This document shows positions 1-56,908 of a stretch of DNA of 56,908 nucleotides, in pieces (the first letter of the stretch is position 1; each line of letters starts with the position of its first letter). The notes under the pieces were generated by a model. That model saw nothing but the letters and a program-made list of their open reading frames with translations, ran no database searches and was not told where the DNA came from. Position numbers and translations under genes: made by a program. Source of the stretch: a virus; the IMG/VR virus record IMGVR_UViG_3300027881_000016, positions 1 through 56,908 of that record; one strand, 5' to 3'.

Positions 1-44
1 GGTGTAGTTACTGCAACAAGTCCTGCTAGGGTTGAGTCAGCCAT
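1..44 (-). CDS. Partial unknown protein, cut by window edge
   Basis: Only the first 14 codons are present (MADSTLAGLVAVTT). An AGGA Shine-Dalgarno lies 8 bases before the ATG, inside the end of the preceding gene, so this continues the leftward late operon. Nothing can be said about function from this fragment. Confidence 0.6.
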   Translation of the reverse strand, partial: MADSTLAGLVAVTT

Positions 45-47
45 GGT

Positions 48-218
48 TTAGTCCTGTACCTTTCGAACATCCGTGTTCGTGTCGTCAATCAAATAGTGGT
101 CACCGGTATCGCTGACCAGCAAGTTGTCTACGCCGCCGCCAATCACATCGCGGGTGAGCTCCCGGAGGGGCTCCCGTATCAGGTCGCGAAGCAATGGGCG
201 AAGCAGCGCCACTCCCAT
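48..218 (-). CDS. Small unknown protein, 56 aa
   Basis: A short open frame starting MGVALLRPLLRDL and ending VRKVQD fills the space between two neighbours without overlap and begins 4 bases after the upstream stop. The first half is basic and leucine-rich and could form an amphipathic helix; the second half is acidic. The Shine-Dalgarno is weak (GCGGGT), so translation probably depends on coupling to the upstream gene. Unrecognised. Confidence 0.55.
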   Translation of the reverse strand: MGVALLRPLLRDLIREPLRELTRDVIGGGVDNLLVSDTGDHYLIDDTNTDVRKVQD

Positions 219-222
219 GCTG

Positions 223-528
223 TTAGACCCGCGGTGACTTGCCGATCATAGCGTAAACGCTAGCGATCGGTGTCGACGCTCCGCCAGACGTGGTTATGCG
301 AATGTACGGCATAAGCGCAACTGGCTGAATGTAGTTGGCGGTCGCAGCTGCGACGAGTTCGACGTAGCTGGCGTCAGCGTGTAGCTTGCCGAGGATCTGT
401 ACGGTGAACGTACCTGAGATCTCGACTTGCAGGAACGCTTCCGCGTGGACGTCATACGACGTGGCCGGCAGCTCATAGTCAGTGTTCGTGTCAGCGACAA
501 CTGCGTCTGCTAAAGTGAGTACTTGCAT
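223..528 (-). CDS. Unknown late protein, likely beta-rich, 101 aa
   Basis: The protein starts MQVLTLADAVVAD and is rich in small and beta-branched residues with few charges, like small virion accessory proteins, but I do not recognise the family. The start overlaps the upstream stop as TAATG, which shows tight coupling within the late operon. Role in the virion is inferred only from position and composition. Confidence 0.7.
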   Translation of the reverse strand: MQVLTLADAVVADTNTDYELPATSYDVHAEAFLQVEISGTFTVQILGKLHADASYVELVAAATANYIQPVALMPYIRITTSGGASTPIASVYAMIGKSPRV

Positions 529-794
529 TACTTTTTACACTCCCTGTCTTCGGGTTCAATGCGACAGAGATCGTCTATCGCGTCTTCGATGTCTTCACTG
601 AGGAGCACTTTGCCCTCATTGGTCTCTGCTTCCTTCTCGTCCTTGCGCAGATCACGGAGGTCTGATTTGATCATCCTGGCCTCGAGGCGCTCGACGTCAG
701 ACGCCCATGCGATGTTCGTAAACAACCAAAGGCTTGCAGTAGCCGTAACGGATACAACACTCCAGAGGGAAATTAGGTTCCAATTGATTCTCAT
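528..794 (-). CDS. Small membrane-anchored protein, 88 aa
   Basis: Residues 8-30 form one hydrophobic segment ending AWA, readable as a signal anchor or signal peptide. The rest is highly charged and probably helical (VERLEARMIKSDLRDL) and finishes with a pair of cysteines. It sits between the protease-like gene and unknown genes in the lysis-proximal part of the late operon. Function is unknown; a lysis-related or periplasmic role would fit the position. Confidence 0.7.
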   Translation of the reverse strand: MRINWNLISLWSVVSVTATASLWLFTNIAWASDVERLEARMIKSDLRDLRKDEKEAETNEGKVLLSEDIEDAIDDLCRIEPEDRECKK

Positions 795-826
795 CTGCCT
801 ATTCTACCCTGCGCCCCTAGGGGCTG

Positions 827-1312
827 CTATTCATATACTTCGACTGTGTCGTCCAAGTATACCACTTCGAATCCACCACCAGAGCCGCCATCCATCTCGA
901 GTGCAGTGCTCATGGCCTTCTTGATTCCACAGCCGGCCATCAAAACTGACCAAGCTATGAGACCGCCAGAGCCGATGCCGTACCAGCGAACATGTATTGG
1001 GTATGGGCGCATGAAGCGGTCGACCAGCTCTATCCCGTTGTGCTCAGAGAGCATGAGCACTGAGAAATCGTGCTCGTCCTCGAGGTTTTCCATTGGGTCT
1101 AATGGCTCGTCCCAATCACCGTCGGTGAACCAGTCTAGGAAGCGGTATCCCGGGCCTTCGTGACCCGAGATACCTATCAAGTATTTGTCACCTCCTATGT
1201 CAACCCGTTCAATTTTTGTCGGGCAAGTCATAATGACCTCCCCATCGTTCGAGGTAACACGGCGGTCGGCTGCCATGTATCCCATTTCCTGGTCAACGAC
1301 AATCGTCGTCAT
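827..1312 (-). CDS. HslV/proteasome-beta-like Ntn hydrolase, 161 aa
   Basis: The protein looks like a phage relative of the HslV peptidase, a self-processing threonine hydrolase. After removal of Met1 the chain would begin with Thr, as in HslV. The supporting catalytic positions are visible: AADRR with Asp16-Arg17 and CPTKIE with Lys33. The glycine-rich YGIGSGG segment followed by an alanine-rich helix also matches the fold. No HslU ATPase is encoded here. The ATG overlaps the previous stop (ATGA). Likely a peptidase acting on virion or host proteins late in infection; the substrate is unknown. Confidence 0.7.
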   Translation of the reverse strand: MTTIVVDQEMGYMAADRRVTSNDGEVIMTCPTKIERVDIGGDKYLIGISGHEGPGYRFLDWFTDGDWDEPLDPMENLEDEHDFSVLMLSEHNGIELVDRFMRPYPIHVRWYGIGSGGLIAWSVLMAGCGIKKAMSTALEMDGGSGGGFEVVYLDDTVEVYE

Positions 1313-1494
1313 TTCTTTTGCTTCTTTCGCTTTTTCCTGTTCGCCTTGATAGTACCCTGAATGAGGTTTCGAGCGCCAGCTGCGGAGAGCTTAAGCGCGT
1401 CTTTATTGCTACGCGCAAACGGGCGCAGACTTTTCGGGAGATTGCTCTGCGCAATCTGGTTGAGTCCTATGTGTATCTGACTATTCTTGGCCAT
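1309..1494 (-). CDS. Small very basic protein, 61 aa
   Basis: I chose the ATG at 1494 because it overlaps the Rz1-like stop (TGATG) and has AGGAGA 7 bases upstream; longer in-frame starts lack this. The chain starts MAKNSQIHIG and ends in a lysine/arginine run (KANRKKRKKQKK), suggesting nucleic-acid or membrane-surface contact. Its stop overlaps the start of the HslV-like gene. Unrecognised. Confidence 0.65.
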   Translation of the reverse strand: MAKNSQIHIGLNQIAQSNLPKSLRPFARSNKDALKLSAAGARNLIQGTIKANRKKRKKQKK

Positions 1495-1766
1495 CAGTCT
1501 GTCTCCTGCCATTCTCTGATTCGTACCTTGTCCGTATTGCACGATGACAGAGATGCGATTGCCTCTCCGGCAACTCTCTCGAGATCCCCCGTGGTGACGA
1601 GTGAACCCAAGTCAGGCTCCCGGCAAGGCTCAAGTAGCTCGGCCGGGACGGTGACTTTTTCAATTACCGTCTTCGTTACCGGAACCCGGATTATCTCCGG
1701 ACTGCTTTTGCAAGCGCTCAGCAACACCACTAGGCAGAGGAGTATCACTCCATTCTTTGTATTCAT
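1494..1766 (-). CDS. Rz1: Rz1-like outer-membrane spanin lipoprotein, 90 aa
   Basis: The start at 1766 has AAGGA at good spacing. Residues 1-18 are a lipoprotein signal with lipobox LSAC, so Cys19 would be acylated and anchored in the outer membrane. The following RVPVTKTVIEKVTVPAELL stretch is typical of o-spanins. The gene begins inside the Rz-like gene in another frame (about 107 bases of overlap), the classic Rz/Rz1 arrangement. With Rz it would fuse inner and outer membranes in the last step of lysis. Confidence 0.85.
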   Translation of the reverse strand: MNTKNGVILLCLVVLLSACKSSPEIIRVPVTKTVIEKVTVPAELLEPCREPDLGSLVTTGDLERVAGEAIASLSSCNTDKVRIREWQETD

Positions 1767-2106
1767 TATCCGTCCTTGCTTGTTCGGCCATCGCTCTTTC
1801 CAGATCGCCAACCTGTGTCTCTAGGGCGCTGTGTCGCTCCCTCGCTTCTGCATTCACAACTGCATCTCTGGCTATCCTCGCACGCAGCGTCGTCGCAAGT
1901 GCCTTCTCCGCAGCAAGCGCCTCCACCAGTATCTGATGGGTCTCCTCGTTCACCAGTTGAATGCATTCCTCTGCCCCCTCATCCCTCAGATCCTCTTTGA
2001 AATTATGCCAGTACAGGGCTCCACCACCGAGTAACACAGCGACTAAGCCCACAGTTACGTAGCGACCAAGTACCGTCTTGAGTGCCCATGTAATTATGAA
2101 GTTCAT
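1660..2106 (-). CDS. Rz: Rz-like inner-membrane spanin, 148 aa
   Basis: An N-terminal membrane anchor (about residues 7-32) is followed by a long alanine/glutamate-rich coiled coil and a C-terminal DNEYKEWSDTPLPSGVAERL segment. This WxxTPLPxGV ending is characteristic of Rz i-spanins. The Rz1-like gene is embedded at its 3' end. The ATG overlaps the upstream stop (ATGA). Confidence 0.87.
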   Translation of the reverse strand: MNFIITWALKTVLGRYVTVGLVAVLLGGGALYWHNFKEDLRDEGAEECIQLVNEETHQILVEALAAEKALATTLRARIARDAVVNAEARERHSALETQVGDLERAMAEQARTDNEYKEWSDTPLPSGVAERLQKQSGDNPGSGNEDGN

Positions 2107-2699
2107 TTTATTCCAAGCCCCTCTTTCGCTTGTGTGAGTTTCCTCTGCAGCAGTCCTTCGTTCGAAGTAATCCCGGGGATAACTTGGTCTGCTACCACAT
2201 CACTGAATTTGCGCTCGAGCAGGCCCTCGCTGTTACGGTCAAATCGTTTGTCGTTCGTGCTGCGTGTAATGGCTGCGCGCCCTACTCTGTTCACGACATG
2301 GGCTGCAACGTCCTTGAGCGCCGCGTTCTGCGCTGCTTGCTCTGCAGCTGCTTTCTTGGCCGCTTGCTCAGCGATCGTCTTGAACGCATCGAACTCTTTG
2401 TTTGTTACTGAGCTCGCCTTCGACGTGCCCACTGCTACTCTGGCAATGTTGCTCGCCAGTTTTGCAGGAGTCATTCCTCTCGTTAAGCGCAGGAAAGGCG
2501 CGTTCATAAACTGCGTCTTCAATATGGTGTCGCGCTGCTCCGGCGGTAAGTCTTGAAGATCTTCGAGACTCAGGCCCCTGAAAGATTCTAGTATGTCAGC
2601 CTTGGTCAGACCCCTTTCACTCGCGCGCTCGCTGCGTGTGCTCTCGTCTTTCTCGCGAACCATGCGATCCATCGCGCCTATCAGGCCTACGTTAGGCAT
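2103..2699 (-). CDS. Unknown helical late protein, 198 aa
   Basis: Mostly charged and alanine-rich, with a central AAKKAAAEQAAQNAALKD stretch predicted to be coiled coil. There is no membrane segment or signal. It lies between the holin-like gene and Rz, with overlapping start and stop codons on both sides, so it is co-translated with the lysis genes. It could be a minor virion protein or a lysis regulator; I do not recognise it. Confidence 0.75.
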   Translation of the reverse strand: MPNVGLIGAMDRMVREKDESTRSERASERGLTKADILESFRGLSLEDLQDLPPEQRDTILKTQFMNAPFLRLTRGMTPAKLASNIARVAVGTSKASSVTNKEFDAFKTIAEQAAKKAAAEQAAQNAALKDVAAHVVNRVGRAAITRSTNDKRFDRNSEGLLERKFSDVVADQVIPGITSNEGLLQRKLTQAKEGLGIK

Positions 2700-2872
2700 T
2701 AGCCTTTGTCCACGTATGCTTGGGTAGCCATGTAGGCACCACCAAGTGTGATCGTCACAGTTACCCAGTGCTCAGCTTCGATCAAACCAAGAGCGAGCAA
2801 GACGCTGGACACGATGAAGAAACCCACTGCGAGCGTGAACTTGCGGCTGTTGAGTTTCTCCTTGGAGAGCAT
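2699..2872 (-). CDS. Holin-like small membrane protein, 57 aa
   Basis: The frame starts MLSKEKLNSRKF and carries two hydrophobic stretches (about residues 12-30 and 35-50) joined by a short acidic turn, with a basic N-terminus. Size, topology and position beside the spanins and the DUF5675 gene fit a small phage holin that would permeabilise the inner membrane. Start and stop both overlap neighbours (TAATG). The holin call is inferred from architecture and context. Confidence 0.65.
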   Translation of the reverse strand: MLSKEKLNSRKFTLAVGFFIVSSVLLALGLIEAEHWVTVTITLGGAYMATQAYVDKG

Positions 2873-3195
2873 TACGCGTCCGAATTTCGTAGGGCTATCA
2901 GCGCTTGGAGGCGACCAGACAGAGTCCGCGCTTGCGCCAGATTTTTGTTCTTGCCCGCCGTGGCCAGCTGCTTCCTGACCTTCTCTATGCTTATGTTGAT
3001 AGATTTGTCGTCTCTTTCGCCTAAGCCGGCTTTCTCAACAGGCTTCTTCACGACCTTCTTCTTTTTCTTTCTCCTTCTGCGCTCGGCCGCTGCAGCATCA
3101 TCCGCTGCGTCTTGAGCCGCGACTGCAGCAACGCCGGACTGAATGTTCGTAGCGGTGCTGGTTATGATGTTGCCGTCTTCGTCTTTCTCAGCCAT
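2872..3195 (-). CDS. Unknown protein with lysine-rich linker, 107 aa
   Basis: The start MAEKDEDGN at 3195 follows the upstream stop by 4 bases and is preferred to an upstream in-frame start that overlaps that gene. The protein has an alanine-rich segment, a strongly basic run (RRRRKKKKKVVKKP at about residues 40-53) and a helical C-terminal third. The basic run suggests binding to DNA, RNA or acidic lipid. Family unrecognised. Confidence 0.65.
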   Translation of the reverse strand: MAEKDEDGNIITSTATNIQSGVAAVAAQDAADDAAAAERRRRKKKKKVVKKPVEKAGLGERDDKSINISIEKVRKQLATAGKNKNLAQARTLSGRLQALIALRNSDA

Positions 3196-3199
3196 TTTA

Positions 3200-3667
3200 C
3201 TATCCGTGATCGATGTAAGTGATATAGACCCGCTCACCAGCTCCGATCCGGCCGGCAATGATTGGGTAAACGCGTTCGTATGCCTTGCGGGATGCTCCGA
3301 TCGAGCCTTCCTGACCGATGTTCTGGGAGGCTGTGTCTCCGAGGAGTAAGCAGCCTTCCGTGTCGTCGTCAGTGTTGCCGACGTGGATCAGGATGTACTC
3401 GAACCCGGGCACATTCCGTACCCAAAGCATACCATGGTGCATGTCAGGATAGCGAGCAGCATATGCCGCGTGCTTGCCACCCACAGTACGCAGCGTGACC
3501 TCGTAGCACCCTTCCGGGATACGGGTCTCGCCGCTGACTTTGTTGGTTTGGTACTGGTCCTCTAGCGTGTAGCAGAGGAAGGCAGGAACTTCGGGTACAG
3601 AGACAATGGAGAGGAGACCAAGAGTGGTCTCCTTCCCAGAACTGTAGCGTAGGACCTCAAGGTCCAT
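3200..3667 (-). CDS. DUF5675-family protein, possible lytic enzyme, 155 aa
   Basis: The pattern LEVLRYSSGKETTLG, then SGETRIPEGCYEV, VRNVPGFEYILIHVGNTDDDTEGCLLLG, matches the DUF5675 family of phage proteins (IPEG, ILIHxGN and GC motifs). It lies next to the holin-like and spanin genes and no other endolysin was recognised here, so a wall-degrading role is possible. Enzymatic activity is not established from sequence alone. His and Asp residues in the IHVGNTDDD motif are the obvious candidates for function. Confidence 0.7.
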   Translation of the reverse strand: MDLEVLRYSSGKETTLGLLSIVSVPEVPAFLCYTLEDQYQTNKVSGETRIPEGCYEVTLRTVGGKHAAYAARYPDMHHGMLWVRNVPGFEYILIHVGNTDDDTEGCLLLGDTASQNIGQEGSIGASRKAYERVYPIIAGRIGAGERVYITYIDHG

Positions 3668-3672
3668 GGACC

Positions 3673-4134
3673 CTATTCGAAGTAGAGTACGGTGACGCCT
3701 ACAGCCGCTTGTCCAGCGAGGCTAGTTCCAGTTGCGTCAACGCAAGTGACTGTCACCTGATCGCCGGGCTGGATGATTTCTGTGTCGCCGATATTCAACG
3801 TACCGTCGGCCACGCAGAACACTTGGGCCACCGCGGATGCAGCTGCGCCATCGGTATAAGCAAACTCGTCAGCATCTGAGCCGTCGCCGATATCAACACG
3901 AGCAGCACTCGTACCACCACCGAAAGCTTCAGCGTTGTCATACAAGTCGACCTGAATTGGCTTGCCGCGTTTGGTCGCAGGCGTTGCGAATACGAAACCT
4001 TCCGTATCGCCCGTATTACCGAAGTCAACAACTGTCAGAGACTGGTAGTTGACCACATACGGCAACTGATCCAGGTGCCTGAGAGCTCGCTGCGGAATCT
4101 TGCCGCCGAGGGTTGAGATTAATTCTCCACTCAT
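3673..4134 (-). CDS. Unknown beta-rich late protein, 153 aa
   Basis: The start MSGELISTLGG at 4134 has AAGGACAG about 5 bases upstream, better supported than the upstream in-frame ATG. The chain is rich in Gly, Ala, Asp, Thr and Val with alternating hydrophobics and no membrane segment, as in head-decoration or fibre-accessory proteins. A virion role is inferred from composition and from the neighbouring virion genes. Confidence 0.7.
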   Translation of the reverse strand: MSGELISTLGGKIPQRALRHLDQLPYVVNYQSLTVVDFGNTGDTEGFVFATPATKRGKPIQVDLYDNAEAFGGGTSAARVDIGDGSDADEFAYTDGAAASAVAQVFCVADGTLNIGDTEIIQPGDQVTVTCVDATGTSLAGQAAVGVTVLYFE

Positions 4135-4205
4135 TTTTCTGTCCTTGGTAAATGCCCCAAAATGGGGAGTCAGTTGATTATCCCGCATTGAACGCGGGGC
4201 TGCAA

Positions 4206-4457
4206 TTACTTATCGAAGAAGGCTAGGATGCTGGCACCAAAGAGCTTGAAGAAGCTCACGACAGCAGTAACCATGAGCAGTATACCGCCAATAAAACCTC
4301 GATAGCGCGAAAGCTCAAGCTCGATCCGGTCCAGTTTTCGGACCACTCCGTCGAGAGTAGCTTCCTCTGTCTCAACGTGGTCATCAAGCTTCTGCTCCAT
4401 CCGGGCGAGTCTTTCTCTGCAGCTTTGGGTTTCAAGATCGTCCTTTTTATCGGGCAC
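4206..4457 (-). CDS. XhlA/holin-like protein, coiled coil plus tail anchor, 83 aa
   Basis: I chose a GTG start at 4457 because AAGGACA lies 6 bases before it; a longer TTG-started version overlaps the giant gene without a Shine-Dalgarno. Residues 1-52 are charged heptad-like helix (ERLARMEQKLDDHVETEE) and residues 55-80 form one transmembrane segment ending FFDK. This is the layout of haemolysin XhlA-like accessory holins. It probably works with the holin-like protein at 2.7-2.9 kb. Confidence 0.65.
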   Translation of the reverse strand: MPDKKDDLETQSCRERLARMEQKLDDHVETEEATLDGVVRKLDRIELELSRYRGFIGGILLMVTAVVSFFKLFGASILAFFDK

Positions 4458-4509
4458 GAAGATTGTCCTTGTTTTGTGGTAACGTAATTGCGTAATTGTC
4501 TCGAGATGC

Positions 4510-7500
4510 TCATTGGGCTGCAACTGAATTATTAGGCGCAATGGTTATCGTTCTATTCTCGATGTCATCAGCCACGGAAAACTTTATCTTCTCCCGGAAC
4601 TTGAGATCATCAGGGTCTTCCTTGAGATCTCTACGCACTAGCGGATGGGTCGGTCGCACGCGCATGAACCCTCCACCATCTTTCAGCGGGCTAGTCATGC
4701 CCTCGTACATCTTTTGGAACTTCTTGTCGCCGTAGGTAACGCTCGTCGCGATACCGTCACCCATGATCAGGTACGGGATCTTCTCCCCACTGGCCATGTC
4801 CTCTCTGATCTTAGCTGCTTTGCGGCGCTTGCGTGCAGTCGGGCTGATCCCTTTACGTACGAGATCGCGTCCACCTTGTAGCTGGCCAACGACAGGGAGC
4901 GTCTTCGGAAGAGTCTGTGTCATTGGCTTGCTGTAGAATTCTGCGAGCTGCGAGAACGTCGGGCCACTGGCACCGGCGAATGCATTACGTCCCTTGGACT
5001 CTGCATCTTCGAAGTCCCAAGCAAGCTGCGTTACTCCGTTGAGACCCGCGCGCGTCCACAGCTCAGTGACATATTCCATCCCATCCATACGGTCAGTCGG
5101 CGGCTGACGGTTGGAGCCGAAGTACTTGACGAGCTCACGGAGTTCCAGCCCGATCGCAGTCAGCGCCATCATCATAACGACCGGGACAACGAGGGCCTGT
5201 GCCGTCTCGTTTACGCCGTTCGCCTCGTTGTAGTTGAACGCTATGCGTCGCAGCACTGTGTTCTGGATGCTGTAGGTGAACGTCTTGAGGTGATAGACGA
5301 GTTGCATCGCTGGGTGTGACGACAGGATCGGGCGCTGTGACGCGTCCGGACGCATGATTGATTCGCTCACCCACTGGTTAAGCGCTTCCGCTACCTTGGA
5401 GTGAGCCGGGTTCTTTTCGTCGTAACCGATGGATCCGTAAACGGGGCGTCCGCTCTCGTTCCATTCAGTGACCATTGCTTCGGTAATACCAAGCTCGGCC
5501 AACATCGCCTGTGCTTCGAACATGCCCTTCTCGGTCGTACGCCCTGGTACCGCCATCTCTGCTTGATGGAGTATGACGTCAATGCCTACTGCCAAGGAGA
5601 GCTTACGTGTGAAGTCGGTGTACCAGTTCAACCCGGTGTATTTGAAGTAGGCGTCGTTCGCCTTCCTCATCGCCGGCGACATGAAGTTGTTGTCTGTGAA
5701 CTCAGTCATGATGTGATCGTTCATCACTGAGGAGATTTCTCCGAGTGCGCGCGCCATATCAGCCAGCCCAGACTCAGTCTTGCCGGCTTCGCGGATGTGG
5801 TTCTTCATCGCTTTGAACGCTATGCCCATTGCGCCGTTCTTCACCCCGGCTCTGACGATGATACCTCCAGCGTCAGGCAACGAAGCGAAAACTGTGTAAA
5901 GCAGGACGCGCATGTTCTGGTAGGCGATCATGTTCGCCATCACTTTGCGAGCCCCGGGGCTTGCCAGATCGTGACCCTTACCGTAGGTGCCGAGGTTGAC
6001 CTCTACGTAGGCTTCCATCTGTTTCAGCTGCTCGTCAGTCGCGCCTTCCTTCTTGGCTTGGGCGAGCATCGCGTTCCACTTCTTCTTCGGATCCCAGAGA
6101 CCCTTCTTGATCAGTTGCTCCTGCGTGAAGTTGACATCAGCCGGCGCATCCTCACCGAGAACGCGGTTGAACTCAACGCGATCCACGAGTGCTCCGACGT
6201 AGTCGCTCACGATTCCATCGATGTTGTCATCAAGGAACTCGTCGAAGAACGGATCATTCTGCGTACGGGAATTCATGGCGTCAAACGCTGGCGTACGAAC
6301 ACCGTCAACCGTAGCACGCCCATCCTTCGCAGATGGATCTGTGATCGCGTCGTAATGAATACGTGCTTGTTTGAGTGTCATCCCCTTCTGGCCATTGCCA
6401 GGGTCCATCAAGTGATCAAGGATACGTTGCTTGTTGTCGACCCACAGCTGGCGCGAGTACTTTTTCGGGAAGTAATTCACGATGTGTCGCACTGGCAGAC
6501 CGTTATCGACTGCGTACTCATGCATCTCGTCGAACAGATCGCGTACCGCTTGCTCATGCTTCGTGAACGTGGCGTCTTTGTTAGCCACGCCTTCCTTACT
6601 ACGCAGCGACTTGACCAGCTTTTGCTTAATCTGCTGCGTGCGCTTCTGTATATAAGCCTGTTCCTCTTTCGTCGTGTTGAAGACCTTAGTGCCCGTCTTG
6701 ATCTCGTTAGCGACCTGCTTGTCAATCGCTAAGAGTATCTTCTTGTAAGTCACTTCGAGGAACTGACCCTTGAACCGTCGTGAGCGCTGGTGGAAGTTGG
6801 ACGCTGCTTTCTTGACTCCCATCTCGCCGCGGCCGAAGATAGCGACCAGCTCATTTGCGATCGGTACTGTCTCACCGATACGGCGCATCACACTCGTCGC
6901 TGGTGAGGCTACGAGATCGTATGCTTTCTGCAGCCATATCTGAGTGGTCTTCGCACGCTTAGCGATCGCCGGGTACTTGTCCGCAAACTGTTTCATCAGC
7001 TTGTTGTATCGCTGGACCGCCAGTCGTGGCGTCGGTGGCACCTCCATGTTATCCACGGATATATCCGGCCAGAATGTATAGCCGGTCATGCCTTCGTTAG
7101 TGAACCATTTCTGCAGCAGCTCATCAACCAACGGGTTAGCGTTAGGCGATGCTGCATTCGCTGCGCGTGCGTGTAGTGCATCTGTGAACTCAGCGAATGT
7201 CTCATTGAGTTTGAAGCGCTTGTTGCCCGCAACGAAGTCGTACAAGCGGCGTATCTTGGATCCGACGTCGTGGAAGAAAGCTTCAACTTGGTTGCGTGGG
7301 CCTTTACGTGACACGGTCCATGCGGCAAGTTGGTCAGCCATCCACTCGTTGAACTCTGGATCCTTCAAGATGGCTTCGTCTTCTGCTACTTCTCTCCTCG
7401 CGAATTCGTTCTCAGCGATATTGACTTCAGCCATGTTGATGTCGTCGTTGAGCGCACGCGATTGGTTGGTTTGACCAAGCTTAGATTGCTTCTCCTTCAT

Positions 7501-10500
7501 CTTCGCCAGACGCTTCTTAGCATCCGCCAGCTGCTTATCGGTCATCTTCTTGAACGTAAACTTCGGCTTAGTGGTCGGGAATTTCTTGAGCGGCCGCTTG
7601 CCTTGAGACTTCCGGAAGGCGTTGTACATGCGAAGCTTGGCGTTGCTGGTCAGCTGAGTCCACACAGTGCGGTACAACTGATGTCCAAGCTCATGGGCCA
7701 GCGCTGTGGTCGTGAGAGATGGATCTCCCAGAATCTTATCCGACAGATAGATGTACGAGACATCATTGAGTCGGATGTTCCGCGCGTCGACGTTCTTGTC
7801 GTCGAGCGTCTCTTGGAAAATAGGATCGTTCACCAAGCCGGTCTCGATCAGGTTAGCAAGACCGGTGTCGTCAATAACCACAACAGGGTTGCCCATGCCG
7901 AGTGTTTTTTGTACGAAGCCGACGATGCTCTTGACGGCCTTCGCAGTCGACCCATCAGGATCAATCCGATCGCTGATCATTACCGACAAAATTCCCTTAC
8001 GGCCCATGATCTTACGCGTCAGTTTCAATCCCTCAGAATGCTTGGCCTCGCGCTCGTCGCGGTGTATCTTCGCGGCGTCTTTCTTTTCTTTGTCGGTCTT
8101 GTACTTCCGACTCTGAGACTCCAATCGCTGCTCTTCCTCAGTCTCAACACCAGGTTCGCTCTTCTTCGGGTCAATCCTGTCCGGGTCAGTCTCTTCGACC
8201 ACTTTTACGTTTTGCGTTCTGCGTTGGTCACCACTAGGGAAGCTGGCTTCTTCTCCTGCGAAGTCTCGCTGGCCGCCCTCGAAGCCCGGTGTCTGCTCGA
8301 GCCGTGTGGTCGTGTCTTCGGCAGGAAGTACTGTCGGCTGCGACACTGGTCCAACCCCACCGGACCTGTCAGGCACTTGAGTGGTAACAACTTCCGTGTC
8401 CCCTCTGCCTGGACCGAACGTATCCGGGTCCCTGTTGCCCTGCTCATTAGCTAGTGCGCGCTGGCGTCGATCGTCTCTCAACTTGTTGAACAGGATCAGC
8501 GCCTCGTTCGGCTTAGTCCGCTGCAGGTAATAGAACGCTTGCTTGTCGTCTATACCAACGATGAACTTCCCGTCCTTCGTCTTCCGTATACCGATGATGT
8601 TCCAAATGGCTTTGTTGTCATTGCCAAGAAGTGCCTGCACTTCCTTGACGAGCATCGCACGCGCACGTTTGGCTTGTGCGTAACTGCCGTACTCGGGCTC
8701 TGGTGCTACAAGGTCAAGTCGGATCTGCGGGTCTCGATGCTCCTTGAGCTTATCGAACTTCTCGATCATGGCCTTGGATTCTTCGTTGGTCATCTTGCCG
8801 CGCAGGACCATCTCCGCGGCCATAGTGAGCAACCCTTCTCGAGTCGTCTTCGCCCCGGCGTCCTTGCCGGCGTGCGCCAGCGTGATCATGTCGATCTTAC
8901 CGTCAGCTGTCTTGCGAGCCTTGTTGGCTACGGTGTTCTTCGTGCGCCGGGCGGAAGCTCTCGCTCGTTTCAGCGCCCTGTTAAACTGGACGTCATTGCC
9001 GAGGACCTTCATGTCGCCCTCAATGACGAACGTACCGTCAGCCTGCTCATTGATGATGAACGGGTCTTCGGCGGTCTCGAAGAACAGGTCGCCCTGCTCG
9101 TTAGTCTCTGGTTGCGCTGCCGGGAACTCCGGACGAACAGTCTGCTCCAGTGCTTGCTCAGCCTGCTCCCGGGTGTCGTAACCGACCACGGTCTCGGTAC
9201 CGTCGGGCTGCAGCTCCGGTTCTTTCTGGAACTTGCCGAGTGTAAACGAAGGCGCCGGCTCAAACGTGTTGTCAACGTCTAGCGTCTCAGGATCTTGTTG
9301 TCGTGCAGACCCTGCATCGTCTTGGTCGGTACCTGTCTCTGCAGTGAGCTCATCTAGGATACCGCTGAGATCCATGTTGTCGACTTCAGCTTCCGTATTG
9401 CTGTCGCGTTGCTTCGCTCGGTCCTTGATCGCGTCAACGACAGGCTGCACCTGTTTCCTAATGGTCTCGACGCCTTGGTCGATGAACGCTTGGCGTGCCA
9501 CAGGGTCAGAGATGTTCTGCGCTGCTGCATACAGGCTGGCTGAGCGCTCGTTGACGAAGCTCTTCAGCCTGGCGAACTCTTGCTTGTGCGTATCGACGAA
9601 CTTGTTGTGCGCGTCGACGATGATCTTTGACAACTTAGTAGCTGCCGAATTCATACCGCCACCCATGTCAGAGTCAAGCACGTCGAGCACCTTCTGTGCT
9701 CCGTCACGCAGCTTGTTAACAACTGGGTCGACGACTGGGGCGACCGTATTAATCACTCGGTCACGAAGTTCTTCGTACACAGTATTGTCAGCTGGCTCGA
9801 ATCCCTCTGGGTATTTGTCTTCCTTGGTCTCCGCAGTCCCGTCTTCCTTAGAGCTAAGTGACCAAGTAGGCATGGTCAGCTTCTTGGCTTTCGCCCTAGC
9901 AAGCCGTGCCCTGATGGAAGGTAGCCCCTTCTGCCCTAATACCTGAGCAGCGCCACCTGTAATTGTACCAACCATCGCGCCGACTGCGTATGCCTCGATC
10001 ATCCGTCCCTTGTTCTCAGCAGAGAACATGTCGAATGTCGGGTCGTGATAGGCCATCGCAGCCAGCTGGATCGCTTCCTGTGCGAGCTCAGTGCCACCTT
10101 CTATCAGGTGCTGTGAGCCGGAGGCGATGAGGAAGTCTTTGATGAAAGCCTTGGCGACGATCTTGTCGACCCCGGGGAACAGCTTGTCAATCAAGCGCAA
10201 GGCAGGGATCGCTTCGAGCGCACCACCTACCACACCGACCATGAGCGAGGTCATGCCTGAGTCAAACCCGGCTTCTGTCAGCTCAAGGTCGGCCGCGCCA
10301 GTCATGGGACCGGCAGCTGCAGCACTACCGCCGAGCGCTCCACCTTTAAGGAATGCCGCTCGAGTTATTTCCTTCGCTGTCTTGCCCTTGATAACTGCGT
10401 TCGCGAGCATCTTCTCGCCTGACGACGTAGCCAAGAGCCGCTTAGCGGACATCGCAGACGCCTCTGCAGAGAAGCCCTTCGCGGTCAAGCGCTTCGTGAT

Positions 10501-11043
10501 CTGTTGCGTGATTGTCTTGCGAATTGCAGTTTCCGCCACTTTCCTACCGAGGACGCCGCCTATTCCACTACCAGTCGCGGCGAGAGCGAGCGAGGGTATA
10601 GCCCCTCCGAACCTGTTAGCTAACCACCTGAAAAACCCACCAGCATCTTCGACTTCGGCGAGATCGGTCGCTCGAGAGGCGCTGTTAGCCGCGGTTGATT
10701 CATCCAAGTTACGGACAGCGCCTTGCATGCCCCATTCCTCGAGGTCGGTAGAGCCGAACTCACGGCCTGTGAGGGCCGCTAAGCCGTACGCGGACATCTG
10801 CAGCGAGTCGATGTTGGACGAGAAGCCCATGGACAGCTCGTCAGCGAAGCCGCGCTCTTTGGGCGCTACGATGGGACCACTGCCGCCAGCGGCGAACCCG
10901 GCTGTGCCCGCTGCGGCTGGAGGCTCCAAGTATTTACGGAGGCTGGGAGCGCCCGGAGGCTGCGCTGACACAGCACCACTCCCGGCTGCATGGCCGACTG
11001 TGTTCGGAGGAACCAAGTATTTAGCCAAACTCGGTGCTGGCAT
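4510..11043 (-). CDS. Giant internal/ejected virion protein with zincin motif, 2177 aa
   Basis: At 2177 residues this is by far the largest protein. The N-terminus carries two copies of a PSLxKYLxPP motif (about residues 4-13 and 33-42). Residues about 140-380 contain glycine-rich hydrophobic stretches that could insert in membrane. A metalloprotease signature HELGH occupies residues 1117-1121 (ALAHELGHQLY). The C-terminal third is helical with further hydrophobic runs, like polyvalent proteins of podoviruses that are injected with the DNA. RNA-polymerase motifs of the N4 virion polymerase were not seen. It follows three smaller internal-type virion genes, consistent with a DNA-ejection complex. 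Confidence 0.8.
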   Translation of the reverse strand: MPAPSLAKYLVPPNTVGHAAGSGAVSAQPPGAPSLRKYLEPPAAAGTAGFAAGGSGPIVAPKERGFADELSMGFSSNIDSLQMSAYGLAALTGREFGSTDLEEWGMQGAVRNLDESTAANSASRATDLAEVEDAGGFFRWLANRFGGAIPSLALAATGSGIGGVLGRKVAETAIRKTITQQITKRLTAKGFSAEASAMSAKRLLATSSGEKMLANAVIKGKTAKEITRAAFLKGGALGGSAAAAGPMTGAADLELTEAGFDSGMTSLMVGVVGGALEAIPALRLIDKLFPGVDKIVAKAFIKDFLIASGSQHLIEGGTELAQEAIQLAAMAYHDPTFDMFSAENKGRMIEAYAVGAMVGTITGGAAQVLGQKGLPSIRARLARAKAKKLTMPTWSLSSKEDGTAETKEDKYPEGFEPADNTVYEELRDRVINTVAPVVDPVVNKLRDGAQKVLDVLDSDMGGGMNSAATKLSKIIVDAHNKFVDTHKQEFARLKSFVNERSASLYAAAQNISDPVARQAFIDQGVETIRKQVQPVVDAIKDRAKQRDSNTEAEVDNMDLSGILDELTAETGTDQDDAGSARQQDPETLDVDNTFEPAPSFTLGKFQKEPELQPDGTETVVGYDTREQAEQALEQTVRPEFPAAQPETNEQGDLFFETAEDPFIINEQADGTFVIEGDMKVLGNDVQFNRALKRARASARRTKNTVANKARKTADGKIDMITLAHAGKDAGAKTTREGLLTMAAEMVLRGKMTNEESKAMIEKFDKLKEHRDPQIRLDLVAPEPEYGSYAQAKRARAMLVKEVQALLGNDNKAIWNIIGIRKTKDGKFIVGIDDKQAFYYLQRTKPNEALILFNKLRDDRRQRALANEQGNRDPDTFGPGRGDTEVVTTQVPDRSGGVGPVSQPTVLPAEDTTTRLEQTPGFEGGQRDFAGEEASFPSGDQRRTQNVKVVEETDPDRIDPKKSEPGVETEEEQRLESQSRKYKTDKEKKDAAKIHRDEREAKHSEGLKLTRKIMGRKGILSVMISDRIDPDGSTAKAVKSIVGFVQKTLGMGNPVVVIDDTGLANLIETGLVNDPIFQETLDDKNVDARNIRLNDVSYIYLSDKILGDPSLTTTALAHELGHQLYRTVWTQLTSNAKLRMYNAFRKSQGKRPLKKFPTTKPKFTFKKMTDKQLADAKKRLAKMKEKQSKLGQTNQSRALNDDINMAEVNIAENEFARREVAEDEAILKDPEFNEWMADQLAAWTVSRKGPRNQVEAFFHDVGSKIRRLYDFVAGNKRFKLNETFAEFTDALHARAANAASPNANPLVDELLQKWFTNEGMTGYTFWPDISVDNMEVPPTPRLAVQRYNKLMKQFADKYPAIAKRAKTTQIWLQKAYDLVASPATSVMRRIGETVPIANELVAIFGRGEMGVKKAASNFHQRSRRFKGQFLEVTYKKILLAIDKQVANEIKTGTKVFNTTKEEQAYIQKRTQQIKQKLVKSLRSKEGVANKDATFTKHEQAVRDLFDEMHEYAVDNGLPVRHIVNYFPKKYSRQLWVDNKQRILDHLMDPGNGQKGMTLKQARIHYDAITDPSAKDGRATVDGVRTPAFDAMNSRTQNDPFFDEFLDDNIDGIVSDYVGALVDRVEFNRVLGEDAPADVNFTQEQLIKKGLWDPKKKWNAMLAQAKKEGATDEQLKQMEAYVEVNLGTYGKGHDLASPGARKVMANMIAYQNMRVLLYTVFASLPDAGGIIVRAGVKNGAMGIAFKAMKNHIREAGKTESGLADMARALGEISSVMNDHIMTEFTDNNFMSPAMRKANDAYFKYTGLNWYTDFTRKLSLAVGIDVILHQAEMAVPGRTTEKGMFEAQAMLAELGITEAMVTEWNESGRPVYGSIGYDEKNPAHSKVAEALNQWVSESIMRPDASQRPILSSHPAMQLVYHLKTFTYSIQNTVLRRIAFNYNEANGVNETAQALVVPVVMMMALTAIGLELRELVKYFGSNRQPPTDRMDGMEYVTELWTRAGLNGVTQLAWDFEDAESKGRNAFAGASGPTFSQLAEFYSKPMTQTLPKTLPVVGQLQGGRDLVRKGISPTARKRRKAAKIREDMASGEKIPYLIMGDGIATSVTYGDKKFQKMYEGMTSPLKDGGGFMRVRPTHPLVRRDLKEDPDDLKFREKIKFSVADDIENRTITIAPNNSVAAQ

Positions 11044-11045
11044 GA

Positions 11046-12983
11046 CTAGAGTCCTTCGGCTCGCGCCATTTCTTCTATTTGTGCGTCACTCGCATTTTCG
11101 AGCCCAGGCTCGCTTCTCCGGACATTATCGTAGAACCAATCGGGACGTGCTTTCAGCGGCTCTAACGGCAGCGCATCGGCTCCGAACATCTGGATCCCCG
11201 GGGATATCTCGTCGATGTCGATGTTCTCGGTATCACGATTGAACATGTAGTCGTACGGACCGCTAGCGTTGTAGTTGTTCGAAAAGCTTGGGAACCATTC
11301 ATCATCAGTGCGGACTTCGCTATTGTACGCGGGGATGATGACGTTGAAGTCGAGGAATCGTTTAGACAACGACGCCATATCGAGAGGGTTACCGTAATCG
11401 TAGCCGGCGTTGATTGCTCTCTGTTCGGTATGAGCAAGCATTCTATAGAATGAGTTCTCTGTATGGAGGCCGCGGTCGGGGTATTCATCCGTGTTGAGGA
11501 CAGAGAAATTGCGCTCGACCTGTCTCCTCCCTTCGGCCGTCAATTTGTTGCGACCATCTTGGGAGTCCTTGTCCGGATCTCTGGCTGCCTGTATGAGTGT
11601 CTGCGAACCATCTTGGTTTTCTTGGTAGTAGTCCATCCTCGGGTTGCGGGGACTTATCTTCCCTACGAACGGACGATGTTGCCCGTTGTTTCGCATGTAA
11701 TACTCGAAATCAGCAAAAGATATGGTCTGGTCCATCATCAGCCGGTAAGCACCGTCAGCTTTCCGCTGCGATAAACGCTTGCCTTTATTGGGTCGGTTCA
11801 TCATCGTGATGTCGGCTCGTACCGCATTCGGCTCGCGACCCGTCGCGCCGACCGGGCCTTGCCTAGCCTGATCGATGACGCTGTCCACCAACACTTCGTT
11901 GTTTGGGGGGAGACCGCGATCGTCGACGCCAGCTAATCTCACCGGGCTGTACTCGATGCTCATAGCGTTAGCGAGCGTGTATCCTTCTGTCAACCTGCGT
12001 TTGGCGTTTCTGTGCTCCGTGGTCCCCGGTTGAGTTTTGGCGAATATTTCAGTTTGTGACTGGATTGTCCGTCTCACATGCGGAGCCATGCGCTTGTCGC
12101 CCCGTGCTTGGAGCTCGGGATCCAAGTCAGCACGCGCGTCGTAATAGGCGCCTACCTGCTGCTCCGGTGCCAACCTGCGCATCGGCTCGCCGGACGGGTC
12201 GTTGATATCGAAGGCCGCTGCCCACGTATTATTGAGGTCATCACGCTTGGCACGCAGGAGCTCGTTCCTGTCATACCAGCTCTTTGTCTTGTCGTTGAGC
12301 TCTCTGCTCTTCTCGGCCGGCGTGCGTGGGTCATTTGCTGCCGCTAGTTGTTTGTCACGCAACGCCATTGCGCCAGCAGGGTCTTCGTCAGCGAGCTTGT
12401 TCAGTTCGTCTGGAGTGAGCGCTGGCCCCTGCTCCTCGATGGGGAAAGGCTCCTGTTCCAGTCGTGCCTCTGGGAGAGGATCAGCTTCAAACTGCTGACT
12501 CAAACCTTCTTCTGCAGGAGGCTCTTCTCCCTCGTAGTTTTCGAGGTAACCTTGGATGTCAGCTCGCTTCTGCTCCTGTGTGAAACGCGCCATCTTGTAT
12601 TCTTTTACTACATCGAGGTCGTCGTACTCATCGAGCATTCGAGGGTCAGCGTTGTTAGCGTGAACTTCTGCTATGATTTCGTTGGCTTTCCCCGTACGTT
12701 CCCTGAGAGTAGCTACGCGATTCCGTTCTTGCTCACGGACCAGATCCTCTGCGTCGTACCGACGCTGGTTCTCAGCACGAATTTCCGCAGATATACCGCG
12801 GTCTTGCAAAACTTGGGCGTCGCGAGTGCGCTCGCGCCCACGCTGATACTCCCGCTCTAGCCTATCCTGTTCGAGGCGCTCTTCGAGCCGCTGTTCATTT
12901 CTTTTGCGGGACTGGATATTATCAATAAAGGAATATCCCTGCATGAAACCGCCCATAAAGGAGCCTGCGTTACGTGCTGGCAT
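11046..12983 (-). CDS. Internal virion protein candidate, 645 aa
   Basis: The N-terminus (GSFMGGFMQGYSF) is glycine-rich and precedes a long Arg/Glu coiled coil (about residues 26-90). The rest is charged, with many polar repeats and no signal. It lies immediately upstream of the giant gene, with a 2-base gap, and overlaps the next virion gene, which suggests a core or ejection-channel partner. Homology to a named T7 or P22 protein was not recognised. Confidence 0.7.
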   Translation of the reverse strand: MPARNAGSFMGGFMQGYSFIDNIQSRKRNEQRLEERLEQDRLEREYQRGRERTRDAQVLQDRGISAEIRAENQRRYDAEDLVREQERNRVATLRERTGKANEIIAEVHANNADPRMLDEYDDLDVVKEYKMARFTQEQKRADIQGYLENYEGEEPPAEEGLSQQFEADPLPEARLEQEPFPIEEQGPALTPDELNKLADEDPAGAMALRDKQLAAANDPRTPAEKSRELNDKTKSWYDRNELLRAKRDDLNNTWAAAFDINDPSGEPMRRLAPEQQVGAYYDARADLDPELQARGDKRMAPHVRRTIQSQTEIFAKTQPGTTEHRNAKRRLTEGYTLANAMSIEYSPVRLAGVDDRGLPPNNEVLVDSVIDQARQGPVGATGREPNAVRADITMMNRPNKGKRLSQRKADGAYRLMMDQTISFADFEYYMRNNGQHRPFVGKISPRNPRMDYYQENQDGSQTLIQAARDPDKDSQDGRNKLTAEGRRQVERNFSVLNTDEYPDRGLHTENSFYRMLAHTEQRAINAGYDYGNPLDMASLSKRFLDFNVIIPAYNSEVRTDDEWFPSFSNNYNASGPYDYMFNRDTENIDIDEISPGIQMFGADALPLEPLKARPDWFYDNVRRSEPGLENASDAQIEEMARAEGL

Positions 12984-13896
12984 TTACTTGCTCACTTAAT
13001 TCTTTCACTGCCCCCAAGGTTACACCGAGCATATCGATTACCGCTATCTTCCCTCGGTCAGCCTGGCCCACACCGAAGGTGTCATTGAACTCTTCAGCAT
13101 AGGGGCCTATATGATCTACTTTCTCGTCGCCATTGTACTTCCACTTCTCGACGCGGATGTTCTTAAGCCGGTCTAGAAGACCGCTCGTTTTGCGTTTGTC
13201 GTGTTTGATATGTTCAGACGAAGCGAACATTGCAATAAGGCCAGCTACCTGACCAACTGCTGCCATTTTATCTCCTTCGTCTGCAACACGGTCAGCTTCA
13301 GCTTGCTGGTGCCGTTGTCCCTCTGCATTCCCCAACGCCGTATAGCTAGCTTGACGGGCTTGACTGAGTTGAGACTCCAAGCCAACCGCGCCGCGCTTGG
13401 CTGTGGAAGCTTGCTGTAAGGATCCTTGACGTGTTGCATCTGACGCTTGCGCTTGCGCGAGGCTCCGCGTAAGTCCCAAGCGGCGAGTTTGTCCTCTCTT
13501 CTGGCGTTCAGTTAATTGGAGGCCCAAGCCCTGTTGTCTGCGTCCGAGAGAAGCCTCAGAGACGTCCATCCCTTCGCCAGTCTCTTTCCTTACTCTAGCA
13601 AGAGACTCGCTGAGCCCAGTTTGGTTAGCTGCGGCAAAGAGAGCTTCGCGCTGACGCTTGCCGCGCCTGCGCGCATCTTGGATCTGGTTGAAGCCACGTA
13701 TCTCGAGCTCTTCCCCGGGGGTCATTGGCTTATACTTCTCCCCGTACCTGTGCTTACCCTTGTACGAGCGCTCTTTACCGTGCAGCCCCATTCGCTGCCG
13801 TGGGTCTATCAAGCCCTGCTCAGTCGCGATTGAAAAATCAGGCGAGTACGGAACGTCGTCCGGCCTATTGAACGGGGAGAGGAATTGACTAGCCAT
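12970..13896 (-). CDS. Virion protein with C-terminal S74 (endosialidase-type) chaperone domain, 308 aa
   Basis: Residues 1-220 are Gln/Arg/Ala-rich helix. The final ~80 residues read as an intramolecular chaperone domain of the Peptidase S74 family: FASSEHIKHDK at residues 224-233, then LKNIRVEKWKYNGDE, DHIGPYAEEFND and a terminal helix. The catalytic Ser/Lys pair would be Ser226 or Ser227 with Lys231, so self-cleavage before that Ser is plausible. Such domains usually sit on tail spikes; here the protein is small and lies among internal-virion genes. Confidence 0.72.
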   Translation of the reverse strand: MASQFLSPFNRPDDVPYSPDFSIATEQGLIDPRQRMGLHGKERSYKGKHRYGEKYKPMTPGEELEIRGFNQIQDARRRGKRQREALFAAANQTGLSESLARVRKETGEGMDVSEASLGRRQQGLGLQLTERQKRGQTRRLGLTRSLAQAQASDATRQGSLQQASTAKRGAVGLESQLSQARQASYTALGNAEGQRHQQAEADRVADEGDKMAAVGQVAGLIAMFASSEHIKHDKRKTSGLLDRLKNIRVEKWKYNGDEKVDHIGPYAEEFNDTFGVGQADRGKIAVIDMLGVTLGAVKELSEQVNAST

Positions 13897-14690
13897 TAGT
13901 TACTCGGTGGGACCATGCCGCCACCGCCACCAAACGTACTAATTGCTGGGTTGTTCATCTGTTGCTGCCACGGCATCTGAAATTGGTCAGCACTAAAGCC
14001 TCCCTCGGCCGCTGGCATGGCAGGTTGTGACATGTTGCCCTGCCAACCACTAGCCACTCCAGTCAGCGATCCCAGAGCAGCCCAACGTGCGGCACTAATA
14101 TCATGATCTGCTTGTTCTGTTGCAAGCTCCGCACCATAACGAATTCGTTCGCCTGCACTTTCTTGGGCGAGCCCACGTCCTTGTGTAGAGATACCCAAGC
14201 GTGCCATAGAGAGTCGGTCTTTGAGTGCTTGGCTTTTAATCGCGGGTTCGCCGCGTTGGATTATGCCTTGGCGAGCTTTCGCTCCACGCAGCGCTTGCTC
14301 CAATGTCCCGGCTTGGTCTGCACCCCCACCCGCACCTTTTAGCCGCTGTGCAACTGCAGCACTAGCCGTGGCGCGTGTCCTACGAAGTTCAGGATTTACA
14401 TTACCCGACTCGTCTTCAAAGCGCCTCGCCAGTCCGCGGTAATCCGCCTGCTCTCTACCAAGTCGCTCGAGGGCCATTTTTGTGCGACCCATCGGAGTGT
14501 CGTGCGCTTTCGCGCGGCGCGCAGCCGCCCTCTCTTCGTTCTTCACCCCTTCGGCCCGGTACGCGGCGGCGCTACGGATGAACGGTCCAGCGCCCGCATC
14601 CCCAAAACGATCCCGAGACTGCTGTTGCTGCTCCTCCGTTAACGACGGAAACCGATTGTAGTTCTGATAGATAGTGATGGGTTCAGGCAT
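13896..14690 (-). CDS. Internal virion-type protein, Gln/Ala/Gly-rich, 264 aa
   Basis: Charged helical segments in the first two thirds (GREQADYRGLARRFEDE, SAAVAQRLKGAG) are followed by a Gly/Met/Pro/Gln-rich disordered tail ending GGGGGMVPPSN. Composition resembles the preceding genes of the ejection module. The stop and the next start share a base, and the start is coupled to an 11-residue open frame upstream. Not recognised at family level. Confidence 0.7.
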   Translation of the reverse strand: MPEPITIYQNYNRFPSLTEEQQQQSRDRFGDAGAGPFIRSAAAYRAEGVKNEERAAARRAKAHDTPMGRTKMALERLGREQADYRGLARRFEDESGNVNPELRRTRATASAAVAQRLKGAGGGADQAGTLEQALRGAKARQGIIQRGEPAIKSQALKDRLSMARLGISTQGRGLAQESAGERIRYGAELATEQADHDISAARWAALGSLTGVASGWQGNMSQPAMPAAEGGFSADQFQMPWQQQMNNPAISTFGGGGGMVPPSN

Positions 14691-14725
14691 TAGTTAGGCA
14701 CATCCCTGTGCATGTAGCTATCCAT
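14690..14725 (-). CDS. Possible 11-residue leader peptide
   Basis: ATG at 14725 has AGGA 5 bases upstream and encodes MDSYMHRDVPN, stopping as TAATG on the start of the 264-residue protein. That downstream start has no good Shine-Dalgarno of its own, so translation of this short frame may deliver ribosomes to it. The peptide sequence itself is probably unimportant. Confidence 0.35.
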   Translation of the reverse strand: MDSYMHRDVPN

Positions 14726-14758
14726 AGTGATCCTGCGATTTTACCTCAACTGCACGAT

Positions 14759-14998
14759 TTATGCAGCCTTTTCATCTTCGTCTTCCGCTTTCACTTCCTC
14801 TACTACCGGCTGCTCAACAGGCGGTTGCCCAGGAGCACACAACATCAGCTGCCCTTGTATGAGACCACGGAGGATCGACTTGCCTGAAACAACGGCTTCT
14901 AGCAAGTGATTGGGGGTCGAACTGCCCTCATCACTGAGGACTGTTAAAAGAACCTGCACTGCTTGCAGGGCTTGGTCATGATTTGGAATCGGTTGCAT
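14759..14998 (-). CDS. Small acidic protein, 79 aa
   Basis: Starts MQPIPNHDQALQAV with AAAGGA at good spacing. It has a helical first half and an acidic tail (VVEEVKAEDEDEKAA). It lies between the fibre-type and internal-virion genes. The acidic tail could make it a small chaperone or assembly factor, but no family is recognised. Confidence 0.65.
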   Translation of the reverse strand: MQPIPNHDQALQAVQVLLTVLSDEGSSTPNHLLEAVVSGKSILRGLIQGQLMLCAPGQPPVEQPVVEEVKAEDEDEKAA

Positions 14999-15046
14999 TG
15001 TTTTTTCCTTTGTTATGAACGGAGAGAGTATAGCATATTACAGCCC

Positions 15047-15826
15047 CTAGTCGTCTACAAGCAATAGCTCGAAGTCGACTACGACTTCAGCGGTGCCTAC
15101 GCCGACCTTGCCCAGAAAACCAAGATCACAAGGTCCAGCGAAAGGACCACTCGGAGAGACTGGTCTTTCCTCAGACATACCCTCCTTGACAGTTACATCG
15201 AAAACCATTCGCATGCCGTCATATGGCGCTGCCGCATCCAAGATACTAGTACGTTGGAAGAAAATAATCGTAGTAATTTTTGTGCTGTCTGAGTGTATTG
15301 TCGCCGCCAGCAAGTAAGCTGTCTTCCCGGCCGGCACTGAGTAAGCACCGATCTCGGTTTGTGCTTTTGGAAAACTTGTAACGTCAATCGTTCCCCAGTC
15401 CTCACTACCAGCAGCATTTTCAATCACGATATCTGCGGCATGACTTCCTGCCGCTACCGATGCATAGGTTCCCGAAGCTGATACCCAAGCACGGAAGAAA
15501 CGAATAAATGTTTCCGAGGTATTAGCCGAGGCAGAAGCGCCAGCCGTGGCAAGGACCGCAGTAACCAAAGCACCCGTTTCATCCAAACCCTGAATCGTGA
15601 TCTCACGCGCACCAGAACCGGCCGCGGTGTCATTTGCATTACCGGCCTTAATACGCAAAGCCGTAGCAGCCGCGGGCTGTGGCGTGCGGTAAACACCACC
15701 TAAAGACATTGGCACAAACGTCGTGCCAGCAGCGGCGTTGCGACCGAACTTATGAATTAGTGAATGGCCAGGAACATTGCCCTTCGCCACTTCAGCATAG
15801 AACTCGTTTGTAGGTTGATAACTCAT
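15047..15826 (-). CDS. Virion structural protein, fibre-associated type, 259 aa
   Basis: The opening pattern YAEVAKGNVPGHSLIHKFGRN matches a structural protein family I know from marine phages. The rest is alternating beta-type sequence rich in Ala, Thr, Gly and Ser. The stop codon of the preceding 1092-residue fibre gene overlaps its ATG, so the two are made together. Likely an adaptor or base of a tail fibre; the exact place in the virion is not shown. Confidence 0.72.
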   Translation of the reverse strand: MSYQPTNEFYAEVAKGNVPGHSLIHKFGRNAAAGTTFVPMSLGGVYRTPQPAAATALRIKAGNANDTAAGSGAREITIQGLDETGALVTAVLATAGASASANTSETFIRFFRAWVSASGTYASVAAGSHAADIVIENAAGSEDWGTIDVTSFPKAQTEIGAYSVPAGKTAYLLAATIHSDSTKITTIIFFQRTSILDAAAPYDGMRMVFDVTVKEGMSEERPVSPSGPFAGPCDLGFLGKVGVGTAEVVVDFELLLVDD

Positions 15827-18800
15827 ATGATATTCCAGTTGGATCCGTCGCTAATTACCATGACCGATGCGTACTGCATCGCTATGGTTATTGTCAGAGC
15901 GCCATCGATGGTCTCGGATCCGTTACCATCGATGATTACGTTTGCAGTAGTGCCAAGCTTCTTAATGTGGTAGATCGTATTAGCCGTGGCTGCTGTGGGC
16001 AGCGTGATCGTAACAGTGCTGCCGGCTGTGTCGTCGTCCACTAGGATAACATGGTCGTCGTCTGCCGTGAACGAGGTCCCGGTCACAGTCGTGGTGGATG
16101 CATTCAGCTTGCCAAGTACTGTGAGCGAGTCTAAAGTAATATCCGCAGTGTTCTCCCATCGCTCATCAGCAGCAACCCAATGGAGAAGTTCGTTGTCGGC
16201 GACTGATACGATATGGGTGTCGTGCTGCTCGGCTAGATTAAATGGGTTAGTCGGGCGCACATAGATCGAGCCGTTGATCGCGTGAGCATTTATGACGAAC
16301 GCAGTAGGGATAGTCTGATCCTGCGCGGTAGGCGGGACATTAGTAAGCCCGCCCGCAGTCGTCGGCGAGCAATACAAAAGCGTGCCTTCAGCCCACGTCT
16401 CGATTCCCGGTCCAGTAGTGTCAATGCCGCGAACTACACCAATGACAGTGACGTAGCCGAACTCACCGTTGGCTATGTCTTCTGTTGCTATGCCAGCATA
16501 GACGATAGCCGGAATGGTGGCGTCAGCTATGAACTTTTTAATTTCAATTTTACCAGAAGCGCCGATGGCACCAGAAGCGTACACAGTATCGCCATTTGAA
16601 ATGGCCTCGGTAGCTTTGGCGTAGGCGTTGACTTCTTGCCCCACTTGTAGAACTACCTCACCACCGAGTAACCCTATGTTCACCGTGCCGTCGTCTGGGT
16701 TCCAATGCATATTTCCTACTTCAGCACTGCCCCCGTACGCAAGGTCGAACTGGAAGTGCTCGGCTTCGACGTGACCGTCTACTAAGATGTTTCCGGCAGT
16801 CACCTCTATATCCGTGAAGCCAGAAATGTTCCAGTCGGTTGTGTTGTCTCCGACAGTATTGAAGTCGTTACCGTCGTGCCACTGGTCTACGAAGTACGTA
16901 TCGCTGCTATCGTAGAGACGGAGCTTTACACCAGTATGGAGGTTAAAGCGTTCGAGGTCGTGAATCGTCCAATCGGTTATGCCATCATGATGGATGTAAA
17001 ACTCAGTCTCCGAGACCACATACGCCCACATGTTGTAATTCTCGCTCTGGTCATAGCCCATCGACAGTCCCAGACCATCCTCAAAGAACACCCAGCCGAG
17101 CAAATCCTGAACTACAATAGACCAAGTTGGCGACGCACCATTAGCAGTTACGTAAACATTAAGGCCGGTGTGTTGAAACTGTAGGTTATCTTCGTTTGCC
17201 GCGTCCCATAGGAATAGCGACTTTCCGTCCGTGAGGTGCAGATCAGCGATGACGTCGACTTGGGCTCCATCAATGATAGTGTCATAGGATGCATCACCAA
17301 CGTAAAAGTCTTCACTCAGCGTCGAAGGCTGCGACATCCGGAGCAACGCCATGCCCCACCAACGATGCCCCTGAATAGCATAATTAGCGCCGGGGTTATT
17401 CATCTCAATCTTGAGATCTACGCTGTTACCGGTTGTGTATGTCCGCGTAGACGAGACCATGAGATTACTCTTGGTTTCGTTATCGTGTGTAGTGTAGCGG
17501 TGACCGTGCATGCGATCCCAACCAATGCGAGTCTCGCCGCCGCCGTCTATTTCTTCGACAAGACCAAAACCCGTCATCTCGCCGGTGCCAGTCATGTCGA
17601 CCTGCGCCCAACCAACAGCCACGAAGTCTGAACCGGTAGTAACAACAGTGTGGTTGACCGTATCGAGAATCTCATCAGCATCATCCGCTGCTGCGTAGGA
17701 CAATGAGGCTGATGTATTTTGTTTGGCAGTAGCTTCTGCGAAGTCACTGAGTGGCAGGGCAACCATCGTCTTATGTATTAAGTCACAGTGTGAGATAGCC
17801 GAACCGGCCTTCGCTACGAGCTTAACAGTACCGCCAGCGTAGTTGTCGAGGTAGAACGCACCGGCCTGTATTCCCAAGTCATCGGCGCTATCCGTAGTTC
17901 TGAAACAATCAATCGAGTAGACAGTAGTGCCGCCATCGATATCAATGCCCAGCTCTGTGGTGTTCGCAGTATTATACCCATCCGACTGCAGACACAGATA
18001 AATGATCCAGTCACCAGCGGCGAGTACTACAGAGACATCCGAATCTTGCCAAGTTGTTGAATGATCGATCTCTTGCAAGACAGCCGAGGAGTCTTTCACA
18101 TGGTTCGGAACGTCGGTCGTGAGATTCAGAATTAGCGCGTTCTCACGCTGGGAATCGTGGTATTCTGATCCGCTTCCACCGGGATACATATGCTGCGTAG
18201 TGATGTTTCCGCCGCCGGTGTTAGCTGTGAAATAAGTAACGTAGTTATATGGCACACCGAAGCCGGCTGGGTTCGAAGCAGTGCTTCCCGCCGCGTTGCT
18301 CCACTTCATCTCAGAACCAGTTATCGGCGTACCGCCTATGGCTGTTCTGAATCCAGCTCCGTCAACAGCAGAGGTTTTCGTTATACTGGCCCGCACCACG
18401 AGCAGATATTCGTCGCCATGAACCATACCGGATTGAGCTTGGTCCAACCCATTCGCTGTATCTACGTATGTCGCAGACTGTGTTCTTGAATCCGTAGTGC
18501 CTTCAAAGACGTAATAGTCCATTGCTGGACCAGCGACACCGGTCTGCTCAAACTGAAGCAGCTCAGCCGTAGCACTGGCCGCATTCAACCAATTGATTGA
18601 GTGCGCATTCGCAAGCTGCAAGTACTGGCTGTCCGGGTTCCACTGCAGCAACTGCGCAGTGTGTATCCAAGTGTTCGTATCCCTGAATAGCATGTCGTAC
18701 CGCGACGCCAGTGTGGTATCGAACGGGGGGAAGTTCTGCGGAACGTAATTCGACCCATCCCACACAACGCCCTGACCGCCACTGATCCCAGCGACAGATG

Positions 18801-19101
18801 TATCTAAGAGCTCTGAAAACTTGGTTGCGCCGACGACGGTTGATGTGGTGCCGGCTAGTGCCTCTTGTGCAGCACGCGCTTCGCGATCGAGGATATTAGT
18901 AAAACCAGACTGCGTCTTGGTAACGACCAAGCCAGCTGTCTCGAGTTCCTCGATGGTGACAAAGCGTTCTTTGGACGCACCACTATCACCCTCGTACATA
19001 CGAAGGTGCTCCTTGATGCTCTCCAAGTGTAGGCGCAGCGCTTGGTCTTCAACCTGCGGCGCGTCTATGTTGGGTAGCCTACGCTGCCTAGAACGGCCCA
19101 T
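15823..19101 (-). CDS. Large tail fibre/appendage protein, 1092 aa
   Basis: The N-terminus (RSRQRRLPNIDAPQVEDQALRLHLES) is followed by a short helix and long beta-rich sequence full of Thr, Gly, Asp and Asn, typical of receptor-binding fibres. C-terminal segments such as VILVDDDTAGSTVTITLP and NVIIDGNGSETIDG resemble beta-helix or lectin-like tips. The length, position after the nozzle genes and composition support a host-binding fibre. No enzymatic motif was recognised. Confidence 0.78.
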   Translation of the reverse strand: MGRSRQRRLPNIDAPQVEDQALRLHLESIKEHLRMYEGDSGASKERFVTIEELETAGLVVTKTQSGFTNILDREARAAQEALAGTTSTVVGATKFSELLDTSVAGISGGQGVVWDGSNYVPQNFPPFDTTLASRYDMLFRDTNTWIHTAQLLQWNPDSQYLQLANAHSINWLNAASATAELLQFEQTGVAGPAMDYYVFEGTTDSRTQSATYVDTANGLDQAQSGMVHGDEYLLVVRASITKTSAVDGAGFRTAIGGTPITGSEMKWSNAAGSTASNPAGFGVPYNYVTYFTANTGGGNITTQHMYPGGSGSEYHDSQRENALILNLTTDVPNHVKDSSAVLQEIDHSTTWQDSDVSVVLAAGDWIIYLCLQSDGYNTANTTELGIDIDGGTTVYSIDCFRTTDSADDLGIQAGAFYLDNYAGGTVKLVAKAGSAISHCDLIHKTMVALPLSDFAEATAKQNTSASLSYAAADDADEILDTVNHTVVTTGSDFVAVGWAQVDMTGTGEMTGFGLVEEIDGGGETRIGWDRMHGHRYTTHDNETKSNLMVSSTRTYTTGNSVDLKIEMNNPGANYAIQGHRWWGMALLRMSQPSTLSEDFYVGDASYDTIIDGAQVDVIADLHLTDGKSLFLWDAANEDNLQFQHTGLNVYVTANGASPTWSIVVQDLLGWVFFEDGLGLSMGYDQSENYNMWAYVVSETEFYIHHDGITDWTIHDLERFNLHTGVKLRLYDSSDTYFVDQWHDGNDFNTVGDNTTDWNISGFTDIEVTAGNILVDGHVEAEHFQFDLAYGGSAEVGNMHWNPDDGTVNIGLLGGEVVLQVGQEVNAYAKATEAISNGDTVYASGAIGASGKIEIKKFIADATIPAIVYAGIATEDIANGEFGYVTVIGVVRGIDTTGPGIETWAEGTLLYCSPTTAGGLTNVPPTAQDQTIPTAFVINAHAINGSIYVRPTNPFNLAEQHDTHIVSVADNELLHWVAADERWENTADITLDSLTVLGKLNASTTTVTGTSFTADDDHVILVDDDTAGSTVTITLPTAATANTIYHIKKLGTTANVIIDGNGSETIDGALTITIAMQYASVMVISDGSNWNII

Positions 19102-19105
19102 TGCG

Positions 19106-19543
19106 TTAGGCTTCCGCTAAATCAAAGACTGTCTCTCCAACAGAGACGGCGTTAACGACATCAGTGCCGACAAGTTGTATTTCAAAGATGTTCGACGAAT
19201 AGCCGCCGGGTAACCGGAAGGGCTCCCCGTCAGCAACTGTTACTGTGGATTTCAACGTCATCACCCCACTAATGTCAGCGTACAACTTGAAGACCACGTC
19301 GTCGTATGACTCGGCCTCCACTAATGCAGCCCCTAAATTAGTAGGCTGCGGGTACCTGATTTTAGCAGATTTCCATGTGTACGTTTTGTTCGTGCTGCCA
19401 CCTTCCCACTCATAGATAGTAGCACCATCAGTGTAGTACAGCGTGTCCGTGAGAATATCGAGATGCACGCCCACAGCGAGAGTATCGCCGGTCGTCAAAC
19501 CGATGCTTGGATCTTCAGGACTGAATACAAAGTAACCGGCCAT
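19106..19543 (-). CDS. Small tail protein, 145 aa
   Basis: I used the ATG at 19543, which overlaps the stop of the 1317-residue gene as TAATG; a GTG 15 bases upstream is possible. The protein is beta-rich (AGYFVFSPEDPSIGLTTGD, YTDGATIYEWEGG). It lies between the nozzle-like and fibre genes and its segment on cell width and slope (TWKSAKIRYPQPTN) resembles domains in other phage tail proteins. Probably a connector between nozzle and fibre. Confidence 0.68.
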   Translation of the reverse strand: MAGYFVFSPEDPSIGLTTGDTLAVGVHLDILTDTLYYTDGATIYEWEGGSTNKTYTWKSAKIRYPQPTNLGAALVEAESYDDVVFKLYADISGVMTLKSTVTVADGEPFRLPGGYSSNIFEIQLVGTDVVNAVSVGETVFDLAEA

Positions 19544-22500
19544 TATGGTGTAGTACACTCCGCGTTTGCGCGGGCTCGTATCACATACGAGACTGAGAGG
19601 TCGTCGTATCCCGCTTTTCTGAATGTGAATTGGGCCGTAACTTGGGCATGAGCAAACTTAACCCCCGGGGTATTGATTACCGGCGCAGTTCCAAAAGAAC
19701 CGTCTTTCACGGCGTGCGCCGATACAGTTATACCCCTTGCAAGACCATTGTCGAGTGTGAAGAACTGCTTAAGTGTAATAAGCTCAAACCTATAGGAATA
19801 GCCTAATCCCATAGCTTCGGCGTAGTACGCATTGTTATTGTAGTCGTACTCCGTTATCGATATACGTATCTCGTCGGGTCTTTCGTTGAGATTGAAAAGC
19901 GCCAGCTCAGTCGGTTCGTTATAAGATCCTTGGTCGATCATGCTGGCAGGATCCGTGTCACCTATCCCATAGATCCCCCGTATGGCCTCTTCGTAGCCAT
20001 CCATTGCAATGATGGCGTCAGTCTCACTGAGCGTAACATATACACTTGTAAACGCCCGAGCCCCGCAATCATCCGGCACGTCGATCGCATAGGTTGCGTA
20101 CGAGTCACCGAGTAACGTAGGCGCCGTGGCACCATTATACGTGGGTGAGAATCCAGACTGCGTAGCTCCCAATATAGCTTCTGGATACTTAGTCGCTAGC
20201 GCGAGGATACCAACTGTCTCAGTCTGTGTGTGTCTAAGTGTCCAAGTTGCTGCGTCGTCACTCGTGTAGATGATGCCCAGCCCGGAGGCGTCGATGACAC
20301 CGTAAGCGATATATTTGAATCCCTTGACGTAGCTATCACCACCACAATACTTGATGCCGGCCATGGTTACGCCAGCAGCTTCGGCGGTGCCAGGTGCTGA
20401 CCACTTAGCGATGTCACTAGCGTCACCGTCTCCGGTGCAAGTGACTATGCGGAAGTCGTCCGAGATAGCAACCCACTGGTTCTCTGCGAAGACCAAGCCA
20501 ACGCAGTTGTACGAGTTAATCGTCCCCACCTTAGCTCCCGATGTGCCGAGGTGCGCGGTGTATGCGATCTCCATGTTCGTAACGCCGGAGCCGATGCTTA
20601 CGATCGCCCCGTCACCAGAAGCGATCAGTTTGCTGCCAGTCGCGGCATCGTAAGTGATCGCGATACCCGTCCAAGTATTCGAAACCGGATTCGTATGGAG
20701 GTCTTGGCTACGTAGCAAGAAATTGACACCAGTGACAGCAGCAAACATATACCGTGCTGCTTCGGGTGCAAGCGCTATACCGACGATGTCAGCTGTAGCA
20801 TCTATCGCCTCATCCACAGGAATGACAGACCAAGTTTCACCATCGGGCGAGTACTGCAGACTCAGGTTATCGCCACCGGCAACTAAGGCACTGAATGCTG
20901 GGTGCCACGTTATTGCGTTGATAGCCTTGGAAGTCTGGAGCGTGTATGCATGCACGCGCGGAGTCCACGTCACACCGTTATCATCCGAAGTTGCTATGTT
21001 CGGCGTGCTTGGATTTGTCACTGCGCCGGCACCATTATTGCTGGTAACTATCCAGCGATCAAGCGAAGGAGCATATATAGCGTCAGTCGGAGTGATCTCA
21101 TGATCGGCAGTTTGGCCGATACCGGAGTAGGAGTCCCAATCGAGTATGTCCAAGTGCGAGCTGATTGCGTAAGCGAGGTCGGTCCCGCCGTTGTCGAAGT
21201 CAGCAAAAGCAACAACGATCGAAGTGTAATCTTCGAGCTGGTTAATGGTAAACGTCTCCGGAGCTATCAAGTCAACAGTTGACGTCACCAACAAATCGTT
21301 AGGAACGGTGCATGTGATCGTTTCTTCTTCAAGAATGCTGTACTCGGCGCGCGCGCTGAGCGTAATGGTTACTTGTGTGGCGCTGTCCCGCGAAACGTCT
21401 GACGTTAAAATATTGTGTCGGATGGCGTTCCACCCAGTATTGTAGTCGCCATCCGATACAAGCCCATTGAGTAAAGCCTGCGTCTGCAACTCAGTCCCAA
21501 GCGCTGCAGCACCCGTCGCGATCCAAGTATCACTCGTAAGCGTGAGTATGATTGTTCGGCCACCAGCGACTATATCGGTCTCTACCGGCCAATCATCCAC
21601 ATTCACAACTGTACCAGTCAGCGCCACAGCGGCTGGCGGTTGCGTTACGTTGTCGGGTCCATCGAAGAACCCGAAGTACTTACCGTCATGGATCTCACCA
21701 ACGATGGTAGTCGGCTCAAACGCGTCCCATTCTTCCTTACCGACGTAGTCTCTAGTGACTATCTTTGCGCCGTTTGCGCTGATCTCAACCAGTCCATCTG
21801 GAGACGCGTATATGACGCGATCCTCTGTGGACGCGATCGACTGTTTGCTCACGCATGCTTGGTTGATCTTGAACGGGCGTATGTTCACGTTGCGGGGATG
21901 CGACCCCGTCAGTATGTACGGAGTGCCCTCAGTCAGCAACACGGCCGAGTTGCCGATTGCTGCTGTTCCGACGATCTCGTAATTGATTGCCTGGTCATAC
22001 TCCGCCGGCCAAGCGTGTGGGAAGTAGGGCTCGCACATATACACATTCTTGCCTTTGACACCAATCATCATGCCGTTGGGCAATGCCAGTATGCTATGCA
22101 TCTCCGGGTCGGGCGGATCCCATGTCTCTGTGTCTAAAATCTTGCCGAGAAGGGCATTAGGCACGCTGTCGGTAGTCCTACCCGAAACGCTTGCTCTAAA
22201 CACGTCCTCTACAGAAACGTCTCTGACAAACCGATACTCCGTGCCGGCTGCTGTAGCAGAAGTGCGGTAGATACGGATTGTCGTTATCTCGCGGTTGTAA
22301 GTGGGCGGCGCCTCTATGCCAGTGATCGTAATTGTGTCGCCGTCAATAGCTTGGACGATTCCAGATACCCGGGATGGCGGGCCTTCTTCGCCGAGATTGG
22401 ATACGTACGTATATAGGTACGTACGATCCTCTAAGACGTTAACGTCTGATGCAGCGCGATCAACGTCGTAGTAAAAGGAGCCCTTGAGTGCTGGGAAATC

Positions 22501-23496
22501 GGACGTGCCGCTTGTGTTTGCCTTAACCTTAGCCGCTGATGTTTGGTAGAACGTCTCCTCGTCAATTGTGACCTCTACTTCGGCATCCCAATCGATCTCG
22601 TAATAGTTCTGCGTAACTCCTGCTTCGTAGATAATCCCAGCGCTATAGTCTGTGCGTGTAATGCGTAGCGTATCTCCTACGCGCAAAAGATGACCTGTAA
22701 TGCGTGCTTCGACCCCATCCGGAATACGCCAACCAACCCCTTCGATTAGTCGGGTCGCGTCACCGTCATTCGTCATCGCTTGCCAGAAATCAGTAGACGA
22801 CTTGTCATTCGCTGCGGTGGACGCGAATACGCCAGTGCCGGTAGTTGATCCGAGCCGTACGCGATCCTCGTCAATAATCTCGGTGACCTTGACTGAGTCC
22901 CCCACCGCTAAATCGAATGCCAGTTGACCAGCGCTAGTCATATTCCATAGCGTGGTAGGAGTGCCAGAGCCAACCGCTGTGAAGTTTCCGTGTACAATTT
23001 CGAATTTTTTGGTCTTGAGAGAGCCAACTTCGACGCGACGGAGCGAAGAATCAACTGCCTCTGGTAGTGGTTGGCCTACCACCGTGGGAGCAGTACCTAC
23101 CACCGGATCCCCCGGCGCTGGGATACCCAAACGGCGATAATTCGTTGGGAACGGACCGAGGCCGGCCTCGGCGATGCCTATGTACGTCATCTTTGGCGCA
23201 CCATCGCCTGTGTAATACGTGCGCTCCAGCGGGTCGCCTTTAACCGAGCCGCGAGCTACATCGACATAGTTGTCCCATTCAAACCACCGCGGATCATCGT
23301 CATTGTCAAACTTGTAAATGGTCTTGTTGGTATAGAGGTTTGCGACCAAGGCCACTTCGGCGTAGTCAATCCACGGCTCAAGATCACCGGATCCGAGCTT
23401 AGCGTTGGATGCTGTTTGGGCTTCGCCTTCAGGGAGTTTTAGCGCCGAGCGATCTGGGCGAATTCCTCTGAACTGACTTACACTAAAGTCCGCCAT
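19543..23496 (-). CDS. Tail nozzle/stabilisation-type protein with propeller-like insert, 1317 aa
   Basis: The N-terminus (FSVSQFRGIRPDRSALKLPEGEAQTASNAKL) and early region resemble the P22 gp10 / T7 gp12 class of nozzle proteins that close the short tail. About residues 830-1090 contain Asp-box-like motifs SDDNGVTW, SPDGETW and SDDAATW, which suggests an inserted sialidase-type beta propeller. The protein is much longer than usual nozzle proteins. It follows two adaptor genes with a 14-base overlap, as expected for head-tail completion. Confidence 0.72.
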   Translation of the reverse strand: MADFSVSQFRGIRPDRSALKLPEGEAQTASNAKLGSGDLEPWIDYAEVALVANLYTNKTIYKFDNDDDPRWFEWDNYVDVARGSVKGDPLERTYYTGDGAPKMTYIGIAEAGLGPFPTNYRRLGIPAPGDPVVGTAPTVVGQPLPEAVDSSLRRVEVGSLKTKKFEIVHGNFTAVGSGTPTTLWNMTSAGQLAFDLAVGDSVKVTEIIDEDRVRLGSTTGTGVFASTAANDKSSTDFWQAMTNDGDATRLIEGVGWRIPDGVEARITGHLLRVGDTLRITRTDYSAGIIYEAGVTQNYYEIDWDAEVEVTIDEETFYQTSAAKVKANTSGTSDFPALKGSFYYDVDRAASDVNVLEDRTYLYTYVSNLGEEGPPSRVSGIVQAIDGDTITITGIEAPPTYNREITTIRIYRTSATAAGTEYRFVRDVSVEDVFRASVSGRTTDSVPNALLGKILDTETWDPPDPEMHSILALPNGMMIGVKGKNVYMCEPYFPHAWPAEYDQAINYEIVGTAAIGNSAVLLTEGTPYILTGSHPRNVNIRPFKINQACVSKQSIASTEDRVIYASPDGLVEISANGAKIVTRDYVGKEEWDAFEPTTIVGEIHDGKYFGFFDGPDNVTQPPAAVALTGTVVNVDDWPVETDIVAGGRTIILTLTSDTWIATGAAALGTELQTQALLNGLVSDGDYNTGWNAIRHNILTSDVSRDSATQVTITLSARAEYSILEEETITCTVPNDLLVTSTVDLIAPETFTINQLEDYTSIVVAFADFDNGGTDLAYAISSHLDILDWDSYSGIGQTADHEITPTDAIYAPSLDRWIVTSNNGAGAVTNPSTPNIATSDDNGVTWTPRVHAYTLQTSKAINAITWHPAFSALVAGGDNLSLQYSPDGETWSVIPVDEAIDATADIVGIALAPEAARYMFAAVTGVNFLLRSQDLHTNPVSNTWTGIAITYDAATGSKLIASGDGAIVSIGSGVTNMEIAYTAHLGTSGAKVGTINSYNCVGLVFAENQWVAISDDFRIVTCTGDGDASDIAKWSAPGTAEAAGVTMAGIKYCGGDSYVKGFKYIAYGVIDASGLGIIYTSDDAATWTLRHTQTETVGILALATKYPEAILGATQSGFSPTYNGATAPTLLGDSYATYAIDVPDDCGARAFTSVYVTLSETDAIIAMDGYEEAIRGIYGIGDTDPASMIDQGSYNEPTELALFNLNERPDEIRISITEYDYNNNAYYAEAMGLGYSYRFELITLKQFFTLDNGLARGITVSAHAVKDGSFGTAPVINTPGVKFAHAQVTAQFTFRKAGYDDLSVSYVIRARANAECTTP

Positions 23497-24163
23497 AAGC
23501 CATTGTGTCCTTCGGCTGACCGAAATCGGCTTCTGCGCGTGACTTGGCTGCCTTTATTCCCTCGTCAAATTCTCTCAGATAGTACGCGGCCATTTTGGCA
23601 TTTGTCCAATCTTTGCCCTGCTGCTTCATGAGCTGAGCACACACACCGGCCTTAATGACCTCCTCGTGCTCGTAGAACAAAAAGTCTGGCAGCGTGTCGC
23701 TGACCGCCGTAAAGACGGGCGCGATTATTGAACGAATGAGGAATGCGGTCGTTACTGTCGCAGCGACTTGTGGAATTATTAATGCGCCCCCATCGTTGCC
23801 GTGAGTCCAATAACTCGGGCTTGACCCAACTTCGGTGTTCCAGTCGGGGTTCTCGCGATCAAGCTCGTCACGAGTTTTGAATGGGATTTCCTGGTCCCAT
23901 GCATCGCCGCCAGAGTCGTACTTGATCTGGTCCACGCGCTTCACGATACACTTTGTTGGTATGTCCGTACCAGCAACTGGTGCCTCGAGCGCGAGCTGAG
24001 TCAACGTCCAATCAAGTCCGTTGTCATACGTGTACTTCCACGCCTCAGAGCGCCAGAAGAACTGACGGATCACCCGGTAAATAGTATCGTTGAGCGCAGG
24101 CTCGATTATACCGGGGAGCTCGATACGTAGCGAGGGTTGTAGCGTTGAAATTGCAACAGCCAT
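23483..24163 (-). CDS. Head-tail adaptor / tail tubular-type protein, 226 aa
   Basis: Features such as ALNDTIYRVIRQFFWRSEAWKY, HEEVIKAGVCAQLMKQQGKDW and the C-terminal LREFDEGIKAAKSRAE resemble gp11-like tail tubular A and related adaptors. It is placed between the DUF6682-type adaptor and the nozzle protein, the usual order in podoviruses. Start overlaps the previous stop at 24163. Confidence 0.7.
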   Translation of the reverse strand: MAVAISTLQPSLRIELPGIIEPALNDTIYRVIRQFFWRSEAWKYTYDNGLDWTLTQLALEAPVAGTDIPTKCIVKRVDQIKYDSGGDAWDQEIPFKTRDELDRENPDWNTEVGSSPSYWTHGNDGGALIIPQVAATVTTAFLIRSIIAPVFTAVSDTLPDFLFYEHEEVIKAGVCAQLMKQQGKDWTNAKMAAYYLREFDEGIKAAKSRAEADFGQPKDTMAYGGL

Positions 24164-24849
24164 TATCCTTCCTCTGGCGGAACTTTAGCTTCGGGGCTTA
24201 CTTCTAACAGCATCTTTCTGCCGAGTCCGAGTGCCACCAAGTAATTCTGCCACAGCCCTTGCTGGTATGCTGATGGCATAGTGTGGCGACCTTCCTTGGT
24301 CAGCGCCCGGTATGTCATATACTGGACAGTGGCATTGATGTATTCGTCGTCCAAACCAAACGTGTTGCCAACAGCTGTATGCGCCGTGGGCACTGCGCTG
24401 TAGACGATCGCTAACATCTTGTTGACAGCTGCGGGTGCAGGGTAAAGATAGAAAATCTTAGGCTCGTTCGGATCGTGACAATAGTGATCGAAGAAGTTAG
24501 CCCCGTCTGCTTTCGCAGCGGAGTCGTACTCCCAACCCGGAGCATACGTGTCCAGCGCGTCTTTCTCTGCGTACCGAATTACGCCTTGTGGCGTAGTGCC
24601 ATCATCAGCGTAATTCCTGGACGCTTTGAGAAACTTAATGCCCCCCGACGGTAGCGCTTGGCGCGATATGAGCGTAGAGCCCGTATCGTGTATGGTCTCG
24701 GTAGAGTTGGCTTCTGGTACGAGCGTAACGGTTTGACGTATGCCGGCGTTGCAGTAATCAATCAGCTCTGCGTCACTCCAGCGAAACGTCGCACTCTCGT
24801 CGTGGATTACCCTTCGTACTTCAGTAATCAGTACTTGTACCGTAGCCAT
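24163..24849 (-). CDS. DUF6682-type phage adaptor, 228 aa
   Basis: The N-terminal pattern ITEVRRVIHDESATFRWSDAELIDYCNAGIRQ is the hallmark of the DUF6682 family of phage head-tail adaptors, and the C-terminal YMTYRALTKEGRHT helix fits. It would attach to the portal ring and receive the tail nozzle. It lies between capsid-related genes and the second adaptor, with an overlapping stop and start. Confidence 0.78.
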   Translation of the reverse strand: MATVQVLITEVRRVIHDESATFRWSDAELIDYCNAGIRQTVTLVPEANSTETIHDTGSTLISRQALPSGGIKFLKASRNYADDGTTPQGVIRYAEKDALDTYAPGWEYDSAAKADGANFFDHYCHDPNEPKIFYLYPAPAAVNKMLAIVYSAVPTAHTAVGNTFGLDDEYINATVQYMTYRALTKEGRHTMPSAYQQGLWQNYLVALGLGRKMLLEVSPEAKVPPEEG

Positions 24850-24852
24850 TCT

Positions 24853-25245
24853 CTACTCCGCGAGGTTGATGTTCTCCTGCAGCCTAGCATAGGCGTCAGA
24901 GACCTCAGTCGCTGTTGGGCGGCGGACATCCGGACCCATTTCCGCGATCACGCGATTGGTATTCGGAGTTCCATCCTTCTTAAAATCCGACTCGTCCTTG
25001 CGAGTCAAGATCCGGATAATTGCCTGATCAAGAGCCACATCGAACTCGTCACTCTCGTCATTATCCTTCGTTTCTGCGGGGGCTTCTATAGGCGGAGCCG
25101 CTTCGCCAGTTTCACGCAGCCCGGCCGCTTGGGCTTCCCGCACGATCTCGGGCGGAATCCAAACAGGAACATCCGCCTCGGCGGTAATTGAGTGTCCTTT
25201 GCGGGTATCTACAACGGCTGGGTAATGGGATTTCATCATAGGCAT
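24853..25245 (-). CDS. Unknown virion-module protein, about 130 aa
   Basis: Several ATGs lie close together; the one at 25245 is 8 bases from AGAGGA, while 25251 is closer. The upstream extension crosses the terminator and is not used. The product has an acidic middle (KDNDESDEFDVALDQAI) and a helical end (SDAYARLQENINLAE). Position between capsid and adaptor genes suggests a small head-completion or assembly protein. Unrecognised. Confidence 0.65.
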   Translation of the reverse strand: MPMMKSHYPAVVDTRKGHSITAEADVPVWIPPEIVREAQAAGLRETGEAAPPIEAPAETKDNDESDEFDVALDQAIIRILTRKDESDFKKDGTPNTNRVIAEMGPDVRRPTATEVSDAYARLQENINLAE

Positions 25246-25270
25246 GGCCATGATCCTCTTGTTGTTGTGA

Positions 25271-25297
25271 TAAAAACCCCCCGGGCGAACCCGGGGG
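25271..25297 (-). terminator. Intrinsic terminator after the capsid pair
   Basis: On the minus strand CCCCCGGG, loop TTCG, CCCGGGGG form an 8-bp GC stem, followed by GTTTTTATC. It lies 28 bases after the stop of the 140-residue gene, so it would limit transcription from capsid into the adaptor genes, perhaps to keep capsid levels higher. Confidence 0.85.
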
Positions 25298-25324
25298 ATG
25301 GGTGGATCTGCACTACGGGAACGG

Positions 25325-25747
25325 CTAGTTCTCGTAGTTGATGGTGTTGTAACTTGGGTCTGCGTAGCACAGCAACATGTTGCCGGCACCAGTCGTGGGT
25401 ACTGCACCAACAGCCGTCCAAATAGCATTGACGGGTCGGTCAGCAGCCGCGACAGCGATACCGAGCAAATTACCGAGTACCTTAGACACACCGGTGGAGG
25501 TCAAGTCATACGCGGTTACGTATTCATCGACATCCGTATCACCGACGGTCATGGAGTCAGAAGTTGCTGAGTTAAACACCGTTGTACAGGCGAATGATCC
25601 GCCGATTACCGTGGCACCCAGAGGCAGGCGAAAAAGTTCAAACGCCGTGGCCGAGGTTGCCGCGATGCAATCAGCATAATCAAAAGTGGCATACGCCGAA
25701 AGGACGAAGCCGCGAGTTTGTGCAGGTCCTACTGCTGCGGTAGTCAT
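25325..25747 (-). CDS. Probable head decoration or capsid accessory protein, 140 aa
   Basis: The protein is small, hydrophobic and beta-rich (GFVLSAYATFDYADC, LPLGATVIGGSFACTTVF) and directly follows the major capsid gene in the transcript with a strong GAGGAG Shine-Dalgarno. A terminator follows it. Decoration proteins commonly occupy this position. The family was not identified with certainty. Confidence 0.68.
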   Translation of the reverse strand: MTTAAVGPAQTRGFVLSAYATFDYADCIAATSATAFELFRLPLGATVIGGSFACTTVFNSATSDSMTVGDTDVDEYVTAYDLTSTGVSKVLGNLLGIAVAAADRPVNAIWTAVGAVPTTGAGNMLLCYADPSYNTINYEN

Positions 25748-25759
25748 AATCGCTCTCCT

Positions 25760-26872
25760 CTATACCGCTGTGTCGCAGACGATGACACCGAAGTCTTCAT
25801 CTTGCGCAGCGATTTGTGAACGGAAAACCGGTTTCAAGAAACCGAACATCTTGCCGATGCTGATACCTTGCTGGTTGTCGTAGTCGAAGCCCTTCTCGAC
25901 CCACTCCGGAGCACCGATGTCTGCCATGCCGAGCGATTGCGCGCCGGCGAACAGCATACGTTGTCCATCAATCGCGCTGCCAGCACCCCACTTGGAGCCA
26001 GATGCTGCGCCCTTCGTGTTGTAGACATGACGATATTCGTGAATCATGAGGCCATCAACCATGACCGTATCGGTACCCTTGAACAGTTCGTTGTTTCCAC
26101 CGCGAACTCCAGCGTTCCGTACGTTAGCCAGGTAGTCAGGATCCTGACGCAGTTTAGCCATACCAGCCGGCGTCTGGAAAACATGGAAGAACTCTTGGCC
26201 ACCCGGGCCTTTGATTCCGCGAACATAGTTTTCCTTAGCGAAGGCTTTCAGCTCAACCAACATCGCCCACGAAGGTGTGTCAGCGGCAGCAACACTGCCA
26301 GTCTGGCCAACACCAGCGACGAGACCCGAAGTGGCATCCCAACGGCGATGACGATTAGTCGTGGGAATCGATACGTCGTCTGCGAAGTCGAGGTTAGCAA
26401 AAGTCGTGCTAGCACGAGTTGCACCGCGATTCGTTTTCGAGTAAACGACACCAGACAGCGTCAAGAAGGCAAGCTGGTCAATTCGATCTGCCAGCCAGTA
26501 TGCGAGAACATCACGCGAGTTCGAACGGAACGTCACGACTGATTTCTGTTCTGCGAGGCGACCTTTGTGCCGGTTAGCCTGACGAAGCTGATCAATCTGG
26601 ATTACTTGGTCGTAAGCCTTGATCTCTTCTTCGTTGCCTTCCAACTGGTTGTCGCCTGCGACACCGTCCTCTTCGAGGTCGGCGACCAGGGTAATTACAG
26701 CTCGTGTGCCCTTTTCGTTCTTCGTGAGTTCCGTAATTCTCTGAATCATGGCGTTCGGACCGCTGCCCGTAAACTTGGTGGTGAACGCGTAGTTGCGCGC
26801 AGCCTTCCAAACTTGGCGGGACCATACGGTCTTTTGCTCATCAGTCAGGTTGTTAAAGTTTGTAACAGTCAT
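25760..26872 (-). CDS. Major capsid protein, N4 gp56 family, 370 aa
   Basis: The order of motifs matches the N4 gp56 (DUF4043) capsid family: EQKTVWSRQVWKAARNYAF, GDNQLEGNEEEIKAYDQVIQIDQLR, RLAEQKSVVTFRSNSRDVLAYWLADRIDQLAF, and C-terminal EWVEKGFDYDNQQGISIGK. GGAGAG lies at suitable spacing before the ATG. A separate promoter precedes the gene and a terminator follows the next gene, consistent with very high expression. Confidence 0.9.
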   Translation of the reverse strand: MTVTNFNNLTDEQKTVWSRQVWKAARNYAFTTKFTGSGPNAMIQRITELTKNEKGTRAVITLVADLEEDGVAGDNQLEGNEEEIKAYDQVIQIDQLRQANRHKGRLAEQKSVVTFRSNSRDVLAYWLADRIDQLAFLTLSGVVYSKTNRGATRASTTFANLDFADDVSIPTTNRHRRWDATSGLVAGVGQTGSVAAADTPSWAMLVELKAFAKENYVRGIKGPGGQEFFHVFQTPAGMAKLRQDPDYLANVRNAGVRGGNNELFKGTDTVMVDGLMIHEYRHVYNTKGAASGSKWGAGSAIDGQRMLFAGAQSLGMADIGAPEWVEKGFDYDNQQGISIGKMFGFLKPVFRSQIAAQDEDFGVIVCDTAV

Positions 26873-27018
26873 TGCAGACTCTCCAAAGATTAAAACGAAA
26901 CAAAAAAAGTATGCGCATAATTGCGCGGTTTCCCTACTTTACCGTCGGGCGACGTGTTCCGCTTTTTAGGAGATCGGCTCCGGCGCAGTTTTTACGTCCG
27001 GCCAAGGACGAAGAACTG

Positions 27019-27048
27019 ATTATGCGCCTGTGTTGCCGTATATGTCAA
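27019..27048 (-). promoter_or_regulatory. Sigma70-like promoter for the capsid gene
   Basis: On the minus strand TTGACA (27048-27043), an 18-base spacer and CATAAT (27024-27019) match sigma70 consensus closely. The predicted start is about 140 bases before the capsid ATG, leaving a leader that contains a GCGCA/TGCGC hairpin before a T run at 26906-26927. Confidence 0.65.
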
Positions 27049-27060
27049 CACAGATGCATA

Positions 27061-27094
27061 AATTACCTGCACTTATCCACAAGTGCAGGTAATT
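27061..27094. terminator. Perfect 14-bp hairpin between scaffold and capsid genes
   Basis: AATTACCTGCACTT, loop ATCCAC, AAGTGCAGGTAATT is a perfect inverted repeat. It is followed by TTTTG on the plus strand and TTATG on the minus strand. It may terminate or process the leftward transcript after the scaffold gene, upstream of the capsid promoter. Confidence 0.6.
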
Positions 27095-27105
27095 TTGTCC
27101 ACATT

Positions 27106-27138
27106 TAGCTATACAATCTGAGACAGTTTGTATAGCTA
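27106..27138. repeat. 11-bp hairpin directly after the scaffold stop
   Basis: TAGCTATACAA and TTGTATAGCTA flank an 11-base loop. It abuts the scaffold stop codon. It could block 3' exonucleases or act with the neighbouring hairpin as a processing site. Confidence 0.55.
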
Positions 27139-28266
27139 TTAGTCTACAAAGTCGCCGCGGAGGCGCGCGAGCGTCTTTTCTGGCAGGGCATCGAGCTCCT
27201 CGTCAGTCATGTTCTCGATATCCGGAACCACGGCACCAGCCGCGTCGGAGGCCAATCCTTCGCCAGCAACCGGCTTGTGTGCGTTCTTGGCTGCTGCCAG
27301 CTTGGCCGGCACATCAGTCTTTTTGCCCTTCGGCTTAGGCTCCACATCATCTTCCGCATCACCTTCCGCTGCGCCTATTTCTTTCAGGCCGTATTGGACT
27401 ATCACGTCGGAAAGAGCCATCACAAACGCATCTCCCGGGTTCTCAGCTTCACCAGACTCGACATATCCGCGGTAATACACCATGACCTTCCTAGTCATGG
27501 CCGGGTCAAAGTCCTCACTGTTCTGGTCGAATACCGGGAACATCTTCTCGGCTTCTGCCGATAAAGTGCCCAGCTCCGCAGCAGTATCAGCCTGATTGCG
27601 CCTGCCCTCCACGGTTTCAGTCGTATCGGCCCGGAAGTCAGCCTTCTCGGCCGCACGAATCTCTTTGCGCTTCGCTAATGCATCGACGGTCTTCCCGTCG
27701 AGCAGAAGATCCATGTACTCGGTTTCAGCAAGGTCGAAGTCGTAGACCTCCGCTTCGCCCTCTTCGGTCGCCGTGTTCTGCGCCTTGAGCGCCTCCAGCT
27801 CAGTTTCAGCTGCTTTGCGGCGTTCGTTTACTTCGTCGAATCGGTGTTTGGGGATTCCTTTTGGCGCCGATTTTTGATCTGCGTCGTCCGCATTTTCACC
27901 AGCGTCATCGGCGTCTGCCTCTTCATCAGATGATTCAGCTTCGTCTTTCCCGCCTTTTTCTTCGCCGGCGTCTTCTTCTTCAGATTCGGATTCGGATTCG
28001 GATTCGGATTCGGACTCGCCGGCATCTGACTCGCCGGAATCATCTTTGTCGTCCACTTCTTCTTCTTCTTCTTTTTCATCGTCCTTCTCCGGGGCTACGT
28101 AGTTCGGGTCTGACCCATCATCAAGGCCGGCTGGATCGAAGTCATCGATGTCATCTTTCTCGCCACCGAAATACGTTAGTTGCTCAGCTTTGCGCTCTTC
28201 TTCATCACCTAAATCTTCCGCAAGCGCTGCATCCGGAGCGAGATCCGGGTCGTCTTTCCTGCCCAT
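27139..28266 (-). CDS. Scaffolding-type protein, acidic, 375 aa
   Basis: Highly acidic N-terminal third with a Ser-Glu repeat tract, a Lys/Arg/Glu helical centre (PKHRFDEVNERRKAAETELEALKAQ) and a charged C-terminus. It lies between portal and capsid, the position of scaffolding proteins in podoviruses. It would guide procapsid assembly and then leave or be degraded. AAGGAA precedes the ATG. Confidence 0.8.
   Translation of the reverse strand: MGRKDDPDLAPDAALAEDLGDEEERKAEQLTYFGGEKDDIDDFDPAGLDDGSDPNYVAPEKDDEKEEEEEVDDKDDSGESDAGESESESESESESEEEDAGEEKGGKDEAESSDEEADADDAGENADDADQKSAPKGIPKHRFDEVNERRKAAETELEALKAQNTATEEGEAEVYDFDLAETEYMDLLLDGKTVDALAKRKEIRAAEKADFRADTTETVEGRRNQADTAAELGTLSAEAEKMFPVFDQNSEDFDPAMTRKVMVYYRGYVESGEAENPGDAFVMALSDVIVQYGLKEIGAAEGDAEDDVEPKPKGKKTDVPAKLAAAKNAHKPVAGEGLASDAAGAVVPDIENMTDEELDALPEKTLARLRGDFVD
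27983..28018. repeat. Hexamer tandem repeat coding Ser-Glu tract
   Basis: Five exact copies of GATTCG plus one near copy (GACTCG) on the plus strand encode a run of Ser-Glu dipeptides in the scaffold. Such tracts vary in length by slippage. Confidence 0.9.
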
Positions 28267-28283
28267 AATAGTTCCTTCGTGTT

Positions 28284-30566
28284 TTACGCCTTCTTAGGCG
28301 GTTTTTTAGCGCTCTTTTTTCCAGCAGAGCTATCCTGGGCCTTGCTCTCTCCAAGTTTGAGTAAGGACTTCTGCAAATCAGTTCGTCCCTTGATACCGGC
28401 AATATTCCGGCTCGTCATGGACTCGATCTGCGCGATAGTCGTCATTGTACCCTCTTTTCCTTGTGCAATGCGAATTCTCGTCATCAAATCGTCTTGGTTC
28501 GTCTGGTACGCGGCGCCGATCTTCTCCATCTCGACCCGGGCCTCGGTACCGATACGAAGCTGGTCAATCTGCGGCTTAGCCATAGATTCTTGCGCATTGG
28601 CCTGCAATTTCTGCGCATTGGCCTGTCGCTCCATGGCAGACGCTTCTTTGTCCATAACCTCGGCCGCAAGCAGTCGCATCTGCAGCTGTTCCAGCTGTTG
28701 CTGCTTTATGAGCTCTTCTTCGGTCGGCGCGGCCATGCCTTGGATCTTCTTAATGACTTCGACCAAGTCCTTCTTGTCCGGATGCTGGCTGACTTCGACC
28801 AGTGCGTAATCTGGGATTTGCACCCCGATCTCGCGTAGCTGTAGCAACTGATCAAAAAGCGACTCCTGATACGTATCTCGCCGGGGTACGGACGTGATCG
28901 CAATCGAATACTCGCCAAGGGTAAGGTCGTTCTTGATGAACTCGATCGACTCTTGCGTATCTGGGTCCATGCCCTCCATTGGCTGGTTGACAGCTATCTC
29001 GCCTTGGATATCGTCACCGTCTTCATTCTTCTCGAAGACTTGTAGGAGACGCGTCTCTGTGTAGTAGCTCTGGATGATCTCCAGCATGATCTCGGCGCGG
29101 AACCTGCGCGTGAGCTCGAGATTGTCGAAGATGATTTCCTGCTGCGCCAGCCCGCCTTGTTTGCGTGCATCCAGCGCTTTACTCGAGTCCGATCGCTCCG
29201 ATCCGAGCTGTGCTTTGCTGACTCCGGATATCTCGTTGAAGAACATCCCGGCCTTGCTGCCAATCTCAGAAAGCCCGGTGGGGATCTGATTCGGCTGAAT
29301 CTTCTGGGGCATTTCTGCGCCCTGCGCGACTTCGAGCACGAGCCCAGTTTTTGAGCCCTGAGTAACTAAGTCATCACGATCCATGTTAATAAGTGACCCG
29401 GTCTGGAATACCCAGCCGGAGTTCGCAGTCGTATTAACAACGTGCAGCTCTTGCGACGTAACCTTGTTCAGCATGTCCTGCGGAGAGATCAGGTTGCGTA
29501 CAAGGCCGAATGGCCGACCGCGACGGAAGTACGGGAAGAACGGGATGATCGAAACTTGATCGAACAAACTCCATCCCTCGTGTAGGAGGATCTTGTCGGC
29601 CGTGATGCAGATCTTGATCCGGCGTTCCGGCTTCCACATGACCTCCAAGTCGTTCTGCATTGCAAACTCCTGCGAGCGCGCTGGCTCCCAGCCTTCTGGT
29701 ACACGGCGCATATCACCTGTTGGCCTGTCGATGAAGAACGCTGTGCGCGCCAAGCATCTATACTGGCGCTCGATAACACGGATGCGCTTGACCTTCTTGA
29801 TCTCGGGTTCGGACGCTTGGAAAAAGACTTCCGAATCATAGTGCGTGCCGCCGAAGTTCGGTGCTTCCCACTCAAGCGAGTCATGGCCGAATGTTCCGTT
29901 GCCAGCCGCAAGGTCAACCTTGTCTCTGAATTCTGGTCCGTACAACGCGCCGATTTCGTCGGGTGTCATCCAACGCGAAATAAATACTTCTGACCAAGTA
30001 CGCGGGTCGTAATCTTTCGCGCCTGGATCAAGAATGACGTCAGTCGGGTCTATGATCTCTTCCCGAATCTCGCCTTCAATGTTGTCGCTGAAATCTAGGT
30101 AGTAATAGACGTACCCGCGGTCTTGAATCAGACCGTCAGTGAACATCATCTTCTCTTTGTGTTCACTCTTGTTGTTCGTAGCAATTTGCTTGAACAGGAA
30201 GCGCAACGAATTCGCTGTCTCCTGACTAGCGCCCTTGCCCATAGGCTGGAATGAAATATCTTGTCGGGCTTTTATGTACTCGCCGACAACGGCATTCACC
30301 GTCGACAAGACCATATTGATTGTGTGTGCCGGCCGCTTCTGTGCTGCAAGCGTGGACTTCACTTCCTTGTCCCACTGATCGCCGAAATAGTACTCGTCGA
30401 ACTTGCGCGCCTCTTCTACCCAATCAAGGTGACCGGCGTCGCGCGCCCGTGTATACATCGTCCATTGTCTTTCGACTATGGCGTCTTCCTCAGAACCTTG
30501 TACTGGGACGTCAGTCGGTGTGAACTCTTCTACGGCATCTCCGCCGTAGATATTGACTTCTTTCAT
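28284..30566 (-). CDS. Portal protein, P22-like, 760 aa
   Basis: N-terminal DYYFGDQW-like text (FDEYYFGDQWDKEV), KRPAHTINMVLSTVNAVVGEY, DVILDPGAKDYDPRTWSEVF and GSERSDSSKALDARKQGG are typical of P22-class portals. Length is near the P22 portal (725). The C-terminal part is a Gln/Glu helical barrel (ELIKQQQLEQLQMRLLAAEVMDKEA). It forms the dodecameric DNA channel at one vertex and binds the terminase. It follows TerL directly. Confidence 0.9.
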   Translation of the reverse strand: MKEVNIYGGDAVEEFTPTDVPVQGSEEDAIVERQWTMYTRARDAGHLDWVEEARKFDEYYFGDQWDKEVKSTLAAQKRPAHTINMVLSTVNAVVGEYIKARQDISFQPMGKGASQETANSLRFLFKQIATNNKSEHKEKMMFTDGLIQDRGYVYYYLDFSDNIEGEIREEIIDPTDVILDPGAKDYDPRTWSEVFISRWMTPDEIGALYGPEFRDKVDLAAGNGTFGHDSLEWEAPNFGGTHYDSEVFFQASEPEIKKVKRIRVIERQYRCLARTAFFIDRPTGDMRRVPEGWEPARSQEFAMQNDLEVMWKPERRIKICITADKILLHEGWSLFDQVSIIPFFPYFRRGRPFGLVRNLISPQDMLNKVTSQELHVVNTTANSGWVFQTGSLINMDRDDLVTQGSKTGLVLEVAQGAEMPQKIQPNQIPTGLSEIGSKAGMFFNEISGVSKAQLGSERSDSSKALDARKQGGLAQQEIIFDNLELTRRFRAEIMLEIIQSYYTETRLLQVFEKNEDGDDIQGEIAVNQPMEGMDPDTQESIEFIKNDLTLGEYSIAITSVPRRDTYQESLFDQLLQLREIGVQIPDYALVEVSQHPDKKDLVEVIKKIQGMAAPTEEELIKQQQLEQLQMRLLAAEVMDKEASAMERQANAQKLQANAQESMAKPQIDQLRIGTEARVEMEKIGAAYQTNQDDLMTRIRIAQGKEGTMTTIAQIESMTSRNIAGIKGRTDLQKSLLKLGESKAQDSSAGKKSAKKPPKKA

Positions 30567-30568
30567 GT

Positions 30569-32365
30569 TTATGCCGCCATTGCGTTATCGCTGCTTTTGT
30601 TACCGGTTACGTAACCAGCTAGCTTCTTCTTCCACCCTTCGCCTTTGCTTTTCGGCTTACCAGCTCCAGAGTGAGATTTGCCAGCTATCATTTTGCCAAT
30701 CCACGCAGCGGCGTCCACGCGGTCGTCTTTTACACCGGATGGGAAGCGCAACAACTCGTTCATGTAGTCGTCAACCCACAGAGCACCTTCTGGCCAAAAC
30801 ACTTTTCCGTGCGCCATCATGCCCTGAATAATGCGCGCTCGTAGCTCCTTGTCCTGCTTGCCGGGTGGGAGCTCGTCTACGAACAAGTCGTAGATCTTCT
30901 CTTCCCGCATGCGATTCTCAAGGAACGTGTCAATAGTAAGCGATATCTGCCCTTTTTCCAAGCCAAACTGTCGTGGATGGTGTTTCCTGTGGATCTCAAA
31001 CATGACATCGATGATCTCTTTGGCATCCCACCGCCCACGGTATTCTTCTATGATGTAGATGTTTCCATCAGCGGCCAGGCCGGCAACAAGGAACACAGTC
31101 CAGTCAGCGTGGTCCTTCTTAGAGATAGCAAGGTCTCCAGCGCAGTATATGTCCAAAAACTCGGGTGGTGCGCCTTTGTACATCCGGAAGTGCTTCTTCT
31201 GAAAGTAAGCGCCTTCCTCGACCTGCGGATTCTGCTGATAGAGGGCCGCGAAGTCGCGAGGGGCTAGCGCGCGTTTAATTTTGCGCAGCGCTTTGAGCGA
31301 ATAACGCTCTGGATGCAAAGCCTCACCTTTGAGGCGATACGCTTCATCCTGCGTTGCGATCGCGGGAAAATCAATCACCTTCCAGCGGTCAGCGTCTTCC
31401 GGCCACTCGCCATCTTCCGAAGTGAGCATCTCTTTCTCGGCTTCGCGCATCTCATTGAGCAACCAACCGGATAAGTCGTCATCATGCCATCGCGTCTGGA
31501 TAATCAGGATGCCAGCACCGGGAGCCAGCCGGGTGTAGGCCGTTGAACTATACCAAGACTTCGCTGTCTCCCGGATAGTCTGGGACTCAGCCTCGTCGCG
31601 GTTTTTGACGGGGTCGTCGATAAGAAAAATGTGCGCGCCGCGCCCGGTTATCGGGCCGCCGACGCCGGCCGCCAACACACCGCCACCGGTTCGCTTCTCC
31701 TTGTCATAGTCGAAGAGCGACCAGCGCTCAACGGCTTCATTCTTCTTGGTAACACCAAGGTTACCGAACAGTAGGTGGTAATCCGGCGTACGAATCAATT
31801 CCTGGATTTTGCGCGAAAAGTCCATCTGCAAGGACTGCGCGTACGACGTATTAATGAACTCGTGGTGCGGGTGATTCCCAAGATGCCATGCCGGGTAGTA
31901 CTGCGACGCGATCATGGACTTGCCATGCCGGGGCGGCACGGTAATCATCAGTCGAGGCGACTCCTCGGCGATAACATCCTCGGAAAACTGCATCAGGGCC
32001 TCACAGATCATCTTGTGGACCCATCCGGCCTTGTAATTGGGCTCATAGCGCTTGATGAAGGCCAACAAATAGCGTTTTGCGAGCTCGCGCTTGTAAACTT
32101 CCTGCTGAGCCTGCTTTTCCCGGGTCAATGCGCGCGTTTTGGCCCTCTGCGGCTCCCTTTTCTTCGCCGCGCGCCGGTGTGTCGGCGCCTGCCGTGCTTT
32201 TCGGCGCTTCGTCGCGGCCTTTTTGGCGGTTTCTTGGGTGGCCGCGAGCAATTTCTTGCCTTCCCGGTCAATGCACTCGATGCATTCGTCGGTATCGGAG
32301 TAGTGAGACGTGTCCTTCTCACATTTCTCGCATTTAGCTCGGTGCGTCGCGCCCATCTTCACCAT
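30569..32365 (-). CDS. terL: Terminase large subunit with N-terminal zinc ribbon, 598 aa
   Basis: Walker A is PPRHGKS at residues 144-150 and Walker B is IFLIDD at 246-251; a later AGDLAISKKDHADW segment begins the nuclease domain. The enzyme powers DNA packaging at the portal and cuts concatemers. The first 95 residues are unusual: Cys12, 15, 28 and 31 form a CxxC-x12-CxxC ribbon, then a strongly basic stretch. The start lies inside the end of TerS; an ATG at 32356 is an alternative. Confidence 0.92.
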   Translation of the reverse strand: MVKMGATHRAKCEKCEKDTSHYSDTDECIECIDREGKKLLAATQETAKKAATKRRKARQAPTHRRAAKKREPQRAKTRALTREKQAQQEVYKRELAKRYLLAFIKRYEPNYKAGWVHKMICEALMQFSEDVIAEESPRLMITVPPRHGKSMIASQYYPAWHLGNHPHHEFINTSYAQSLQMDFSRKIQELIRTPDYHLLFGNLGVTKKNEAVERWSLFDYDKEKRTGGGVLAAGVGGPITGRGAHIFLIDDPVKNRDEAESQTIRETAKSWYSSTAYTRLAPGAGILIIQTRWHDDDLSGWLLNEMREAEKEMLTSEDGEWPEDADRWKVIDFPAIATQDEAYRLKGEALHPERYSLKALRKIKRALAPRDFAALYQQNPQVEEGAYFQKKHFRMYKGAPPEFLDIYCAGDLAISKKDHADWTVFLVAGLAADGNIYIIEEYRGRWDAKEIIDVMFEIHRKHHPRQFGLEKGQISLTIDTFLENRMREEKIYDLFVDELPPGKQDKELRARIIQGMMAHGKVFWPEGALWVDDYMNELLRFPSGVKDDRVDAAAWIGKMIAGKSHSGAGKPKSKGEGWKKKLAGYVTGNKSSDNAMAA

Positions 32366-32825
32366 TCTCGATCAATTTCGGTGGATCCACGACCCGGAAC
32401 TCGCCCTCAAGCGTCAAATCCTCCATATCCGCCAATTTCATAAGCTGCTCCAGCGGCATACGATCGAGCTCGAGCAAATGCTGGTGCTGATGCTCTACCG
32501 TCACCGGTACCGGCTTGGCGAGCCCGTGCAGCTTGATCATTTCCCGCACAGCGGCGATCTGCTCCATGGCAGTGTCGGCGTTGATGAAAGCCTGCATGAG
32601 CATGTCGTGTGCTTCCTTGCGCCCGAAGTCGACCTCCTCAGAGATCTTGTCCATGCGCTTGACCATCTCTTTGCGCACGTTCTCGTTCTTCTCGAATTTA
32701 GCACCGTTCTTGCTCGGATTGGCACAGCCGGCAGCGGCCGCGGACGCGGTTATACTCATGCCACTCAACCGCGAGTCGACGTAGATCTGCTGCTTGGTGG
32801 TGAGCTTAGTTGAGGATGATGTCAC
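32334..32825 (-). CDS. terS: Terminase small subunit, about 163 aa
   Basis: The product contains LTTKQQIYVDSRLSGMSITASAAAAGCANPSKNGAKFEKNENVRKEM, the pattern of TerS DNA-binding domains. A GTG at 32825 that overlaps the upstream gene is my preferred start; earlier in-frame codons lie deep in that gene. It would recognise the packaging site and load TerL, which follows with a 32-base overlap. Confidence 0.75.
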   Translation of the reverse strand: MTSSSTKLTTKQQIYVDSRLSGMSITASAAAAGCANPSKNGAKFEKNENVRKEMVKRMDKISEEVDFGRKEAHDMLMQAFINADTAMEQIAAVREMIKLHGLAKPVPVTVEHQHQHLLELDRMPLEQLMKLADMEDLTLEGEFRVVDPPKLIENGEDGRDAPS

Positions 32826-33096
32826 TGCTCTTCTCTGCTGCAGCTCTGTGCTGCTCCTGCATGTCGAACAGGTCCTGCACATCACTCAACAGCTTCGCCA
32901 TAATAGTGCTGGCAGTCTCATGCTCACCGCGAATGAAAATAGCCAGACGCGTATCGAGCGGCGACTGGTCAATAGTAACCGGCATGACTTGTACAGCACC
33001 GCCGGATATGTCGATGAACTCAAACACCTGGCTTATAGTAGGGTCGTCAGGCAGGTTGTTTTTCTGGGGGGTTGCTTCTTCTTCCGTCATGGTCAT
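32806..33096 (-). CDS. Small unknown protein, 96 aa
   Basis: The protein starts MTMTEEEATPQKN, contains beta-type sequence in the middle (GGAVQVMPVTIDQSPLDTRLAIFIRGE) and a C-terminal helix (LSDVQDLFDMQEQHRAAAEK). It sits between HNH and TerS and overlaps both. Possibly a packaging accessory protein; unrecognised. Confidence 0.72.
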   Translation of the reverse strand: MTMTEEEATPQKNNLPDDPTISQVFEFIDISGGAVQVMPVTIDQSPLDTRLAIFIRGEHETASTIMAKLLSDVQDLFDMQEQHRAAAEKSSDIILN

Positions 33097-33662
33097 TCCT
33101 CTATGTCATACTTCTTGAAGAGTTCCTGTAGCTCAGCCTTTACTTCCGGGTGAGAATAGTAGCCTTGTTGTTCTATAGTGTGCAAGCGATGACAGTTGGA
33201 ACACAGTATACGGCACTTACGTACCTCCTGTCGAAGCGCTTCGCTTGACCACGCGTATCCTTTGGACAGTATCTGCGCAATGGTGAAACTCTTAGTGCTC
33301 GGATCCAAGTGGTCAAACTCAAGCAAACGCGGGTCGCGCTCCCCACATTTCTGACACCCCTTGTCGGCGGCGTAGCGCAAACAGAGTATCCGTGCCCGTC
33401 GGCGGGCACACCTTTTTTGTTGTGCGGCGTTCTCATGTATGCGCGGCCGGCCGAGCGTCTTGCCCTCCGGCGCTACCCAATTAGGGTCGGCGACCCGGGC
33501 GTTACGCACGCCACGGCAGTCATTGCATTCCGGTCGGTAGCCGCGGGGGTCGGAGGCAGGGAACGTGCCCCGCTTCACCTTAAGAGTGAAACGGGTCAGG
33601 TTCTTGTTCCCGCGGCAGCGCGAACAGACCTTATAACTGTTCTTGCGCAGCTTACCCGGCAT
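33093..33662 (-). CDS. HNH endonuclease, packaging-associated, 189 aa
   Basis: An N-terminal zinc-finger-like pair (CSRCRGNKN, ECNDCRG) precedes a HNH core: CQKCGERD, LEFDHLD and CRILCSNCHRLHT, with the conserved W between. HNH nucleases next to terminase genes often assist cutting of DNA at cos sites. Start and stop codons overlap neighbours. A homing-endonuclease origin cannot be excluded, but it is well integrated in the operon. Confidence 0.85.
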   Translation of the reverse strand: MPGKLRKNSYKVCSRCRGNKNLTRFTLKVKRGTFPASDPRGYRPECNDCRGVRNARVADPNWVAPEGKTLGRPRIHENAAQQKRCARRRARILCLRYAADKGCQKCGERDPRLLEFDHLDPSTKSFTIAQILSKGYAWSSEALRQEVRKCRILCSNCHRLHTIEQQGYYSHPEVKAELQELFKKYDIEE

Positions 33663-33976
33663 CAGGTGCGGCTGTCGATGTCCTTGCCAACCCGGTTCAT
33701 GTAGCCGAAGTCACCACCGCGAATCTGTGCTGATACGGAGTACTCTTCCCACATCTTGATCAGCATATTTATCGGGTGTTGGTCAGCAGCACAGGCGAGG
33801 TGCAAAACTTCTTTCGCCCCCGGCATACTGAACGGCCAGATGCGGTATATGAAGTCGCCCTCGCCTACGACATTTTTACCGGCCGATTCAGGGATAATGC
33901 GCATCCTGCCAGCTTCCGGTCCGCCAATAAATCCGACCTTTCGTCCTACTTTGATATTTTTGCTCATCCGAAACAC
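33662..33976 (-). CDS. Unknown protein upstream of HNH, 104 aa
   Basis: The GTG at 33976 has AAGGA 5 bases upstream; an ATG 9 bases later (MSKNIKVGRKV) is also possible. The chain has a short glycine-rich basic start and a hydrophobic helical middle (EVLHLACAADQHPINMLIKMW). No motif recognised. Its place at the head of the packaging group suggests an accessory role. Confidence 0.65.
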   Translation of the reverse strand: MFRMSKNIKVGRKVGFIGGPEAGRMRIIPESAGKNVVGEGDFIYRIWPFSMPGAKEVLHLACAADQHPINMLIKMWEEYSVSAQIRGGDFGYMNRVGKDIDSRT

Positions 33977-34001
33977 CCTGATCCTTTTCTCTTTTTAGTT
34001 C

Positions 34002-34367
34002 TTACAGGCTGATTACAAAGTTCGTAGGGGACCCCGGGGTACGTGGCCCCACAGTAAAATTTTCAGTGTTACTTGGCCCCGACTCCTCCCCGTTAAGCGC
34101 TGTGACCGTCAGGTGACAGACGTGCGTGCCCTCGCCGAGCGGCGCAAAGTCCACCACTCGGCTGTGCGTACCGATGATACTGTCGAGAATCACAAACGGC
34201 TCTGCAGCGCCATTGCAGTACATACTGTAAAAGTCCAAGTCCTGCTCCAGCAACTCGTCGCCATTCTCCCACTCCGTGGGTGGTACGAATGATATTGAGA
34301 AGTCCAGCGCAAGCGTTAACGATGCCAGCAGCAACACCACCGCTGTGGCTACCACAGGTTTGTTCAT
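34002..34367 (-). CDS. Secreted Ig/fibronectin-like small protein, 121 aa
   Basis: The start at 34367 has GGAGA 7 bases upstream. Residues 1-27 look like a Sec signal peptide (VVATAVVLLLASLTLA). The remainder has one domain of alternating beta strands with EGTHVCHLTVTALNGEESGPS, as in fibronectin type III or Ig-like folds. It would be exported to the periplasm or surface. Stop overlap with the Tat-signal gene (ATGA) suggests joint action. Function unknown. Confidence 0.62.
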   Translation of the reverse strand: MNKPVVATAVVLLLASLTLALDFSISFVPPTEWENGDELLEQDLDFYSMYCNGAAEPFVILDSIIGTHSRVVDFAPLGEGTHVCHLTVTALNGEESGPSNTENFTVGPRTPGSPTNFVISL

Positions 34368-34588
34368 AGCAGGTTCTCCATGATGCATTGATCCAACTTG
34401 CTATTGTACCATTTGCGTAAGAGCTCCTGATGCTTCGCACGGACGCTATCGGGCGCTGGGCGATATCTTGTCCGAGGTTTTGTAACACTAGCTGTAGCAC
34501 TAGGTGCTATAGCACTCGGTAACTTAGTGACTATGACCGCAGCTACGGAGGCGGCTGCGAGTCCACGCAGAAATCCGCGGCGATTCAC
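34364..34588 (-). CDS. Small Tat-signal protein, 74 aa
   Basis: I chose the GTG at 34588 because it overlaps the stop of the upstream 31-residue peptide (GTGA). The chain then starts MNRRGFLRGLAAASVAAV, a clear twin-arginine signal, and may be cut after SATA. The mature part is basic and short (about 40 residues, RTRYRPAPDSVRAKHQELLRK). Export in folded form is implied, but cofactor motifs were not seen. Confidence 0.6.
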   Translation of the reverse strand: MNRRGFLRGLAAASVAAVIVTKLPSAIAPSATASVTKPRTRYRPAPDSVRAKHQELLRKWYNSKLDQCIMENLL

Positions 34589-34680
34589 AACACCATCCAG
34601 AAGAACAGCGCCAGGCACACGATCCAGATGAAGGCTTCGAAGAAGGGACTTGGTGACTTAGTGCTAAGTGACCCTGTCAC
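34585..34680 (-). CDS. 31-residue membrane peptide
   Basis: A GTG-started frame overlaps the Acb2-like stop and ends on the Tat gene start. It has a single hydrophobic helix (FIWIVCLALFFWMVL). Tight overlap on both sides supports translation even though it is short. Confidence 0.5.
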   Translation of the reverse strand: MTGSLSTKSPSPFFEAFIWIVCLALFFWMVL

Positions 34681-34868
34681 TCAGTGATACCCTTAACGGC
34701 CCACATCACGGCCTCCTCGAGTTTGGCCGCGGCCATATCTGACTCGCGTTTGCCGATGTCGAGCATGCAGTACAACTCGAAGGCCTTGTTCTTGATATTG
34801 TCGATGCGATCTTTCTCGCTGGGATTGAGTTCCCGGTACTCGGGACGGAAGGGGTTGGATCGTGGCAT
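34677..34868 (-). CDS. Acb2/Tad1-type small protein, candidate anti-CBASS/Thoeris sponge, 63 aa
   Basis: The pattern FRPEYRELNPSEKDRIDNIKNKAFELY followed by KLEEAVMWAVKGIT matches what I know of the short helical hairpin family annotated Acb2/Tad1 domain. Acb2 proteins bind cyclic oligonucleotide signals and so block CBASS defence; related Tad1 proteins bind Thoeris signals. The gene is first in the leftward operon, beside the control region. Recognition is by eye, and the ligand, if any, cannot be read from sequence. Confidence 0.62.
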   Translation of the reverse strand: MPRSNPFRPEYRELNPSEKDRIDNIKNKAFELYCMLDIGKRESDMAAAKLEEAVMWAVKGITE

Positions 34869-34943
34869 GATAAATGCTCCTTGGCTATTGCGTGGAAATA
34901 GGCGCTTTAACGCACCATAAGTGGGTTAAAGTACGATAAATCA

Positions 34944-34957
34944 ATCACTATAGTGAT
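34944..34957. promoter_or_regulatory. 14-bp perfect palindrome
   Basis: ATCACTATAGTGAT is fully symmetric and could bind a dimeric regulator. It contains half-sites CACT/AGTG also found in the other palindromes of this region. Confidence 0.6.
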
Positions 34958-34972
34958 CTGGGCGTAAATTTT

Positions 34973-35022
34973 TGTTAGAAAAATATAGCGTTTTTCTAAC
35001 AGATTTCTGTCATTACAGAAAT
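34973..35022. promoter_or_regulatory. Two adjacent AT-rich inverted repeats
   Basis: TGTTAGAAAAA-TATAGCG-TTTTTCTAACA (11-bp arms) is followed one base later by ATTTCTGT-CATT-ACAGAAAT (8-bp arms). Either could be an operator, a bidirectional terminator or an unwinding element. Confidence 0.6.
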
Positions 35023-35142
35023 TACTGAAAGGACAGACTTATTCCCGGACGACCAGCGTCGTAGAATGGGGCTATCATACCTGACGGGGATATCATATGC
35101 AAATGTGGAAAAAAGTGACGACCAGCAGGTAGGGGTGGTACT

Positions 35143-35299
35143 AAGTGACTCCGTCACTTGGCACTTCGTGACTGAAAACTCAGTCACTAAGCGCCGAGAA
35201 TCTGAACCATCAGACTGCCAAGGAACCTTCCCAGCCTGACAGAAATTCTAAGCGCTTTAATGACTTAGGGTCAAGAGCGAAGTGACTCAGTTCCTGAGT
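35143..35299. promoter_or_regulatory. Operator-like array built on AGTGAC half-sites
   Basis: AAGTGAC-TCC-GTCACTT at 35143, GTGACTGA-AAAC-TCAGTCAC at 35168 and ACTCAG-TTC-CTGAGT at 35285 are perfect palindromes with shared half-site letters. Spacing and repetition suggest binding of one regulator at several sites. Confidence 0.5.
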
Positions 35300-35346
35300 T
35301 ACTTGGTGACACAGTAGTACTACGTACTACCGAACCAAAAACAAAA

Positions 35347-35383
35347 CGACTGCTTACGCAGTCGGTGCCTAGAGCTCAGTGTC
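35347..35383 (+). promoter_or_regulatory. Early leader hairpin 1 with TCAGTGTC tag
   Basis: CGACTGC-TTAC-GCAGTCG, a 7-bp short form of the repeated hairpin, is followed by GGTGCC and TCAGTGTC before the first early gene. It lacks the outer stem of the other copies. Confidence 0.75.
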
Positions 35384-35405
35384 TTTAACGTAAGTGGAGT
35401 ACATC

Positions 35406-35714
35406 ATGAGCATCTACACCGTGTTAGCTTCGATGGGCATCGAGATCGACGGCGAGATCGTGGACATCCAAGAGATGGGCGAGTACGGCACGTTCGACGA
35501 CGCCATGCGCGCATGCGTCGAGTTCTGGAACACGTCGGACGCCATCCATCCTGACATCGGCAGCTGGGTCGAGTCCTCCAAGGGCGACACCAAGTACTAC
35601 CCTGAAGACTACTGTCTTCAGGACGGTGTGCTCGTCATTGGCCGCACCAATGACTCGCAAGAAGCCGAAGACCATGCCGAGTTCCTCGCCATGTCCTACG
35701 GCGCACCGTTCTAG
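35406..35714 (+). CDS. Early unknown protein 1, acidic, 102 aa
   Basis: ATG at 35406 has GGAG 6 bases before it. The product (MSIYTVLASMGIEIDGEIVDIQ, with an acidic body and many aromatic residues) has no membrane segment. First gene of the early rightward series and preceded by the leader hairpin, so probably expressed soon after entry. Small acidic early proteins often inhibit host enzymes, but no function can be read. Confidence 0.82.
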   Translation: MSIYTVLASMGIEIDGEIVDIQEMGEYGTFDDAMRACVEFWNTSDAIHPDIGSWVESSKGDTKYYPEDYCLQDGVLVIGRTNDSQEAEDHAEFLAMSYGAPF

Positions 35715-35723
35715 TCACCATCT

Positions 35724-35753
35724 GGGCATCAACCGCTTACGCGGTTGGTGCTC
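35724..35753 (+). promoter_or_regulatory. Early leader hairpin 2
   Basis: GGGCATCAACCGC-TTAC-GCGGTTGGTGCTC, a 13-bp stem with G-U pairs, then CGGTGTCATTCAC and GGAG ahead of the gene that starts at ATT. Confidence 0.88.
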
Positions 35754-35789
35754 AGTTCTCGGTGTCATTCACCTCAACTGGAGTAAGCC

Positions 35790-36080
35790 ATTACACCTGA
35801 CCGCAACGAGGCGTCGAAACGCTTATGCTCGCCCCTCACACTCGAAGATGGTCTCATCATCGAGCGTGCCGCTTATCGCCGCAATGGCGAGTCCCTCGCC
35901 ATTCTCGCTTCCATGATCTACGCCGGCAACGCCGACGCATACATCATGAGCGAGCGCGTCGAGATTGCTGCCTGCGACCGTTGGTCAGCAGAGCAAGCTA
36001 TGCGCGAAGAGCTCGAAGATCAAGAACGTTGGGATTGCCAGTACGGCTGGGATCCCGCTGACGACTGCTACTCCGAGTAG
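35790..36080 (+). CDS. Early unknown protein 2, apparent ATT start, 96 aa
   Basis: The frame from 35790 to the TAG at 36080 is clearly coding in style and sits after a leader hairpin and a GGAG at the same spacing (7 bases) as in its neighbours. The base triplet at the expected start is ATT, and the next in-frame ATG is about 40 codons downstream. Either AUU is used for initiation or the base differs from a true ATG. The product has a helical acidic part (IERAAYRRNGESLAILAS, REELEDQERWDCQYGWDP). Confidence 0.68.
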   Translation: MTPDRNEASKRLCSPLTLEDGLIIERAAYRRNGESLAILASMIYAGNADAYIMSERVEIAACDRWSAEQAMREELEDQERWDCQYGWDPADDCYSE

Positions 36081-36088
36081 CATGCTCT

Positions 36089-36118
36089 GGGCATCAACCG
36101 CTTACGCGGTTGGTGCTC
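36089..36118 (+). promoter_or_regulatory. Early leader hairpin 3
   Basis: Same 13-bp stem sequence as hairpin 2 (GGGCATCAACCGC, loop TTAC), followed by TTATTGTCTTTTAAC and a GGAG. Confidence 0.88.
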
Positions 36119-36153
36119 AGTCTTTATTGTCTTTTAACTGAAGGAGTAGCACC

Positions 36154-36441
36154 GTGGCACATTTCTTGAAGATCAGTAGCATCGAACTTTTCCAGTCCCC
36201 GATGCACGAAGAGAACGGCGTGTCTATTGGCGACAATGACACATACCTCTTGTCCAGGACCGCTGCCGCAGTCCTGAACAAAGCTCGCCCAGCTGGCCGC
36301 AGCTTCACTGCTAACAGCTGGACCAACAAGAAGTGGTTTGACAAGTTCGTCAAACACACTTCTTTCCGTCCTGAGTACATTCTCTTTGCCCGTGGCAAAG
36401 TGAATCAGGACCGTTGGTATGCTCGCGCCATCTCGTTCTAA
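36154..36441 (+). CDS. Early unknown protein 3, 95 aa
   Basis: The GTG start at 36154 has AAGGAG at good spacing. The protein (MAHFLKISSIELFQSP) contains an Asn/Trp/Lys patch (SFTANSWTNKKWFDKF) and ends YARAISF; it is basic and soluble. Preceded and followed by leader hairpins, so it has its own mRNA leader. No family recognised. Confidence 0.8.
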   Translation: MAHFLKISSIELFQSPMHEENGVSIGDNDTYLLSRTAAAVLNKARPAGRSFTANSWTNKKWFDKFVKHTSFRPEYILFARGKVNQDRWYARAISF

Positions 36442-36450
36442 CCACTCGTT

Positions 36451-36480
36451 GGGTATCGACCGCTTACGCGGTCGGTGCCC
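36451..36480 (+). promoter_or_regulatory. Early leader hairpin 4
   Basis: GGGTATCGACCGC-TTAC-GCGGTCGGTGCCC: compared with hairpin 2 the paired bases changed together (A-U to G-C and others), which supports RNA structure. TCATTGTCTTTCAC and GGAG follow. Confidence 0.9.
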
Positions 36481-36516
36481 AATGTTCATTGTCTTTCACA
36501 CTGAATGGAGATAGTC

Positions 36517-36807
36517 ATGGATATGATCACCCAAGGATTCATAGCAGCGGCCACAGTCCTGTGGCTCCTTAGCTACATTGGGTTCCGCAAAGTGTTCCAC
36601 TTTGCGTTTCTGGTCGACGTTGTTTGCACCGGCACGTTCGTATTCGCCTTTGCAGGCTCATACGCCGGCATGATGACTGGCGTCATCGCCGGACTCATGG
36701 TCTCGATGTTCATCAAGACCGGTCGTGCCGTTGCCGGCTCGCTCAAGCCTTCGCTTGTGCGCGCCAAAGGCAACGTCCTCCCAACCCTCGTTTGGGTCAA
36801 GAGCTAA
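36517..36807 (+). CDS. Early membrane protein, about three helices, 96 aa
   Basis: The start at 36517 is used because GGAG lies 6 bases before it; an ATG 12 bases upstream overlaps the Shine-Dalgarno. There are hydrophobic segments at about residues 7-25, 30-50 and 50-72, then a basic tail (KTGRAVAGSLKPSLVRAKGN). Likely in the inner membrane. Superinfection exclusion or membrane remodelling are possible roles by analogy only. Confidence 0.78.
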   Translation: MDMITQGFIAAATVLWLLSYIGFRKVFHFAFLVDVVCTGTFVFAFAGSYAGMMTGVIAGLMVSMFIKTGRAVAGSLKPSLVRAKGNVLPTLVWVKS

Positions 36808-36817
36808 CCCCCCGATT

Positions 36818-36847
36818 GGGCATCAATCGCTTACGCGATTGGTGCTC
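36818..36847 (+). promoter_or_regulatory. Early leader hairpin 5
   Basis: GGGCATCAATCGC-TTAC-GCGATTGGTGCTC: one pair differs from hairpin 2 on both sides (C-G to U-A), a compensatory change. TTATTGTCTTTTC and AAGGAG follow. Confidence 0.9.
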
Positions 36848-36880
36848 AGTCTTTATTGTCTTTTCTACAAGGAGTACAGC

Positions 36881-37162
36881 ATGAACAGCAACGCAATGTT
36901 CCTCATTTACCTCGCAGAGCTAATTCGGATATGGCTGCGTTGGCTCATCATTGGCGCGATCATCATGGTAGTGATGTTCGGCTTTGGGCCTGCCGGCGCC
37001 TTCAGCTCTTGGTTCGCATACCACGGCTTCGTCGCTTGCGCCGGCGCCGCTACCTACACCGGCATGGTTGCCGACGTAGGCTACATGATAGGCAAGGCTG
37101 CCTATCGTGGTATCCGCAAGGGCGTAGGCTTCTTCGGTGAGCTCGTCGAGACGGCCTCGTGA
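36881..37162 (+). CDS. Early membrane protein, about two helices, 93 aa
   Basis: ATG at 36881 with AAGGAG. Hydrophobic segments at about residues 18-38 (WLIIGAIIMVVMFGFGP) and 46-65, then a helical C-terminal part. The adjacent 96-residue gene is also membrane-type, so the pair could act together. Family unknown. Confidence 0.78.
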   Translation: MNSNAMFLIYLAELIRIWLRWLIIGAIIMVVMFGFGPAGAFSSWFAYHGFVACAGAATYTGMVADVGYMIGKAAYRGIRKGVGFFGELVETAS

Positions 37163-37386
37163 GCGGCACCGAGAAGCTGATCAATGAGTCGCGTATGCGA
37201 CGCATTGATCTACTCACTGAGATCGCCGGCCTTTCAGACCGTGCGCTCTCAGCTCGTTTCACCGTAGTCAACGGTGCCTACCTTGAGGTAGCCAACGATT
37301 ACACTGACTACGGTGAGCCCGCCCCCCGCGAGCCGGAAGAGCTGCAACTCTTGCTGAACGCAATGGTTGCTCGGCTCGCGAGTTAA
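37159..37386 (+). CDS. Early unknown soluble protein, 75 aa
   Basis: The GTG start overlaps the membrane protein stop (GTGA), so translation is coupled. The protein starts MSGTEKLINESRMRRIDLLTEIAGLSD and is helical and acidic at the end. No leader hairpin precedes it, unlike its upstream partner. Confidence 0.75.
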   Translation: MSGTEKLINESRMRRIDLLTEIAGLSDRALSARFTVVNGAYLEVANDYTDYGEPAPREPEELQLLLNAMVARLAS

Positions 37387-37457
37387 CACGCCGCGTGTCC
37401 CTGCCGGTGGACAATAGCAGGGAAAGTACCCTTTCCACTCACCTTTGGAGGTGATTC

Positions 37458-37661
37458 ATGGCTCATCAAGAGCTGCACGCTTACGTAGAGGGCACAAACC
37501 TCTACACCGACATGCGCATGCGCATAGAACTCGCACAGACTAGTCTGCGCGAGGTCATTGCCGTGGCCGGCAATTTCGACGCGGATGACCGGTTGATTCA
37601 CATCAACGGTAACCCCGTCGGCATGCGCGAGCTACACAAGTGGCACTCCATACTTGGGTAG
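37458..37661 (+). CDS. Early unknown protein with very strong RBS, 67 aa
   Basis: The ATG follows GGAGGTGATTC, nearly the full anti-Shine-Dalgarno complement. The leader carries different small hairpins (TCCCTGC/GCAGGGA at 37398-37423) rather than the repeated one. The protein (MAHQELHAYVEGTNLYTDM) is mixed polar with no membrane segment. Unrecognised. Confidence 0.78.
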   Translation: MAHQELHAYVEGTNLYTDMRMRIELAQTSLREVIAVAGNFDADDRLIHINGNPVGMRELHKWHSILG

Positions 37662-37671
37662 CACCCCCCAT

Positions 37672-37702
37672 AGGCTATCCCCGGCTCACGCCGGGGGTGC
37701 CT
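37672..37702 (+). promoter_or_regulatory. Early leader hairpin 6
   Basis: AGGCTATCCCCGGC-TCAC-GCCGGGGGTGCCT, a 13-bp stem with one bulged T; then TTCAGTGCCTTTTAACC and AAGGAG. The loop is TCAC rather than TTAC. Confidence 0.85.
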
Positions 37703-37739
37703 TTACTTCAGTGCCTTTTAACCTGTCAAGGAGACAGAT

Positions 37740-37928
37740 ATGAGCAACACCCCTAAGTACGCTGTATACACCATCCGCGATCGCGGCGAAGACCAGAAGG
37801 CTTTCTGGCTGCGCATCGGCAGCGGCTTCGTGAACAAAGATGGCAGCATCAATGTTCTCTTGGACGCTTTGCCTACTGATGGCAAGCTCCACTTGCGTGT
37901 GCCGGCTCCGAAGGACGCTGAGTCCTAG
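37740..37928 (+). CDS. Early unknown protein, 62 aa
   Basis: ATG at 37740 with AAGGAGA. The protein (MSNTPKYAVYTIRDRGEDQKAFWLRIG, VNKDGSINVLLDALP) has the look of a small beta-barrel: basic, strand-rich, with a KDGSINV turn. Such short proteins occur often in phage early regions; function unknown. Confidence 0.8.
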   Translation: MSNTPKYAVYTIRDRGEDQKAFWLRIGSGFVNKDGSINVLLDALPTDGKLHLRVPAPKDAES

Positions 37929-37934
37929 CACACA

Positions 37935-37970
37935 TATGGGTATCGGCCGCTTACGCGGTCGGTGCCCATA
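37935..37970 (+). promoter_or_regulatory. Early leader hairpin 7
   Basis: TATGGGTATCGGCCGC-TTAC-GCGGTCGGTGCCCATA, extended to 16 bp by extra outer pairs; then CTCAGTGTCACTCAC and GGAG. Confidence 0.9.
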
Positions 37971-38000
37971 TCTCAGTGTCACTCACAACTGGAGCTCGCT

Positions 38001-38183
38001 ATGAGCAGTACCATTCGTTGTTACCAATGCGAACAGAAGGTCAACTACCTGTTCGCAGACAGCCGCTGCAAAGACTGCACGCGCCTCACCCCCGCTGAAG
38101 TGCGCGGTGATTTCGTCTACTGCAGTTATTGCAGTGACTTCGGCTGTCACAAGTGTGACTCCACTCAACCTAACCTCTCGTAA
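38001..38183 (+). CDS. Small zinc-ribbon protein, 60 aa
   Basis: ATG at 38001 with GGAG. Four CxxC pairs are visible: CYQC, CKDC, CSYC and CHKC, enough for two zinc sites. Small zinc-ribbon phage proteins often bind nucleic acid or RNA polymerase, but no specific family is recognised. The next two genes follow closely, sharing its leader. Confidence 0.78.
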   Translation: MSSTIRCYQCEQKVNYLFADSRCKDCTRLTPAEVRGDFVYCSYCSDFGCHKCDSTQPNLS

Positions 38184-38193
38184 GGAGAACGAC

Positions 38194-38361
38194 ATGGAAA
38201 TTATGTTCATCGTGTACAACATCAAACTGCACATCCGTACGGCTGCTTTTGCCTCTTACGATGATGCTGCTGCATACATACGCACCCGCTCTTATCCCAA
38301 GGGCTATCTCGTCGAAACTGTTGAGGAAGACGAAGACCTCTTCCACACCATTAACCGCTAA
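38194..38361 (+). CDS. Early unknown protein, 55 aa
   Basis: ATG at 38194 with TAAGGAG 7 bases upstream. The protein (MEIMFIVYNIKLHIR, then SYDDAAAYIRTRSYPKGYLVETVEED) is a small alpha-beta type with acidic end. It is co-transcribed with the zinc-ribbon and L7/L12-like genes. Confidence 0.78.
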   Translation: MEIMFIVYNIKLHIRTAAFASYDDAAAYIRTRSYPKGYLVETVEEDEDLFHTINR

Positions 38362-38371
38362 GGAGAACGCT

Positions 38372-38689
38372 ATGATGAATCTCAACAACATCTCAATCAA
38401 GATCCACGGGGTCGGCCCAGGCCGACCAACCGTGTCCTTGATTCGCATCTTCCGTGACTTTCACGGATGCTCGCTCACGCAGGCCAAGGAAGTCGTCGAA
38501 GACGTGTTCCCCGTCACCGACGACGATCTCGCCTATCCCTCGATAATGCGCGTCAACCTGCTTGGTGATGACCAAGCACTCGGTCGACTCGCACACCTCG
38601 TTCATAGCTCTTCAATGTTCTCTTTCGAGCTCATTGATCGCTTGAACTTTCACGGCGCTGCCCTGAAAGCAAAAGGTTGGCTCAGCTGA
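38372..38689 (+). CDS. Protein with L7/L12 C-terminal-like domain, 105 aa
   Basis: The stretch VSLIRIFRDFHGCSLTQAKEVVEDVFP resembles the C-terminal domain of ribosomal protein L7/L12 (IKxVRxxTGLGLKEAKxLVExxP). In ribosomes that domain recruits translation factors. Phage copies are known but their role is unclear; interference with or support of host translation is a reasonable idea. AAGGAG precedes the start. Confidence 0.68.
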   Translation: MMNLNNISIKIHGVGPGRPTVSLIRIFRDFHGCSLTQAKEVVEDVFPVTDDDLAYPSIMRVNLLGDDQALGRLAHLVHSSSMFSFELIDRLNFHGAALKAKGWLS

Positions 38690-38695
38690 ACCTTG

Positions 38696-38728
38696 CAGGC
38701 ATTCCACGGCTTACGCCGTGGGTGCCTG
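38696..38728 (+). promoter_or_regulatory. Early leader hairpin 8
   Basis: CAGGCATTCCACGGC-TTAC-GCCGTGGGTGCCTG, a 14-bp stem with one bulged T, then ACTTCAGTGTCACTCATCAC and AAGGAG. Confidence 0.88.
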
Positions 38729-38761
38729 TACTTCAGTGTCACTCATCACAAGGAGACAGTA

Positions 38762-39076
38762 GTGATTACAGTAGGCAACAAGCGGCATGGTGCAACCGGT
38801 GAATACATCGGTCGGCCTTCGCCACTCGGCAATCCATTCCCGGCAGGGCCGGTGCATGGTACCCGCGATGAAGTCATCGCTAAGTATCGCGCATGGCTGA
38901 CTGACATCTGGAATTCAGGTGGCCTGAATCCTCAGATGACAGAACTGTTCAGACTCGCGGACCTCGCCCTGGCGGGCGACGTCACGCTCGTATGCTGGTG
39001 TGCCCCTAAAGCATGCCACGGTGATGTAGTTAAGGAGTTCATTGAGCTCATCAACAAAGGGAGACCCGCAGCATGA
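38762..39076 (+). CDS. DUF4326-family protein, 104 aa
   Basis: GTG start at 38762 with AAGGAGA. The signature YIGRPSPLGNPF, EVIAKYRAWL and LVCWCAPKACHGDVV identifies DUF4326, a small family common in phages and bacteria. The conserved Cys/His residues (CWC, CH) could form a metal or redox site. Biochemical role unknown. Next to SLOG and macro-like genes, so handling of nucleotide-derived compounds is possible. Confidence 0.82.
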   Translation: MITVGNKRHGATGEYIGRPSPLGNPFPAGPVHGTRDEVIAKYRAWLTDIWNSGGLNPQMTELFRLADLALAGDVTLVCWCAPKACHGDVVKEFIELINKGRPAA

Positions 39077-39264
39077 AGATCGTTCGTACGAGCCCGTTCT
39101 CGGGCGAAACAAACGTCATGGAGATCGATGTGACACCTAGCCAGCTTACAGCTTGGCAGAATGGCACACTGATCCAAAACGCCATGCCGCACCTGTCGGC
39201 AGATGAACGTGAGTTCATCATGACCGGCATCACTCCAACCGAATGGAATGAAACATTCGGTTGA
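39073..39264 (+). CDS. Early unknown protein, 63 aa
   Basis: Starts by ATGA overlap with the DUF4326 stop. MKIVRTSPFSGETNVMEIDVTPSQLTAWQNGTLIQNAMPHLS ... FIMTGITPTEWNETFG reads as a short strand then helices; similar phage proteins exist but without function. Coupling implies a shared role with DUF4326. Confidence 0.75.
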   Translation: MKIVRTSPFSGETNVMEIDVTPSQLTAWQNGTLIQNAMPHLSADEREFIMTGITPTEWNETFG

Positions 39265-39272
39265 TCGCAATG

Positions 39273-39304
39273 CAGGTATCCACGGCTCACGCCGTGGGTG
39301 CCTG
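39273..39304 (+). promoter_or_regulatory. Early leader hairpin 9
   Basis: CAGGTATCCACGGC-TCAC-GCCGTGGGTGCCTG, a 14-bp stem without bulge, then TTCAGTGTCATTAAC and AAAGGAG. Confidence 0.9.
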
Positions 39305-39335
39305 TACTTCAGTGTCATTAACAAAGGAGATTGAC

Positions 39336-39887
39336 ATGACTGATTACTATGCTGGCATTGGTTCCCGTCAGACGCCCATGAACACGCTCATCATGATGCG
39401 CGAGGCAGCAACAAGCCTCGAGATCATGGGCTTCAAACTGCGCAGCGGTGGTGCTGCTGGCGCAGATTCAGCCTTCGAGCAGGGCGTCACGAACCCAGAT
39501 AATATGGACATTTATCTGCCGTGGTCTAGCTTCAACAAGAACCCTTCATCTCTGAGTGTAATTTCAGGTGAAGCGTTCGTTATGGCTTCGCAGTTCCACC
39601 CTGCATGGGAGCGTTGCAGTGTTGCCGCGCGAAAGTTCCACGCTCGGAACTGCTACCAAGTGCTTGGCTTCACGCTTGACGTGCCGGCCATGTTCGTTAT
39701 CTGCTGGACCCCCGGTGGCGCTATAACTGGCGGCACTGGCCAAGCGTTGCGTATCGCGCAACACCATAACATCCCCATCATCAACCTCGGTGATGGAGAC
39801 TGGAAGCTTGACGATATCATTCAAGCAGTCGAAGGCATTCACATGTCCGCAGACCAAGCTTCCATCACCAAGCACGTTCCGTTCTAA
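39336..39887 (+). CDS. SLOG/DprA-like Rossmann protein, 183 aa
   Basis: YYAGIGSRQTP at the N-terminus, LRSGGAAGADSAFEQG, DIYLPW, a later GGTGQALRIAQHHNIPIINLGD and other segments match the SLOG superfamily (DprA, LOG, YspA-type). These domains bind nucleotides such as NAD-derived signals or DNA. ATG with AAAGGAG at 39336 follows a leader hairpin. It pairs with the macro-like gene just downstream, which suggests a common nucleotide-related function, possibly against host defence. Confidence 0.75.
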   Translation: MTDYYAGIGSRQTPMNTLIMMREAATSLEIMGFKLRSGGAAGADSAFEQGVTNPDNMDIYLPWSSFNKNPSSLSVISGEAFVMASQFHPAWERCSVAARKFHARNCYQVLGFTLDVPAMFVICWTPGGAITGGTGQALRIAQHHNIPIINLGDGDWKLDDIIQAVEGIHMSADQASITKHVPF

Positions 39888-39899
39888 GGAGAGCGCTTT

Positions 39900-40346
39900 A
39901 TGATCCATAAGACCGGCGATATGCTCGCCAACCTCGTTAGTGGTGACATCTATCTCGTCACCACTAACAGCTACATCCGTAAGGATGGGGCTCTCGTCAT
40001 GGGTCGCGGTGCTGCCAAACAGCTCGCGACCATGTTCCCCCGCATACCGTATCTCCTCGGCGATCGCATCGATCACCTCGGAGAGTACAACGTCGGTGTG
40101 CTGACGCAAACCAACGAGCCGTTCCTGTCGTTGGGAGCGTTCCAAGTGAAGTTCCATTTCGGCGATGCCGCCGACCTGGAACTCATCACTCGGAGTCGCG
40201 ATGAGCTCCATAAACTGGCCTGTGAAGATGGACGTGTATTCCACGTCAACTTCCCCGGCATTGGCAATGGTCGTCTGAAGTACGACGACGTGTTGCCAAT
40301 CATGGAAGACCTCCCAGACAACGTGTGTGTCTGGACATTTGCGTAA
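39900..40346 (+). CDS. Macro-domain-like protein, 148 aa
   Basis: TTNSYIRKDGALVMGRGAAKQLA resembles the ligand loop of macro domains (N-x-x-L...G-x-G-x-A), and FHVNFPGIGNGRLKYDDVLPIM fits the later strand and helix. Macro domains bind or hydrolyse ADP-ribose compounds. AAGGAG lies 9 bases from the ATG. Located 12 bases after the SLOG-like gene, in the same transcript. ADP-ribose binding is inferred from resemblance only. Confidence 0.65.
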   Translation: MIHKTGDMLANLVSGDIYLVTTNSYIRKDGALVMGRGAAKQLATMFPRIPYLLGDRIDHLGEYNVGVLTQTNEPFLSLGAFQVKFHFGDAADLELITRSRDELHKLACEDGRVFHVNFPGIGNGRLKYDDVLPIMEDLPDNVCVWTFA

Positions 40347-40356
40347 GGAGAACGAC

Positions 40357-40635
40357 ATGATCGCTGTACCAATCAAGGAAGACTACACTATGGCCCGCGC
40401 CCCATACTGGGGCTGGCTCATAGCCATTATCGTAATGAACGCAATGCTGCCATATGAAGCAGGCATCCTCGCTATATTTCTGCTGGTCGGTCTTGTGTTT
40501 ATCACATACGTTCGAGTGAAGAACATAGGGTGGCATGGAGCTTGGACGCTCTGCTTATTTCTCCCGTTCTTCAGCTTCTTCATCGGCTTCTTCCCTAGTA
40601 AGAAGCCGCTGTCCCTCGTAGGGGAACGCTTATGA
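40357..40635 (+). CDS. Early membrane protein, three helices, 92 aa
   Basis: ATG at 40357 with TAAGGAG. Hydrophobic segments at about residues 18-35, 36-54 and 60-78, with a basic tail (SKKPLSLVGERL). A later in-frame ATG lacks a Shine-Dalgarno. Together with the other early membrane genes it suggests that early products change the cell envelope. Family unknown. Confidence 0.77.
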   Translation: MIAVPIKEDYTMARAPYWGWLIAIIVMNAMLPYEAGILAIFLLVGLVFITYVRVKNIGWHGAWTLCLFLPFFSFFIGFFPSKKPLSLVGERL

Positions 40636-40808
40636 GCATGCAGCTCGTTCACACTTCCTACCACGTCATTCGTGACGTGGATGGGAAGGTAATGCTCACC
40701 ACTCACGATTTCCATCTTGCAAAGATGACGCAAATCGACCTTTGGATTCACAGCATGGCGTGTCATATCGACACGTCCACTTGGCACAGAGAGGTACCAT
40801 CATCATGA
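40632..40808 (+). CDS. Small unknown protein, 58 aa
   Basis: ATG overlaps the membrane protein stop (ATGA) with AGGGGA upstream; the stop overlaps the next start. The protein reads MSMQLVHTSYHVIRDVDGKVML and is His-rich (eight His), which could bind metal. Unrecognised. Confidence 0.65.
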   Translation: MSMQLVHTSYHVIRDVDGKVMLTTHDFHLAKMTQIDLWIHSMACHIDTSTWHREVPSS

Positions 40809-41119
40809 AAATCTTTATTACGCTCGCTACGCTCGCGCTCTTTACCGTTGTAGTGCCACCGGCTCACGCCGGTGACGCAACAATTCGGCTGCAAGAAATT
40901 ACAGCCGAAAGTTGCGCAGTTGCTGTTGTCCTGGACGGACAACATCAACACTACAACTGGTTCGCTGCGCGGTCCGGGTTTAACGAGAAGCTGTTTGATC
41001 TGCTGCTCGAATTCACAATCGAAGATCTCACTGACGCGAGACTTCGTCTTTCAACCTCCGATTCGAATCATCGTGAGGCTGAAGAGTGCATAACCCTGAA
41101 GACCGAACTTGCAGGGTAA
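40805..41119 (+). CDS. Exported periplasmic protein, 104 aa
   Basis: Residues 1-22 are a Sec signal peptide (MKIFITLATLALFTVVV PPAHA) with likely cleavage after AHA. The mature chain has two Cys and acidic helices (FNEKLFDLLLEFTIEDLTDA). The DNA coding for the cleavage site contains a hairpin with the same TCAC loop as the early leaders. A periplasmic early protein could affect later infection or phage entry. Confidence 0.72.
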   Translation: MKIFITLATLALFTVVVPPAHAGDATIRLQEITAESCAVAVVLDGQHQHYNWFAARSGFNEKLFDLLLEFTIEDLTDARLRLSTSDSNHREAEECITLKTELAG

Positions 41120-41129
41120 TCCCTGCAAG
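41108..41129 (+). repeat. 9-bp hairpin across a stop codon
   Basis: CTTGCAGGG-TAAT-CCCTGCAAG spans the stop codon of the exported protein gene. There is no T run, so it is more likely an RNA stability or processing element than a terminator. Confidence 0.6.
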
Positions 41130-41137
41130 AAAGAAGG

Positions 41138-41169
41138 TAGGTATCCACGGCTCACGCCGTGGGTGCCTA
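41138..41169 (+). promoter_or_regulatory. Early leader hairpin 10
   Basis: TAGGTATCCACGGC-TCAC-GCCGTGGGTGCCTA, 14-bp stem whose outermost pair differs from hairpin 9 on both sides. The downstream tag is altered (TTTTGTGAACC). Confidence 0.88.
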
Positions 41170-41203
41170 TTGTTTTGTGAACCAATAACCAGAGGAGAAT
41201 TAT

Positions 41204-41650
41204 ATGGTTCTAAAAACGGTGTCTGTTGATTCAGGCACAGACAAGCAAGTCGCCTTCATGAAGAATGAAGCTGCGCGGAAATGGCCCTCAACTGCTGATC
41301 CGCTAGACATCATTCTTAAGATCGAAGAAGCGGCATGCAGGTACCTTGAACGAACGCAATACGTCCCACCGGACGAGCGTGAGTTCATTTCTTGTTACAT
41401 TAACATTCGCTTAAATGGAGAACATCATGTTCAACGAAAACACAGCAGTACCCGACGCGCCGGCCGGCGAGTCAGAAATGGATCGCGGCGCCCCGTCCAC
41501 GATCGTGGCACAAGCCGCCTCGGAGATCATCCCGGAGCCAAGTGTCTCCTCGATCGCTCCTCTTCCATGGTACCTCGACATGAAGTACCAGTGGACACCG
41601 AATGCGAACGGTGGGAACCGCTTAGTGCCGCAGGACAATTACGTCCGTGA
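41204..41650 (+). CDS. Early unknown protein, long overlap with next gene, up to 148 aa
   Basis: ATG at 41204 has AGGAGA. The first 70 residues (MVLKTVSVDSGTDKQVAFMKNEAARKWPSTAD, ILKIEEAACRYLERTQYVPPDEREF) read as a real protein. After residue 74 the frame runs on for 224 bases inside the next gene, where its translation becomes Arg/Ser-rich and unlike a normal protein. A stop (TAA at 41412) lies in the other frame just before the next gene, so a frameshift or sequence change near the end is possible. Confidence 0.5.
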   Translation: MVLKTVSVDSGTDKQVAFMKNEAARKWPSTADPLDIILKIEEAACRYLERTQYVPPDEREFISCYINIRLNGEHHVQRKHSSTRRAGRRVRNGSRRPVHDRGTSRLGDHPGAKCLLDRSSSMVPRHEVPVDTECERWEPLSAAGQLRP

Positions 41651-42200
41651 CGTACTTGTCGAAGGCGACCTGATCATCACCGCGGCAGCGAAGGATTTCG
41701 TTGCCAAGAACAGCGGTGACATGATCGCAGCGAAGCTGCACGTTAAGGCCAAGATCGATGAAATGCAACGGCTTAACGGCATCTTCACCAGCGGTATCGA
41801 AGGCAAGCATGTCCTTCGCGACCAACTCGAACGACTTGTGCTAGCGCGCAAGATCGTCGGCTCATCCGAGATGAGCATGCAACACCGTCTCACGAATGCG
41901 AGACTGCATGGTTGGGATCTCGAGAAGTCCAAGCAGTACGATGGCTACAAGTCAGCCAAGGAAGCCCGCGATCGCTGGGCGGCTGAAGCTTGCTTCTTCG
42001 AGTACGTGGTACGCGAACTGACCGACGGTGAGATCATTCACAATGACCTCGCCGCGCAGATCGCAACGCGCGTAGGCTATCTCATCAAAGATGAGGCCTA
42101 CGAAGAAGGTCGCAACGTCCTTAACCCGAAACCTCGGGTTCAGGAAGGCGTAGCTCAGCCCGAAATGAGCAAGGAAGAGATGCGCCTTGCTACGGCATAG
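41427..42200 (+). CDS. Unknown protein ahead of DNA polymerase, 257 aa
   Basis: ATG at 41427 has GGAG. An acidic, Ala/Ser-rich N-terminus precedes WYLDMKYQWTPNANGGNRLVPQDNY, then helices (AAKLHVKAKIDEMQRLN, EARDRWAAEACFFEYVVRELTDGE). It lies last in the early transcript, before tandem terminators. Because it precedes the replication block, a replication or recombination accessory role is possible, but no family is recognised. Confidence 0.75.
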   Translation: MFNENTAVPDAPAGESEMDRGAPSTIVAQAASEIIPEPSVSSIAPLPWYLDMKYQWTPNANGGNRLVPQDNYVRDVLVEGDLIITAAAKDFVAKNSGDMIAAKLHVKAKIDEMQRLNGIFTSGIEGKHVLRDQLERLVLARKIVGSSEMSMQHRLTNARLHGWDLEKSKQYDGYKSAKEARDRWAAEACFFEYVVRELTDGEIIHNDLAAQIATRVGYLIKDEAYEEGRNVLNPKPRVQEGVAQPEMSKEEMRLATA

Positions 42201-42209
42201 TCTCTGGTG

Positions 42210-42230
42210 GTACGTACATTGTACGTACAT
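42210..42230 (+). repeat. 10-bp tandem direct repeat
   Basis: GTACGTACAT occurs twice, one base apart, right after the stop and before the terminators; each copy is largely self-complementary and they can pair as a hairpin. Confidence 0.7.
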
Positions 42231-42233
42231 CTT

Positions 42234-42270
42234 GGGGAGTGGGCACTTCGGTGCCTGCTTCCCTTTTTTT
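42234..42270 (+). terminator. Strong intrinsic terminator of the early block
   Basis: GGGGAGTGGGCAC-TTCG-GTGCCTGCTTCCC forms a 13-bp stem with a TTCG loop, followed by seven T. It ends the 35.4-42.2 kb unit. Confidence 0.9.
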
Positions 42271-42281
42271 GCTCACACAAC

Positions 42282-42306
42282 GGGTGCCTAGCACCCTTTC
42301 TTTTTC
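42282..42306 (+). terminator. Second, tandem terminator
   Basis: GGGTGC-CTA-GCACCC then TTTCTTTTTC, 12 bases after the first terminator. Tandem terminators indicate that read-through into the polymerase gene is tightly limited. Confidence 0.75.
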
Positions 42307-42340
42307 TCAACTAACCCGGAGGATTAACCGGCCCGCGCTT

Positions 42341-44197
42341 ATGGATAATTCTTTCATCGATTACGAAACCTTCTGGGGCGTGAAGTACAGCCTCCGTGCC
42401 CAGGGCATGTCCTATACTGATTACATCCTCGACGATCGTTTTCAGATTCATGGCGCCAGCGTCGCCGTGAATAAGGACACCCCTGTTTTTTTACGCGGAG
42501 ATGACCTAAAGGCCTGGGTCAGGGAAATCTCCCAGCGGGAGATGCAACTCGTCTGTCACAACAACCTGTTTGATGGCTTCATCACCAGTTGGGTGATGAA
42601 GGCTCGTTTTACTCGCTATTTCTGTACGCTCGCCATGGTCGACGCGCTCTATCAAGGAGCCATCGGCCGCGGTCTGGACGAATGCATGAAGATGTTGCTC
42701 GGCCGCGAAGGCAAGAGCGACATCCTAGCTCGAACAAAGAACAAACGCTCCGAGGACTTTACGCCCGAAGAGTGGCACGACATGGCTCTCTACGCGAATG
42801 AGGATCTGGCGTCAACGCAAGATCTTTTCTATCAGTATAGTGGGTGCTTACCGCAACTCGAACACGACATCATGGACACCGTTCTGCGGATGTTCATAGA
42901 GCCCAAACTGGAGTTTGACGAACCCACTCTATTGAAAGCCGTGAAAGAAGCCGATGACGACCGCAACCAACGGATCCTGGCCGCGGTCAATCGGGGAGCA
43001 ACTTTGGAAATACTCAAGGGCAACAAACTGTTTCCCGAGTTCTTACGTGAACGTGACATCTACGTGCCGATGAAGCCTAACCCCAAAGGCATCATGATCC
43101 CCGCGTTTGCGAAAACAGATGTTGGCTTCCAACAAATGCTCGAGAGCAAAGACGACGAGATCAGAGACCTAGCCCAAGGCCGGCTAGCTGTGAAAAGTAC
43201 GCAGGCCACGACACGCGCGTACCGATTTAAGAAACTGCACGATCTGATCGGCCTGTTCCCCGTCGCATACAACTACGCTCGAGCTCACACATGGAGACTG
43301 TCTGGCGCCAATAAAGTCAACGCCGCGAACCTCAAACGTAAGAGCCTTCTCAGGCTGTGCATTGTCGCGCCCGACGGCTCAAGACTCGGGGTATCAGACG
43401 CCTCACAAATCGAGTGCCGTGCGGATGGCTACATTGCAGGGCAAGAAACTCTCCTCCAATTGTTCAGAGACAAGAGAGATCCCTACAACGATATGGCCTC
43501 TGACATCTTCGAGAAACCCATCGATCGGAAGGGCAATGCAGATCACTTCTTCGAAGGGTTCCTCGGAAAGACTGCTGTGCTCGGTCTTGGATTCCAGATG
43601 GGAGGAGACAAATTTAAGTGGACTGTGGAGACCAAGGCTAAGGTCGACCTCGAGATAGACATCGACTACGACTTGGATGAAGCACATCGCGTTGTCTCAG
43701 TCTACCGAGGAAAGAACTGGAAGATCGTCAAATTCTGGGGCCACTGCAAGAACATGCTCTACGATATGATTCGCAACCGTGACTCCACTTGGTATTACCC
43801 TGATGGCACGCTCGAAATACGCGGCAAGGAAAACAAAATCTATTTCCCCAACGGCACCTTCCTTTACTATCCGATGCTAGCGTATGATGACGGCCAGTTC
43901 ACATATATAGTGAAACAAGGCAGCCGATACGTTAATAAGAAGATCTACGGTGGCCTGCTCTGCGAGAACATCGTACAGCACTTCGCCAGGAACATTACTT
44001 CTGCCCACATGGTTCAGATTTCGAAACGCTACCCGGTCGTCCTACACACCTACGACGAGAATGTGGCATTGATTCCTGAGACCGAGGCAGAAGAAGGCAC
44101 TCAATGGATGATAGACCTTATGAAGGTTCCGCCTGCATGGGCGGCTTCCATTCCTTTAGACGCAGAGGGCGGTCACGCCCGGGAGTATTCGAAATGA
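42341..44197 (+). CDS. polA: DNA polymerase I-type (family A), 618 aa
   Basis: A 3'-5' exonuclease domain is shown by FIDYET (Asp7, Glu9) and the later ALYANEDLAST segment. The polymerase domain has TWRLSGANKVNAANL, motif A DASQIECR (Asp353, Glu358), an O-helix-like GKTAVLGLGFQMG and motif C HTYDE (residues 569-573). It replicates phage DNA. GGAGG lies far (about 23 bases) from the ATG, so initiation may be weak or the leader structured. No 5' nuclease domain. Sits just after tandem terminators. Confidence 0.93.
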   Translation: MDNSFIDYETFWGVKYSLRAQGMSYTDYILDDRFQIHGASVAVNKDTPVFLRGDDLKAWVREISQREMQLVCHNNLFDGFITSWVMKARFTRYFCTLAMVDALYQGAIGRGLDECMKMLLGREGKSDILARTKNKRSEDFTPEEWHDMALYANEDLASTQDLFYQYSGCLPQLEHDIMDTVLRMFIEPKLEFDEPTLLKAVKEADDDRNQRILAAVNRGATLEILKGNKLFPEFLRERDIYVPMKPNPKGIMIPAFAKTDVGFQQMLESKDDEIRDLAQGRLAVKSTQATTRAYRFKKLHDLIGLFPVAYNYARAHTWRLSGANKVNAANLKRKSLLRLCIVAPDGSRLGVSDASQIECRADGYIAGQETLLQLFRDKRDPYNDMASDIFEKPIDRKGNADHFFEGFLGKTAVLGLGFQMGGDKFKWTVETKAKVDLEIDIDYDLDEAHRVVSVYRGKNWKIVKFWGHCKNMLYDMIRNRDSTWYYPDGTLEIRGKENKIYFPNGTFLYYPMLAYDDGQFTYIVKQGSRYVNKKIYGGLLCENIVQHFARNITSAHMVQISKRYPVVLHTYDENVALIPETEAEEGTQWMIDLMKVPPAWAASIPLDAEGGHAREYSK

Positions 44198-44367
44198 AAG
44201 AGCTACTTGCAGGACTATCAGTACTTTGTATTTGGGTCGGTGGCCTCGCAGCATGGATAACCGCCATCATTCATACAGCCAAGAACGACATGATCGCCAT
44301 GCTGATCATCGACCTCATAATCCCGCCAGTGGGTGTAGTCCACGGCGTCATCATCTGGTTCTCCTGA
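44194..44367 (+). CDS. Small membrane protein, 57 aa
   Basis: ATGA overlap with the polymerase stop. Two hydrophobic helices (GLSVLCIWVGGLAAWITAII and IAMLIIDLIIPPVGVVHGVII) with a short polar turn. Translationally coupled to the polymerase. Function unknown; a membrane anchor for replication is one idea. Confidence 0.75.
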   Translation: MKELLAGLSVLCIWVGGLAAWITAIIHTAKNDMIAMLIIDLIIPPVGVVHGVIIWFS

Positions 44368-44567
44368 TGATTTGCTACAAGGATCAGGGCTGGTGCTCCA
44401 GCTCTGATTCATGCAAAAACGTGGAGTGCTTCCGGAATTACACCCCGGAAGAACATCAGCGCAATATAAATGGCGTGAATCTTCCTATTTCAGAGGGAGA
44501 CTTCAAAACAGAGGAATGTGGCTATGAGCTTCGACTTCAGCCGGGTGACGGCGAAAGATCAACCTAG
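44367..44567 (+). CDS. Small Cys-rich protein, 66 aa
   Basis: Starts by TGATG overlap. MICYKDQGWCSSSDSCKNVECFRNYTPEEHQR has four Cys in a C-x6-C-x5-C-x4-C pattern, plausible for zinc. I know similar short phage proteins with C..C..CxN..C and a following TPEE helix. Overlaps the exonuclease gene by 44 bases. Confidence 0.75.
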   Translation: MICYKDQGWCSSSDSCKNVECFRNYTPEEHQRNINGVNLPISEGDFKTEECGYELRLQPGDGERST

Positions 44568-45225
44568 GAATAACGCAGAGCTCTCAGTAGATATCGAGTC
44601 ATTCGGTATCGATCAGGGAGCCCCGATAGTTACCATCGGTGCTGTCTTATTCGATCCCTACGCAAACGACTCGAGTGAAGAGCTCGTTCGCCGCTCGATA
44701 TTGATTCGCATCGATATCAGCGATACTCTTAAGTACGCCACCAAGATCAATGGCGGCACGATGCGGTGGTGGTTCGAGCAAGATGATTCAGCGATCAAGG
44801 CACTGGTCGGTGACGCTCTCTCGGCGCAAGAAGCACTCACCAAACTATCGAGGTACTGCAATGAGCGCGGCAAGTTCATGGCGAAAGAATTTTTCGACGA
44901 TATCTGTGACTTTCCTAAGACCTCACGATACTGGGCCAAGGATCCAGACTTTGACTTGCGCCTACTGCAGTACTACTACGACCACCCCAAGCTTAGTGCC
45001 AAGCAGCCTTGGAAGTTCTGGGAAGGCCGTTCGGTGCGAACAGTGCAAGATCTTGCATGGCCTGAAGGCGGGCTGGAACGTCCCGATTTCGAGGTACCAG
45101 GTGTTGCGCACGATGCCTGTTGGGATGCAATCACCCAAGCCATGACGGTCCAAGCCGCAATGCGCCGGCTCGGCCTATCACGCGACCAAGACGTCGACTT
45201 CAAGAACTGGGAAGGCAACGAATGA
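44524..45225 (+). CDS. DEDDh-type 3'-5' exonuclease, 233 aa
   Basis: ELSVDIESFG gives the first Asp and Glu, PIVTIGAVLFDP the following strand, and VAHDACWDAITQA the His...Asp of the DEDDh active site. It resembles phage exonucleases of the Rv2179c-like family. It may trim RNA or DNA ends in replication or recombination. GAGGAA at 7 bases supports the ATG at 44524; the GTG just upstream is less likely. Confidence 0.82.
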   Translation: MSFDFSRVTAKDQPRNNAELSVDIESFGIDQGAPIVTIGAVLFDPYANDSSEELVRRSILIRIDISDTLKYATKINGGTMRWWFEQDDSAIKALVGDALSAQEALTKLSRYCNERGKFMAKEFFDDICDFPKTSRYWAKDPDFDLRLLQYYYDHPKLSAKQPWKFWEGRSVRTVQDLAWPEGGLERPDFEVPGVAHDACWDAITQAMTVQAAMRRLGLSRDQDVDFKNWEGNE

Positions 45226-45422
45226 GAACCGCGACGTACATCGGCGATGGTGTCTACGCCACGAAGCACAGCTTTGGCATCGTCCTGACGACTGGACATC
45301 ACCAAGAATCCGAAGCCGACAACACCATCGTACTCGAGAACAACGTGTACGATTCTTTTACCAAGTGGGTAAATAATGGTTGTCCAGACTACAACACCGG
45401 CGAAAAGTACGCCGACATTTAG
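45222..45422 (+). CDS. Unknown small protein, 66 aa
   Basis: ATGA overlap with the exonuclease stop. MRTATYIGDGVYATKHSFGIVLTTGHH reads as beta strands with a C-terminal NVYDSFTKWVNNGC. Similar short strand-rich proteins are common next to phage exonuclease genes. Last gene before the GGACC-rich gap. Confidence 0.75.
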   Translation: MRTATYIGDGVYATKHSFGIVLTTGHHQESEADNTIVLENNVYDSFTKWVNNGCPDYNTGEKYADI

Positions 45423-45660
45423 GTCCAAAAAAAGTGGACCTGGACCCACCGTACCCCTCTCTCTAAAAAAGACATAGCCACATTCATACACATGTTTTAT
45501 AGAGACCCCAAGGTAAAGAAAAATATGGACCTAGTGGACCTAAGCAACTTAGTCCTTACAACTCAGTAACTTAGCGACCAAGTTTTGTGGACCTAAAAGT
45601 GGACCCCCTGGCAAAAGGTCCAAAAAAATATGGACCCTGGGAAAATATTCCCAGAAAGGA
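45423..45660. other. AT-rich gap with GGACC iterons; possible origin or operator
   Basis: GGACC occurs at 45436, 45442, 45527, 45536, 45589, 45601 and 45632, with GGTCC at 45422 and 45617. Two pairs form GGTCC-A7-GGACC hairpins. Between them lie A-rich tracts and ACTTAGTCC / ACTTAGCGACC words like those in the divergent control region. No coding signal was seen. It could be a replication origin, a protein-binding array or both. Confidence 0.55.
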
Positions 45661-45667
45661 GAATACA

Positions 45668-46024
45668 ATGAGCATTTACCGTTTCGTCCTCGATGTCGAG
45701 GAGGAAGGCTTCAGGTGCGACCGAATGGAGGAATACTGGCCCAATCATGTAAACCAAGATCGGGAAAAGATCAGCTACCTCTGCAAGGTCACGACCATCG
45801 ACGAAGCTGATCTGCCGCGCGATACCACTATGTTCGATGCGGTCTTCACCATCCACCACCAGCCGGGTAGCTTCAAGATTGACTACCACGAAGATAACCC
45901 GGACTGGACCACCATCACCGAGGGGTTCAATGCACCACACTACCTGATGGACACCATGAAGCATTATCTGGCTCTCGAGTATGAGGCCGGCTTCCGCTTC
46001 GTTCACTTGGAGGCAATAGCATGA
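45668..46024 (+). CDS. Unknown protein, 118 aa
   Basis: ATG at 45668 with AAAGGAGA. The protein (MSIYRFVLDVEEEGFRCDRMEEYWPN) is acidic and alpha-beta in style with EALEY-type helices near the end. It opens a run of small unknown genes after the GGACC gap, so it is probably transcribed from that region. No family recognised. Confidence 0.8.
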   Translation: MSIYRFVLDVEEEGFRCDRMEEYWPNHVNQDREKISYLCKVTTIDEADLPRDTTMFDAVFTIHHQPGSFKIDYHEDNPDWTTITEGFNAPHYLMDTMKHYLALEYEAGFRFVHLEAIA

Positions 46025-46290
46025 AACAGGTCGTACACATCGATACTTTCAGCGGGCACAAGCGCAAGACCGACATCGAAGACTTCATCTCCGAGTCGAC
46101 TGAGCCTGATCAGCTTGACTATAGCGGAGCAGTTGAGAATGCACGGTCGCATGCCCGTGAAGTGGCCGAGATGCTCGGCCGGCTGTGTCAGGTGCTCAGC
46201 GAGAAAGGGCTGCTGACTAACAACGAGCTGCTTGAGATTGGCAACGGCCATAAGTTCAGATCAGTTCACTTTGAAGAAGGAGAGTTCTAA
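46021..46290 (+). CDS. Unknown helical protein, 89 aa
   Basis: ATGA overlap with the upstream stop. The protein begins MKQVVHIDTFSGHKRK and has a long amphipathic helix (SHAREVAEMLGRLCQVLSEKGLLTNNELLEI). Soluble. Coupled with its neighbours; unrecognised. Confidence 0.77.
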   Translation: MKQVVHIDTFSGHKRKTDIEDFISESTEPDQLDYSGAVENARSHAREVAEMLGRLCQVLSEKGLLTNNELLEIGNGHKFRSVHFEEGEF

Positions 46291-46580
46291 TGCATATCGT
46301 AAAGAAGTGCCCGCAAGACTATAAAGGCCCGACCTTGAATGACCTCAGGATCGGCGACATTTTCCAGAGCAAAGTCATTTGGCCAGAGAAGACGTTCATG
46401 TGTACTTGGCATAAAAAGAAGGATCGGATCGCGTTCACTTGCCTCGGCTCAACTGATAAGAACGAAGGTGAGTGTGGACAGATGTTCTCGGTGATAAGGA
46501 CGAACGTTGAGAAAGAACCCGGCAGGTATCCTGTAGAGGTTTTCCGTAGCGCAGCAGTTTGCCTGGATGGTGAAGCATGA
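46290..46580 (+). CDS. Unknown Cys-containing protein, 96 aa
   Basis: Start overlaps the upstream stop (TAATG) with AAGGAGA. It begins MHIVKKCPQDYKGPTLND and contains five Cys with a CTWHKKKDRIAFTC pair, which may bind metal. The next gene overlaps by 4 bases and begins with a similar KCP motif (MKIIEAKCP), so the two may be related. Confidence 0.76.
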   Translation: MHIVKKCPQDYKGPTLNDLRIGDIFQSKVIWPEKTFMCTWHKKKDRIAFTCLGSTDKNEGECGQMFSVIRTNVEKEPGRYPVEVFRSAAVCLDGEA

Positions 46581-46855
46581 AAATCATCGAAGCTAAATGC
46601 CCCGCACACCTTGCGCTCAGCCGTATCGCGGAAGGCGGCACGCTGCGATTCAAGGCAATCCTGAATACGAAGCACAAGGACGATGACGTCTTCATAGTCA
46701 ATGAGGTGTGCAGCTCGTACCGGCCGAAAGATACTTATGGCAAAGACAAATGCACCGGCAAGATGGCGATCACCAATCTTCGTACTGGTGCGCTGTGCTA
46801 CGCCGACAAGAGCCGGCCAGTCTACCCGGTAAACGCGGAGGTACGAGAGTTATGA
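46577..46855 (+). CDS. Unknown Cys-containing protein, 92 aa
   Basis: Starts MKIIEAKCPAHLALSRI by ATGA overlap. Cys residues at KCP, EVCSS, KDKCTG and GALCYA could form a metal site. Similar opening to the previous gene suggests an old duplication, but overall similarity is low. Confidence 0.76.
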   Translation: MKIIEAKCPAHLALSRIAEGGTLRFKAILNTKHKDDDVFIVNEVCSSYRPKDTYGKDKCTGKMAITNLRTGALCYADKSRPVYPVNAEVREL

Positions 46856-47190
46856 GCACTAACTACTATTGGATCATCGAGGAACCAGCACCCCCCGACG
46901 TGAGGTTACCCTCTGGCGAGTACGTCGTAGCCAGCACACCGACAATAGATACGTATGACGTACATATCGGTAAGCGTTACGGTACACCCGACGGCTGTAG
47001 GTTCATCTGGGCTATCCAGCCGAAAGTTATGCTGCGCCGCTTCGAGATAATGGCGAAGCAGTACAACAACGAAGATGAGATAGTAATCATCGACGAGTAC
47101 GGACGTAAACTCTCTTGGGCAGACTTTGAGGTGGTCTTGTATGACTGCTCCGCATGGGAACTGACCAACATTGGATCGAGGTTTTGCTAG
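46852..47190 (+). CDS. Conserved phage protein of the MSTNYYW type, 112 aa
   Basis: MSTNYYWIIEE, then DVHIGKRYGTPDGCRFIWAI and IIDEYGRKLSWADFEVVL match a family of short phage proteins (NYY..., HIGKSSAGW..., DEYGR...). These are widespread in phage genomes but have no known function. ATG at 46852 overlaps the previous stop. Confidence 0.8.
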   Translation: MSTNYYWIIEEPAPPDVRLPSGEYVVASTPTIDTYDVHIGKRYGTPDGCRFIWAIQPKVMLRRFEIMAKQYNNEDEIVIIDEYGRKLSWADFEVVLYDCSAWELTNIGSRFC

Positions 47191-47276
47191 TGACAAAGCT
47201 TATCGCGTATAGCGGTCTCACATTCTTTGGCGCTCTGTTAATAATGATCGCCCTTTTTTCTTACTTGGGATATTAA
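47190..47276 (+). CDS. 28-residue membrane peptide
   Basis: GTG overlapping the upstream stop (TAGTG) encodes MTKLIAYSGLTFFGALLIMIAL and ends in TAT TAA. One hydrophobic helix. Tight packing between two genes supports expression, but the small size leaves doubt. Confidence 0.5.
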   Translation: MTKLIAYSGLTFFGALLIMIALFSYLGY

Positions 47277-47278
47277 CG

Positions 47279-47503
47279 ATGAAATATACATTCCGTGGCA
47301 ATGTCGTCTTTGAGTACGACCCGGAGACGAAACAGATGAGCGCTGGTGAGGTATGCAGCGATGGCTTCGAGACGAACGTGTTCAACTTTTGCGGGTTTAT
47401 CCCTGACGACTTCAAGCTATTTTCTGAGTTTTTCAGGCGAGCCCATCGCCATGCGACTGGTCAGCTTAACGCAGCCGATCTCCCTGACATTGAGGTGAAC
47501 TGA
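47279..47503 (+). CDS. Unknown small protein, 74 aa
   Basis: ATG at 47279 begins 2 bases after the upstream stop. MKYTFRGNVVFEYDPETKQMSAGEV reads as strands, then FKLFSEFFRRAHRHATGQLN as a helix. Stop overlaps the next start (TGATG). Unrecognised. Confidence 0.75.
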   Translation: MKYTFRGNVVFEYDPETKQMSAGEVCSDGFETNVFNFCGFIPDDFKLFSEFFRRAHRHATGQLNAADLPDIEVN

Positions 47504-47730
47504 TGGAATGGGACACTTACACGACGCAAGACATTCGCGAGATTATGAAGACCAAAGAAAAATGGGAAGCCCTTGAGCACGATAAATGGAAGCTGCTTTC
47601 GTTCTCGGAAAACGAAGCCCGCTTCGGTTGGTTAGATCGAAATTTGCAGTACACGAAGTACATAACCGTCAGAACCGAACAGGCCAAATTCTTTAGAGGA
47701 GTAGAACCTGATGTCCTTGACATGTTATAG
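47503..47730 (+). CDS. Unknown small protein, 75 aa
   Basis: Coupled by TGATG. MEWDTYTTQDIREIMKTKEKWEALEHDKWKLLSF contains many Trp, Lys and Glu; no membrane segment. Function unknown. A 37-residue membrane peptide begins inside its 3' end. Confidence 0.72.
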   Translation: MEWDTYTTQDIREIMKTKEKWEALEHDKWKLLSFSENEARFGWLDRNLQYTKYITVRTEQAKFFRGVEPDVLDML

Positions 47731-47824
47731 CTTAATGCTGTTGCTCATTTTTTTGTCCGCTATAGGCGTGAGCTTGGTCATGTTCTGGTTTGCAGACCGA
47801 CTTCACGATGACGATGGGTGGTGA
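47711..47824 (+). CDS. 37-residue membrane peptide
   Basis: ATG at 47711 has AGAGGAG at good spacing. MSLTCYSLMLLLIFLSAI is one hydrophobic helix, followed by a short polar tail ending LHDDDGW. Too short for ordinary gene callers. Confidence 0.6.
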   Translation: MSLTCYSLMLLLIFLSAIGVSLVMFWFADRLHDDDGW

Positions 47825-47825
47825 T

Positions 47826-47996
47826 ATGGGCGACGTAGTTGAATTCAAAAAGTCTAGAAGAGACATACAACACGTTGATTCTTCTACGATTGTTGAGAAG
47901 ATTGAAATGACGCCCGAGCTGAAGAAAGAGTTCGAAGAGCTCGGGTACACTGTTGATAAGGAGACGAGAAATGAAGACACAAAGAACACTAGTTGA
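47826..47996 (+). CDS. Small charged protein, 56 aa
   Basis: ATG at 47826 is 1 base after the previous stop with a GGTGGTGAT sequence upstream. MGDVVEFKKSRRDIQHVD, then TPELKKEFEELGYTVDKE looks like a short regulatory-type helix pair. Its end overlaps the next gene by 26 bases. Confidence 0.68.
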   Translation: MGDVVEFKKSRRDIQHVDSSTIVEKIEMTPELKKEFEELGYTVDKETRNEDTKNTS

Positions 47997-48306
47997 AGGC
48001 ACCATGTTCGTATTCGCCAAGGCGAAGAGCGAATACGAGCTCGATAACCTTGAGCCTGGCGATCTGCCATTCAAGTACGAGCTGAAGTCGTATGACTATG
48101 GCGATGAGGACTGCGTGCGGCTGCACGAGTTTGCAGTCAGCGATTACGTGCCTGATGGCATCGATATCACGCTCAAGTGTATTGAGAACCTGAAAGAGCA
48201 GATCACTGTGATTGAGGAAGATGCCAAGAAGGCGGTCAAGAAGCTGGAAGACCGCATCAAGGCGCTGGCCCTGATCGAATACAAGCCGGAACCGATCGAT
48301 GGATGA
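47971..48306 (+). CDS. Unknown protein with C-terminal coiled coil, 111 aa
   Basis: ATG at 47971 has AAGGAGA. MKTQRTLVEGTMFVFAKAKSEYELDN has a strand-rich first half; the C-terminal NLKEQITVIEEDAKKAVKKLEDRIKAL is coiled coil. Its Gly-Asp-Leu-Pro segment (LEPGDLPFKYELKSYDYG) is beta-like. Unrecognised. Confidence 0.76.
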   Translation: MKTQRTLVEGTMFVFAKAKSEYELDNLEPGDLPFKYELKSYDYGDEDCVRLHEFAVSDYVPDGIDITLKCIENLKEQITVIEEDAKKAVKKLEDRIKALALIEYKPEPIDG

Positions 48307-48487
48307 TCACACGCTGGCACAGATAGCAGTAACTGTGGCAATAGTTGCCCTTGCCTTCGTTCTTTTTGTTGCTGCACAGCCTCAACCTTGCCCTGAAGTA
48401 CCAGCAAGGCCCATAAGCTTGCCGGAGAAGTGCCGGCATCTGACCGAGGAAGAATGGATGGACTGCATGGGAGTAGGTCGCAAATGA
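48299..48487 (+). CDS. Small single-pass membrane protein, 62 aa
   Basis: ATG at 48299 overlaps the previous gene. Residues 7-26 form one hydrophobic helix (AQIAVTVAIVALAFVLFVAA); the outside part has two Cys-flanked segments (CRHLTEEEWMDC) that could form a disulfide. Possibly inner membrane with a periplasmic tail. Confidence 0.7.
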   Translation: MDDHTLAQIAVTVAIVALAFVLFVAAQPQPCPEVPARPISLPEKCRHLTEEEWMDCMGVGRK

Positions 48488-48819
48488 AACCTAAGATTCG
48501 ACTCGGCGCAATCATTACGCTGCTGGAATTAGGGGTCGTGTTCATCCTGAAACTGCTCTCGCACAAGGAGCAGAAAAAACAAAAACCCCGTGCAAGTCAA
48601 GCACTTAGAGTCCGTGGGAAACCCGTTGTAAAGGTAGAGCCACCACGGTATGATGGTAAATCCACTCAAGGATCCCCAAATGCAACTTACCTTCCTCGAA
48701 GCGGAAGTCCCGCTGACAAAGAGCTACGAGAAAAAACAGGATGGTTCCTACAAAGGTGGTGGCTATCCCGGCGTGACAAACTTCACAAGTCACGTCGAAG
48801 AAGTAGATTCTATTGCTAG
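48484..48819 (+). CDS. Unknown membrane-anchored protein, overlapping primase, up to 111 aa
   Basis: ATGA overlap. Residues 8-25 are hydrophobic (GAIITLLELGVVFILKLL) and the rest is Lys/Arg/Pro-rich. The last 140 bases overlap the primase-helicase start in another frame, so the true C-terminus may be less conserved. Function unknown. Confidence 0.55.
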   Translation: MKPKIRLGAIITLLELGVVFILKLLSHKEQKKQKPRASQALRVRGKPVVKVEPPRYDGKSTQGSPNATYLPRSGSPADKELREKTGWFLQRWWLSRRDKLHKSRRRSRFYC

Positions 48820-51049
48820 ATTTGCGACAGCGTTGGAGTCACATGCGACCACTGGCCACTGCCTCCTCACAAACAGCCTGACGGAACAGATCACGAACGC
48901 GAGCCGCCGGAGACTCTCTGATAAAGACGAGCTGCGACGATGGATCGTGCTCGACATCGATGGTGTTGAAGGCGTCACATCGATAAAAGAATTCGTCGAC
49001 AAGATGCTGCCCGTGGCATTCCACAACGTATCATATGTGGTACAGCATTCACCTTCGTCGGGGATCAAACATGGCGTACGAGCGCACTTGTTCTTCATGC
49101 TCGAAGATGAGGTAGACGTCAAGTCAATTTCCAGCTGGCTGAAGTACACCAACTTAGCCACTGAGCTACTTAGCGACCAGATCACCCTGTCGAAAAACTC
49201 GATGGCACTGAGCCTCAAGCTCGATTGGGTAGCCAACAATAATGGGCGCATCATCTACATCACTTCCCCAAAATGTATAGGATTCAGTGACTTAGTGACC
49301 GAACGCATCAAATGCGTCGTGCAAAAATACGACACTTTGTCGTTCAACTTCAGCGCAATCGGTGCAGCGCAGATGCGTGCCAAGTATCGCGCGAAGCTCA
49401 CAGAACTCCGCGCAGACGCCGGTCTGTCAGTATCGAAGAAGCAGGAGTTCTTCCGGATTCTGGATGATGGTAAGGAAGCTGTGCTCGACGAACTGGTTGA
49501 GCCTGGACGCATCACCAGCTGGGAAGCTGACAATGACTTGTTCATGCGCTGCAACATCGATGGTGGTGACTCGTTTGGTTACTACTATCATCGCAATAAT
49601 GCGCACTACCTCCATAATTTCAAGGGTGAACCAGCAGTTCGCCTCTCTCTGTTCGACCCTGAGTTCTTCAAGAACGTCGCAGAGCCCGATCTGGTAACGT
49701 GGAAAGCGAAAGACATACAGCCGTTCGTGTTCTATGACCGCATGGTCGACAGGAAGTACATGGGCCTGCGCAAGGGCGACGAGATCATCGCACAGCCGAT
49801 GGCGGTTGGAGCTAAGGACTCGCTGGAGGACTACTTCCTCTTCAACAACGGCATGGTGCCTTCACCGATCCCCCCGTACGAGAAGATCTTCGACCCCACA
49901 GTCGATGAGCAGTTGCCTGAAGGCGAGACACTGGTCTTCAACACATGGCGTCCTAGCAAGTACATGAAGGATTCGTTCACGCGCTCGACCAAGCCAACGA
50001 TCATCGATCGCATCATCAGGCATGTCACCGGGGACGATCAGGAAACGTACGACTACTTCATGAACTGGATCGCGTGGATCTACCAGAAGCGCACCAAAAC
50101 CTGCACTGCATGGGTGCTTCATGGTGTGCCTGGTACCGGTAAAGGCCTGCTGTACAACAACGTGCTCGCTCCTATCTTCGGCCGCGACTACGTCGCGCAG
50201 AAGCAGATCGGCGACGTCGCAGAGAAATTCAACGCATGGATGGAGCGTTGCCTCATCCTCAATATCGATGAGACGAACTTCGCCGACACAGGCCGAGGCG
50301 AATCAAAGGTCGTCGGCAAGGTCAAGAATTGGATCACTGAGCCTGAGACGTCTATCCGCGAGATGGGCGTCACTGCATTCAGCCGGCCGTCGTATACGAA
50401 CTTCATCTTCACAACCAACGACCTCGCCATGCTACCGATCCAAGAAGGCGATCGCAGATTTAATGTAGCCCCTAGACAGGAGCATCCGCTAGCGATCACC
50501 GAGGAGGAGGTCGATTTGATCTCCACGGAGTTGCTGCATTTTGCGCAGTACCTCAATAACTACGAGGTCGACTACCTGAAAGCACACCGTACACTCGAGA
50601 GCTTGGCGAAAACTGACCTCCACGAGGCAACGCTTAGCTCTATCGACGGATTTTTCCGCGCCGCCCGGGAAGGTGACTTGCAGTACTTCATCGACGGGCT
50701 CCAAGAGGACAGCGAGCAGTACAGCTCGATACCCAAGTTCAAGGAGGCTGTGGAAGAATGGGTCAAAGATCTCAAGGCAGGACGCGAGAGCGCAGTCACT
50801 GAACAACAGCTCAAGCACGCACACATTGTCATGTGTCGTGACCGCAGCATGAAGCTCAACGCATTCATGTCTATGTGCAGAAAACGTGGCTTTGCCCCTG
50901 CGCGACGACGACAGGACGAGCACCGCTGGAGAGGATGGAGCATTGAATGGCAGATGTCACAGGAGGAGCTGCGAGACCTGAAAGCGCATCTCACCGTCGT
51001 TCCCAAGACCCAGGAACAGCTAACCGAAGAGATCAAAAGCGATCTCTAA
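48680..51049 (+). CDS. Primase-helicase, AEP-type primase fused to SF3/D5-like helicase, 789 aa
   Basis: ATG at 48680 has AAGGA 7 bases before it. An N-terminal region with RRWIVLDIDG (Asp92, Asp94) and SGIKHGVRAHLFFML suggests an archaeo-eukaryotic-type primase. The helicase has Walker A GVPGTGKG at 482-489, Walker B LILNIDET near 525-531 and the SF3-like NFIFTTNDLAMLPIQEGDRRF. It would unwind DNA and make primers for the family A polymerase. Confidence 0.87.
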   Translation: MQLTFLEAEVPLTKSYEKKQDGSYKGGGYPGVTNFTSHVEEVDSIARFATALESHATTGHCLLTNSLTEQITNASRRRLSDKDELRRWIVLDIDGVEGVTSIKEFVDKMLPVAFHNVSYVVQHSPSSGIKHGVRAHLFFMLEDEVDVKSISSWLKYTNLATELLSDQITLSKNSMALSLKLDWVANNNGRIIYITSPKCIGFSDLVTERIKCVVQKYDTLSFNFSAIGAAQMRAKYRAKLTELRADAGLSVSKKQEFFRILDDGKEAVLDELVEPGRITSWEADNDLFMRCNIDGGDSFGYYYHRNNAHYLHNFKGEPAVRLSLFDPEFFKNVAEPDLVTWKAKDIQPFVFYDRMVDRKYMGLRKGDEIIAQPMAVGAKDSLEDYFLFNNGMVPSPIPPYEKIFDPTVDEQLPEGETLVFNTWRPSKYMKDSFTRSTKPTIIDRIIRHVTGDDQETYDYFMNWIAWIYQKRTKTCTAWVLHGVPGTGKGLLYNNVLAPIFGRDYVAQKQIGDVAEKFNAWMERCLILNIDETNFADTGRGESKVVGKVKNWITEPETSIREMGVTAFSRPSYTNFIFTTNDLAMLPIQEGDRRFNVAPRQEHPLAITEEEVDLISTELLHFAQYLNNYEVDYLKAHRTLESLAKTDLHEATLSSIDGFFRAAREGDLQYFIDGLQEDSEQYSSIPKFKEAVEEWVKDLKAGRESAVTEQQLKHAHIVMCRDRSMKLNAFMSMCRKRGFAPARRRQDEHRWRGWSIEWQMSQEELRDLKAHLTVVPKTQEQLTEEIKSDL

Positions 51050-51056
51050 ATTTACC

Positions 51057-51085
51057 TTGCGAGCCCTCGAAAGCCCCCCTATTAT
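51057..51085 (+). promoter_or_regulatory. Sigma70-like promoter with near-leaderless gene
   Basis: TTGCGA at 51057-51062, a 17-base spacer and TATTAT at 51080-51085. The predicted start of transcription falls on or next to the ATG at 51092. Confidence 0.5.
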
Positions 51086-51091
51086 AGAGGT

Positions 51092-51268
51092 ATGGATTCC
51101 GTGCAACTCACCTTAGATTTCTTCATCCCTGAAGCTCTACCCATAGAGGATATTGATGATTTCGTTGCTGTCGTACGCAAAGTGATCGACAAAGAAATTG
51201 GTGAGATCGACTACATGGTTGAGTCTGTCATTGGGTACGATGTATCCGTTGAAATTCAAGACAACTAG
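51092..51268 (+). CDS. Small acidic protein, possibly leaderless, 58 aa
   Basis: The frame starts MDSVQLTLDFFIPEAL and ends VSVEIQDN. A GAGG is too close to the ATG to act as a normal Shine-Dalgarno, but a promoter-like sequence places the mRNA start at the ATG. Acidic, strand-helix style. Unrecognised. Confidence 0.6.
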   Translation: MDSVQLTLDFFIPEALPIEDIDDFVAVVRKVIDKEIGEIDYMVESVIGYDVSVEIQDN

Positions 51269-51271
51269 GTC

Positions 51272-51484
51272 GTGCAACGGTCCTTTTCAGCGCGTGGGAC
51301 AATCGTTGCTTCATCCTCACTAATTGACTTCGTTAAAGCTGAACACAACGCATGGGCAGATGCTATGTTGGGACAAGGTTTTGGAGTGCCCAACGAGTAC
51401 CGCAATGCACTAATAACAGGAGACGCCAAATGGCAAGTTCCGAACAAGAGCACCCTTATTATTACCCTGCCGGAGTCCCAATAA
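51272..51484 (+). CDS. Unknown small protein, 70 aa
   Basis: GTG start at 51272 shortly after the previous stop. MQRSFSARGTIVASSSLIDFVKAEHNAWADAML with a short C-terminal strand. A weak Shine-Dalgarno and 55-base overlap with the next gene lower confidence. Function unknown. Confidence 0.6.
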   Translation: MQRSFSARGTIVASSSLIDFVKAEHNAWADAMLGQGFGVPNEYRNALITGDAKWQVPNKSTLIITLPESQ

Positions 51485-51864
51485 CGCCCCAAGCTCGACG
51501 CTTCGGGTTTGTTTTCGCAGTCTACGTAGCAGACGAAGTCTGGAGAGACATCTGTGTTTGGTCCTCGGGACCTTCACGGTACAACACCAACACAGACAAA
51601 CGGATCCATGAGTTATTGACGCGCTGCTACGAGGGCATGAGTAAGAAGCTCGCTGTACGGGACGACTTCGTAGCTTATGAGTTCAAAGTGTGGGCATGGC
51701 GGCGCGACCACCCACAAGCAAAAAAGAAAGGCCGCTTTCGTCTTGGAGCACGCTTGTTTCTAACTCCAGAGACCGGAGCACCTTGGTTGTTTATCTATGA
51801 TCCAAAAGTAAACTCACTCTCGGATCTTAAAAAGGGGAATGCCCCAGAGGAAATAGAAGAATGA
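51430..51864 (+). CDS. Unknown protein, 144 aa
   Basis: ATG at 51430 has AGGAGA at good spacing. The first residues (MASSEQEHPYYYPAGVPITPQARRFGFVFAVYV) and WAWRRDHPQAKKKGRFRLGARLFLTPETGAPW suggest an alpha-beta nucleic acid-binding type domain with a basic loop. No family recognised. Confidence 0.75.
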   Translation: MASSEQEHPYYYPAGVPITPQARRFGFVFAVYVADEVWRDICVWSSGPSRYNTNTDKRIHELLTRCYEGMSKKLAVRDDFVAYEFKVWAWRRDHPQAKKKGRFRLGARLFLTPETGAPWLFIYDPKVNSLSDLKKGNAPEEIEE

Positions 51865-52538
51865 AATACACGATGATAGCTCTACTGCTCTTTGCACTCC
51901 CGGCTTTTGCTGGGCCGAAAGACAAATGTGACGACCCCAAGCCGAACAAGCATGTCTCGTACGAATGCCTGGATGGAATACTTGACGGTGTAGTCGGTCA
52001 ACCGGGACCAGCAGGACCAATGGGACCAGCCGGCGCTGATGGTGCAACTGGCGCGATTGGTGCAACTGGCGCGACTGGTGCTGCAGGCGTTGATGGCGTT
52101 GACGGTGCAACTGGCGCGACTGGTGCTGCAGGCGCCGATGGCATCAACGGAACCAACGGTGTCGATGGCATCAACGGAACCAACGGTGTTGACGGTGTTG
52201 ACGGTGTTGATGGTGTTGATGGTGTTGATGGCCGCGATGGTATTAATGGAATCAATGGACGCGATGGACGCGATGGCGTTGTACCGAATGATTGGTACGA
52301 GCAACTCAACAGTTACGGTGAGTACCTCGCTGCCACAGAGGCCATTCAAATTCATCTACCTGATGACGCCACATCACGCGTCACCTTTGGCGTAAGCCAT
52401 GTGGACGGCGAGAACGGTTTCGGTCTCGGCTACGCATACAGATGCCATGACTGCGAACGCGACCTTGCCCTCACAATTGGTGTTGGTGCAAGTGGTGACG
52501 AAGTTGCCGGTAAAGCAAGTATCGGCTGGGAGTTCTAA
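51861..52538 (+). CDS. Secreted collagen-like protein with YadA-like membrane end, 225 aa
   Basis: Residues 1-17 are a Sec signal peptide (MKYTMIALLLFALPAFA). Residues 46-141 are 32 unbroken Gly-X-Y triplets, expected to form a collagen triple helix. The final ~70 residues (VTFGVSHVDGENGFGLGYAYR, ALTIGVGASGDEVAGKASIGWEF) look like the four-strand anchor of trimeric autotransporters, ending in Phe. A trimeric protein on the outer membrane is therefore likely. Cys 23 and 36 lie before the stalk. ATGA overlap with the upstream gene. Confidence 0.78.
   Translation: MKYTMIALLLFALPAFAGPKDKCDDPKPNKHVSYECLDGILDGVVGQPGPAGPMGPAGADGATGAIGATGATGAAGVDGVDGATGATGAAGADGINGTNGVDGINGTNGVDGVDGVDGVDGVDGRDGINGINGRDGRDGVVPNDWYEQLNSYGEYLAATEAIQIHLPDDATSRVTFGVSHVDGENGFGLGYAYRCHDCERDLALTIGVGASGDEVAGKASIGWEF
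52015..52285 (+). repeat. Nine-base tandem repeats in the collagen stalk
   Basis: Repeated blocks such as GGTGCAACTGGCGCG and GGTGTTGAC code for Gly-X-Y triplets. Copy number is probably variable between phages. Confidence 0.85.
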
Positions 52539-52539
52539 A

Positions 52540-52881
52540 ATGTTTGATTTCATCATGTCGATAGTCTATCTCACGTTTTGGTCGTGGATAGTTCTCGGCG
52601 CCGGGATCCTCGCCTATCCAACAGTCTTGCGGCTGAAAGAGCGCAAGGACGAGTTTGGCTGGGTCGTGAAGGTCCCGGTCTATGTCCTCTTCACCGCAGC
52701 GATCATCGCAGATGTCATTTTCAATGCGATAGTCGGTTCGATACGGTTCTGGGAGCTGCCGAAAGAATGGCTGTTCACCGCCCGCTTGAAACGACATTGG
52801 TATAGCGATAACCCGAAGCAGGTAGCCCGGGCAACCAAATGGGTGTGGAGGGTCAATCAGATCCACGAGGGTCACATCTGA
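52540..52881 (+). CDS. Conserved-looking membrane protein, 113 aa
   Basis: Two hydrophobic helices (YLTFWSWIVLGAGILAY and VPVYVLFTAAIIADVIFNAIVG) precede FWELPKEWLFTARLKRHW, a pattern I know from phage membrane proteins without known function. It directly follows the collagen-like gene and precedes a lipoprotein gene. An inner-membrane role is likely. Confidence 0.75.
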   Translation: MFDFIMSIVYLTFWSWIVLGAGILAYPTVLRLKERKDEFGWVVKVPVYVLFTAAIIADVIFNAIVGSIRFWELPKEWLFTARLKRHWYSDNPKQVARATKWVWRVNQIHEGHI

Positions 52882-53112
52882 ATGATCAGGCTGTTGCCTG
52901 TTCTCTTCCTTTTGAGCTGCTCCTCTATATCACCGAGGCTAAATTATATAGAGGAGCGCTTCAAAATCTTCGTATCTGACTGCCGTCTCATGGATGGCCA
53001 CCTTTACGTCCCGCGGCGGCGAGTGTCAAATGCACCGCCAACCCCGTGGGAAATGACGGATGCTATCTGCTGGTACGACGACGACACACCCACCAGAAGG
53101 ATAATAATATGA
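52882..53112 (+). CDS. Small lipoprotein, 76 aa
   Basis: MIRLLPVLFLLSCSS has a lipobox LLSC, so Cys13 would be acylated. The mature part has several Cys and Trp residues (DCRLMDGHL, DAICWYDDD). The set of collagen-like, membrane and lipoprotein genes suggests a small envelope module. Stop overlaps the nuclease start. Confidence 0.7.
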   Translation: MIRLLPVLFLLSCSSISPRLNYIEERFKIFVSDCRLMDGHLYVPRRRVSNAPPTPWEMTDAICWYDDDTPTRRIII

Positions 53113-53813
53113 AAGACATTACTTCCTGGTCGTTCAGCCGACTCAAGGACTTCGAAGCCTGCCCACTGAAAGCGTACGTCAAGTACGTCGAGAAACGTCC
53201 GGACACAATGGACAAGACCGCGGCAGATCGTGGCACGATGATACATGATGCGTGCGAGAAGTTTGTACGTGGTGAGGGCGAGTTCATTGCAGAGATGCAT
53301 CGCTTTCGCGATTATTTCGCAGAGCTGAAACCGAAGTACGAGGCCGGCGACGTGGAGCTCGAAGAAAACTGGGGCTTCACTCTCGATTGGGAGATCACCG
53401 GCTGGTGGGACGACGACATCTGGTGTCGTATGAAGCTCGACAACTTCACCGTGGATGAGCGCGACGAACGCGGCCACGTCATCGTAGCCACACCAACCGA
53501 CTACAAATCAGGAAAGAAGTATGGCAACGAAGTCACTCACTCCCAGCAAGGGCAGCTCTATGCCCTCGGATCGTTCCTTCGGTACCCAACGCTGGAAGTG
53601 GCTAATGTGGAACTCATCTATCTGGACCAAGGACAGACCACCAAGCGTACTTACACCCGGGAGAAAATCATGTGCTTCTTCAAGCACTGGAATGACCGGG
53701 GCAAAAGAATGACTGAGGCGGAGGACTTTCCGCCCAAGCCAAACAAGATAACCTGCATGTGGTGTCCGTTTGGTCCCCAGCATGGCGACAAGTCGTGCGA
53801 GTGGGGAGTATGA
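53109..53813 (+). CDS. PD-(D/E)XK nuclease, Cas4/RecB-like, 234 aa
   Basis: SWSFSRLKDFEACPLKAYVKYVEK, ADRGTMIHDACEKFVRG, TPTDYKSGKKYG (Asp and Lys of the core) and QQGQLYAL are typical of the RecB/Cas4 nuclease fold. The Cys in EACP and the C-terminal CMWCPFGPQHGDKSC could bind a 4Fe-4S cluster, as in Cas4 and AddB. It probably acts in DNA end resection or recombination with the other replication genes. ATGA overlap upstream. Confidence 0.85.
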   Translation: MKDITSWSFSRLKDFEACPLKAYVKYVEKRPDTMDKTAADRGTMIHDACEKFVRGEGEFIAEMHRFRDYFAELKPKYEAGDVELEENWGFTLDWEITGWWDDDIWCRMKLDNFTVDERDERGHVIVATPTDYKSGKKYGNEVTHSQQGQLYALGSFLRYPTLEVANVELIYLDQGQTTKRTYTREKIMCFFKHWNDRGKRMTEAEDFPPKPNKITCMWCPFGPQHGDKSCEWGV

Positions 53814-53816
53814 ACT

Positions 53817-54026
53817 ATGGCAGATCTCGGGATGGAACTGGTGGAAGCGCCGGTGTTGAAGTTCCTGGCTGCAAGTCGTGGCGATGTAGCGTTGATCAGC
53901 GAAGAAGTCACGGCGGTACCCCCGCATGGTGCGGGGGTCTTATTTATGGTGGTAGCTACGGACGTTCATCCAACGTCGGAAGAAGCCCATTTCGCCGGGA
54001 AGGCTACCGTACTATGGCGACCCTAG
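53817..54026 (+). CDS. Doubtful small ORF with internal terminator, 69 aa
   Basis: ATG at 53817 has GGAG 8 bases upstream and reads MADLGMELVEAPVLKFLAASRGD. A strong terminator-like hairpin lies inside the frame (53918-53947), so full-length transcription would be limited. The true product may be short, or the frame may be a chance one. Confidence 0.35.
   Translation: MADLGMELVEAPVLKFLAASRGDVALISEEVTAVPPHGAGVLFMVVATDVHPTSEEAHFAGKATVLWRP
53918..53947 (+). terminator. Terminator-like hairpin ending the replication transcript
   Basis: ACCCCCGCA-TGG-TGCGGGGGT forms a 9-bp stem, followed by CTTATTTAT. It lies about 105 bases after the nuclease stop and before the tRNA genes. Confidence 0.72.
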
Positions 54027-54081
54027 CAGCGTGGTGTAATTAGCGGGTAAACGAGTTTTCGGTCTCAAATCCAAAGGCTGT

Positions 54082-54105
54082 ATTTGAAAAAACCGTTCAA
54101 ATTTT
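54082..54105 (+). terminator. Weak AT-rich hairpin just before tRNA-Tyr
   Basis: ATTTGAA-AAAACCG-TTCAAAT, then TTT. It might end upstream transcripts or mark processing of the tRNA leader. Confidence 0.4.
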
Positions 54106-54111
54106 AGGTGC

Positions 54112-54204
54112 GGGTGTGAGGCGAATATTGGCTTAAGTCGCTGCGGACTGTAAATCCGTAATCTGCTAGACAGGGTGATGGTTCGATTCCATCCGCACCC
54201 ACCA
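54112..54204 (+). tRNA. tRNA-Tyr (GTA), with encoded CCA
   Basis: Acceptor GGGTGTG pairs with CGCACCC, followed by A and CCA. The anticodon loop CTGTAAA gives GTA, flanked by a GCGGA/TCCGT stem. T stem GATGG/CCATC with loop TTCGATT. There is a long variable arm as expected for Tyr. Phage tRNAs usually support codons that the host reads poorly. Confidence 0.85.
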
Positions 54205-54207
54205 AAT

Positions 54208-54283
54208 TGGCGAATAGCTCAGCTGGTTAGAGCACCGGTCTGATACGCCGGCGATTGAGGTTCGAGTCCTTGTTCGCCAACCA
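54208..54283 (+). tRNA. tRNA-Ile (GAT), with encoded CCA
   Basis: Acceptor TGGCGAA pairs with TTCGCCA, then A and CCA. D stem GCTC/GAGC, anticodon stem CCGGT/GCCGG with loop CTGATAC (anticodon GAT), T stem TGAGG/CCTTG with loop TTCGAGT. Starts 4 bases after tRNA-Tyr. Confidence 0.9.
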
Positions 54284-54500
54284 AATGAAACGATCCGCTT
54301 AGTACAAGGCGGAGACATAGGTGCAGCGGTGACGAAAAAGTAGCCGTAATGCGTAATCCAACCCCGGCCGGGCGCCGAAAGTGCCGGGGAGCTAATCCGT
54401 ACCCAGAATGGGTACAAACATACCCAAATAGTAGGTGGAATCAACCTACATTTAGGTATGACCCAATGAACCCTAGTGTGGGCTCTCTACTAAGCAAATG
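54284..54500 (+). ncRNA. Candidate structured non-coding RNA after the tRNAs
   Basis: No plausible gene is seen for over 200 bases, but successive hairpins are: TCCGC/GCGGA at 54294-54313, CCCCGGC/GCCGGGG at 54362-54389, GTACCC/GGGTAC at 54399-54415 and GTAGGT/ACCTAC at 54431-54449. No third tRNA T-loop is present. It may be a stable RNA co-transcribed with the tRNAs. Confidence 0.4.
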
Positions 54501-54512
54501 AGGAATAAGACA

Positions 54513-55004
54513 ATGGCAAAGATGCTAATGGGTCAAATCGACCACGCACGTAACCGACTGACTGCTATCTCGAAAGAGAAAATCGGACCGTCACCAACAA
54601 GACCGAAGCAGCTCGACGTCGACGATCTCAAGAAAGCTCTTCGCGCTGGAGACATCACTGTATCCCCCGCAAAGATGAAAGCAGCGTTCAATTCTTGGGT
54701 CGTAGGCGAAGAAATCACCACGGTGAACTGCTCTACGAATTACCACTACGGTGGCCGGTCAAACACCTACACGTACACCATCGTGCAGGAGAAACCCGGT
54801 AGCCTCGAGGAGTACATCGCGGCGTTGTTCTACGACAAGCCGAATGCTGCCGAGATCAAGCGCTACACGAAGGACACGGAAACCTTTGAAGCTCGCACTG
54901 CGATCGTCACTGTTGAAGCGACGAAAGTCGAGGACGCGATCGTACTCGGAGACCAGCAAGCTGCGCTCATCGCGCTGCAAGCATTCGCTGCGTTTGAGGT
55001 GTAG
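54513..55004 (+). CDS. Unknown protein, 163 aa
   Basis: ATG at 54513 with AGGA 8 bases upstream. MAKMLMGQIDHARNRLTAISKEKIG starts a helical N-terminal half; the middle has Tyr/Thr-rich strands (NYHYGGRSNTYTYTIV), and the end has a helix. No family recognised. It follows the structured RNA stretch and is the first gene after the tRNAs. Confidence 0.78.
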   Translation: MAKMLMGQIDHARNRLTAISKEKIGPSPTRPKQLDVDDLKKALRAGDITVSPAKMKAAFNSWVVGEEITTVNCSTNYHYGGRSNTYTYTIVQEKPGSLEEYIAALFYDKPNAAEIKRYTKDTETFEARTAIVTVEATKVEDAIVLGDQQAALIALQAFAAFEV

Positions 55005-55006
55005 TC

Positions 55007-55057
55007 ATGGGTACTCGAAGCCTGATACATTTCCACGAGGAAGGGAAAAACGCATGA
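55007..55057 (+). CDS. Possible 16-residue leader peptide
   Basis: GAGGTG before ATG at 55007, peptide MGTRSLIHFHEEGKNA, with its stop overlapping the next start (ATGA). Expression of the next gene may depend on this short translation. Confidence 0.4.
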   Translation: MGTRSLIHFHEEGKNA

Positions 55058-55281
55058 GATTCATAGTCGAAGGGCGACGCTTCAAAAAGCATCTGCACGC
55101 GATCACGTTCGCAAGACATCTGGCTAAGACCCAGGATCGCGCTGTAGATGTGAAGGCCGACATCTCTACTACGGTGGAGAAGGTCGAACGCAAGTGGCTG
55201 GCAACGATGCACCCCCCGGGTGTGAAGCGCACGTTGTCGACCCCTCTTGTTATACCGCAGAAAGAAAAATCCGCGGTATAA
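55054..55281 (+). CDS. Small basic protein, 75 aa
   Basis: MRFIVEGRRFKKHLHAITFARHLAKTQDRAV is basic and helical, followed by KWLATMHPPGVKRTLSTP. It could bind nucleic acid. The stop codon forms part of one copy of a GCGGTATAA repeat discussed separately. Confidence 0.7.
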   Translation: MRFIVEGRRFKKHLHAITFARHLAKTQDRAVDVKADISTTVEKVERKWLATMHPPGVKRTLSTPLVIPQKEKSAV

Positions 55282-55348
55282 ATCACGCAGGATTCCACCA
55301 ACCTGTTCCCACAAACAAAGGGCTCTGGCCCTAAAAGTTGCGGTATAA
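55250..55348 (+). promoter_or_regulatory. Possible RNA switch: one left arm, two alternative right arms
   Basis: TTATACCGC at 55250-55258 can pair with GCGGTATAA at either 55273-55281 or 55340-55348. The first right arm includes the stop of the upstream gene; the second ends just before the next start. An AGGGC/GCCCT hairpin lies between. Confidence 0.45.
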
Positions 55349-55351
55349 ATC

Positions 55352-55498
55352 ATGAGTATCGACTATTGCGGCGAGTGCGAATGCATCGTCGAAGGCAACA
55401 CAGTGCAATGCCCGTGCTGCGGTAAGGACCACCTGTGCCCTTATTGTGGTGAGCCCGCCAGCGGGCTTGCCGAAGATGATCCAATGGAGGACCGATGA
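55352..55498 (+). CDS. Small zinc-binding protein, 48 aa
   Basis: MSIDYCGECECIVEGNTVQCPCCGKDHLCPYCGEP contains eight Cys in CxxCxC, CPCC and CPYC groups, enough for two zinc sites. Stop overlaps the next ATG. Too short for most gene callers, but the codon pattern and coupling support it. Confidence 0.68.
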   Translation: MSIDYCGECECIVEGNTVQCPCCGKDHLCPYCGEPASGLAEDDPMEDR

Positions 55499-55737
55499 AG
55501 TACAACATCTTCTACTACATGACATACCACACGAAGATCGAGGGCATTGAGGCTGATTCTATGGAAGAAGCCGTAGCTAAAGGGCTAGACGACGCCTTCC
55601 AAAATGGTCACGAAAACCGAAACATTGACTTTGCAGAGGAATGCACCGGCGCCCTCGTCGACGTTCAGGGAGACCCCGAATATACACAGTCAAGGCTCTT
55701 CGACCAAAAGGAGGTTTATGATGCAGAAGGTGATTAA
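55495..55737 (+). CDS. Unknown small acidic protein, 80 aa
   Basis: ATGA overlap. MKYNIFYYMTYHTKIEGIEADSMEEAVAKGLDDAF has strands then an acidic helix (SMEEAVAKGLDDAFQNG). Soluble. No family recognised. Confidence 0.76.
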   Translation: MKYNIFYYMTYHTKIEGIEADSMEEAVAKGLDDAFQNGHENRNIDFAEECTGALVDVQGDPEYTQSRLFDQKEVYDAEGD

Positions 55738-55942
55738 GTTCGGCGACATGACCATAACAGACTTACCCAGCGGCCGTGTTCATTTCGACTACGGACTCCG
55801 CATGGGCAGTGAGACATTCCCTAACCGTAGGGAAGCCTGTGAAGTCCTCGATAAGTGGGCCGACACGCGCCTGAACATAGTCTCGAAAGAGCTGGAAGCA
55901 ATATGCAAGCTCAAGCGATTCACAAGACGGGGGACGATGTAG
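55718..55942 (+). CDS. Unknown small protein, 74 aa
   Basis: A strong AAAGGAGG precedes ATG at 55718. MMQKVIKFGDMTITDLPSGRVHFDYGLRMG has strand-loop style, then KEACEV-type helices. It overlaps the upstream gene by 20 bases. Confidence 0.75.
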   Translation: MMQKVIKFGDMTITDLPSGRVHFDYGLRMGSETFPNRREACEVLDKWADTRLNIVSKELEAICKLKRFTRRGTM

Positions 55943-56211
55943 TGGGTGTGCTCAGAGCTGACAGCCCGGGCGACCCGTCGTGCAGCGATTACACGCTCGA
56001 CTGTAATGCAACCAGCGTGTGGATCACCATAGGTAACTTGAGCGTCTACGTCATGCGCACCGATGAAGGTGTAGCCGTGGACCTCATACCGAAAGGGAAA
56101 GAATGGTGCCCGGCAATCGCCTCGACGTGGGCGCTCGACAGTGAAGGAATTGTCGAAGACGATGAGGAGCCGGCGCACCCGTGGTGTACGCGGCCTTCAA
56201 TCCCATCATGA
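55903..56211 (+). CDS. Conserved-style unknown protein, 102 aa
   Basis: Central SVWITIGNLSVYVMRTDEGVAVDLIPKGKE and IASTWALDSEG resemble short phage proteins of unknown function that I have met in other phages. ATG at 55903 lies inside the end of the previous gene with a GGAAG upstream. Cys at CSDY and LDC may matter for structure. Confidence 0.74.
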   Translation: MQAQAIHKTGDDVVGVLRADSPGDPSCSDYTLDCNATSVWITIGNLSVYVMRTDEGVAVDLIPKGKEWCPAIASTWALDSEGIVEDDEEPAHPWCTRPSIPS

Positions 56212-56393
56212 GGTGGAGCATCGGGTACACAGACTTATTCAAATGGCACTCTTGGTATGCATGGCACCCGGTTACTATTGCAGCAACTGATGAGTGGGTT
56301 TGGCTTGAACGCATTCAGCGACGCATGTTCGCCACTTATGGCGGCGGAGGATGGAAATACCGTGAAGACGATAGTTCATATCGAACTGAGTGA
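56208..56393 (+). CDS. Unknown aromatic-rich protein, 61 aa
   Basis: ATGA overlap. MRWSIGYTDLFKWHSWYAWHPVTIAATDEWVWLERIQRRMF is very rich in Trp and Tyr. It may be membrane-associated or a compact binding protein. The next gene begins inside it. Confidence 0.65.
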   Translation: MRWSIGYTDLFKWHSWYAWHPVTIAATDEWVWLERIQRRMFATYGGGGWKYREDDSSYRTE

Positions 56394-56790
56394 CGAAGAA
56401 CGAAATGACTTAGCACGACGTCTCGAGCGCCGGGATACCAAGCGCTTAGTGACTCGGCGCGACGTGCAGTGGATGGTAAGCGAGTACATCAATCAGGAGA
56501 TAGAAGATGGGCGCAAAGAAAATTTCGGAGAAGAGACTGGATTCCCCGGGGATACCGAAGCGAATACACCGGTGGAAGAACACAGCCTTGGAGCTGACCC
56601 AAGAGGAGAGGCGCTTACTGAACACGCTGACGAAGCACGAGCAAGTGTTGAAAGCAGTCCGATGCCAAGCTGGTCCGAGCTCAACGATGCCTGTAAGAAA
56701 GTACTAGCGCACATCGACGAGAACAAACCAACAGACACAGTAAACGTAGGCTGGTGCATATCCGTACTGGCTGCAACAGGAGCAATTTAA
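56362..56790 (+). CDS. Unknown regulatory-style protein, up to 142 aa
   Basis: I favour the GTG at 56362 with GGAGG 11 bases upstream. Residues 1-45 (KTIVHIELSDEERNDLARRLERRDTKRLVTRRDV) are typical of a small DNA-binding helix set. The middle has a base composition unlike nearby genes, where another frame (56507-56707) looks more gene-like; the end (SELNDACKKVLAHIDENK) again looks coding. Confidence 0.55.
   Translation: MKTIVHIELSDEERNDLARRLERRDTKRLVTRRDVQWMVSEYINQEIEDGRKENFGEETGFPGDTEANTPVEEHSLGADPRGEALTEHADEARASVESSPMPSWSELNDACKKVLAHIDENKPTDTVNVGWCISVLAATGAI
56507..56707 (+). CDS. Embedded gene candidate, 66 aa
   Basis: ATG at 56507 has AGGAGA at good spacing. MGAKKISEKRLDSPGIPKRIHRWKNTALELTQEERRLLNTL is basic and helical, and its third-codon-position GC is higher than that of the overlapping frame. 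It lies wholly within the other gene. Confidence 0.45.
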   Translation: MGAKKISEKRLDSPGIPKRIHRWKNTALELTQEERRLLNTLTKHEQVLKAVRCQAGPSSTMPVRKY

Positions 56791-56892
56791 AGCCACGATC
56801 AAACAAGACTAGATAAACCCGGCGCTGCCGCTGGTCTCGGCTCATTGGAAATGGCGTCCACGGATGACGGTAACCGTGTTGAGGTATAAAAA
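56791..56892. other. 102-base gap
   Basis: Short inverted repeat ACGGT-A-ACCGT at 56866-56880 and a weak short frame starting at an ATG. No terminator or clear promoter seen. Confidence 0.5.
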
Positions 56893-56908
56893 GTGACACG
56901 CTACAGAA
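56893..56908 (+). CDS. Partial gene start, cut by window edge
   Basis: GTG at 56893 has GAGGT 7 bases upstream and reads MTRYR before the window ends. No function can be assigned. Confidence 0.5.

Follow-up and report, generated by a model that had tools for sequence, protein, structure and literature searches.

The leader of T7 gene 10 combines a hairpin, a U/A-rich enhancer and a Shine-Dalgarno (SD) sequence, and RNase III sites lie between the early genes of the same phage. Other control hairpins belong to phage 21, where boxB is accompanied by boxA, and to phage T4, where they involve gp43, a family B DNA polymerase. Gp43 represses via a hairpin with a UAAC loop, located ~40 bases before the AUG (PMC3014915). 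In this operator, contacts are also made over the ribosome-binding site and the 3' AC of the loop is important (PMC3014915). The boxB of phage 21 carries a UMAC-type loop, which is bound by the N peptide (PMC12550061). In the cluster K mycobacteriophages, the repeated SAS/ESAS elements, with an inverted repeat, are positioned just before the starts of many small genes (PMC3203893). The arms of the ESAS show no support for RNA pairing, and the authors favour a DNA-binding site (PMC3203893).

The window, i.e. the whole stretch of 56,908 nucleotides that was analysed, is a viral contig from an IMG/VR record. Its head and packaging genes (portal, large and small terminase, major head protein) run leftwards, and the rightward genes encode a family A DNA polymerase, a primase-like DUF5906/VapE protein and a PD-(D/E)XK nuclease. 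The terminase is distant kin (35-46%) of those of the Pseudomonas phages KPP25 and phiR18 and the Aeromonas phage phiA008. No near relative of the phage was present in the phage collection searched, and a TerL search against bacterial genomes yielded no relatives. From the genome layout, we infer that the rightward operon is expressed early. Ten hairpins were identified on the + strand of this single operon (35347-41171), one at the head of each of its ten early translational units, and nowhere else in the contig (Table 1). The module has a constant order: the hairpin, GGTGCC or a similar sequence, a tag near CAGTGTCATTAAC, an SD and the start codon.

Group contigs were gathered by terminase searches, and three relatives carry hairpins of the same type. 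Phage b (3300032272_000017; L017/L008) has eight copies, phage c (3300028610_000726; L006) has three before the contig ends, and phage d (3300027881_000098, nearly identical to 3300027856_000244; L030/L031) has seven, plus one weaker site. The occurrence of one hairpin type before most early genes of this phage and three relatives points to a shared mRNA control element, apparently undescribed so far.

Table 1. Features of the hairpin operon and its surroundings, in window positions.
Feature	Position	Strand	Description
Divergent intergenic leader of the operon	34920..35346	+	GTGAC/GTCAC inverted repeats; AAGGAACCTTC common to related phages
Copy w1, 5' leader of the operon	35347..35405	+	7-bp UNAC hairpin 35347-35364; GGTGCC; tag CAGTGTCTTTAAC at 35377-35389; SD; without lower stem
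Copy w2	35722..35789	+	15-bp hairpin 35722-35755; tag GGTGTCATTCAC; SD; apparent ATT start of the next ORF at 35790
Copy w3	36087..36153	+	15-bp hairpin 36087-36120; tag; SD; GTG start 36154
Copy w4	36447..36516	+	17-bp hairpin 36447-36484; tag; SD; ATG 36517
Copy w5	36814..36880	+	17-bp hairpin 36814-36851; tag; SD; ATG 36881
Non-UNAC hairpin	37387..37457	+	71-nt junction with CCCTGC...GCAGGG and a tag-like stretch; same length as module junctions
Copy w6	37672..37739	+	Hairpin 37672-37702, 13 pairs, 1 bulge, TCAC loop; tag; SD; ATG 37740
Copy w7	37934..38000	+	17-bp hairpin 37934-37971; tag; SD; ATG 38001
Copy w8	38694..38761	+	Hairpin 38694-38730, 16 pairs, 1 bulge; tag; SD; GTG 38762 (DUF4326 gene)
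Copy w9	39271..39335	+	16-bp hairpin 39271-39306; tag TTCAGTGTCATTAAC at 39308-39322; SD; ATG 39336
Copy w10	41136..41203	+	16-bp hairpin 41136-41171; diverged tag GTGAACCAATAAC; SD; ATG 41204
Strong intrinsic terminator closing the operon	42234..42263	+	TTCG loop, T7 tail, d = 45.6

A first, sequence-only reading had described ten hairpins just after stop codons. All ten are present and nine start 4-16 nt past a stop (4-9 nt in eight copies, 16 nt in one), but w1 follows no gene. The loops are TTAC in seven copies and TCAC in three, the two loops which that reading had named. The stem length, given as 12-16 bp, had to be adjusted: w1 has 7 pairs, the others have 13-17 and two of them contain a one-base bulge. 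The distance to the start codon, put at 30-45 bases, was measured as ~30-36 nt from the stem base, and the end of the upper stem lies 38-43 nt upstream of the start in the window copies. The downstream tag is clearly shared by nine copies, but has diverged in the tenth. The gene downstream of w4 is preceded by the module also at its orthologues in phages b and d, and the w10 junction is the same as the b8 junction of phage b.

Chance repeats are ruled out by dinucleotide-shuffle counts. Between 35.3 and 41.2 kb, eight TNAC-loop hairpins with at least 10 uninterrupted pairs were found, compared to a mean of 0.007 and a maximum of 1 in 300 shuffles; at 7 pairs, 11 were seen versus 0.08. The folding energy is below that of shuffled sequences by 3.5-6.3 SD for the nine intergenic copies and by 1.1 SD for the first one. 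Covariation was scored after aligning 28 copies of the four phages without gaps (10 from the window, 8 from b, 3 from c and 7 from d); 14 of the 15 stem pairs have changes on both sides and 87.7% of the cells are paired. The score of 0.659 compares to 0.247 after shuffling (reached in 0/500) and to 0.06-0.14 with the partners slid. For the window alone, with nine distinct copies, the values are 0.454, 0.187 (0/500) and 0.04-0.10, respectively; each of the two controls keeps either column make-up or relatedness, neither keeps both, and their results agree. The two-sided changes reported at first sight are thus borne out in the window itself and across the 28 copies, and the covariation exceeds chance when related genomes are aligned. 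Among the stem cells, 62 are G.U and only 8 are A.C, an asymmetry which indicates that pairing is kept in the RNA of the + strand rather than in the DNA or the other strand, and which rules out a palindrome acting at the DNA level. Taken together, covariation and G.U asymmetry strongly support the view that selection acts on RNA structure rather than on sequence, as had been suggested.

The core stem of the element measures exactly 7 pairs, and just two cells are unpaired in the whole 28-copy set. C-G closers are found at both core ends in 26/28 copies, leaving five free pairs between them. The loop is UNAC in 27/28 copies (UUAC in 14, UCAC in 8, UAAC in 3 and UGAC in 2) and UUGC in the remaining one. 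The core stem occurs in 21 sequence forms and the N of the loop takes all four bases; with UNAC being constant, this indicates that the fold of the loop is kept and not its sequence. UNAC tetraloops are known to adopt a GNRA-like fold (PMC5311481). At pair 8, a U.G wobble predominates in the window phage and in phages b and c, and G.U in phage d. A loop of constant fold on a variable stem, with the core length fixed, is most readily explained as a docking site, and the fact that UNAC-type loops of other phages are bound by proteins favours a regulator.

The arrangement of the genes bears on the main rival explanation, a portable leader without a dedicated regulator. Module-bearing junctions are 68-96 nt long where gene calls are sound, whereas the others in the same operons mostly measure -11 to 12 nt. 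In L033 and L041, which lack the hairpins, most of the orthologues share a 4-nt overlap or are at most 18 nt apart, with some exceptions. The long junctions of the module, compared to the tight ones lacking the hairpin, indicate that it heads units whose translation is separate. A plain leader would account for this, with the hairpin stabilizing the 5' end of the mRNA (or the 3' end of the upstream one) and insulating it, and the tag and SD forming a strong ribosome site. The order of hairpin, U/A/C-rich stretch and SD and their spacing also resemble the T7 gene 10 leader. Nonetheless, stability alone leaves UNAC, the 7-pair stem, the C-G closers and the wobble at pair 8 unexplained, as GNRA or UUCG loops would do equally well, and this explanation is considered rather unlikely. 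The non-UNAC hairpin at 37387-37457 is possibly a relic or a substitute of the module. Another long gap with a different hairpin is present at 8664-8722 of L017, and in L033 a poor hairpin at one junction is followed by a tag-like GAGTGTTAACTGAAAGGAG.

The first copies of the four phages (w1, b1, c1 and d1) are situated in the leader, with no gene upstream. The core, the tag region and the 3' strand resembling GGYGCC are all retained in them; missing are the U-rich tail and most of the strand that would pair with this 3' strand in the lower stem. Their energies are -10 to -14 kcal/mol, compared to -18 to -31 for all others, and most of them have 7-9 pairs, versus 11-19 in the other copies, some including internal loops. 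The retention of core and tag without a lower stem implies that core and tag serve the downstream gene, and that the role of the lower stem and tail relates to the boundary with the preceding gene. Processing by RNase III between early genes, as in T7, would agree with the location and with the long intergenic stems. However, first copies of 7-9 pairs are too short for it, a long two-turn duplex is lacking, and bacterial RNase III needs no loop, so that the conserved loop would be left unexplained; of the explanations weighed here, this one is very improbable.

Whether the hairpins terminate transcription was evaluated with the d score of d'Aubenton-Carafa, as implemented here. Half of the intergenic copies (12/24) have d > 0, most of them only slightly, and the median is near zero. 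Two copies of phage d are clearly positive, d2 with 45.2 and d5 with 31.5, compared to 45.6 for the operon terminator; the four first copies range from -49 to -69. In the 9-base tail, the mean number of U is 4.3 for the intergenic and 2.0 for the first copies (p = 0.004, for a comparison picked post hoc). In an E. coli terminator, moving the stop codon from 28 to 5 nt upstream lowered termination from ~90% to <10% (PMC4824070). A role as leaky intrinsic terminators or polarity gates, which would grade expression or halt RNA polymerase only if the upstream gene is untranslated, would be in line with these positive scores, especially the two clear ones of phage d, with the U-richer intergenic tails, and with ribosomes repressing a terminator 5 nt past a stop (PMC4824070), as the stems here begin 4-9 nt past theirs. 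But half of the intergenic scores are below zero and the first copies precede the first gene, making this explanation unlikely. Termination as the sole or common function is rejected, since the first copies lack terminator features yet keep the core; weak, translation-dependent termination is possible as a side function. The statement that there is no T run is right only in part, with intergenic tails being U-richer than those of the first copies and half of the intergenic scores lying just above zero. That the hairpins are not ordinary terminators holds for the most part, given the median d and the closeness to stop codons, although they may have a weak terminator character.

The tag is G-poor and its sequence differs among the four phages. 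A pseudoknot between the tag GUG and the loop found no support by eye, as the tag is not constant and 13-17 bp would have to be spanned; a short GTG...CAC hairpin within the tag was seen in some copies only. The tag of w1 shares TCTTTAAC with the rrn boxA, and in rrn leaders a hairpin precedes boxA. The order of hairpin and tag thus matches those leaders, and the UNAC-like loop of the phage 21 boxB is a second resemblance to nut/boxB-type antitermination signals, repeated along the operon with the tag as boxA. On the other hand, a stretch like TCTTTAAC occurs in some window copies only and in none of those from phages b, c and d, one site per operon suffices where ten are found, and no N-like gene was recognized. 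Such a role appears quite unlikely.

The reading preferred here, still tentative and held at less than an even chance, is that each copy is an mRNA leader which acts in cis and has two parts, a docking hairpin for a translational regulator and an intergenic insulator stem. The UNAC core would be the docking site of a putative RNA-binding factor, encoded by the phage or the host, which would contact the loop and probably also the tag adjacent to the ribosome-binding site. As the usual 30S footprint does not extend to the hairpin, repression would require that the tag or SD be covered too. Binding of the factor would set how strongly each early unit is translated and would most likely lower this level once the factor accumulates, as at the T4 gp43 operator. 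The lower stem would block run-on of ribosomes from the upstream gene, uncoupling the neighbours, and perhaps add weak, translation-sensitive termination. One factor would then govern ten separately translated units. That a single protein reads the UNAC hairpin and switches the whole early programme off (or on), as a translational regulon, is possible but on the doubtful side. Among the three roles proposed initially, the binding site of a regulator is thus favoured, the 5' leader or stabilizer remains in play and the RNase III site is the least likely.

Gene-content profiling yielded no fitting partner protein among the genes it covered, with the contigs of b, c and d breaking off ahead of or inside the replication genes. 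Outside the hairpin operon, the only window gene to stand out was that of an Acb2 sponge (63 aa, PF24729), which is shared with c and d and missing from L033, L041 and G006; it is ruled out, as phage b carries hairpins without Acb2. In the early regions sampled, no series occurs in L033 and L041/L042, which group together on the terminase tree, apart from the hairpin carriers; one gain or one loss would be enough to explain this split, though this is unproven. The whole records of the cultured relatives KPP25, Aeromonas phiA008, Rollin and Rhizobium RHph_TM3_14A contain no series, and pattern scans of IMG/VR beyond the four lineages gave single scattered sites without any series. A scan of bacterial genomes found 11 single sites, which we attribute to chance in view of how large that collection is. 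The gene following w4, which is membrane-protein-like, was traced to 28 IMG/VR loci, with no hairpin outside the four lineages.

Against Rfam 15, the tRNA alone matched in the window at the gathering score and the hairpins fell in no family; their best weak match was BSnc120, at 23.5 bits versus a cut-off of 114. No such hairpin series was found in the open-licence literature. The claim that no element like this has been described is therefore upheld by Rfam and open-licence papers, but close functional precedents exist in the gp43 operator and boxB. The hairpins form a structured RNA family that covaries cleanly, recurs many times in a genome and is absent from Rfam, and so provide a direct handle on the early-gene control of an uncultured phage group. 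If one protein reads the loop, the translation of an entire phage operon would be regulated at each site individually, which is rare, and hairpin and protein together would make a compact, portable control part. Cis-acting mRNA hairpins of phages are already known; a multi-copy regulon would be new if the factor is shown, and no phage example of a phage-wide translational regulon was found in the literature searched.

In comparison with the known systems, the T7 gene 10 leader and RNase III sites do not form a repeated family with a conserved loop, and the RNase III sites are longer and loop-independent. The SAS/ESAS share with the present element its repetition and an inverted repeat near the start codons of small phage genes. 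Here, unlike in the ESAS, covariation and the excess of G.U over A.C strongly support pairing, and the SAS sequence GGGATAGGAGCCC occurs in no leader of the four phages. Phage 21 boxB is likewise a phage hairpin with a UNAC-like, GNRA-like loop, but it is a hexaloop involved in antitermination, and here neither an N protein nor a consistent boxA was found. The T4/RB69 gene 43 operator resembles the element in its UNAC-like loop with a 3' AC (27/28 copies here) and its position at ~40 nt (38-43 nt here). It differs in being one autoregulatory site; here, the N of UNAC is free, no copy precedes the phage's own DNA polymerase gene, which is of family A, and 3-10 sites per operon stand before unrelated small genes.

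Two genes that lie behind hairpin modules, one in the window and one in the hairpin-carrying phage b (L017), appear to use ATT and ATC as start codons, and no similarity between their products is detectable. The window's operon region encodes a small membrane-protein-like product, with relatives in 28 IMG/VR loci from otherwise distant phages, and a protein with a very weak similarity to the ribosomal protein L7/L12 C-terminal domain (E 0.13). Close to the window's right end, a small protein with collagen-like triple-helix repeats carries a hydrophobic stretch at its N-terminal end, which looks like a signal peptide. In L015, a further locus of this comparison, the terminase match covers ~2.4 kb for ~530 residues, as if the gene were split by an insertion, e.g., an intron or a homing gene.

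Features of the window and of related loci
Feature	Locus	Positions	Strand	Remark
Acb2/Tad1 hairpin domain protein, 63 aa	window	34677-34868	-	PF24729, E 5.8e-12
Operon leader repeats	window	35140-35300
Operon leader repeats	L017	8110-8290
Gene with apparent ATT start	window	35790-36080		SD well placed
Gene with apparent ATC start	L017	9513-9911		SD well placed
Membrane-protein-like gene	window	36517-36807		G-S/T-YAGMMTG motif
Gene with very weak L7/L12 similarity	window	38372-38689
Collagen-like protein	window	51861-52538		PF01391
tRNA-Tyr and tRNA-Ile, side by side	window	54112-54283
Terminase match	L015	4008-6389

Short GTGAC/GTCAC inverted repeats are numerous in the operon leaders of the window, L017 and two further loci (L013 and L034), in which a AAGGAACCTTC stretch is also conserved; both are possible DNA operators. 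The window's leader is adjoined by the Acb2-like gene, which is also present in L013 and in phages c (L006) and d (L030). The Acb2/Tad1 hairpin domain is that of an anti-CBASS sponge family.
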